Translations under genes and position numbers: made by a program
Origin: a virus
IMG/VR virus record: IMGVR_UViG_3300032083_002332
Coordinates: 1-27,341 of that record
DNA: 27,341 nt
Strand: one strand, 5' to 3'
Shown here: piece by piece, positions 1-27,341 of the stretch
Numbering within the stretch: position 1 is the stretch's first letter
How the letters are laid out: each line of letters opens with the position of its first letter
The notes under the pieces: model-generated
Databases searched by the model: none
Told to the model about the DNA's origin: nothing
What the model saw: the letters and a program-made list of their open reading frames with translations, nothing else

Positions 1-392
1 ATGAAAATATGTATGCCTTATATGATAAGGATAAAATTCAAAAATATTTAGCGGATGATACTATAAAAATAGTTCCTTTAAGTTTTATGAGGGGTAATAC
101 CTTTATGAATTCTGTAGTAATAGTAGATGAAGCCCAAAATGTAACCCATACTCAAATGGAAATGGTAGTAACCAGAATAGGATTAAACTCTAAAATGATA
201 GTTTGTGGTGATAAAAAACAAATAGATTTAAAGAGAAAAATGGATTCTGGTTTTAATTTTTTATATAAAGCTAGTACCCAAATTGAGGGTTTATCATCTG
301 TAGAATTAACTACTAATCATAGAAGTCCTATAGTAGAACAACTAGTAGATTTTTATACGGATGCTCATAAAAAGGGACTATTAAAAAGCTGA
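1..392 (+). CDS. phoH: PhoH-family ATPase, C-terminal part (5' truncated)
   Basis: The reading frame is already open at the window edge (codons from base 3), so only about the last 130 residues are present and the ATG at 9 is probably internal. The sequence shows a Walker B-like VIVDEAQN followed by QMEMVVTRIG, SKMIVCGDKKQIDL and ELTTNHRSPIVEQLV, the ordered motifs of the PhoH/superfamily-1-like ATPase core. The Walker A part lies outside the window. PhoH-like proteins are common in marine T4-like phages; their role is unsettled (RNA- or phosphate-starvation-related NTPase). The stop codon TGA overlaps the promoter-like element that precedes the neck genes, so this gene probably ends an upstream unit. 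Family assignment is firm; function in the phage is not known. Confidence 0.85.
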   Translation, partial: ENMYALYDKDKIQKYLADDTIKIVPLSFMRGNTFMNSVVIVDEAQNVTHTQMEMVVTRIGLNSKMIVCGDKKQIDLKRKMDSGFNFLYKASTQIEGLSSVELTTNHRSPIVEQLVDFYTDAHKKGLLKS

Positions 393-404
393 TATTTATA
401 AATA
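391..404 (+). promoter_or_regulatory. Late-promoter-like element before the neck genes
   Basis: GATATTTATAAATA directly follows the phoH stop. It contains an exact TATAAATA at 397-404, the T4 late-promoter consensus. The start codon follows at 409, so a transcript begun from it would have almost no leader. Promoter function is inferred from motif and position. Confidence 0.55.
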
Positions 405-408
405 AAAT

Positions 409-1560
409 ATGGCTAACATTCCCATATATCCCGGCAGTTCATCCTTTTTTCCTGGAGATACCCCTTTTGCATTCTATGATAATGATTTACAATTCCAAAT
501 AGATGCTGATAAAGTAACTACTTTTTGTAGTAGAAGATTGGGTTATCCCATAGTAGAAGTAGAACTACAGGATATAAATTTTTATGCTGCTTTTGAAGAA
601 GCTGTAACTACATATGGAAATGAAATATATGCTTATAAAGTAAGACAAGATTATTTATCTATGGAGGGTTCTCCAACAGGATCTAATTTTAATAATACAT
701 TGGTAACACCTAATATGGGTGCAATGGTTAGATTGTCTCAACAATATGGTGAAGGAGCAGGAACTGGGGGTAATGTTACTTGGAGAAAAGGAGTTTTAAA
801 TACTACTAAAAATGTTCAAAATTATGATTTAAATGCATGGGCTGCTGAAAGTGCATCCTTAGGTAGTAATGACTCTATAGAAATAAAAAGAATTTTTTAC
901 TATGCAGATCCTGCTGTAGTAAGATTTTTCGATCCTTATGCATCTACGGGCATTGGGTTTAATAGTATGATGGATAATTTTGGTTTCGGGAGTTTTTCTC
1001 CTGCTATTAACTTTCTAATGATGCCTTTAAGCTTTGATATGCAAAAAATACAAGGCATAGAGTTAAATGATCAAGTTAGAAAATCTAATTATTCTTTTGA
1101 ATTAATAAATAACCAGTTAAAAGTATTTCCTATTCCTATTGAGGATGGAAAAATATACTTTGAATATATAAAAACCCAAGATAGATATTCTTCTTCATTT
1201 GATAATAATTATGGAGGGGTTACTAATGTCTCTAACGTACCCTATACTAATCCTACTTATACTCAAATTAATTCTGTAGGTAGAAGTTGGATTTTTGAAT
1301 ATACTTTAGCATTATGTAAAGAAATGTTAGGGTATGTAAGAGGTAAATTTTCTACAGTTCCTATTCCAGATTCAGAGGTCAGCCTAAATCAATCAGATTT
1401 AATATCAGCTGCTACTGAAGAAAAAACCGCTTTATTGGAAAGACTTAGATCGTACTTGGAGGAAACTTCAAGGGAAAAATTATTAGAAAGAAGGGCACAA
1501 GAGGCTGAATTCAAACAAACTGAATTAGCCCAAACCCCATACGTAATTTATATAGGATAA
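409..1560 (+). CDS. 13: Neck protein, T4 gp13-like
   Basis: This 383-residue protein probably belongs to the head-to-tail connector (neck) that closes the filled head, as gp13 does in T4. The supporting region is the C-terminal third: WIFEYTLALCKEMLGYVRGKF, then a VPIPDSEVSLNQSDL segment and an acidic/Arg-rich helix with LEETSREKLLERRAQEAE, which matches my memory of gp13 homologues in marine T4-like phages. It is longer than T4 gp13 (309 residues). The middle is rich in Gly, Asn and aromatic residues. The start ATGGCTAAC sits five bases after the promoter-like element. It overlaps the next gene by one base (TAATG), and the order 13-14-15 supports the call. The family call is moderate; no catalytic residues are expected. 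Confidence 0.65.
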   Translation: MANIPIYPGSSSFFPGDTPFAFYDNDLQFQIDADKVTTFCSRRLGYPIVEVELQDINFYAAFEEAVTTYGNEIYAYKVRQDYLSMEGSPTGSNFNNTLVTPNMGAMVRLSQQYGEGAGTGGNVTWRKGVLNTTKNVQNYDLNAWAAESASLGSNDSIEIKRIFYYADPAVVRFFDPYASTGIGFNSMMDNFGFGSFSPAINFLMMPLSFDMQKIQGIELNDQVRKSNYSFELINNQLKVFPIPIEDGKIYFEYIKTQDRYSSSFDNNYGGVTNVSNVPYTNPTYTQINSVGRSWIFEYTLALCKEMLGYVRGKFSTVPIPDSEVSLNQSDLISAATEEKTALLERLRSYLEETSREKLLERRAQEAEFKQTELAQTPYVIYIG

Positions 1561-2075
1561 TGGCTTTATTTGGAACACAAAGAGATGTATCTCTGATAAG
1601 ACATTTAAACAGAGAATTAATGGGTAACATTATTACCCAGCAGGCATCTTTTTATTCAATTAGGTTAAAAGAAACTAAGGTTAATATGTATGGTGAAGCT
1701 GCTGGTGGATATTTGTTTGAAGGTCCTTTTATATTTAACTGTTTAGTTCAAAGAACCCCTCAAATGTTCCAGGAATCTGATATGATATTGGAAACTCAAT
1801 ATGAAGTAACTTTTAGATTTCTAAGAGACGATTTAGTAGATGCTAATGTAGTACCTAAAGTGGGTGATTATATATTGTATGAAGATAACTACCATATAAT
1901 AAATGATTTATATTCTAACCAATATTTTGTAGGTAAAAATCCAGATTATCCTAATGAGCAAAACCCTCTAAATCCTGGTTTAGCTAATTATGGAAATAAT
2001 TTATCTACTATTTGTATAACTAATATTGTACCTGCGGATAGGGTTGGCATTACTAAAGAAAGATACAATCAATAA
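1560..2075 (+). CDS. 14: Neck / head-completion protein, T4 gp14-like
   Basis: The gene encodes 171 residues. The middle has a beta-rich pattern (YEVTFRFLRDDL, then VPKVGDYILYEDNYHIINDLY), followed by QYFVGKNPDYPNEQNPLNP, the 'binding partner, distance, flat loop' layout of phage head-closure and neck proteins. T4 gp14 is larger (256 residues), so this would be a reduced version. It starts on the last A of the gp13-like stop codon and ends by overlapping the next ATG in the same TAATG fashion, so the three genes are translationally coupled. Position between gp13-like and gp15-like genes is the main support; sequence alone would only suggest a connector protein. Confidence 0.55.
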   Translation: MALFGTQRDVSLIRHLNRELMGNIITQQASFYSIRLKETKVNMYGEAAGGYLFEGPFIFNCLVQRTPQMFQESDMILETQYEVTFRFLRDDLVDANVVPKVGDYILYEDNYHIINDLYSNQYFVGKNPDYPNEQNPLNPGLANYGNNLSTICITNIVPADRVGITKERYNQ

Positions 2076-2983
2076 TGGCACAGGAAAGAAGAAAACCCAT
2101 CCCCCCTAGACAGAAAGAACTATCTAAACGTCTCCAAACTCCATATAGGGATGATGAAGGAAGATTTGATAGGGGTAATCCTAATAATGCTACTTTTGAC
2201 AACTTAAATAGGGGTAACCAAATATCTTTTAAAGGAGATGATGTAAAACCTTTTTCCATTGGTATTAAGGATATAGATGAAGCAATAACTTTTTACATGA
2301 AGGAAATTATAAAGCCTTCTGTAATACAAAATGGGAGTAGGATAGATGTTCCTGTGTTGTATGGGGATTCTGAAAGATGGAACCAAATTAACAAATTAGG
2401 ATATTTAAGAGATGGTAATGATAAACCCATGTTACCCCTTATTTTATTTAAAAGGACTAATTTAACTAAAGAAAGGTTTACTTCTAAAATAGATGCTAAT
2501 AATCCTAACAATTTACAAGTATTTACTAAAGCTTACAATAAGCAAAATGCATATAGCAATTTTAGAATATTAAATAAAGATTTTCCTGAAAAACAATTCT
2601 ATGCTACTATAATACCCGATTATGTTACATTAGACTATGATGTACTTATATCTACTTATTTTATAGAACAAAATAATAAAATTATAGAAGCAATGAATTA
2701 TGCTTCTGACTCATATTGGGGTGACCCTGAAAAATTTAAGTTTAGAGCTAGAATAGATAGTTTTGCTACTAACACTGAAATTCCTTTAGGAGCTGAACGT
2801 ATTGTAAAAACAAACTTTAGTATAAAACTTTATGGGTATATTATTCCAGACACTTATTTAAAAGATATAAATGCAGTTAAAAAATTTAATGGAAAAACCC
2901 AAATTAACATCTTATCAGAAACACAAATACCAGCTGACAATACTCAAAGCATAAATCAGCGTATTTATAATCAAGAACTATAA
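2075..2983 (+). CDS. 15: Tail sheath stabiliser / tail terminator, T4 gp15-like
   Basis: This 302-residue protein resembles T4 gp15, the hexameric ring that caps the tail and joins it to the neck. A disordered, charged N-terminus of about 65 residues is followed by IDEAITFYMKEIIKPSVIQ, then VPVLYGDSERWNQI and LPLILFKRTN. This matches gp15's 'VPITYASKEHF ... LPRINL' order. Later come DYDVLISTYFIEQNNKIIEAMNY and TNFSIKLYGYIIPD, equivalent to the gp15 segments around ELSIFTRYEDDMFQIVEQI and SLTFEVNGWMYPP. The length is close to T4 gp15 (272). It is the last of three coupled neck/connector genes; only three bases separate its stop from the adhesin gene that follows. Confidence 0.65.
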   Translation: MAQERRKPIPPRQKELSKRLQTPYRDDEGRFDRGNPNNATFDNLNRGNQISFKGDDVKPFSIGIKDIDEAITFYMKEIIKPSVIQNGSRIDVPVLYGDSERWNQINKLGYLRDGNDKPMLPLILFKRTNLTKERFTSKIDANNPNNLQVFTKAYNKQNAYSNFRILNKDFPEKQFYATIIPDYVTLDYDVLISTYFIEQNNKIIEAMNYASDSYWGDPEKFKFRARIDSFATNTEIPLGAERIVKTNFSIKLYGYIIPDTYLKDINAVKKFNGKTQINILSETQIPADNTQSINQRIYNQEL

Positions 2984-2986
2984 CAA

Positions 2987-4639
2987 ATGGCTAATACATT
3001 TATATCAACTAGCATAGCTACGGGTCTCGTTATTGAGGCTGCTCACGTTACACAATCCGCAGATGCTTTTACAGGTACCGAAGCATATGATATTACTATA
3101 TCAGGTTCCTTAGACATAAATAATGCTCCTATAACTAATTTAACAGCATCAGGTAATATAAGTGCAAGTGGTGATATTACTGGTAATACTGGTTCATTTC
3201 AGCATATAAACCTTCCTCAAGGAGCAGCTATAAAATCACTTCCTGGTGGTAATGTTGAAATCATATCTGAAGATGGGGCATTTTTACAAATTACTGATAG
3301 CTTTATTTTTGATAACAATGGAGCAACCTTCGCTGTAAACGCTCAAGGAGATGTATCTGATATTAGACATATAACAGCATCTGGTAATATAAGTGCAAGT
3401 GGTGATATATTTGGAGATAGAATTTATTCAAATAATATTCAAGTTGTAAGACATGTAAGTAATACTACATTTCTAGGTAAAACAGGTGTATCAACTAACA
3501 TACTTGGATCTATAACAGCATCAATTATAAGTGCAAGTGGTGATATAATAGGAGCAACCTTTGGAGATTCCTCAGGAAATATAATATTTTCAGGTAATGT
3601 AAGTGGTAGTGGAACTAACTCTTCATATTTTGGAGATGAATATAATGCGCATGGTGGAGATGCAAATTCAGGATTTACTTTACTATCTTTAGGTGCTAAA
3701 CCAAGTATACATGCCTCAGGAGCTTCTCTTGTAATAGGTAATACTACTAACTCAACACAAACAGGTATTGATTTAATAGGTGAAGTAACAGCATCTGGTA
3801 ACATAAGCTCAAGTGCAATTATAGAAGCTGGAACAATTCAATCTAATGGTACATCAACAGCTAAAACAAGAATAATTATTGACCCAGGAACTGGGAATGG
3901 AGCACAGTTGGAAATGTCATCAGCTGGAAATCTAGCAATAGCTACTGATGAAGGAGGTACACTAACATCTACTACTTTTCTTAGTAATAATGTTATAGCA
4001 TCTAATAATATAAGTGCAAGTGGAGAAATGGGAGCCGATTCTCTTAGAGTAGAAAATCGTGCATCAGGAGTTACTGCTGATGTAATAATATCAGGATCTA
4101 CATTTGATGGAGATTCGAGAGATGCACAAATTATATACCCCAATCATGGACTACATTTTAATAGTGACAATGGTACTCATAATCATGTATTGGCATTAGC
4201 AAGTAATGGTGTTGGTATAAGAAGGCAACCTGCTGATGCTAATAATGCTTTAGAGGTATCTGGCAGTATTCAAGTAATAGATGGTGATATATTTGGAGCT
4301 ACTAATATTACAGCATCTGGTCATGGATTATTTCAAGCAGGTAAACCTATTATTACACATACCTCTTCTCCTATTTCATCTTCTTTGGCTAATGCTGGGA
4401 AATATCATATAGTAGGAGGTACATTAACAGCTTCTATAGTTTTAGATAGTAATGCTCCCGTAGGTGCTGAATATGAATTTTTCCAAACATCATCAGCGGG
4501 TCAATTCTTATTTGAATCTGCTTCAGGTACAACAGTAATATCCAAAAACGGAAGTTTAAGATTGGCTCAACAGGGTTCATCAGCAGTACTTAAGAAAGTA
4601 TCCACTACTACTTTCCATTTAATGGGTGACTTAACATAA
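2987..4639 (+). CDS. Repeat-rich tail fibre / adhesin protein (module 1)
   Basis: The 550-residue product has a low-complexity, Ser/Gly/Asn/Ala-rich make-up typical of trimeric phage fibres. An imperfect unit ITASGNISASGDI recurs at about residues 53-64, 130-141, 177-187, 268-279 and 337-348, with a partial copy near 442. Repeats are spaced by beta-prone segments that contain short GD or GDI turns. The C-terminal 100 residues are repeat-free (AGKYHIVGGTLTASIVLD to the end, finishing FHLMGDLT) and may be a trimerisation or tip domain. It begins a unit of three tightly packed genes with a LamG-like protein downstream. A receptor-binding or fibre role is inferred from composition and context; no enzymatic motif is visible. 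Confidence 0.65.
   Translation: MANTFISTSIATGLVIEAAHVTQSADAFTGTEAYDITISGSLDINNAPITNLTASGNISASGDITGNTGSFQHINLPQGAAIKSLPGGNVEIISEDGAFLQITDSFIFDNNGATFAVNAQGDVSDIRHITASGNISASGDIFGDRIYSNNIQVVRHVSNTTFLGKTGVSTNILGSITASIISASGDIIGATFGDSSGNIIFSGNVSGSGTNSSYFGDEYNAHGGDANSGFTLLSLGAKPSIHASGASLVIGNTTNSTQTGIDLIGEVTASGNISSSAIIEAGTIQSNGTSTAKTRIIIDPGTGNGAQLEMSSAGNLAIATDEGGTLTSTTFLSNNVIASNNISASGEMGADSLRVENRASGVTADVIISGSTFDGDSRDAQIIYPNHGLHFNSDNGTHNHVLALASNGVGIRRQPADANNALEVSGSIQVIDGDIFGATNITASGHGLFQAGKPIITHTSSPISSSLANAGKYHIVGGTLTASIVLDSNAPVGAEYEFFQTSSAGQFLFESASGTTVISKNGSLRLAQQGSSAVLKKVSTTTFHLMGDLT
3143..4322 (+). repeat. Degenerate ~36-bp coding repeats (ASG units)
   Basis: Copies lie at 3143-3178, 3374-3409, 3515-3547, 3788-3821 and 3996-4030, with a partial one at 4310-4322. 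Each has the core ACAGCATCTGGTAATATAAG followed by TGCAAGTGGTGATAT; the first two differ at only two positions. All are in the same reading frame, so they encode protein repeats. Their DNA-level conservation could also allow homologous exchange between fibre genes; a related copy lies at 8877-8911 in the second fibre gene. Confidence 0.75.
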
Positions 4640-4643
4640 TCAA

Positions 4644-5366
4644 ATGAGTAAAATAGGACCCATAGCACAATCAGATACTTCCATTATAACTGATGGGTTA
4701 GTATTCAATATGGACTTTTCTAAGTTTGCATGTTATCCCAGATCTGGAACAACATGTACAGATTTAAATGCATCAATAGATGGCACATTTACTAATGGTG
4801 CTTCATTTACTTCAGATGATTTAGGTGCATTTGTGGGAGATGGAGTAGATGATCATATAAATTGTGGAAACAATGCAATTTTCCAAAGTTTTCCATTAAC
4901 AATTGAAGCATGGGTTTTCTGTGATACTGATAAAGATAGAAATGCCATATTAACAAAAGGACGATCATCAGGTAACGCGGGTGATAGAAATTTAGACATT
5001 ATCTGGATTGATACTACTAGAACTAATATGGATTTTATAGTAAGTGATGGATCTAGTTTTGTTGTAAACTTACAAGCTACTAAACCATCAGCTGGGGCCT
5101 GGCACCATATAATAGCACAGTGGGATGGTACAACTAATTCTAATACAGCTAAACTTTTTACGGATACGGTTTTAGCGGGCCAAACCACTGCTACAGGCAC
5201 AGGATTTGCAACTAATCTTAATGTTTTTATAGGTGGACAACATCCCAGTAACGCTAATAGAACTTGGGATGGTAAAATTGCTGTAATTAGAGCTTATAAT
5301 AGAGTTCTTACCACGGATGAAATATCTATTAATTATAATGCATTAAAAGAAAGATTCGGATTATGA
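4644..5366 (+). CDS. LamG/concanavalin-A-like lectin domain protein (module 1)
   Basis: The 240 residues form one laminin-G-like jelly-roll (LamG_3 type). Visible landmarks are GLVFNMDFSK at the N-terminus, AFVGDGVDDHINCGNN, LTIEAWVFCDTD, AGAWHHIIAQWDG, KLFTDTVLAG and the closing strand plus helix GKIAVIRAYNRVLTTDEI followed by NYNALKERFGL. Such domains bind glycans in many phage tail proteins. No signal peptide or membrane segment is present, as expected for a virion protein. It follows the fibre gene by four bases and overlaps the next gene by ATGA. A glycan-binding tip or decoration of the adjacent fibre is the likely role; the ligand cannot be read from sequence. Confidence 0.8.
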   Translation: MSKIGPIAQSDTSIITDGLVFNMDFSKFACYPRSGTTCTDLNASIDGTFTNGASFTSDDLGAFVGDGVDDHINCGNNAIFQSFPLTIEAWVFCDTDKDRNAILTKGRSSGNAGDRNLDIIWIDTTRTNMDFIVSDGSSFVVNLQATKPSAGAWHHIIAQWDGTTNSNTAKLFTDTVLAGQTTATGTGFATNLNVFIGGQHPSNANRTWDGKIAVIRAYNRVLTTDEISINYNALKERFGL

Positions 5367-5617
5367 GTAAGTATGATAGAAAATATATTATATTTAACGT
5401 TAGTGAATTAAGTACTTTAGATTTTAGTCAAGTATTAGAAACATCTATTGATACAATAAATTATAATATAGCAGAAACCCAAACAGTAGTAAAATATGTA
5501 GGTGATATGCCGTCATCTATACAAGCACTTACTACTAAGGAAGGACCATACACCCATAGTGAAATAATTACTATCTTAGATGGTCCAACATGGAATGATC
5601 CTAATGATGGTATTTAA
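5363..5617 (+). CDS. Small protein closing adhesin module 1, function unknown
   Basis: This 84-residue protein starts on the stop codon of the LamG gene (ATGA), so it is probably translated by coupling. It is acidic and has no Cys, signal peptide or membrane helix. Recognisable segments are RKYIIFNVSEL, TQTVVKYVGDMPSSIQALT and YTHSEIITILDGPTWN. I do not recognise a named family. Its position at the end of a fibre-lectin unit suggests a fibre chaperone, a capping subunit or a minor virion protein. The parallel 95-residue gene at 10100 holds the same place in the second module, though I see no clear sequence similarity between them. Confidence 0.7.
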   Translation: MSKYDRKYIIFNVSELSTLDFSQVLETSIDTINYNIAETQTVVKYVGDMPSSIQALTTKEGPYTHSEIITILDGPTWNDPNDGI

Positions 5618-5628
5618 TTAAATTTATT

Positions 5629-5645
5629 ATATTTATTATAGTAAA
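5629..5645 (+). promoter_or_regulatory. Promoter-like ATATTTA element before the coiled-coil gene
   Basis: ATATTTATTATAGTAAA lies in the 36-base gap between adhesin module 1 and the next gene, whose ATG is at 5654. It is a variant of the element found before the sheath, tube and tape-measure genes. Confidence 0.45.
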
Positions 5646-5653
5646 AATAAGTC

Positions 5654-5908
5654 ATGATTAAAGAAAAAAAAGTTTTAACAGAGGAAGAAATTAAAAATTT
5701 AAAAGAATTAAAAACAGATTTTGATAGCTTAATATATTCGTTAGGTACGGTAGAAGCTGAAATTAATGTTTTAGAAAATTCTAAAATTGAATTAAAAAGA
5801 AGGTTAGCTGAACTAACTAAAAAAGAAAAAATAGTTGTTAAAGAATTAGAGGAAAAATATGGCGCCGGTAAATTATCATTAGATACTGGTGAAATTCAAC
5901 CCTTATAA
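5654..5908 (+). CDS. Small coiled-coil protein, function unknown
   Basis: The product has 84 residues. Residues 8-70 are almost entirely a charged heptad-like helix pair (LTEEEIKNLKELKTDFDSLI, a short YSLGTVEAE link, then LENSKIELKRRLAEL). A conserved-looking end, EKYGAGKLSLDTGEI, follows. The layout suggests a helical hairpin of prefoldin-like or tail-chaperone type. It has its own promoter-like element upstream and another one downstream before the sheath gene, so it may be transcribed separately. Similar short coiled-coil proteins with a 'KYG.G.ldl.tGe' ending occur next to sheath genes in other marine or Bacteroidetes T4-like phages, by my recollection. A role in sheath assembly is only a guess. 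Confidence 0.7.
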   Translation: MIKEKKVLTEEEIKNLKELKTDFDSLIYSLGTVEAEINVLENSKIELKRRLAELTKKEKIVVKELEEKYGAGKLSLDTGEIQPL

Positions 5909-5930
5909 TAGTTTTTTTTAAAAAGTTTTT

Positions 5931-5946
5931 GATATTTATAATAAAA
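5931..5946 (+). promoter_or_regulatory. Late-promoter-like element before the tail sheath gene
   Basis: GATATTTATAATAAAA lies between a T/A run (5911-5930) and the sheath ATG at 5962. The same 15-base core is found before the tail-tube and tape-measure genes. Confidence 0.55.
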
Positions 5947-5961
5947 CTTAAATAAAGACTA

Positions 5962-7989
5962 ATGGCTGAAATTATTCTATCTCCTGGTGTACTAGCTAAC
6001 GAAAATGATCAATCCCAAATTAGATCCTTACCCGTAGTAGCTGGTGCCGCTATTATAGGCCCCACAGTAAAAGGTAAACCCAACATTCCTAGATTAGTTA
6101 CTACATTTAGTGAATTCCAAGCTGAATTTGGTACTACTTTTCTTTCGGCTTCTGCTCAGGAATATTCGTTTTTAACTTCTATTTCAGCTAATAATTATTT
6201 TCAGCAAGGAGGTACATCACTATTAGTAACTAGGGTAGCAAATGGCACATTTGCCCCCGCTACTTCCTCTAATATTGATAGTGAGGTATTTACTGGTGGG
6301 TTAAAAACAGGAGTTAATCAATTACTAGGTTCCTTAAGTACCTTTTCTGGATCAGGAGCTGGAGGTACTTTTGCTATATCTGCCTCTCTTATAACAGGAG
6401 GTGGTGCCGGATTTACAGGTAGTATTACAATAGCACCTGGTGGAACAGTAGCAACTACAATTTCTAGTAGTGCTGGAAGCGGATTCCAAGCAGGGGATAC
6501 TATAACTGTAACTTCTCAATCTTTGGGAGCTACAACAGGGGGTGGAACTAATTTAGTAATTACATTAAATAGTAATGATTTAGCTTCTACATCTCCATTT
6601 GAATTAGAAACATTATCTGAAGGTGCTATTTTAAATAATACCCAAACAACTCCAGGATCACCTGATCTAGTAGGACCAGGAGGTACTTTAACTAACGGTA
6701 CAGCCGATAATATTAGATACGAAATAACAGGACGTAATATAGATCAAGGAGTATTTACTTTAGTTATTAGAAGGGGTGATGATACTACCAATAGTAAAAC
6801 TATATTAGAAACATTTACTAATTTATCTCTAGATCCCCGACAGTCTAACTATATAGAAAGAGTAATTGGTAATCAAGTTCAAGATGTAATAGGATCTGGT
6901 ACATCAGATCCATTTATTAGAACCTCTGGTTCATTCCCTAATGCTTCTCGATTTGTAAGAGTAAAATCAGTTTCTCTACCTACTCCTGATTATTTTAATA
7001 ATAATGGAGGAGCTAAAGCTGAATTTACAGCCTCTCTCCCTACAGCACAATCTGGAACATTCGGTGGTGGTACAGGTGAAGTATTTACAGGCGCTAATAC
7101 ATTGTATGAAAAAATAGGAACTAGAACACAAGGATTAGTAGCTACAGATTATGATGATGCTATTAATTTATTAGCAAATAAAGATGAATATAAGTTTAAT
7201 GTAATTTCCGCTCCTGGTCTTAATAATGCTGATCATGCTACTCAAGTGGGTAGAATTATTGAAGTAGTAGAAAATAGAGGAGATGCTATAGCAGTAGTCG
7301 ATTTAGTAAAATATGGTTCTACTATTACTACAGTAACATCCGAAGCTGGAGAAAGAGATTCATCATTTGCTGCTGCTTATTGGCCATGGTTACAAGTAGC
7401 AGAACCTACTAATGGTCAAATAGTATGGGTCCCAGCATCCACATTAATACCAGGTGTTTATGCAAATACAGATGCTACATCAGAAACATGGTTCGCACCA
7501 GCTGGATTTAGTAGAGGTGGGTTATTAGGAGTAGTACAAGCAGAAAGAAAATTATCTCAATCCCAAAGAGATTCATTGTATGTAGGTAAAGTTAATCCAA
7601 TAGCTACATTCCCCGGAAGAGGAGTAGTTGTATTTGGTCAGAAAACACTACAACAAAGACAAACGGCATTAGATAGAGTAAATGTAAGAAGATTATTAAT
7701 TAGTTTGAAATCGTTTATCTCACAAATTTCTGATAACTTAGTATTTGAGCAAAATACAGCTGCCACTAGAAATAACTTCCTAACCCAAGTAAACCCATTC
7801 TTGGAAAGTGTGCAACAAAGACAGGGATTATTTGCATTTAAAGTAGTAATGGACGATACCAATAATACTCCAGATGTAATCGATAGGAACCAATTAGTTG
7901 GACAGATTTTCCTACAACCTACTAGAACTGCTGAATTCATATTATTAGACTTCAACATCTTACCAACGGGTGCAACATTCCCATCTTAA
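5962..7989 (+). CDS. 18: Contractile tail sheath protein, T4 gp18-like
   Basis: The 675 residues are close to T4 gp18 (659). Sheath subunits form the helical sleeve that contracts to drive the tube into the host. The N-terminus (SPGVLANENDQSQIRSLPV, then VAGAAIIGPTVKGK) is the sheath start motif. Residues about 95-390 are a Gly/Ser/Thr-rich variable region inserted between conserved parts. The conserved C-terminal half includes AAYWPWLQV, VWVPASTLIPGVYA, FAPAGFSRGGLLGV, NPIATFPGRGVVVFGQKTL and VNVRRLLISLKSFI, ending in the usual strand exchanged between neighbours (RTAEFILLDFNILPTGATF). It lies directly before the tube gene, as in T4. The assignment is secure. Confidence 0.97.
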   Translation: MAEIILSPGVLANENDQSQIRSLPVVAGAAIIGPTVKGKPNIPRLVTTFSEFQAEFGTTFLSASAQEYSFLTSISANNYFQQGGTSLLVTRVANGTFAPATSSNIDSEVFTGGLKTGVNQLLGSLSTFSGSGAGGTFAISASLITGGGAGFTGSITIAPGGTVATTISSSAGSGFQAGDTITVTSQSLGATTGGGTNLVITLNSNDLASTSPFELETLSEGAILNNTQTTPGSPDLVGPGGTLTNGTADNIRYEITGRNIDQGVFTLVIRRGDDTTNSKTILETFTNLSLDPRQSNYIERVIGNQVQDVIGSGTSDPFIRTSGSFPNASRFVRVKSVSLPTPDYFNNNGGAKAEFTASLPTAQSGTFGGGTGEVFTGANTLYEKIGTRTQGLVATDYDDAINLLANKDEYKFNVISAPGLNNADHATQVGRIIEVVENRGDAIAVVDLVKYGSTITTVTSEAGERDSSFAAAYWPWLQVAEPTNGQIVWVPASTLIPGVYANTDATSETWFAPAGFSRGGLLGVVQAERKLSQSQRDSLYVGKVNPIATFPGRGVVVFGQKTLQQRQTALDRVNVRRLLISLKSFISQISDNLVFEQNTAATRNNFLTQVNPFLESVQQRQGLFAFKVVMDDTNNTPDVIDRNQLVGQIFLQPTRTAEFILLDFNILPTGATFPS

Positions 7990-8004
7990 AAAATTTAAAT
8001 TTAG

Positions 8005-8020
8005 AATATTTATAATAAAA
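8005..8020 (+). promoter_or_regulatory. Late-promoter-like element before the tail tube gene
   Basis: AATATTTATAATAAAA ends seven bases before the tube ATG at 8028. It shares its 15-base core with the copies before the sheath and tape-measure genes. Confidence 0.55.
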
Positions 8021-8027
8021 TAGAAAC

Positions 8028-8516
8028 ATGCCAGTATTAGATCCAAACGAAATATTTTTTACCGCATTTGAACCGAAACAACAGAATAGGTTTATAATGT
8101 TTATAGATGGGTTTCCGGCTTATCAAATAAAAGGAGTAGGTGCAATTAGTGTAACTCAGGGAACTGTAGCTCTTAATCATATCAATATTCAAAGATATGT
8201 GAAAGGAAAAACAGTTTGGAATCCTATTACATTTACTTTATTTGATCCTATCACACCATCAGGTGCACAAGCGGTAATGGAATGGGTTCGTTTACATCAC
8301 GAATCAGTAACTGGTAGAGATGGTTATTCTGATTTCTATAAGAAAAATCTTACCTTTAACGTTTTAGGTCCAGTAGGAGATATTGTTTCCGAATGGGTTA
8401 TTAAAGGTGCTTTAATTACCGAAGCTTCATTTGGTGATTACAATTATGATAATGCGGATGCTGCTCAAGAAATTACAATGACTGTACAACCAGATTATTG
8501 TGTATTGAATTTCTAA
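8028..8516 (+). CDS. 19: Tail tube protein, T4 gp19-like
   Basis: At 162 residues it matches T4 gp19 (163). It stacks as hexamers to make the inner tail tube. Typical landmarks are the N-terminal strand with EPKQQNRFIMFIDGFPAYQI, the KTVWNPITFTLFDPITPSGA segment, WVRLHHESVTGRDGYSDFYK and the C-terminal ITMTVQPDYCVLNF. It follows the sheath gene by 38 bases with its own promoter-like element, and is followed by a strong hairpin, so it is probably a highly expressed single-gene unit. The start is fixed by the MPVLDPNEIFF N-terminus typical of the family. The assignment is secure. Confidence 0.97.
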   Translation: MPVLDPNEIFFTAFEPKQQNRFIMFIDGFPAYQIKGVGAISVTQGTVALNHINIQRYVKGKTVWNPITFTLFDPITPSGAQAVMEWVRLHHESVTGRDGYSDFYKKNLTFNVLGPVGDIVSEWVIKGALITEASFGDYNYDNADAAQEITMTVQPDYCVLNF

Positions 8517-8540
8517 TTTATTTATTTATTTATATTTTTG

Positions 8541-8573
8541 AATGTCCGGTATTTATTACCGGACATTTTTTTC
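8541..8573 (+). terminator. Intrinsic terminator-like hairpin after the tail tube gene
   Basis: AATGTCCGGT (8541-8550) pairs perfectly with ACCGGACATT (8558-8567) around a 7-base loop. A run of seven T follows (8566-8572, the first two within the stem). It stands out as a G+C-rich stem in very A/T-rich DNA. It ends only one or two bases before the likely start of the next gene at 8575. Confidence 0.85.
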
Positions 8574-8574
8574 T

Positions 8575-9228
8575 ATGGGAAGAGTAAAAGTTATAAAACC
8601 AGCTATACAGGATCAACCTGTAACTTTTTCTAATATTACATCTACAGGTAATGTTACTGTACAAGGAACTACTACAATTAGTGGATCCCTTAATATATCT
8701 TCTAGTGGTGATTTTACTGTTGGAGCAATAACGGCTAGTTCAATTTTAATGGACCCAGTTGAAATAAAATCAGCTGATGGGTTAGTAATAGGGGGTAGTG
8801 ATACTTTTACTACTTCGGGTCCTGTAAATAAATTTAATGTAGATAGTGCTGGTAATGTCTTAATAGGTGGTAATATAACAGCTTCTGCCAATGTAAGTGC
8901 AAGTGGAGAAATAACTACAAATGGTCTTACTAATGTAGGTTCAACCTCAACTACCTTAACATCATCGTTTACTACAACATTAAATTTTTCTACTAACAGG
9001 ATAATATCTGTTACTACAGGTTCAGCTTTATCAATGTCTATAGATACAGGTAATAGTATATTAGGAAATGTTATAATGACTGATATTTCATCTTCAGTTG
9101 GACTTCACTTAACAGGATCACAATTTAAAGTTTTAAATGGTACGTTTGACACCACCAAAAGAAATTATGTATATTACCATTATATTGGAAATGATACAGC
9201 ATTAGTTACAATCAATCAGGAATCATAA
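8575..9228 (+). CDS. Repeat-bearing tail fibre / adhesin protein (module 2)
   Basis: The chosen start is ATG 8575 (MGRVKVIKPAIQDQPVTF), giving 217 residues. The in-frame ATG at 8542 lies inside the left arm of the terminator hairpin and would add only a hairpin-encoded leader, so I reject it. The product is Ser/Thr/Gly-rich with ASG-type units (STGNVTVQGTTTISGSLNIS, then GNITASANVSASGEI), like the larger fibre protein at 2987. The C-terminal 100 residues (TTLNFSTNRIISVTTGSAL to the end) are beta-rich and may form a trimeric tip. Its stop overlaps the next ATG as TAATG. It is probably a shorter paralogue of the module 1 fibre. Confidence 0.65.
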   Translation: MGRVKVIKPAIQDQPVTFSNITSTGNVTVQGTTTISGSLNISSSGDFTVGAITASSILMDPVEIKSADGLVIGGSDTFTTSGPVNKFNVDSAGNVLIGGNITASANVSASGEITTNGLTNVGSTSTTLTSSFTTTLNFSTNRIISVTTGSALSMSIDTGNSILGNVIMTDISSSVGLHLTGSQFKVLNGTFDTTKRNYVYYHYIGNDTALVTINQES

Positions 9229-10097
9229 TGTCAATGATAGCAGCATTTTTTAGTGCAACTGCTAAAGCAGAAGCAGGAGGTACATTATTACTAGATTTAT
9301 ATGGTACTGATATTCTTGCAGCATATTCATTGAGAAAACTATCATCTACCTACTCAGGCGATGCAGTAAGGGTTCGGCGAACATCTGACAATGCAGAACA
9401 AGACATTGGATTTGATGCAAGTGGCAATCTGGATACATCCGCCTTGACAACTTTTTTAGGTAGTGATGATGGGTTTCTTGCAAAATGGTATGACCAATCA
9501 GGTAATAGTAGAGACGGTTCTCAGACAAATGCATCAAGACAAATCAGAATTGCAACAGCAGGAACTATTGAAACTAAGAACAGTTTACCGACAACTCAGG
9601 GTGCAAACAATCTCCATTTAACTATATCAGGTGTTCCAACAACATCACAGCCTATAACAACTTTTGATGTATATGCACGTTATAGTGCAGGTGGTGCAGG
9701 TACTAAAGCTACTTTAGTATCATTGGTGAATAGTAATAATTTTATTAGGAATGACTCCAAGAGATTTATGAGAGTAGGTGTACTAAGTAAGTTTGGTGGT
9801 ACTCAAATTAATACTCAAGGAGCCACAGCTCACGCAGACACAGACCTTCACGTAGTGACAAGGATGTTAAACGGTGCATCCTCAGTTGTTAGGGTAGACC
9901 AAGTTGCAGAACCAACATCAACAGGTGGTGATTGGGTAGTTACAGGTGCACAAATGGGTTCTGATACAACAATAGGAAGAAACAGTACATCAGCATATAA
10001 TGGTCAACTTTCAGAGCTGTTAATCTTTGGAGCAGATAAAACATCTGAAATAACAAATATAGAAGATAATCTTAAAACATATTATTCAACCCCATAA
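9228..10097 (+). CDS. Arabinofuranosidase-catalytic-domain-like / ConA-like lectin protein (module 2)
   Basis: The 289-residue product carries a motif series seen in many phage tail proteins related to the concanavalin-A-like fold of alpha-L-arabinofuranosidase B. It reads AAYSLRKLSSTYSGDAVRVR, RTSDNAEQDIGFDASGNLDT, FLAKWYDQSGNSRDGSQ, and near the end YNGQLSELLIFGADKTSEI before a short helix. Such proteins are often annotated as arabinofuranosidases, but in virions the fold may act only as a glycan-binding lectin; I cannot confirm catalytic residues. The DNA at about 9346-9560 is richer in G+C and uses CGG and CGA arginine codons, unlike the AGA-dominated neighbours, which suggests recent acquisition. 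It overlaps the fibre gene by one base. Confidence 0.75.
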   Translation: MSMIAAFFSATAKAEAGGTLLLDLYGTDILAAYSLRKLSSTYSGDAVRVRRTSDNAEQDIGFDASGNLDTSALTTFLGSDDGFLAKWYDQSGNSRDGSQTNASRQIRIATAGTIETKNSLPTTQGANNLHLTISGVPTTSQPITTFDVYARYSAGGAGTKATLVSLVNSNNFIRNDSKRFMRVGVLSKFGGTQINTQGATAHADTDLHVVTRMLNGASSVVRVDQVAEPTSTGGDWVVTGAQMGSDTTIGRNSTSAYNGQLSELLIFGADKTSEITNIEDNLKTYYSTP

Positions 10098-10099
10098 TT

Positions 10100-10387
10100 A
10101 TGCATTTATATTACGAATATCCAAACTCAAGCTCAGCTTTAGCAGCCTCTGCAGATGTTTATGATCTAAACGCACCTCCAAGAGATCAAAGAATATCTTT
10201 GTATGCCTACAGCGTATACCCCCATACTGGAAGTACAGATCCAAGATGTGTTGTTAAATATGAAGATAGCATACAATCATTTATAACAGGTTCTGTATTT
10301 AATGGGGTAACTTCTTATACTGAAGCAGAAGCTATAGCAGCTGGGTTTGATGTAGGAGATGAAGAAAGTGAAGATTTAGCAAGGTAA
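10100..10387 (+). CDS. Small protein closing adhesin module 2, function unknown
   Basis: The product has 95 residues and is acidic, with a strongly acidic C-terminus (DVGDEESEDLAR). It has one cysteine, no signal peptide and no membrane helix. It starts two bases after the lectin-like gene and is followed by an 83-base A/T-rich gap. I recognise no family. By position it corresponds to the 84-residue protein at 5363, the third gene of the other adhesin module, and could be a fibre-associated chaperone or minor tip subunit. The segment FNGVTSYTEAEAIAAGFDVG is the only distinctive motif. Confidence 0.65.
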   Translation: MHLYYEYPNSSSALAASADVYDLNAPPRDQRISLYAYSVYPHTGSTDPRCVVKYEDSIQSFITGSVFNGVTSYTEAEAIAAGFDVGDEESEDLAR

Positions 10388-10425
10388 TTTTCTTTTAATT
10401 TTTTTAATTTTTCTTATCTCTTTAT

Positions 10426-10446
10426 ATATTTATCACTGAATAAAAA
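10426..10446 (+). promoter_or_regulatory. Promoter-like element in the gap before the gp26-like gene
   Basis: ATATTTA (10426-10432) is followed by TCACTGAATAAAAA. It starts 45 bases before the ATG at 10471, farther than in most other copies. The rest of the 10388-10470 gap is T-rich with no convincing hairpin. Confidence 0.4.
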
Positions 10447-10470
10447 GTTATTTTTTTTAAATTGTAATCT

Positions 10471-11220
10471 ATGTCTGAAACTAAGTTTGAATTCCCTACT
10501 GAAATAGTTGAATTACCCTCAAAAGGTTTAGTTTATCCTGAAGATAATCCTCTTTCATCTGGTCAAATAGAAATGAAATATATGACCGCTAGGGAAGAAG
10601 ATATTTTATCTAACCAAAACTATATAGAAAAGGGTACTGTAATTGATAAGTTACTTCAATCTCTTATTGTGAGTGATATAGATTATAAAGACTTAATAGT
10701 AGGAGATAAAAATGCTATAGTAATAGCAGCACGTATTTTAGGATATGGTAAAGAATATAAGTTTACTAGTAAAGGGGAAGAATTAAGTGTTGATTTATCC
10801 ACACTAGAAAACAAAGAATTAAATGAATCCCTTTATACTAAAGGACTTAATGAGTTTGCATATACCCTCCCTCACTCTAAAACTCCAATAACCTTTAAGT
10901 TTTTAACCCATAGAGATGATTTAGCTATAGATAATGAATTAAGAGGGTTAAAAAAGCTTTCTAGTAAAAATGTACCTGAATTATCTACAAGATTAAAGTA
11001 CATAATTACATCTGTTAACGGTGAAACTGATAGAGCCACTATCAGAAAATATGTGGATAATTACCTTTTAGCTATGGATTCTCGCGCATTAAGAAATTAC
11101 GTGAAGGAGATGCAACCTGACATTAACATGTCAACTACCATTATTGATTCAGAGGGTGACGAATTCACCATGGAAATCCCCTTCACGCTGAATTTTTTTT
11201 GGCCAGACGCAGACCTATAG
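10471..11220 (+). CDS. 26: Baseplate hub / tail assembly protein, T4 gp26-like (T4_baseplate family)
   Basis: The zero-frame product has 249 residues (T4 gp26 has 208). The N-terminus EIVELPSKGLVYPEDNPLSS plus IEMKYMTAREEDILSNQNYI and DKLLQSLIVSDIDYKDLIVGDKNAIVIAARILGYG is typical of the T4 baseplate-protein family. The product needed for hub assembly is thought not to remain in the finished tail. The gene lies directly before the tape-measure gene, the place where long-tailed phages keep tail-assembly chaperones. It ends with LNFFWPDADL at a TAG, but clear coding continues in the +1 frame from 11192 to 11503. A minor fusion of about 343 residues is therefore likely (see the next two entries). 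Confidence 0.8.
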   Translation: MSETKFEFPTEIVELPSKGLVYPEDNPLSSGQIEMKYMTAREEDILSNQNYIEKGTVIDKLLQSLIVSDIDYKDLIVGDKNAIVIAARILGYGKEYKFTSKGEELSVDLSTLENKELNESLYTKGLNEFAYTLPHSKTPITFKFLTHRDDLAIDNELRGLKKLSSKNVPELSTRLKYIITSVNGETDRATIRKYVDNYLLAMDSRALRNYVKEMQPDINMSTTIIDSEGDEFTMEIPFTLNFFWPDADL

Positions 11221-11503
11221 GTCTACTCTCTTTACTCAAATACATGAAATCGTATTTCATGGAAAAGGTGGCTATGATTTCCACACAGTCTACAACATGC
11301 CAATTTGGTTAAGAAAATTTATATTCAATAACATTCAAGAATTCTATAAAAAAGAAGAAGAGGAATATAGAAAAGCACAATCTAAACATAATAAGGGCAC
11401 TACTAATATAAGAATGGATGAATCTAATAAGGTAAAAATACCAGACTTTATAAAAAATAATCCAACTTATACATCAACTGTTGCAAAAAAGCCTAAGTTT
11501 TAA
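11192..11503 (+). CDS. +1-frame extension of the gp26-like protein (probable frameshift product)
   Basis: The frame opens after a TGA at 11189-11191 and runs to TAA at 11501-11503. It has no ATG until 11297, yet the codons before that ATG read as protein: RSTLFTQIHEIVFHGKGGYD, then FHTVYNMPIWLRKFIFNNIQ, then a charged EFYKKEEEEYRKAQ helix. Starting at ATG 11297 would give only 68 residues and would cut this unit in half. The natural reading is a translational extension reached from the upstream gene by a shift at the T8 run. A separate gene starting at 11297 is the alternative; a wrong T count in the homopolymer is another. Its stop is directly followed by the tape-measure promoter-like element. 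Confidence 0.65.
   Translation: MFFGQTQTYRSTLFTQIHEIVFHGKGGYDFHTVYNMPIWLRKFIFNNIQEFYKKEEEEYRKAQSKHNKGTTNIRMDESNKVKIPDFIKNNPTYTSTVAKKPKF
11193..11200 (+). promoter_or_regulatory. T8 slippery run, candidate +1 (or -2) ribosomal frameshift site
   Basis: Zero-frame codons are AAT TTT TTT TGG; in the +1 frame the same bases read ATT TTT TTT GGC. A phenylalanyl-tRNA on TTT can move one base forward (or two back) and still pair perfectly. The zero-frame stop TAG lies at 11218-11220 and the +1 frame has a stop at 11189-11191, so the overlap available for shifting is only 11192-11220. Confidence 0.55.
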
Positions 11504-11517
11504 TATTTATAATAAAA
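11502..11517 (+). promoter_or_regulatory. Late-promoter-like element before the tape-measure gene
   Basis: AATATTTATAATAAAA (11502-11517) begins within the stop codon of the frameshift extension and ends three bases before the GTG start at 11521. It is the same core as before the sheath and tube genes. Confidence 0.55.
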
Positions 11518-11520
11518 TAA

Positions 11521-13572
11521 GTGGCTAACTTTAAAGAACAAAGAGATCTCCTTAGAGCTATTAATGAAGAATTAGGTAAAAAAGCTAATTTAGTTAGAAA
11601 TGCTACCAAAGAAGTTTCTAAGTTGGAGTCCATAACTCAAAAACTCCAAAATGTTCAGTCTGGTATTATTACACTTACAGACAGACAAGCCCTAAAAGAA
11701 AAAGAAAGAGCTGAAGCTGCGTTGAATGCTTTAAAAGATGAGGCAGATAATCTCCAGAAACTGGTAGATACTAGACAGAAAAGCTATAGAAGTTTAACTG
11801 ATCAAGAAAAAGCTCTTTTAGCCGCAAGAAAAGAGGGATTTACAGTAGAAAAAGAAACATTAAAATTAGCCTCTAAAGAAGTAAGAATCCGAGAAGGTAT
11901 ATCAAAATCCATGGGTATTACAGGTGCCCTTGCTAAGTCTCTTAATAAAACTCTAGGTATAGATCTTTCCTCAGCTCTTAAGGATGCTGAAAAAATGGCC
12001 AGAAAAGTTAATGAAGAATTTGAGGAAAGTGATGGAGGAGTGGAAGCTCAAGCTAAAAGAGCAAAAGGTAATGCAAAAGTTTTTGGGGAACAAATAAAAG
12101 GAATAGGAGGTGCAGCATTAAAATCCATTACTAGTATACAAGGTGTACTAGGTTTATTAGCTGCAAGTTTTTTAAAGTTTAATAAAGTTAATAGGGAAGC
12201 TAGACAATTAACAGGACAGACTGCTGATAATTTTACAGTAATGAATGATTCCATTCTCAATGCAGCAGATCAGGTTAAAACTATTACTTCTCTTTCTAGT
12301 GAACTCGGTATAAACGTAAACGCAGCATTTTCAGCAGAAACAATAGCTGCAGCATCTGAATTAACCCAATTATTAGGAATTAGTGAGAAATCCACTGCTG
12401 CTTTAGCCCAAACCGCAGAAGCTTTTGGTCAGGATTTAGCACAAGCAGAGAAAGAAGCTGTAAAGCAGGTAAAAGCACTAGCAAAAAGTGGAAAAGGTGC
12501 TCTTAATTTCAAACAAGTATTAGAAGAATCAGGAAATGCTTCAGGAAGATTACAACTTACATTAGGTAAAACCCCAGGTGCCTTACAAGAAGCAGCAGCT
12601 GAGGCTCAAGCTTTAGGTTTAAGTTTAGATTCTGTAGAAAAAGTAGCAGATAGTCTATTAAATTTTGAACAATCTATATCATCAGAATTAGAGGCTGAAT
12701 TGTTAACTGGTAAGCAAATTAATTTAGATAAGGCTAGATCTTTAGCTTTAAATAATGATATAGCAGGTTTAACTAAAGAAATAGGTAATAATCAAGAAAT
12801 ATTAAATGCATTTGCGGATGGTAATAGAATCCAACAAAATGCTATAGCACAAGCAATGGGTCTTTCTGTTAATGAAATATCAGAAATGATTTTTAAACAA
12901 AAAATAGCAGAAGGTCTATCTACTGAACAAGCTGCTAAAGCAGCCAACATCAATGAGGAAGAAGCTAAAAGACTTGATATTCAAGCTCAAATGCAAAAAT
13001 CTATAGAAAAAATGACTATGGCAGCTGCCCCATTAGTAGAATCTTTTGCATCCCTATTAGGTAACGCTGAATTAATGTATGGTGTAATTGCTGCTTTAGC
13101 AGCTGTAAAATTAGGAGGACTTGTATCAAGTATAATAGGTTTAGCTACTAGTTTAGCAGCTGCAGGAGTAGGAGCTTCAGCAACCGCTAACGCATTAACC
13201 TTAGGTGTTGCCTCCGTTGCTATTATAGGAGGTATAGCTTTAGTAGCAGCCGCAGTAGGAAGAGCTAAAAATAAAGCTAAAAAAGAGGCAGAAGAGATAA
13301 AAAGCATAAAAGATGGTGTAATTGATGCACAAGGGGGACTAATGGTTAGTGGTCCTAAAGGTTCTATTTCTTTAGATAGAGAAGATACAATTATTGCCAA
13401 TAAAAATGGAGTTATAGCAGGTACTAGTTTAGGAGGTAATGGAGCAGCCAATGCTGAAATGTTATCCCGATTAGATAGGCTTATTTCTGCTACTGAAAAA
13501 GGAAGCCAAATCACTATGGATGGTAATTTAGTAGGTAAATCTATAGCTAATAATACCTCTGCACTAGGTTAA
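11521..13572 (+). CDS. Tail tape measure protein
   Basis: The 683-residue product starts with GTG (GTGGCTAAC, like the ATGGCTAAC used by other genes here). Residues 1-115 are charged coiled coil (KEVSKLESITQKLQN, RQALKEKERAEAALNALKDE). The middle is Ala-rich helix. Residues about 520-580 are a long hydrophobic stretch (AAVKLGGLVSSIIGLATSLA, then GVASVAIIGGIALVAAAVG). The end DGVIDAQGGLMVSGPKGSIS, LDREDTIIANKNGV is a signature I associate with tape-measure proteins of T4-like phages. T4's equivalent, gp29, has 590 residues. The protein sets tail length and is thought to sit inside the tube, with the hydrophobic part helping membrane passage. Its place after the gp26-like gene supports the call. 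Confidence 0.85.
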   Translation: MANFKEQRDLLRAINEELGKKANLVRNATKEVSKLESITQKLQNVQSGIITLTDRQALKEKERAEAALNALKDEADNLQKLVDTRQKSYRSLTDQEKALLAARKEGFTVEKETLKLASKEVRIREGISKSMGITGALAKSLNKTLGIDLSSALKDAEKMARKVNEEFEESDGGVEAQAKRAKGNAKVFGEQIKGIGGAALKSITSIQGVLGLLAASFLKFNKVNREARQLTGQTADNFTVMNDSILNAADQVKTITSLSSELGINVNAAFSAETIAAASELTQLLGISEKSTAALAQTAEAFGQDLAQAEKEAVKQVKALAKSGKGALNFKQVLEESGNASGRLQLTLGKTPGALQEAAAEAQALGLSLDSVEKVADSLLNFEQSISSELEAELLTGKQINLDKARSLALNNDIAGLTKEIGNNQEILNAFADGNRIQQNAIAQAMGLSVNEISEMIFKQKIAEGLSTEQAAKAANINEEEAKRLDIQAQMQKSIEKMTMAAAPLVESFASLLGNAELMYGVIAALAAVKLGGLVSSIIGLATSLAAAGVGASATANALTLGVASVAIIGGIALVAAAVGRAKNKAKKEAEEIKSIKDGVIDAQGGLMVSGPKGSISLDREDTIIANKNGVIAGTSLGGNGAANAEMLSRLDRLISATEKGSQITMDGNLVGKSIANNTSALG

Positions 13573-13586
13573 TATTTATAAATAAA
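13571..13586 (+). promoter_or_regulatory. Late-promoter-like element before the 13595 gene
   Basis: AATATTTATAAATAAA starts within the tape-measure stop codon region and contains an exact TATAAATA (13577-13584). The next ATG is at 13595, eight bases after the element. Confidence 0.55.
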
Positions 13587-13594
13587 CAATAATT

Positions 13595-13981
13595 ATGCCT
13601 GATATATTATCAAAATTTAATACTCAAGGATCCATTTTTTCGGACTTAGATGGAGGACCTGGATTTACTAACCAACCTAATGCAACATTACCAGAACAGG
13701 CTGGAACTGAATTCATAAATGTAGATGGAGAAGTTTTTTCTCCTGTTGATGAAAACCCATCACCCCTATCAAATATTAGGGGTAATGAAGGTAATCCTGT
13801 TCTTAATGATATTTTAACTTTTTCGGCATTACATAATACATATTCTTTAAATGGTGACCCTGAAATACCAGGCAAACCCATTCCATCTGCTTTAGATTTA
13901 AATGGAAGAACACCTAGTAAATATCAAGATAATGCCCCTCCGGGTGCTCAGGGAGGTTTGACTAGTACTGTAACTTCCTAA
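13595..13981 (+). CDS. Hypothetical virion-associated protein (128 residues)
   Basis: The protein is rich in Pro, Gly, Asn and acidic residues and is probably largely disordered: GGPGFTNQPNATLPEQAG, ENPSPLSNIRGNEGNP, and a C-terminus KYQDNAPPGAQGGLTSTV. It contains no cysteine, membrane segment or known motif. It lies between the tape measure and the large baseplate protein and is probably co-transcribed with the latter, which starts 16 bases downstream. A minor baseplate or assembly role fits the context, but nothing in the sequence identifies it. Confidence 0.65.
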   Translation: MPDILSKFNTQGSIFSDLDGGPGFTNQPNATLPEQAGTEFINVDGEVFSPVDENPSPLSNIRGNEGNPVLNDILTFSALHNTYSLNGDPEIPGKPIPSALDLNGRTPSKYQDNAPPGAQGGLTSTVTS

Positions 13982-13997
13982 ATAGTAAACAATTTAG

Positions 13998-16544
13998 ATG
14001 CCACTAATTAACCTAACAACTGATTTAAAATCTCTTAGGTATGGTTCAGATAGACTAGGAGGGGGGAATAGTGGTCAACCCTTTATTCAGACACCAATTC
14101 CTGATCAAAACTCCCAATCAACTGAATCTTTTCCCACTGTTCCCTTAGCTACACTTGACCAAACTGTAGCTAATACAATAGGAGTTAATAACCAAAACCC
14201 TTTATCAGGTAATGCCTCAATAGGAGCAGGAGACGCCTTTATTAGAGGTGGTGCAAGTACAGCAATTAGTAGAGCATACATAGATGCTACTAGAATAAAT
14301 AATTTTCTACAAACCCCAGCTGGTGATCTTTTTATAGTTAAACAAAATCAGCTATCTAATGCTGCTGTATTAACACAAGGGGGTGGAACTTTCAAAAATG
14401 ACTTTGATTATCAAGATATATCACTTAAAAATCAAGTAGCGGGTAATGCTTTTGGTTTACATTTACTAAAACAAACTAATAGTGCTATTGATTTTTCCCA
14501 ACTAGGTCAACCTGGATTTTTAAGTAGCTTAGGTTTTCTAGATGGTGTTACTGGAGAACCTTTTGGGGGTAGATATATAACTGCAGTAGATCCTTTTAAA
14601 AATCCTGGATTAGAATTAAATCAAAATAGATTAGTAGCTTTATCTAGATTATTTAATACGTTTTATTTAAATGAAGATGAGAAATTATCTGGTACTATAA
14701 ATATAGGACCTGGACCTGCTGGTATAACTCTTAATGAAGGTGGGAATATAATGACCTATAACCAGGGTCCCTCTGCACCTTTAGGAGGTGGAGGTAGTAC
14801 TGTAATAAAATTTGCAGATAGTCGCCAAAGAACAGGAGAAAATAATCCCTTTTTAATTGATAGTGGATTTTTTGGAGAAGGATTTGGAGGTACATTACAA
14901 GGTGGATCTTTTAGTTTATTAAGAATCGCACGTCAGGGAGCTAGCTTTGTACAAGGAGGATTAGATAGATTAGGTAGAAGAAAAGGATTTTTAGGGTTTG
15001 TAAGCAATGTTTTATCTAGCCAAATCCCTTCTTTATTTGATAGGGGTGCTAGAGAAATAGATGATTTTATTCAAACTAGACTTAGTACAGCATTAGGATT
15101 TGAAAATCTACAGGAACAATCCAACTATTCAGTATTTGTTCATCCTACCCCTACTTTTAATTTTATTAATTATATTAGGTTATCTAATGTTTTTGGAGCT
15201 ATACAATCCGATCCTAGATTCTTTAATGAAGCCTTTAATGCTATAAATCCTGATGGAAGTAGAGGCACTACATTTGATTTCAATGTATACCAGGGAAATG
15301 GTGACATAAGTGTCATGAATGCTGAATTGCAGAATAAAAATAAAGGAGCTACTTGGACACAAAAACAAATATTAGAATCCCCTAATTTAGGAAATCAAAT
15401 TAACCCAGGTACTATAGGTCAGGATTTTAGACAAAAAATCATAGAGGAAAGAGGACAGGATAATATAAAAAAAGTTATATCTACTGCCCCAAATTATGCT
15501 CGGAAAAATTTTATGACCCGTGTAAATGTTGGAGACCCAGGAGATATGCCTTCAGTACCAGGTTTTACCGAAAGGTTTGATTATGGGGTAGATGCAACTA
15601 CTCTTAAGGCTTTAGATAAATTAAATGCATTAGCCCCATATGCAGGTGCTGTAGATTCTAGCAAACCTATTAATGATTTAGTTAAATTAAGATTTAGAGT
15701 AATGGCTCCTGGGGGAGCATCTATTAAATATAATTTACATTTTAGATCCCTTATAAACAGTTTTTCTGATAATTACAGTAGTAATTGGTCCCCTGTTCAA
15801 TATGCTGGTAGGGCTGATAATTTTTATAATTACACTGGTTTTAATCGACAATTAACATTTGGGTTTACTGTTGCTGCTCTATCTAAAGCAGAACTTATAC
15901 CTATGTATAAAAAACTAAACCATTTAGTTAGTACTTTAGCTCCTACTTATAAGGATACTACTGGGCTTATGAGAGGTACTATAGTTAAGTTTTCCATGGG
16001 TGGTTATGTACACGATTTACCAGGTTTCTTAACTTCATGTAACATAACAGTTCCTCAGGAATCTCCATATGAAATAGGAATAGATTCAAATGGTAATGCT
16101 GACCTCTCAGTAACAGAACTTCCACTTATAGTGAATGTTGATTGTCAATTCACTCCTATCCATGATTTCCTACCAGAAACTGCGAATAGTGCCACTAATC
16201 CTAATTCTAAATATATATCACTAGCAAATGGAGAAGATAGTAATTTATATGGGGCAACTTACGCTGCACAAGAAAAATATCAGGAAAGCGCACCTGACGC
16301 TGATGCAGCACTCTCAGCTGTTACCGATATAGCCGCTGATGCTGCAAGTGGTCTTATTAATACTAATAGAGCTGGATTATTAGGTGCCGCAGTTAGAAGG
16401 GGATCAGAAGGATTTTCATCTCCTTTAGGTGGGTTACCTTCCGGTGAGGCAGGTGAACCCATCATTATTCGAGGTGATTCTGGTATAGAGTGGGGATCAT
16501 TTTTAGATCAACTAGATGAGGAGAGAGAAAATTTAGGTCCATAA
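13998..16544 (+). CDS. Large baseplate protein with tube-initiator-like C-terminal domain
   Basis: The product has 848 residues. The N-terminal 550 are Gly/Asn/Phe-rich with no motif I can name (LVALSRLFNTFYLNEDEKLSG is one ordered-looking part). Residues about 560-730 resemble a domain seen in baseplate and tube-junction proteins of T4-like and other myoviruses: LRFRVMAPGGASIKYNLHF, NWSPVQYAGRADNFYNYTGF, RQLTFGFTVAALSKAELIPM, KFSMGGYVHDLPGFLTSCNI, LPLIVNVDCQFTPIHDFLPE. In T4 the genes after the tape measure encode gp48 and gp54, which cap the baseplate and start the tube, so a similar role is reasonable. The Ala/Ser/Gly-rich last 100 residues look flexible. The family-level match is from memory. 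Confidence 0.65.
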   Translation: MPLINLTTDLKSLRYGSDRLGGGNSGQPFIQTPIPDQNSQSTESFPTVPLATLDQTVANTIGVNNQNPLSGNASIGAGDAFIRGGASTAISRAYIDATRINNFLQTPAGDLFIVKQNQLSNAAVLTQGGGTFKNDFDYQDISLKNQVAGNAFGLHLLKQTNSAIDFSQLGQPGFLSSLGFLDGVTGEPFGGRYITAVDPFKNPGLELNQNRLVALSRLFNTFYLNEDEKLSGTINIGPGPAGITLNEGGNIMTYNQGPSAPLGGGGSTVIKFADSRQRTGENNPFLIDSGFFGEGFGGTLQGGSFSLLRIARQGASFVQGGLDRLGRRKGFLGFVSNVLSSQIPSLFDRGAREIDDFIQTRLSTALGFENLQEQSNYSVFVHPTPTFNFINYIRLSNVFGAIQSDPRFFNEAFNAINPDGSRGTTFDFNVYQGNGDISVMNAELQNKNKGATWTQKQILESPNLGNQINPGTIGQDFRQKIIEERGQDNIKKVISTAPNYARKNFMTRVNVGDPGDMPSVPGFTERFDYGVDATTLKALDKLNALAPYAGAVDSSKPINDLVKLRFRVMAPGGASIKYNLHFRSLINSFSDNYSSNWSPVQYAGRADNFYNYTGFNRQLTFGFTVAALSKAELIPMYKKLNHLVSTLAPTYKDTTGLMRGTIVKFSMGGYVHDLPGFLTSCNITVPQESPYEIGIDSNGNADLSVTELPLIVNVDCQFTPIHDFLPETANSATNPNSKYISLANGEDSNLYGATYAAQEKYQESAPDADAALSAVTDIAADAASGLINTNRAGLLGAAVRRGSEGFSSPLGGLPSGEAGEPIIIRGDSGIEWGSFLDQLDEERENLGP

Positions 16545-16554
16545 AATATATTAA

Positions 16555-16965
16555 ATGTCTAGATACAATTCAATATCAATAACTAATAATGAAAATCCTA
16601 ATGTAGCTAATATAGGTGCTAGATACTATGTAACTAATTCATATCCCGAAATCCCTTTAAAGGCTAATGATGTATACGCTATAACGGAGTTTGGGGATAG
16701 ACTAGACATTTTAGCTAATCTATTTTATGGTGACTCTTCTTTATATTGGGTAATAGCATCTGCTAATCCTGATTCAGTACCTAATGATTCACTATCTTTA
16801 AAAGGAGGAATCCAATTAAGAATCCCCGCAGATATTAACTCTGTTTTAAATAATTATGGTATTGTTAATAGTCTTGGAGGGGGTGAAATAGAAAATGCTG
16901 CAAACATAGGGATAACTTCTAGAGCTTCTAGTATCTCTAGTGGAGGAGGTAGAGGAGGTTATTAA
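16555..16965 (+). CDS. 53: Baseplate wedge protein, T4 gp53-like (LysM-like core)
   Basis: The 136-residue product has a LysM-like core at about residues 40-95: YAITEFGDRLDILANLFYGD, SSLYWVIASANPDSVPNDSL, GIQLRIP. This is the arrangement found in gp53 and related baseplate proteins, where the LysM-like fold packs against the wedge rather than binding cell wall. T4 gp53 is longer (196 residues). The C-terminal 35 residues are Ser/Gly-rich and end in SSGGGRGGY. It is packed between the large baseplate gene (10 bases) and the hub gene (11 bases), in keeping with a wedge or hub role. A LysM-containing tail protein of another kind is the alternative. Confidence 0.75.
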   Translation: MSRYNSISITNNENPNVANIGARYYVTNSYPEIPLKANDVYAITEFGDRLDILANLFYGDSSLYWVIASANPDSVPNDSLSLKGGIQLRIPADINSVLNNYGIVNSLGGGEIENAANIGITSRASSISSGGGRGGY

Positions 16966-16976
16966 ATTTAAATATT

Positions 16977-19900
16977 ATGGGTAATATTTTAGGACAAACT
17001 TTTAGCGACTACGTAAAAAAACAAATAGTAAAAAGACAATCAAGGCTTGGGGGTAGCTCTTTTCGTGATACTACTATAGCTGCGTATAACCAAAAAGCTC
17101 CTTATATAAAACTAACATCAGCAGTTGAGTTATCCTATATAAGTTCCCCTTCAACTGATCCTGTACAACGATCATTAGTACAACAAGAAAATGCTAGAAT
17201 AAAACAAAAATTTGAATCCTTAGGTATCCCTACAGCTGATACTATTGGGGATGGGTTAGCTAAGAATTTTGTTTTATTTGGGGGAGCATCAAATGAATCG
17301 GGGGATCTTAAAAGTGGGTTTAATAACGGTAATTTTTATAATGGTGCCTATGGTTGGGGTGGTTTAGATGAAAGAGGACCCGTGCCAATGCCTGGTATTA
17401 CTAGTGTGCAAACTAAATACTATAATAATGGAGCTTTATCTCAAGCGACTATTAATATTAAATGCTTTAGTAAAAATCAATTTGCTGTTATAGATCTCCT
17501 ATATCTTAGACCGGGTTTTACATTATTATTAGAGTTTGGCCATTCTATATATTCCAAAAATGATGATTCCATAGTAGGTGGATTTACAAAATTTAACACC
17601 AGCGCTTGTGAATCAGTATTAAATGGAACTGCAGACCAATTTAAAATATATAGTCAAATAGAAGGTGCTAGAAAAGTATCAAATGGAAATCATGAGGGTG
17701 TTTATGGTAAGATATCTAAATTTAATTGGAAGTTTAATAATGACGGAAGTTATGATTGCACTGTGACCATAATAGGTTTAGGTAGTATCATAGAATCTCT
17801 TAAATTTAATAATGGTCAATCATTATCCCTTATTGATACCGCGGAATTCCAAGGAGCATTTTTTGAGTATTTAGTAAGAAAAGCAGGTGAAGATGTTGCT
17901 GTTGAAGCTGGTGTTGAAGAAGGTACTTTCAAAGCAAACCAGTTTAAAGTAAATACTCAAATAGCCTTAAGGGATATAGATAATGTGTTTTCCCAAGATA
18001 TTAAAACTAAACTATTATCTAAGTATGCGGCGTCGTATTTACACCTAGCTATGTATAACATAAAATGGCAAGGCTCTAAGGACTTAGAGGCATCCCTAAA
18101 AGCAGAAGCCGACGCAATTAAAAAAGAATTACAAGAAAACTTCAGGAATGGAGACTATAGAGGTTTCGGAGAAACAAAAAAATATAATCAATTAATGAAT
18201 AATGCCTATGCCAAATTACAAGAATTAGGAAAAATAACGGCTACTGATTATAAAATGGGTAATTGTGATTTTAATGAAGATGGAAGCAGAGGTCAGCAAA
18301 CTATACCTAAATCTGTTTTCACCCTTCAGGGTGTTAGAGCAGATGGGGAAGAAGAAGTGGAATCCCCCCAAATATATATAAAATTTGGATTATTAATATC
18401 TCTTATACAAGAAAAACTATTAGTTTATAATAAAAAAAATAAACCTTTTTTTAGGTTTGATATGTTACGTGGATCAGATTTTCCAATTAATGGAAAAAAC
18501 CAACAGTTTGAAAATGACGAAAATTATATTTTAAATGTCCCCGGACAAATATCTGGAAATCCCTTTATATGTATTATACCTCATACTAATCTGCCTAATG
18601 TAAAAGATTTTGAAAATATAGATTTATTTAATGGGGGGGTTAACACTGCACTAGAAGCAGCAGTAGGAAATATTAAGTTTAAAGTTGATGGTGAAAACTA
18701 CGCCGGTAGGTTAGCTAATATTTTAGTAAATGTAGATCATATAATTAGTGTCTTACAAAATAATACAGATTCTTCTACTGGGGATGTTTCTACCTTAAAT
18801 TTTTTAAAAAGTTTATTAGCAGACATAAATAGAGCTTTAGGTGGAGTAAACCAAATAGATATTACTGTATCGGACAATGGTTTAGTACGATTTATCGAAA
18901 ATGTCCCACCCCAATATGGGGGAATATTAGCAGCTGCAGGCACCCCAGCTACCATAAATGCCTTTGGGGTAGGTTCACAAGGTTCATTTGTAAGAGATGT
19001 AAGTTTAGAATCAGAATTATCCAGTAATTTTGCAGCTATGATAGCTATTGGTGCCCAAGCAAATGGAAATCAATTAGGTACTAATGCCACTGGTTTTTCA
19101 AAATATAATTTAGGGTTAAGAGATAGAGTTATAAAAGATAAACAATCTTATTTTAACCAATTAAATGATGTAGAACCTACAACTCTCAATGATTTAGTAG
19201 ATGATTTAATAATTGCATATATCAGGGTTTATTCTAAATTAAATTTTTCATCGGAAAATATATCTGCTTTAGAAAACGCAAATAGGAGATATCTTGAGTT
19301 TTTGCTAGGAGCTCTTTCTAATAATAACCAAATCACTCCTCCTTTTTTCTTACCATTTAACCTAAAATTAAAAATGGATGGTATTTCAGGGATAAAATTA
19401 TATGAAAGGTTTAAAGTATCAGATAATATTCTACCTCCTTCATATAACGAAGATGATGTAGATTTAATAGTGAAAGAAATTAATCATACTGTAGATACAA
19501 ATGGATGGATTACAGAAATAGGTACTTTATCAGCACCTTCTTTTTCTAAGAATGTAGGGGCATTAAATCAAAAACCTCCTAAACCTTTCCCCCCTATACC
19601 CGCGGAATACTTAGAATCTGCATTTGATCAATCCGCTTTTACAGGTATGGGATTAACCACTACATCAGCAACTGGTGTTTCTCAACCTGTAAATATAACC
19701 CCTAATACTAAAGACTATCAAGGTTACGTGATGTGGGATTCAACCAAAACAAAATTGACAACTTCACAAGCACACGAGTTTAATCTTATGAATAGATGTT
19801 TATACTATACGGGTATAACTAATCCATACGCTCGATTTGGCATCTTAGCTGCTTTTCATAAAGAATCTATTTTTAATAATGTTCGTGAGTATAGTTATAA

Positions 19901-20636
19901 AGGTATGTCAACTACTGATGTTAGAGCAGTATTCGATAGTCAAGTAAATATAAAAGCTCTATCTGACCCTGAATTAGCTGAAGTTTTAAAGTCTTCCCAA
20001 CCAATTGAGCATTGGTACAATGTAGCATATAAAAATCTTAATGGAAATGGAAATTATGATTCTAACGATGGTTATACTTATAGAGGTAGGGGTTACCTCC
20101 AATTAACAGGTAGAGGTAATTATCAGGCTGAAACCGACGCTCTTAAAACTTTTATATTAAAAGGACCAATGAGTTATGCCGAATATAGTTTTAAAAACCT
20201 AAATCTTATAACAAACCCGGATGCAATTATCCAAGAAAGATTGGTAAATGTAGCTATAAGTATTACTTTTATGTTAAGATTATCTAAACAGATGGGTTTT
20301 AATTGGAATGATATGTCTAGTAAGGCGGAAGCTTGTAATGCAGCGGGTGTTGCAATTGCAGGGGGTACTGCAGGAACAAATGGTGCTGATAGGGGTGTTC
20401 AAAATACCCTAAAGTCAGCCAAAAATATGATGATACAGGGATTTGGTCTTCCTGATCCAGGTGATGATTATCCTTTTGCGGGTGCTGATCCTAATGCTGG
20501 AGGAGGGCCTAGTTCAACCACAAAATTTATAGGAGGAGTTGTTACTCCTGGTACGATGGATGGGTCACTTGGGGGCACATTTCAATATGGTACTGTTAAA
20601 ACTCCAAAACCGATAGGAGTTACCGAAATCACCTAA
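16977..20636 (+). CDS. Baseplate hub protein fused to a GH19-type lysozyme/chitinase domain
   Basis: This is the largest gene, 1219 residues. The N-terminal part has a hub-like segment at about residues 138-200 (VQTKYYNNGALSQATINIKC, then FAVIDLLYLRPGFTLLLEFG), which resembles gp27-type hub proteins of marine T4-like phages. The middle (about 200-860) has no motif I can name but includes a beta-rich segment ending near the hinge PPKPFPPIPAEY. Residues about 915-1160 are a glycoside-hydrolase-19-like domain: GILAAFHKESIFNNVREYSY with candidate acids Glu963 and Glu971, then GYTYRGRGYLQLTGRGNYQA. In T4 the hub lysozyme is gp5, a GH24 type, so here a different muralytic fold does the same local peptidoglycan digestion. 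The tail after 1160 is Gly-rich. Confidence 0.85.
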   Translation: MGNILGQTFSDYVKKQIVKRQSRLGGSSFRDTTIAAYNQKAPYIKLTSAVELSYISSPSTDPVQRSLVQQENARIKQKFESLGIPTADTIGDGLAKNFVLFGGASNESGDLKSGFNNGNFYNGAYGWGGLDERGPVPMPGITSVQTKYYNNGALSQATINIKCFSKNQFAVIDLLYLRPGFTLLLEFGHSIYSKNDDSIVGGFTKFNTSACESVLNGTADQFKIYSQIEGARKVSNGNHEGVYGKISKFNWKFNNDGSYDCTVTIIGLGSIIESLKFNNGQSLSLIDTAEFQGAFFEYLVRKAGEDVAVEAGVEEGTFKANQFKVNTQIALRDIDNVFSQDIKTKLLSKYAASYLHLAMYNIKWQGSKDLEASLKAEADAIKKELQENFRNGDYRGFGETKKYNQLMNNAYAKLQELGKITATDYKMGNCDFNEDGSRGQQTIPKSVFTLQGVRADGEEEVESPQIYIKFGLLISLIQEKLLVYNKKNKPFFRFDMLRGSDFPINGKNQQFENDENYILNVPGQISGNPFICIIPHTNLPNVKDFENIDLFNGGVNTALEAAVGNIKFKVDGENYAGRLANILVNVDHIISVLQNNTDSSTGDVSTLNFLKSLLADINRALGGVNQIDITVSDNGLVRFIENVPPQYGGILAAAGTPATINAFGVGSQGSFVRDVSLESELSSNFAAMIAIGAQANGNQLGTNATGFSKYNLGLRDRVIKDKQSYFNQLNDVEPTTLNDLVDDLIIAYIRVYSKLNFSSENISALENANRRYLEFLLGALSNNNQITPPFFLPFNLKLKMDGISGIKLYERFKVSDNILPPSYNEDDVDLIVKEINHTVDTNGWITEIGTLSAPSFSKNVGALNQKPPKPFPPIPAEYLESAFDQSAFTGMGLTTTSATGVSQPVNITPNTKDYQGYVMWDSTKTKLTTSQAHEFNLMNRCLYYTGITNPYARFGILAAFHKESIFNNVREYSYKGMSTTDVRAVFDSQVNIKALSDPELAEVLKSSQPIEHWYNVAYKNLNGNGNYDSNDGYTYRGRGYLQLTGRGNYQAETDALKTFILKGPMSYAEYSFKNLNLITNPDAIIQERLVNVAISITFMLRLSKQMGFNWNDMSSKAEACNAAGVAIAGGTAGTNGADRGVQNTLKSAKNMMIQGFGLPDPGDDYPFAGADPNAGGGPSSTTKFIGGVVTPGTMDGSLGGTFQYGTVKTPKPIGVTEIT

Positions 20637-20647
20637 AATTTAGTTAG

Positions 20648-21496
20648 ATGTATATCCCTAAAAATAAAATAATAACCGATCTGTATACTGAAGGAGGAGA
20701 ATATACAAAATTAATACCTAATAATGTGGGTAGAACTCCGGGAAACCTTAATTCCCCTACACCCTCTACTTCTTATGTTGGTTATTATTGGAAGTCACAA
20801 ACTGGTGATATATTTACTGGGAGAAACCCTAATGATAGACCCCAGGAAAAGCTTATACCTATTATTGCCCAAAGTGATCTTTCAATTTTAGAAGATATTG
20901 ATAATACCCTATATTTAGCTGGTCCTGATATTCAAACTCAAGGTGAAGTACTCGAATATGGAGGATATAATCCCAATCGAATTGGTATATCATCTTATAC
21001 GGGTTACATAAGTAGTTATGGGGTTGAACGAAATCGAAAACTCCCTTTCCATACTTATCCACTTCCTAATGCTAAAGATTATGAATTAGGTGTGTATCAA
21101 AGATATTTTTTGCAAAAAGTTACTACTAAAGAATTTTTAGAAGTAACTAGAGATGTTTACTATAAAATACAAAGAAAAGATAGGAATTGGGCATTTGAAT
21201 TATATCAACCCTTTACTATCCAATGGACTATAAGTGGGGAAGAATTAGAGGTACAAGATGCAAATAGAAATATAACTCTACTAACCCAAAGAAGATTAAG
21301 AACTTTAGGTTTAACACAGTTTTTAGGGAATAATTATTTACAATATTATGAAGAAGATATAGATTTAGAGGGTGAAGCATTTAACACAGAAGATTCTACC
21401 CCATCCCCTACTTCTTTTGTTCCTCCGAGTTCAACATCTCCAACACCATCTACACCATCTTCACCTTCTCCATCCACTTCGGGTGGAGGTTACTAA
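20648..21496 (+). CDS. Tail/baseplate-associated protein with Pro/Ser/Thr tail, function unknown
   Basis: The 282-residue product starts 11 bases after the hub gene. The N-terminal part is ordered-looking: DLYTEGGEYTKLIPNNVG, VGYYWKSQTGDIFTGRNPND, then a Tyr-rich central region (GISSYTGYISSYG) and KDYELGVYQRYFLQKVTTKE. Residues from about 245 on are low complexity, built of Pro, Ser and Thr, ending STSGGGY. I recognise it only as a conserved type of structural gene that follows hub genes in related phages, without a named function. The same Gly-Gly-Gly-Tyr style ending occurs on the gp53-like protein. A fibre-attachment or baseplate-decoration role is a guess from position. Confidence 0.65.
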   Translation: MYIPKNKIITDLYTEGGEYTKLIPNNVGRTPGNLNSPTPSTSYVGYYWKSQTGDIFTGRNPNDRPQEKLIPIIAQSDLSILEDIDNTLYLAGPDIQTQGEVLEYGGYNPNRIGISSYTGYISSYGVERNRKLPFHTYPLPNAKDYELGVYQRYFLQKVTTKEFLEVTRDVYYKIQRKDRNWAFELYQPFTIQWTISGEELEVQDANRNITLLTQRRLRTLGLTQFLGNNYLQYYEEDIDLEGEAFNTEDSTPSPTSFVPPSSTSPTPSTPSSPSPSTSGGGY

Positions 21497-21505
21497 AATT
21501 TTTTG

Positions 21506-21513
21506 TATATTTA
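21506..21513 (+). promoter_or_regulatory. Promoter-like TATATTTA before the polymerase gene
   Basis: TATATTTA ends four bases before the polymerase ATG at 21518. The preceding gap is T-rich. If it is a promoter, the mRNA would be essentially leaderless. Confidence 0.35.
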
Positions 21514-21517
21514 ATGG

Positions 21518-22777
21518 ATGTTTTGGTTAATAGAAACAGAAGATCAATTAAATAGGTTTATTTCTAAAGATGCCACTAAGGCATTTATTGAAATAATTCC
21601 CTTTAATTATAATATCCATCCTGCTGATGATAATCAAATTTCTTTAGTGTATGTTAGACCTTTAGGATATGATGGTTATATGGTAGCTATTAACCATGAA
21701 GAAGTATTAAATACTTTAGATATCTTGTGGTTAGATAGATTTGATACTATATATGTTAGAGATAAAAAGGAAGTATTACATTACATCTACCACCCTAATA
21801 TTATAGATTTAACTTTAAATAAACCTAATTTCCAAAAACCACTAACTAAAACTCACAACTATTTTTACTCAAAATATTCTTATAAAAAAGATTTAAATAC
21901 TTTAATACCCGTTGCTAAACATTTTGAGTATTGTGAAAATTTATATGGTGAACTAAAATTTCATATTGATGAACCTATCAACGACTTTTATAACAGAAAA
22001 TCTACAGTGGCATTCTACGCCCTCGAGTCCAATGGAATTAAAATACATAAAAACAAATTTGAAGAAAAATTCCACAATGTACACAATGATACTATCTATA
22101 CCCAGTACAACTTCAAAACCACAACTACTAGACCTTCTAATAAATTCAGAGGAGTAAATTATTCTGCTTTATCCAAAAAAGATGACTCTAGGGAAGCATT
22201 TATCCCATCTAATAATTTATTTATAGAAATGGATATTTCAGCATACCACCCTTCTTTATTAGCTAAACTTATAGATTATAAATTTAGTGAGGGGGATATC
22301 CATGAAGCATTTGCTAAAATGTACGGAGTAGAATATAAAGAAGCTAAACAACTTACTTTTAAAATGTTATATAGTGGTAATTTTGGTAAATATTCTGAAT
22401 TAGAGTTTTTTAAAAAAGCTAAACAATTTACTGATATTATATGGGAGGAATTTAATGTTAAGGGATATATTGAATGTCCTATCTCCAAGTATAAATTTGA
22501 AAAAAATAAATTGAAAGATATAAATCCCTCTAAATTATTAAATTATTTACTACAGAATTTGGAGACCTCAAATAATGTTCTTATATTGTGGAGAATATTT
22601 AAAATATTAAAAAATAAGCAAACTAAACTAGTATTGTATAATTATGATTCATTTCTATTTGATTTCCACAAATCAGAGAAATATTTAGTGGATGAATTAA
22701 AAGGAATATTTGAAGAGTTTGGTTTGCGTATAAAATTAAGTTATGGAACAAACTACTCTTCTTTACAACCCCTCTAA
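21518..22777 (+). CDS. Compact family-A DNA polymerase-like protein
   Basis: The 419 residues match the polymerase part of Pol I. ALESNGIKIHKNKFEEKF (169-186) corresponds to the Pol I 'ER.GVKID' helix, and TTTTRPSNKFRGVNYSAL (201-218) to the TGRLSS...NLQNIP strand. Motif A is EMDISAYHPSLL with Asp239. DIHEAFAKMYG (260-270) leads into motif B, KEAKQLTFKMLYSG, with Lys277, Phe281 and Tyr285. KGYIECPISKYKF (315-327) matches the 'GYVETLFGRRR' loop. Motif C is YNYDSFLFDF with Asp377. The N-terminal 110 residues are short and show no DxE proofreading motif. It is odd that motif A has His where Pol I has its steric-gate Glu. Classical T4-like phages replicate with family-B gp43, so whether this is the main polymerase is unknown. 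Confidence 0.8.
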   Translation: MFWLIETEDQLNRFISKDATKAFIEIIPFNYNIHPADDNQISLVYVRPLGYDGYMVAINHEEVLNTLDILWLDRFDTIYVRDKKEVLHYIYHPNIIDLTLNKPNFQKPLTKTHNYFYSKYSYKKDLNTLIPVAKHFEYCENLYGELKFHIDEPINDFYNRKSTVAFYALESNGIKIHKNKFEEKFHNVHNDTIYTQYNFKTTTTRPSNKFRGVNYSALSKKDDSREAFIPSNNLFIEMDISAYHPSLLAKLIDYKFSEGDIHEAFAKMYGVEYKEAKQLTFKMLYSGNFGKYSELEFFKKAKQFTDIIWEEFNVKGYIECPISKYKFEKNKLKDINPSKLLNYLLQNLETSNNVLILWRIFKILKNKQTKLVLYNYDSFLFDFHKSEKYLVDELKGIFEEFGLRIKLSYGTNYSSLQPL

Positions 22778-23216
22778 TATTTATAATAGAACTTCATTAG
22801 ATAGTTTTGATATAAATTTAGAAGGTTTGGCTGGGAATAAATTATTTTGCACTTTTTCAACAATTGAAGATTTAGATGATTTAGTATATGATATCTCTTC
22901 CACATATGATATATTATATGGGAAAATATTTATACTATACATTCAATCAAATAATGAATACGCCTGTACATACAACGTAGATACTACTAACCTTTCAGAA
23001 ATCCCATCTGGTACTATTCTAGTACATAGAAAAAAAGAATCTAATACACTTTATACTATTAATGCTTTAAATGAGCTTATTCGTAAATTAAATGGAGGTG
23101 TAGTTGATACTAAGTTTCCTATTGAATGGAGACATTATAGAAATTCTATCCTACTTACTAATAAGGATGAATTTAAACAACTAAAAACTAAGATTCACAA
23201 AATTATTGAACTTTAG
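22743..23216 (+). CDS. Hypothetical protein between polymerase and gp32 (157 residues)
   Basis: From ATG 22743 the frame overlaps the polymerase gene by 35 bases. A promoter-like element sits at 22776-22788, inside this reading frame, and an in-frame TTG at 22827 would give a product starting AGNKLFCTFSTIEDLDDLVY. The shorter 129-residue form may be the real one. The protein alternates beta strands and helices (KIFILYIQSNNEYACTYNVD, then GTILVHRKKESNTLYTINAL) and resembles small alpha/beta proteins of unknown function in marine T4-like phages. It has no catalytic motif that I can see. Its position just before gp32 suggests a replication-linked accessory role, which is inference. Confidence 0.65.
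   Translation: MEQTTLLYNPSNIYNRTSLDSFDINLEGLAGNKLFCTFSTIEDLDDLVYDISSTYDILYGKIFILYIQSNNEYACTYNVDTTNLSEIPSGTILVHRKKESNTLYTINALNELIRKLNGGVVDTKFPIEWRHYRNSILLTNKDEFKQLKTKIHKIIEL
22776..22788 (+). promoter_or_regulatory. Promoter-like element at the end of the polymerase gene
   Basis: AATATTTATAATA overlaps the polymerase stop (22775-22777) and continues AGAAC. It lies downstream of the ATG 22743, which casts doubt on that start and favours TTG 22827 for the gene it serves. Confidence 0.4.
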
Positions 23217-23222
23217 TTGGAT

Positions 23223-23261
23223 AGCCGAAAAAGGCTTCGTATATTTACTGTAATTATATAA
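23223..23261 (+). promoter_or_regulatory. Leader region of the gp32-like gene: weak hairpin plus TATATTTA
   Basis: The 62-base gap 23217-23278 holds a small hairpin AGCC-GAAAAA-GGCT (23223-23236), an alternative pairing CGAA/TTCG in the same place, and TATATTTA at 23240-23247. T4 gp32 autoregulates its own mRNA leader, so a leader structure is plausible, but this stem is only four pairs long. Confidence 0.3.
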
Positions 23262-23278
23262 ACCTAAAATGTTATAGA

Positions 23279-24100
23279 ATGGATTTAAACGTCATCAAGG
23301 AGCGTCTGGCTTCGCTCAACACACAACAGCCACAAGGGGGAGGGGGACAAAAGAAAAATTTGTTTTGGAAACCCAGTATTGGTAAACAGACAGTTCGAAT
23401 TGTACCATCAAAATTTAATCCTGAATTTCCTTTTACGGAAATGATGTTTTACTACGGGATTGGTCAACGAGTAATTGCATCTCCTGCTAATTGGAAGCAA
23501 AAAGATCCTATTATGGAGTTTGCTAAACAATTACGTCAGAGTAATGATAGAGAAAATTGGCGTTTAGCTAAAAAGTTAGACCCTAAAACTCGTGTTTTTG
23601 CCCCTGTATTAGTACGAGGTCAAGAAGACGAAGGTGTTAAATTATGGCAATTTGGTAAAGAAATTTATCAAACATTCCTTAATATGGCCGCTGATGAAGA
23701 AATTGGAGATTATACTGATATGTTAGAAGGACGAGATATTAAACTTACTACTGTAGGTCCTGAAGTAACAGGTACTCCTTACAATAAAACCACTGCCACA
23801 GTATCACTTAAAATTTCTCCTATTGCTGAGGATAAAGATGAAATTCAAAAATATATGAATGAACAAGCTGATCCTTTTAAAGTATTCAAGCAATATTCAT
23901 TTGATGAAATTAAAGGATTCCTACAAAATTGGTTAGACCCAGATTCTGAAACAGAAACTTCTACAGTTAAAGTGAATGAATCACCTGTTCCCTCACCATC
24001 AGAAAGTAATTATTCTCTAAAAACTGATTCTACTAAGAAAACCCAATCAGATAAATTCAATGATCTGTTTAGTGATTCAACAGATGATTTACCATTTTAA
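23279..24100 (+). CDS. 32: Single-stranded DNA-binding protein, T4 gp32-like
   Basis: The product has 273 residues (T4 gp32: 301). It would coat ssDNA and organise replication and recombination. Visible features are a basic N-terminal arm with MDLNVIKERLASLN and a Gly-rich linker, then the OB-fold core NLFWKPSIGKQTVRIVPSKF, ENWRLAKKLDPKTRVFAPVL, KLWQFGKEIYQTFLNM and DIKLTTVGPEVTGTPYNKTT. A Ser/Thr/Lys-rich linker follows, then an acidic tip FSDSTDDLPF typical of SSB proteins that recruit partners. It contains no Cys or His at all, so the zinc site of T4 gp32 (one His, three Cys) is missing. The first codons use CTG, TCG and CTC, unlike most genes here. It is followed 11 bases later by uvsX. 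Confidence 0.92.
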   Translation: MDLNVIKERLASLNTQQPQGGGGQKKNLFWKPSIGKQTVRIVPSKFNPEFPFTEMMFYYGIGQRVIASPANWKQKDPIMEFAKQLRQSNDRENWRLAKKLDPKTRVFAPVLVRGQEDEGVKLWQFGKEIYQTFLNMAADEEIGDYTDMLEGRDIKLTTVGPEVTGTPYNKTTATVSLKISPIAEDKDEIQKYMNEQADPFKVFKQYSFDEIKGFLQNWLDPDSETETSTVKVNESPVPSPSESNYSLKTDSTKKTQSDKFNDLFSDSTDDLPF

Positions 24101-24111
24101 TTAAGTAAGTA

Positions 24112-25191
24112 ATGGCTAGAAAAAGTAAATCACTATCGGAAGCAGTCTCTAAAGAAATCAAATCTAAATTTGATTTAAAAAGTTTTAAAACTAAAAAGGG
24201 ACTAGATCAGAACGTAAAGTTCAAAGAACAACAATGGATTCCCCTATCCGATGCTTTTCAAACCGTTACTTCAATCCCTGGTATTCCAATGGGTCATATT
24301 GTGCTTTTGCGAGGACACTCTGACACCGGGAAAACCACTGCACTGATCGAAACTGCCGTATCAGCCCAAAAGAATGGCATACTTCCAGTCTTCATTATCA
24401 CTGAGATGAAATGGAACTGGGAGCATGCCACTCAGATGGGGTTAGAGGTAGATGCAATTGCTGATGAAGAAACTGGTGAAGTATTAGGATATGAAGGAAA
24501 TTTCATCTATGCGGATAGAGAATCGTTAAATACTATTGAAGATGTAGCTGCATTTATTTTGGATCTAATTGATGAACAGAAAAAAGGTAATTTGCCTTAT
24601 GACTTAGTATTCCTATGGGATTCTATTGGTAGTATTCCTTGTGAATTATCTGTTCGTTCTAATAAGAACAATAATGAATGGAATGCAGGAGCAATGTCAA
24701 CACAATTTGCAAATAATGTAAATCAGAAAATTACATTGTCTCGTAAAGAATCTTCCAAGTATACTAATACATTGGTTTGTATTAATAAAGTATGGACTCT
24801 AAAACCAGAATCCCCTATGGGTCAACCTAAGTTGATGAATAAGGGAGGATACGCAATGTGGTATGACTCAACATTTGTAATTACTTTTGGTAATATCATG
24901 TCTGCTGGTACCTCTAAGATTAAAGCAATCAAGGACGGTAAACAAGTAGAATTTGCTAAACGAGTAAATATCCAGATTGATAAAAACCATATTAATGGGG
25001 TTACTACAAGAGGCAAAATTGTAATGACACCTCATGGTTTTATTGAGGAAAGTCCCAATGCACTTAATGCTTATAAAAAATCACGTCAAGAAGAATGGTC
25101 AAATATTCTAGGAGGTGCTGATTTCAAATTAGTAGGTGAAGAAGAATCACAAGAAACATATGTGAACGCCTTCACAGAGGAACCAAGCTAA
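24112..25191 (+). CDS. uvsX: RecA-like recombinase, UvsX
   Basis: The 359 residues (T4 UvsX: 391) form a RecA core. Walker A is GHSDTGKTT at residues 68-76 (Lys74, Thr75). Glu98 in ITEMKWNWEHATQMG is the likely catalytic acid, and Walker B is LVFLWDS with Asp170. Loop L2-like sequence follows NAGAMSTQFANN, and VCINKVW contains the switch strand. An acidic C-terminus ends in AFTEEPS. UvsX forms the strand-exchange filament used for recombination-dependent replication and works with gp32, encoded just upstream. The first 150 codons are noticeably more G+C-rich than the late genes. The stop codon lies in the loop of the terminator hairpin. Confidence 0.95.
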   Translation: MARKSKSLSEAVSKEIKSKFDLKSFKTKKGLDQNVKFKEQQWIPLSDAFQTVTSIPGIPMGHIVLLRGHSDTGKTTALIETAVSAQKNGILPVFIITEMKWNWEHATQMGLEVDAIADEETGEVLGYEGNFIYADRESLNTIEDVAAFILDLIDEQKKGNLPYDLVFLWDSIGSIPCELSVRSNKNNNEWNAGAMSTQFANNVNQKITLSRKESSKYTNTLVCINKVWTLKPESPMGQPKLMNKGGYAMWYDSTFVITFGNIMSAGTSKIKAIKDGKQVEFAKRVNIQIDKNHINGVTTRGKIVMTPHGFIEESPNALNAYKKSRQEEWSNILGGADFKLVGEEESQETYVNAFTEEPS

Positions 25192-25215
25192 AGCTTGGTT
25201 CTTCATTTATTTTTT
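25180..25215 (+). terminator. Terminator-like hairpin overlapping the uvsX stop
   Basis: GAACCAAGC (25180-25188) pairs with GCTTGGTTC (25193-25201) around a TAAA loop that includes the uvsX stop. An interrupted T-rich tract (TTCATTTATTTTTTA) follows. The stem is 9 perfect pairs; the poor T-run makes efficiency uncertain. Confidence 0.7.
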
Positions 25216-25217
25216 AT

Positions 25218-25232
25218 TATATTTAGGTAAAT
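25218..25232 (+). promoter_or_regulatory. Promoter-like TATATTTA before the RNase H gene
   Basis: TATATTTAGGTAAAT follows the uvsX hairpin; the ATG is at 25240. It would restart transcription after the terminator. Confidence 0.4.
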
Positions 25233-25239
25233 AGGTTAT

Positions 25240-26265
25240 ATGAAGAAAGGTAGTCCCCTAGACATTTTAAATCAAGTTCAAGAAAATAAGGAATCTACCC
25301 AATCGGGAGAGAGATATCTTTTAATTGATGGTTTAAATTTATTTTTTAGAAACTTTGCTATTTTAAATATGGTAAATTCTAAGGGAATGCATGTAGGAGG
25401 ATTAGGTGGCTTCTTAAGATCTTTAGGTGTACTTATAAGACAAATCCAACCCACACAGGTTTATGTGGTTTTTGATGGGGCAGGATCTTCAAATAATAGA
25501 AAAAATCTTCTTGCCGATTATAAATCGGGTAGAAATACTAAACGAATTACTAATTGGGAAATCTTTGAAAATCTAGAAGATGAACATGATGCAAAAGTAG
25601 ATCAGTTAGTAAGGTTAATTCATTATTTGAAGGTTCTCCCTATTAAGATTGCCTCTATAGATAAGGTAGAAGCAGATGATATTATAGCCCACTTATCTAA
25701 AATCCTTATAAAATCAGATGATGATAAGGCATTTATAGTATCTAGTGACAGAGATTTCCTTCAGTTAGTAAATGAAAATGTAGCAGTTTTTAGACCTATA
25801 GAAAAAGAATTCTACACTACTCAAACGGTCCAAGATAAATTTGGAATACCAGCTAGTAATTTTATTGTGTATAAAACATTATTGGGTGATAATTCCGATG
25901 GGATTAAAGGAGTTAAGGGATTAGGTAAAAAAGGTTTACTAAAAAAATTCCCTGAATTGGGACAACCAAATGTTACATTAGAGGATATAGTAACTATATG
26001 TGAATCTAAATTTAAGGATAATATAACATATGCTAGAGTTTTAAATAGTATAGATGAATTAGAATTGAATTATAAATTAATGGATTTATCTAATCCTATG
26101 ATTGATAAATCCGATAAGGAATATTTAAAAGAACTTGCAGAAGACCAAGATCTTAATTATATTCCAAAAACATTTCTTGAAATGTATGATGAAGATCAAA
26201 TAGGTGGAATCATTAGAAATGTAGAGTTTTGGTTACAAGATGTTTTTGAACAATTTAAAAAATAA
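25240..26265 (+). CDS. rnh: FEN-family 5'-3' exonuclease / RNase H (T4 rnh-like)
   Basis: The 341 residues (T4 RNase H: 305) contain the PIN/FEN metal-binding set: Asp30 in YLLIDGLNLFF, Asp79 in VYVVFDGAGSS, Glu144, Asp146 and Asp147 in VEADDII, Asp170 and Asp172 in SSDRDFLQL, and Asp217 and Asp220 in GDNSDGIKGVKGLGKKG. The last begins the helix-hairpin-helix that grips duplex DNA. The enzyme removes RNA primers from lagging-strand fragments. The gene lies between uvsX and the helicase, in a replication cluster. The first 25 residues are a charged extension ahead of the catalytic domain. The alternative is a more general 5' nuclease as in Pol I, but the T4-like context favours RNase H. Confidence 0.92.
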   Translation: MKKGSPLDILNQVQENKESTQSGERYLLIDGLNLFFRNFAILNMVNSKGMHVGGLGGFLRSLGVLIRQIQPTQVYVVFDGAGSSNNRKNLLADYKSGRNTKRITNWEIFENLEDEHDAKVDQLVRLIHYLKVLPIKIASIDKVEADDIIAHLSKILIKSDDDKAFIVSSDRDFLQLVNENVAVFRPIEKEFYTTQTVQDKFGIPASNFIVYKTLLGDNSDGIKGVKGLGKKGLLKKFPELGQPNVTLEDIVTICESKFKDNITYARVLNSIDELELNYKLMDLSNPMIDKSDKEYLKELAEDQDLNYIPKTFLEMYDEDQIGGIIRNVEFWLQDVFEQFKK

Positions 26266-26268
26266 AAG

Positions 26269-27341
26269 TTGACGTTAAAAAGTATAGAACAGTACGGTCA
26301 CCCTTTCCAAATTAAGGTGATTTCTTCTCTCCTTACATCTAAGGAGTTTTTACAAAATATCATAGATATTTTAAACGATGAAGATTTTCCTAATTCGGCA
26401 CATAGGTGGATTATAAAGGAAATTATTAAGTATTACGATACTTACAATACTAATATCTCTATGGATGTTCTTAAAGTAGAACTTCAAAAAGTAGAAAATG
26501 AGGTATTACAGTTATCAATTAAAGAACAACTGAGACACGCATATGAAGCTTCAGATGAAGATCTAAAATATGTTCAAGAAGAGTTTTCTAATTTTTGTAA
26601 AAATCAACAACTAAAAAAAGCATTATTACAATCTGTAGATATGCTTAAAGTAGGTGATTATGATTCTATTAAGTTTATGATTGAATCTGCTATGAAAAGC
26701 GGACAAGATAAAAACATAGGACATGAATATCTTAAAGATGTTGAATCTAGATATAGGGAAGATAACAGAAAAACTGTTCCTACTCCATGGAAAAAAATCA
26801 ATGAGTTAGTACAAGGTGGGTTAGGTAATGGGGATTTAGGATTAATATTTGGTAATCCTGGGGGAGGTAAATCATGGTGTTTAGTATCATTAGGGGGTCA
26901 TGCTGTTAAATTAGGGTATAACGTTTTACATTATACTCTAGAATTAGGTGAGGATTATGTTGGTAGACGTTATGATTCATTCTTCACCCAATTGCCTGTT
27001 GATCAAATCACCCATCATAGAACAGAAGTTGAAGAAGTAGTGGATAAACTCCCAGGACAACTAATAATTAAGGAATACCCCATAGGTGTTGCTACTACAT
27101 CAACTTTAGAATCACACATTCAAAAAGCAGAAAATTTAGGTGTAAAACCTGATTTAATAATTATAGATTATATTGATCTTCTTTCAACTAAAAAACGAAG
27201 TTCTGATAGGAAAGGAGAATTGGATCATATTTATAGGAGCATCAAGGGGCTTGCACGACAATTAAACCTCCCTATTTGGTCTGTTTCTCAAGTAAATAGA
27301 GCAGGTGCTAGGGATGAAATTGTTGAAGGTGATAAAGCAGC
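26269..27341 (+). CDS. 41: Replicative DNA helicase, DnaB/T4 gp41-like (3' truncated)
   Basis: No ATG exists between the RNase H stop (26263-26265) and clear helicase sequence, so the start is probably TTG 26269, reading TLKSIEQYGHPFQIKVISSL. The first later ATG, 26461, would remove the N-terminal helical domain. At least 357 residues are present before the window ends. Walker A is GNPGGGKSW (195-203, Lys201), the catalytic Glu is in TLELGEDY (Glu225), Walker B is LIIIDYIDLL (Asp300), and SVSQVNRAG carries the sensor Gln341. The N-terminal domain and linker (about 1-170) precede the RecA fold. It shares the reading frame of the RNase H gene, with a single TAA between them. Confidence 0.9.
   Translation, partial: MTLKSIEQYGHPFQIKVISSLLTSKEFLQNIIDILNDEDFPNSAHRWIIKEIIKYYDTYNTNISMDVLKVELQKVENEVLQLSIKEQLRHAYEASDEDLKYVQEEFSNFCKNQQLKKALLQSVDMLKVGDYDSIKFMIESAMKSGQDKNIGHEYLKDVESRYREDNRKTVPTPWKKINELVQGGLGNGDLGLIFGNPGGGKSWCLVSLGGHAVKLGYNVLHYTLELGEDYVGRRYDSFFTQLPVDQITHHRTEVEEVVDKLPGQLIIKEYPIGVATTSTLESHIQKAENLGVKPDLIIIDYIDLLSTKKRSSDRKGELDHIYRSIKGLARQLNLPIWSVSQVNRAGARDEIVEGDKA

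What the first reader, a model, noticed from the sequence alone, without database searches (positions are those of the whole stretch)
11192..11503. Probable programmed +1 (or -2) frameshift at T8 joining the gp26-like protein to a 100-residue extension, just before the tape measure
The gp26-like frame ends at 11220, but protein-like coding (TQIHEIVFHGKGGYDF, then VYNMPIWLRKFIFNN) continues in the +1 frame from 11192 with no ATG until 11297. T8 lies in the only overlap window and allows perfect re-pairing of TTT after a one-base slip. Lambda G/GT and many other tail-assembly chaperones use a frameshift at this same gene position (Xu, Hendrix and Duda); a shift in a T4-type gp26/tape-measure context is, to my knowledge, less described. 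A homopolymer error (7 versus 8 T) is the main rival; the complete zero-frame ending FFWPDADL argues mildly against it.
Basis: partly seen in the sequence, partly recalled or inferred. Interest (0 to 1): 0.8.

Follow-up and report, generated by a model that had tools for sequence, protein, structure and literature searches.

The report
Frameshifted tail chaperone in T4-like phages
In this marine phage, and in a very large family of relatives, ribosomes very probably slip forward one base on a run of T to make a second, longer form of a tail-assembly helper protein; T4 appears to make the same short and long pair from two separate genes (26 and 51), which would explain why T4 seemed to lack this otherwise near-universal trick.

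Summary
The gp26-like ORF (10471-11220) is joined at T8 (11193-11200) to an out-of-frame, conserved ~100-residue domain with no start codon before residue 33. A homopolymer error is excluded: all 81 relatives examined keep both frames and TTT-YTT-T, over protein identities down to 48%, and 78 of 80 IMG/VR hits to the 15-mer TTTYTTTGGCCTGAC are the same junction with both protein profiles matching. CTT-TGG variants point to +1 ribosomal slippage rather than -2 or transcriptional slippage. More distant phages keep the FF junction and the downstream domain, but shift +1 (TTT-T/C) or -1 (T-TTT-TTY: cyanophages, pelagiphage, KVP40, Aeh1 and others). T4, 44RR, RB43 and CP220 instead have two genes, short (gp26-like) and long (gp51-like); T4 gp26 and gp51 are paralogues, and the extension matches the gp51 C-terminus. 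Best explanation: a lambda G/GT-type tail-assembly-chaperone system in the T4-type tail module, with the short/long pair made by +1 shift, -1 shift, duplication or (one contig) a separate start. A review says G/GT shifting is conserved 'except T4'; another paper notes cyanophage gp51 lacks its first ~200 residues. Both would be explained. The shift itself is not experimentally shown.

The parts
10471..11220 (+). gp26-like ORF, zero frame: short chaperone product, 249 aa
   Evidence: phrog_150 baseplate hub 4.1e-9; all 33 fused relatives match phrog_150 and 12 match Pfam PF12322 T4_baseplate
11193..11200 (+). slip site T8 (AAT TTT TTT TGG): P-site TTT 11197-11199 re-pairs with TTT 11198-11200, next codon GGC 11201-11203
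   Evidence: TTT [T/C]TT T in 81 of 81 relatives; 0 of 70 Phe codons at the site are TTC in 36 representatives against 18 of 132 at other conserved Phe columns
11201..11220 (+). dual-coding overlap: zero frame (W)PDADL stop, +1 frame GQTQTY
   Evidence: open in both frames in all relatives; TGGCCTGAC kept in most
11201..11503 (+). +1-frame extension (gp51 C-terminal type domain), 100 aa plus stop; fused product 343 aa
   Evidence: hhalign probability 96% to the gp51-type domain with column-shuffle control; purifying selection; predicted helical core at pLDDT about 80 over residues 1-60, tail disordered
11521..13572 (+). tail tape measure protein, GTG start
   Evidence: 30% identity over 569 columns to the annotated Immutovirus tail tape measure protein
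8028..8516 (+). tail tube protein upstream
   Evidence: phrog_4542 tail tube 1.3e-26

Best explanation
This is a tail-assembly-chaperone gene of the T4 gp26/gp51 family that makes two proteins by programmed +1 ribosomal frameshifting. Most ribosomes read to 11220 and make the short form. [quoted passage not shown] By analogy with lambda gpG/gpGT the short form would coat the tape measure protein encoded next, and the rarer long form would bring in tail tube or hub subunits; both would leave before the virion is finished. Shown by sequence: both frames, the site, their conservation, the missing start codon, homology to gp26/gp51, gene order. Inferred: that slippage happens, its direction in detail, its frequency, and the chaperone roles.
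For: Both frames and TTT-YTT-T kept in 81 of 81 relatives and TTT TTT T in 11 of 11 readable relatives in genome contigs, even where the zero-frame tail changes to FFFPDA, FFWPS or FFWPK. 78 of 80 contigs found by the DNA pattern alone carry both the gp26 profile and the extension profile at E < 1e-3. Codon conservation at the site beyond Phe. Extension under purifying selection, including its startless part; 55 of 81 relatives have no ATG/GTG/TTG before the core motif. TTT CTT TGG variants fit a prfB-like +1 slip best. One natural exception, L040, lost the slip site (TTC TTC) and instead has the extension as a separate ORF with its own ATG. Extension homologous to the gp51-type domain. Neighbouring tape measure and tube genes. 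Comparative logic: phages with one phrog_150 gene have an out-of-frame extension at an FF-type slip site; phages with two genes (T4, 44RR, RB43, CP220) have none.
Against: No direct evidence of the fused protein. No stimulator found: SD-like motifs upstream in 5 of 36 against 16% expected; weak downstream folding (mean z -0.15 to -1.0); RNAalifold structure without covariation. The zero-frame A-site codon is TGG, not a stop or a very rare codon (6.6 per 1000; GGC 2.5). No significant fold match to known chaperones; best-probability PDB hit HK97 tail assembly chaperone 2ob9, probability 0.30, E 2.1.
Confidence: 0.86

Rival explanations
1. Sequencing or assembly error: the true run has seven T and there is one continuous ORF.
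For: Homopolymers are error-prone; the contig is from a metagenome.
Against: Every relative examined, from many assemblies and isolates, has the same two frames; the clade of the window keeps T8 in all 12 members, and the zero-frame end FFWPD is itself conserved. No close relative has one continuous ORF.
Confidence: 0.01
2. Transcriptional slippage on T7-T8 gives a mixture of mRNAs, one of which fuses the frames.
For: T7-T8 runs are within the range where RNA polymerase may slip.
Against: CTT TGG relatives (4 of 81, and several of the pattern hits) and distant relatives with TTC TTT C or TTT C have no long T run but the same frame arrangement. Might still add to the product in T8 members.
Confidence: 0.05
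3. A -2 ribosomal shift (as in phage Mu) rather than +1.
For: Reaches the same frame; T-rich site.
Against: In TTT CTT TGG members the Leu tRNA would have to re-pair with TTC two bases back, whereas +1 (CTT to TTT) is the known prfB slip (PMC10885494).
Confidence: 0.05
4. The extension is a separate protein, started by re-initiation or internal initiation.
For: L040 does this; 20 of 81 relatives have an ATG between the site and the core motif, and several -1 phages have an ATG next to the stop (KVP40, phiW-14, 121Q, P-SSM2).
Against: No ATG/GTG/TTG for more than 30 codons in the window and none before the motif in 55 of 81 relatives; does not explain the conserved slip site; T4 gp51 is a single protein holding both parts.
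Confidence: 0.04

Closest known systems
Lambda gpG/gpGT and other frameshifted tail assembly chaperones (Xu, Hendrix and Duda; reviewed in PMC5009743)
   Same: Position just before the tape measure gene; short and frameshift-extended long form from one gene; shift near the end of the first ORF
   Different: No detectable sequence homology here; lambda shifts -1, here +1; T4-type contractile tail module, and T4 is the exception the review names
T4 gp26 and gp51 (Pfam PF12322, phrog_150, phrog_634)
   Same: Same protein family; gp26 corresponds to the short form and gp51 to the long form
   Different: T4 uses two separate, divergently oriented genes and has no slip site at the end of gene 26 (GAG TTC TTT GAG)
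Cyanophage, pelagiphage and KVP40-type gp26 plus short 'gp51'
   Same: Same junction and domain order; extension in another frame at an FF site
   Different: -1 heptamer T TTT TTY instead of +1; annotated as two separate genes
prfB (release factor 2) +1 site CTT TGA C
   Same: CTT TGG variants would slip in the same way (CTT to TTT)
   Different: No stop codon in the A site and no Shine-Dalgarno-like stimulator

Membership tests
Frameshifted tail assembly chaperones (G/GT type) | gene pair lies between tail tube and tape measure genes | tested here: met
   tube 8028-8516, tape measure 11521-13572; also in Immutovirus, SP-15, LIS04
Frameshifted tail assembly chaperones (G/GT type) | second ORF overlaps the first in another frame, has no start of its own, and a slippery site lies in the overlap | tested here: met
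Frameshifted tail assembly chaperones (G/GT type) | conservation of the arrangement across relatives | tested here: met
   81 of 81, 78 of 80 pattern hits
Frameshifted tail assembly chaperones (G/GT type) | sequence or fold relation to lambda gpG or HK97 gp13 | tested here: inconclusive
   HK97 chaperone 2ob9 is the highest-probability PDB hit but E 2.1, probability 0.30; no such PHROG or Pfam match
Frameshifted tail assembly chaperones (G/GT type) | both proteins made, at a skewed ratio, and absent from the virion | not testable with these tools
   needs mass spectrometry; only hint: no PDB chain matches T4 gp51, and T4 gp26 gives only two zinc-finger hits over 13 residues
T4 gp26/gp51 family (PF12322, phrog_150) | profile match of the N-terminal part | tested here: met
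   phrog_150 4.1e-9 for the window protein, 33 of 33 relatives; PF12322 in 12 of 33 relatives, not in the window protein itself
T4 gp26/gp51 family (PF12322, phrog_150) | extension homologous to the gp51 C-terminal domain | tested here: met
   hhalign probability 96%, score 47.3 against a maximum of 17.5 in 60 column shuffles; phrog_634 matches 2 of 33 fused relatives
prfB-type +1 frameshift site | stop codon in the A site and Shine-Dalgarno-like stimulator just upstream | tested here: not met
   A site TGG; SD-like motif in 5 of 36, control 16%
Canonical -1 heptamer frameshift | extension reached by -1 slip at X XXY YYZ | tested here: not met
   extension lies in the +1 frame. Met in 12 distant relatives

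The most novel reading that the evidence does not exclude
The whole T4-type tail module uses a short/long tail-chaperone pair that is functionally gpG/gpGT. The pair is made in different lineages by +1 frameshifting, -1 frameshifting at the same FF junction, gene duplication (T4 gp26 and gp51), or a separate start. T4 is then no exception to the G/GT rule: it has two genes in place of the frameshift, and gp26/gp51 are tape-measure chaperones rather than hub components.
Probability: 0.7. Interest if true: 0.8.

Novelty: new variant of a known kind. Interest (0 to 1): 0.74.

Why it matters
A frameshift before the tape measure gene is one of the most conserved features of long-tailed phages, and a standard review lists T4 as the exception (PMC5009743). 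This evidence points to where T4's counterpart is: gp26 and gp51 are paralogues, short and long. It would also explain why cyanophage and vibriophage gp51 were reported to lack their first ~200 residues and why Aeh1 seemed to lack gp51 (PMC3037559). It gives a clear function hypothesis for proteins now called 'baseplate hub' and 'hub assembly catalyst', shows what looks like the same recoding event changing direction during evolution, and supplies a large natural set of +1 sites without stop codons or obvious stimulators. Gene callers would miss it, and so would PRFect's rule that the +1 A-site codon be the commoner one (here GGC 2.5 against TGG 6.6 per 1000).

Tried and rejected
Homopolymer error, -2 shift, transcriptional slippage and independent initiation were tested against relatives (see rivals). 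Stimulators: upstream SD-like motif, downstream structure by folding z-scores (the shuffles kept base but not dinucleotide composition) and by RNAalifold on ten close relatives; none supported. Fold search of the short form against solved structures: nothing significant; against viral predictions it returns gp26-like hub proteins such as those of SP-15 and CP220. Ten literature searches and the papers read found no description of this shift, but the 2004 Xu paper and the 2016 T4 baseplate paper are not held, so prior mention cannot be excluded.

Full report
Observation. The gp26-like ORF runs 10471-11220 and ends NFFWPDADL. Eight T at 11193-11200 are the end of AAT, then TTT TTT and the T of TGG. 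The +1 frame has a stop immediately upstream (TGA 11189-11191), is open to the TAA at 11501-11503, and has no ATG, GTG or TTG until 11297. The two frames can thus be joined only in a short interval that contains the T run. The +1 fusion is 343 aa.

Relatives. tblastn in phage records gave 8 relatives and a scan of IMG/VR gave 280, of which 80 were kept. Of these loci, the 81 that are close enough and complete enough (window included) all have TTT [T/C]TT T at the junction, an open +1 frame and an extension of 72-104 aa. Zero-frame endings are mostly FFWPD. A scan for the 15-mer TTTYTTTGGCCTGAC alone returned 80 loci, 78 of which match both the gp26 profile and the extension profile at E < 1e-3; a 79th matches gp26 strongly and the extension weakly (0.0033), and one is chance. 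Of twelve relatives in genome contigs, mostly Flavobacteriales and other MAGs, the eleven in which the junction can be read show TTT TTT T, even when the zero-frame tail is altered. A homopolymer error is therefore excluded.

Selection. Among 36 representatives below 85% identity, none of 70 Phe codons at the site is TTC, against 18 of 132 at four other conserved Phe columns of the same genes. The extension evolves as protein: median dN/dS 0.22-0.23, and in the window clade pN/pS 0.19 for the stretch between the zero-frame stop and the first ATG, with 387 of 629 differences at third positions. 55 of 81 relatives lack any ATG/GTG/TTG before the core motif.

Direction. Some relatives read TTT CTT TGG. 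There the known prfB-type slip CTT to TTT works, while a -2 slip pairs badly and there is no T run for transcriptional slippage. Distant relatives slip at TTT C (SP-15, GXN1, and the huge phage LR756508). +1 ribosomal slippage is the common solution. No stimulator was found, so what raises the slip rate is unknown.

A natural exception. In L040 the Phe codons are TTC TTC, the +1 frame is closed, and the same domain is a separate ORF with its own ATG just after the gp26 stop, with an FFG repeated near its start. The domain is therefore kept even when the slip site is lost.

Wider family. The window protein matches phrog_150. In 12 more distant phages the domain lies in the -1 frame behind T TTT TTY: S-PM2, P-SSM2, HTVC008M, KVP40, Aeh1, phiM12, phiW-14, 121Q, PA5oct, Atu_ph07, RAS14 and LR756511. 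In some of these (for example KVP40, P-SSM2) an ATG next to the gp26 stop leaves re-initiation possible; HTVC008M, Aeh1 and PA5oct have no start codon near the junction by reading of those sequences. Besides Immutovirus, six further phages shift +1 (Mel-JY01, GXN1, RM378, SP-15, LIS04, LR756508). T4, 44RR, RB43 and CP220 have two phrog_150 genes, one short and one long. T4 gp26 and gp51 both match PF12322 (8.8e-64, 3.9e-52) and phrog_150; gp26 covers profile positions 14-235 and gp51 13-280. T4 gp26 still ends EFFELL but without a slip site.

Homology of the extension. Profile comparison of the +1 extensions with the gp51-type domains (cyanophage, pelagiphage, KVP40, phiM12, phiW-14, T4, CP220) gives probability 96%, score 47.3; reversed sequences give 9.0 and the best of 60 column shuffles 17.5. 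The second distant group gives 95.5%. Two fused relatives match phrog_634, hub assembly catalyst. The short form is predicted with confidence (pLDDT 88.6) and resembles gp26-like hub proteins among viral predictions; the extension is a helical core with a disordered tail. Against solved structures nothing is significant; the highest-probability hit is the HK97 tail assembly chaperone (0.30, E 2.1).

Reading. Gene order tube - gp26/extension - tape measure and the short/long logic match lambda G/GT. The review of recoding states that this shift is widely conserved 'except T4' (PMC5009743). The comparative genomics of T4-like phages reports cyanophage and marine vibriophage gp51 as missing about the first 200 residues and gp51 as missing in Aeh1 (PMC3037559). 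Both fit one explanation: short and long chaperone made by a +1 shift, a -1 shift, duplication, or a separate start. That these proteins act on the tape measure is inference from position and analogy; T4 gp26 and gp51 are listed as hub assembly chaperones in PMC3004832.

Limits. No experiment; IMG/VR sequences are related to each other, so counts are not independent; the representatives and matched control columns address this only in part. The pattern scan fixes the slip motif by construction, so it tests only whether the motif marks this junction. Two key papers are not held. The claim of novelty is therefore for the literature that could be searched.

Noticed in passing
L040:4738-5118: Relative that lost the slip site (TTC TTC) and carries the extension as a separate ORF with its own ATG and a repeated FFG junction.
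   Followed up: yes
L286 (Aeromonas phage Aeh1, NC_005260.1 118822-119747): Aeh1, reported to lack gp51, has the gp51-type domain in the -1 frame behind GAT TTT TTC GAC TGA with no ATG/GTG/TTG before its core.
   Followed up: yes
L278, L279, L280: P-SSM2, S-PM2 and KVP40 records annotate the extension as a separate short gp51 gene; it lies in the -1 frame behind T TTT TTC.
   Followed up: yes
L091:2947-3786: Atu_ph07 hub protein weakly matches phrog_1854 PmgB-like (E 0.0048); P1 PmgB lies before the P1 tape measure gene and has been proposed as a tape measure chaperone (PMC9024508).
   Followed up: no
L018, L025, L027, L041, L052 and others, about 24-30 bases before the slip site: Many relatives have a purine-rich GGGGAGGAG-like stretch well upstream of the slip site; too far for a prfB-type stimulator, possibly only coding.
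   Followed up: no
window 4644-5366 and 9228-10097: Two genes interleaved in the tail module that look like LamG-type lectin domains by eye, one between the tube gene and the chaperone gene.
   Followed up: no
window 2987-4639 and 8542-9228: Two proteins rich in repeats of the type ASGNISASG, fibre-like.
   Followed up: no
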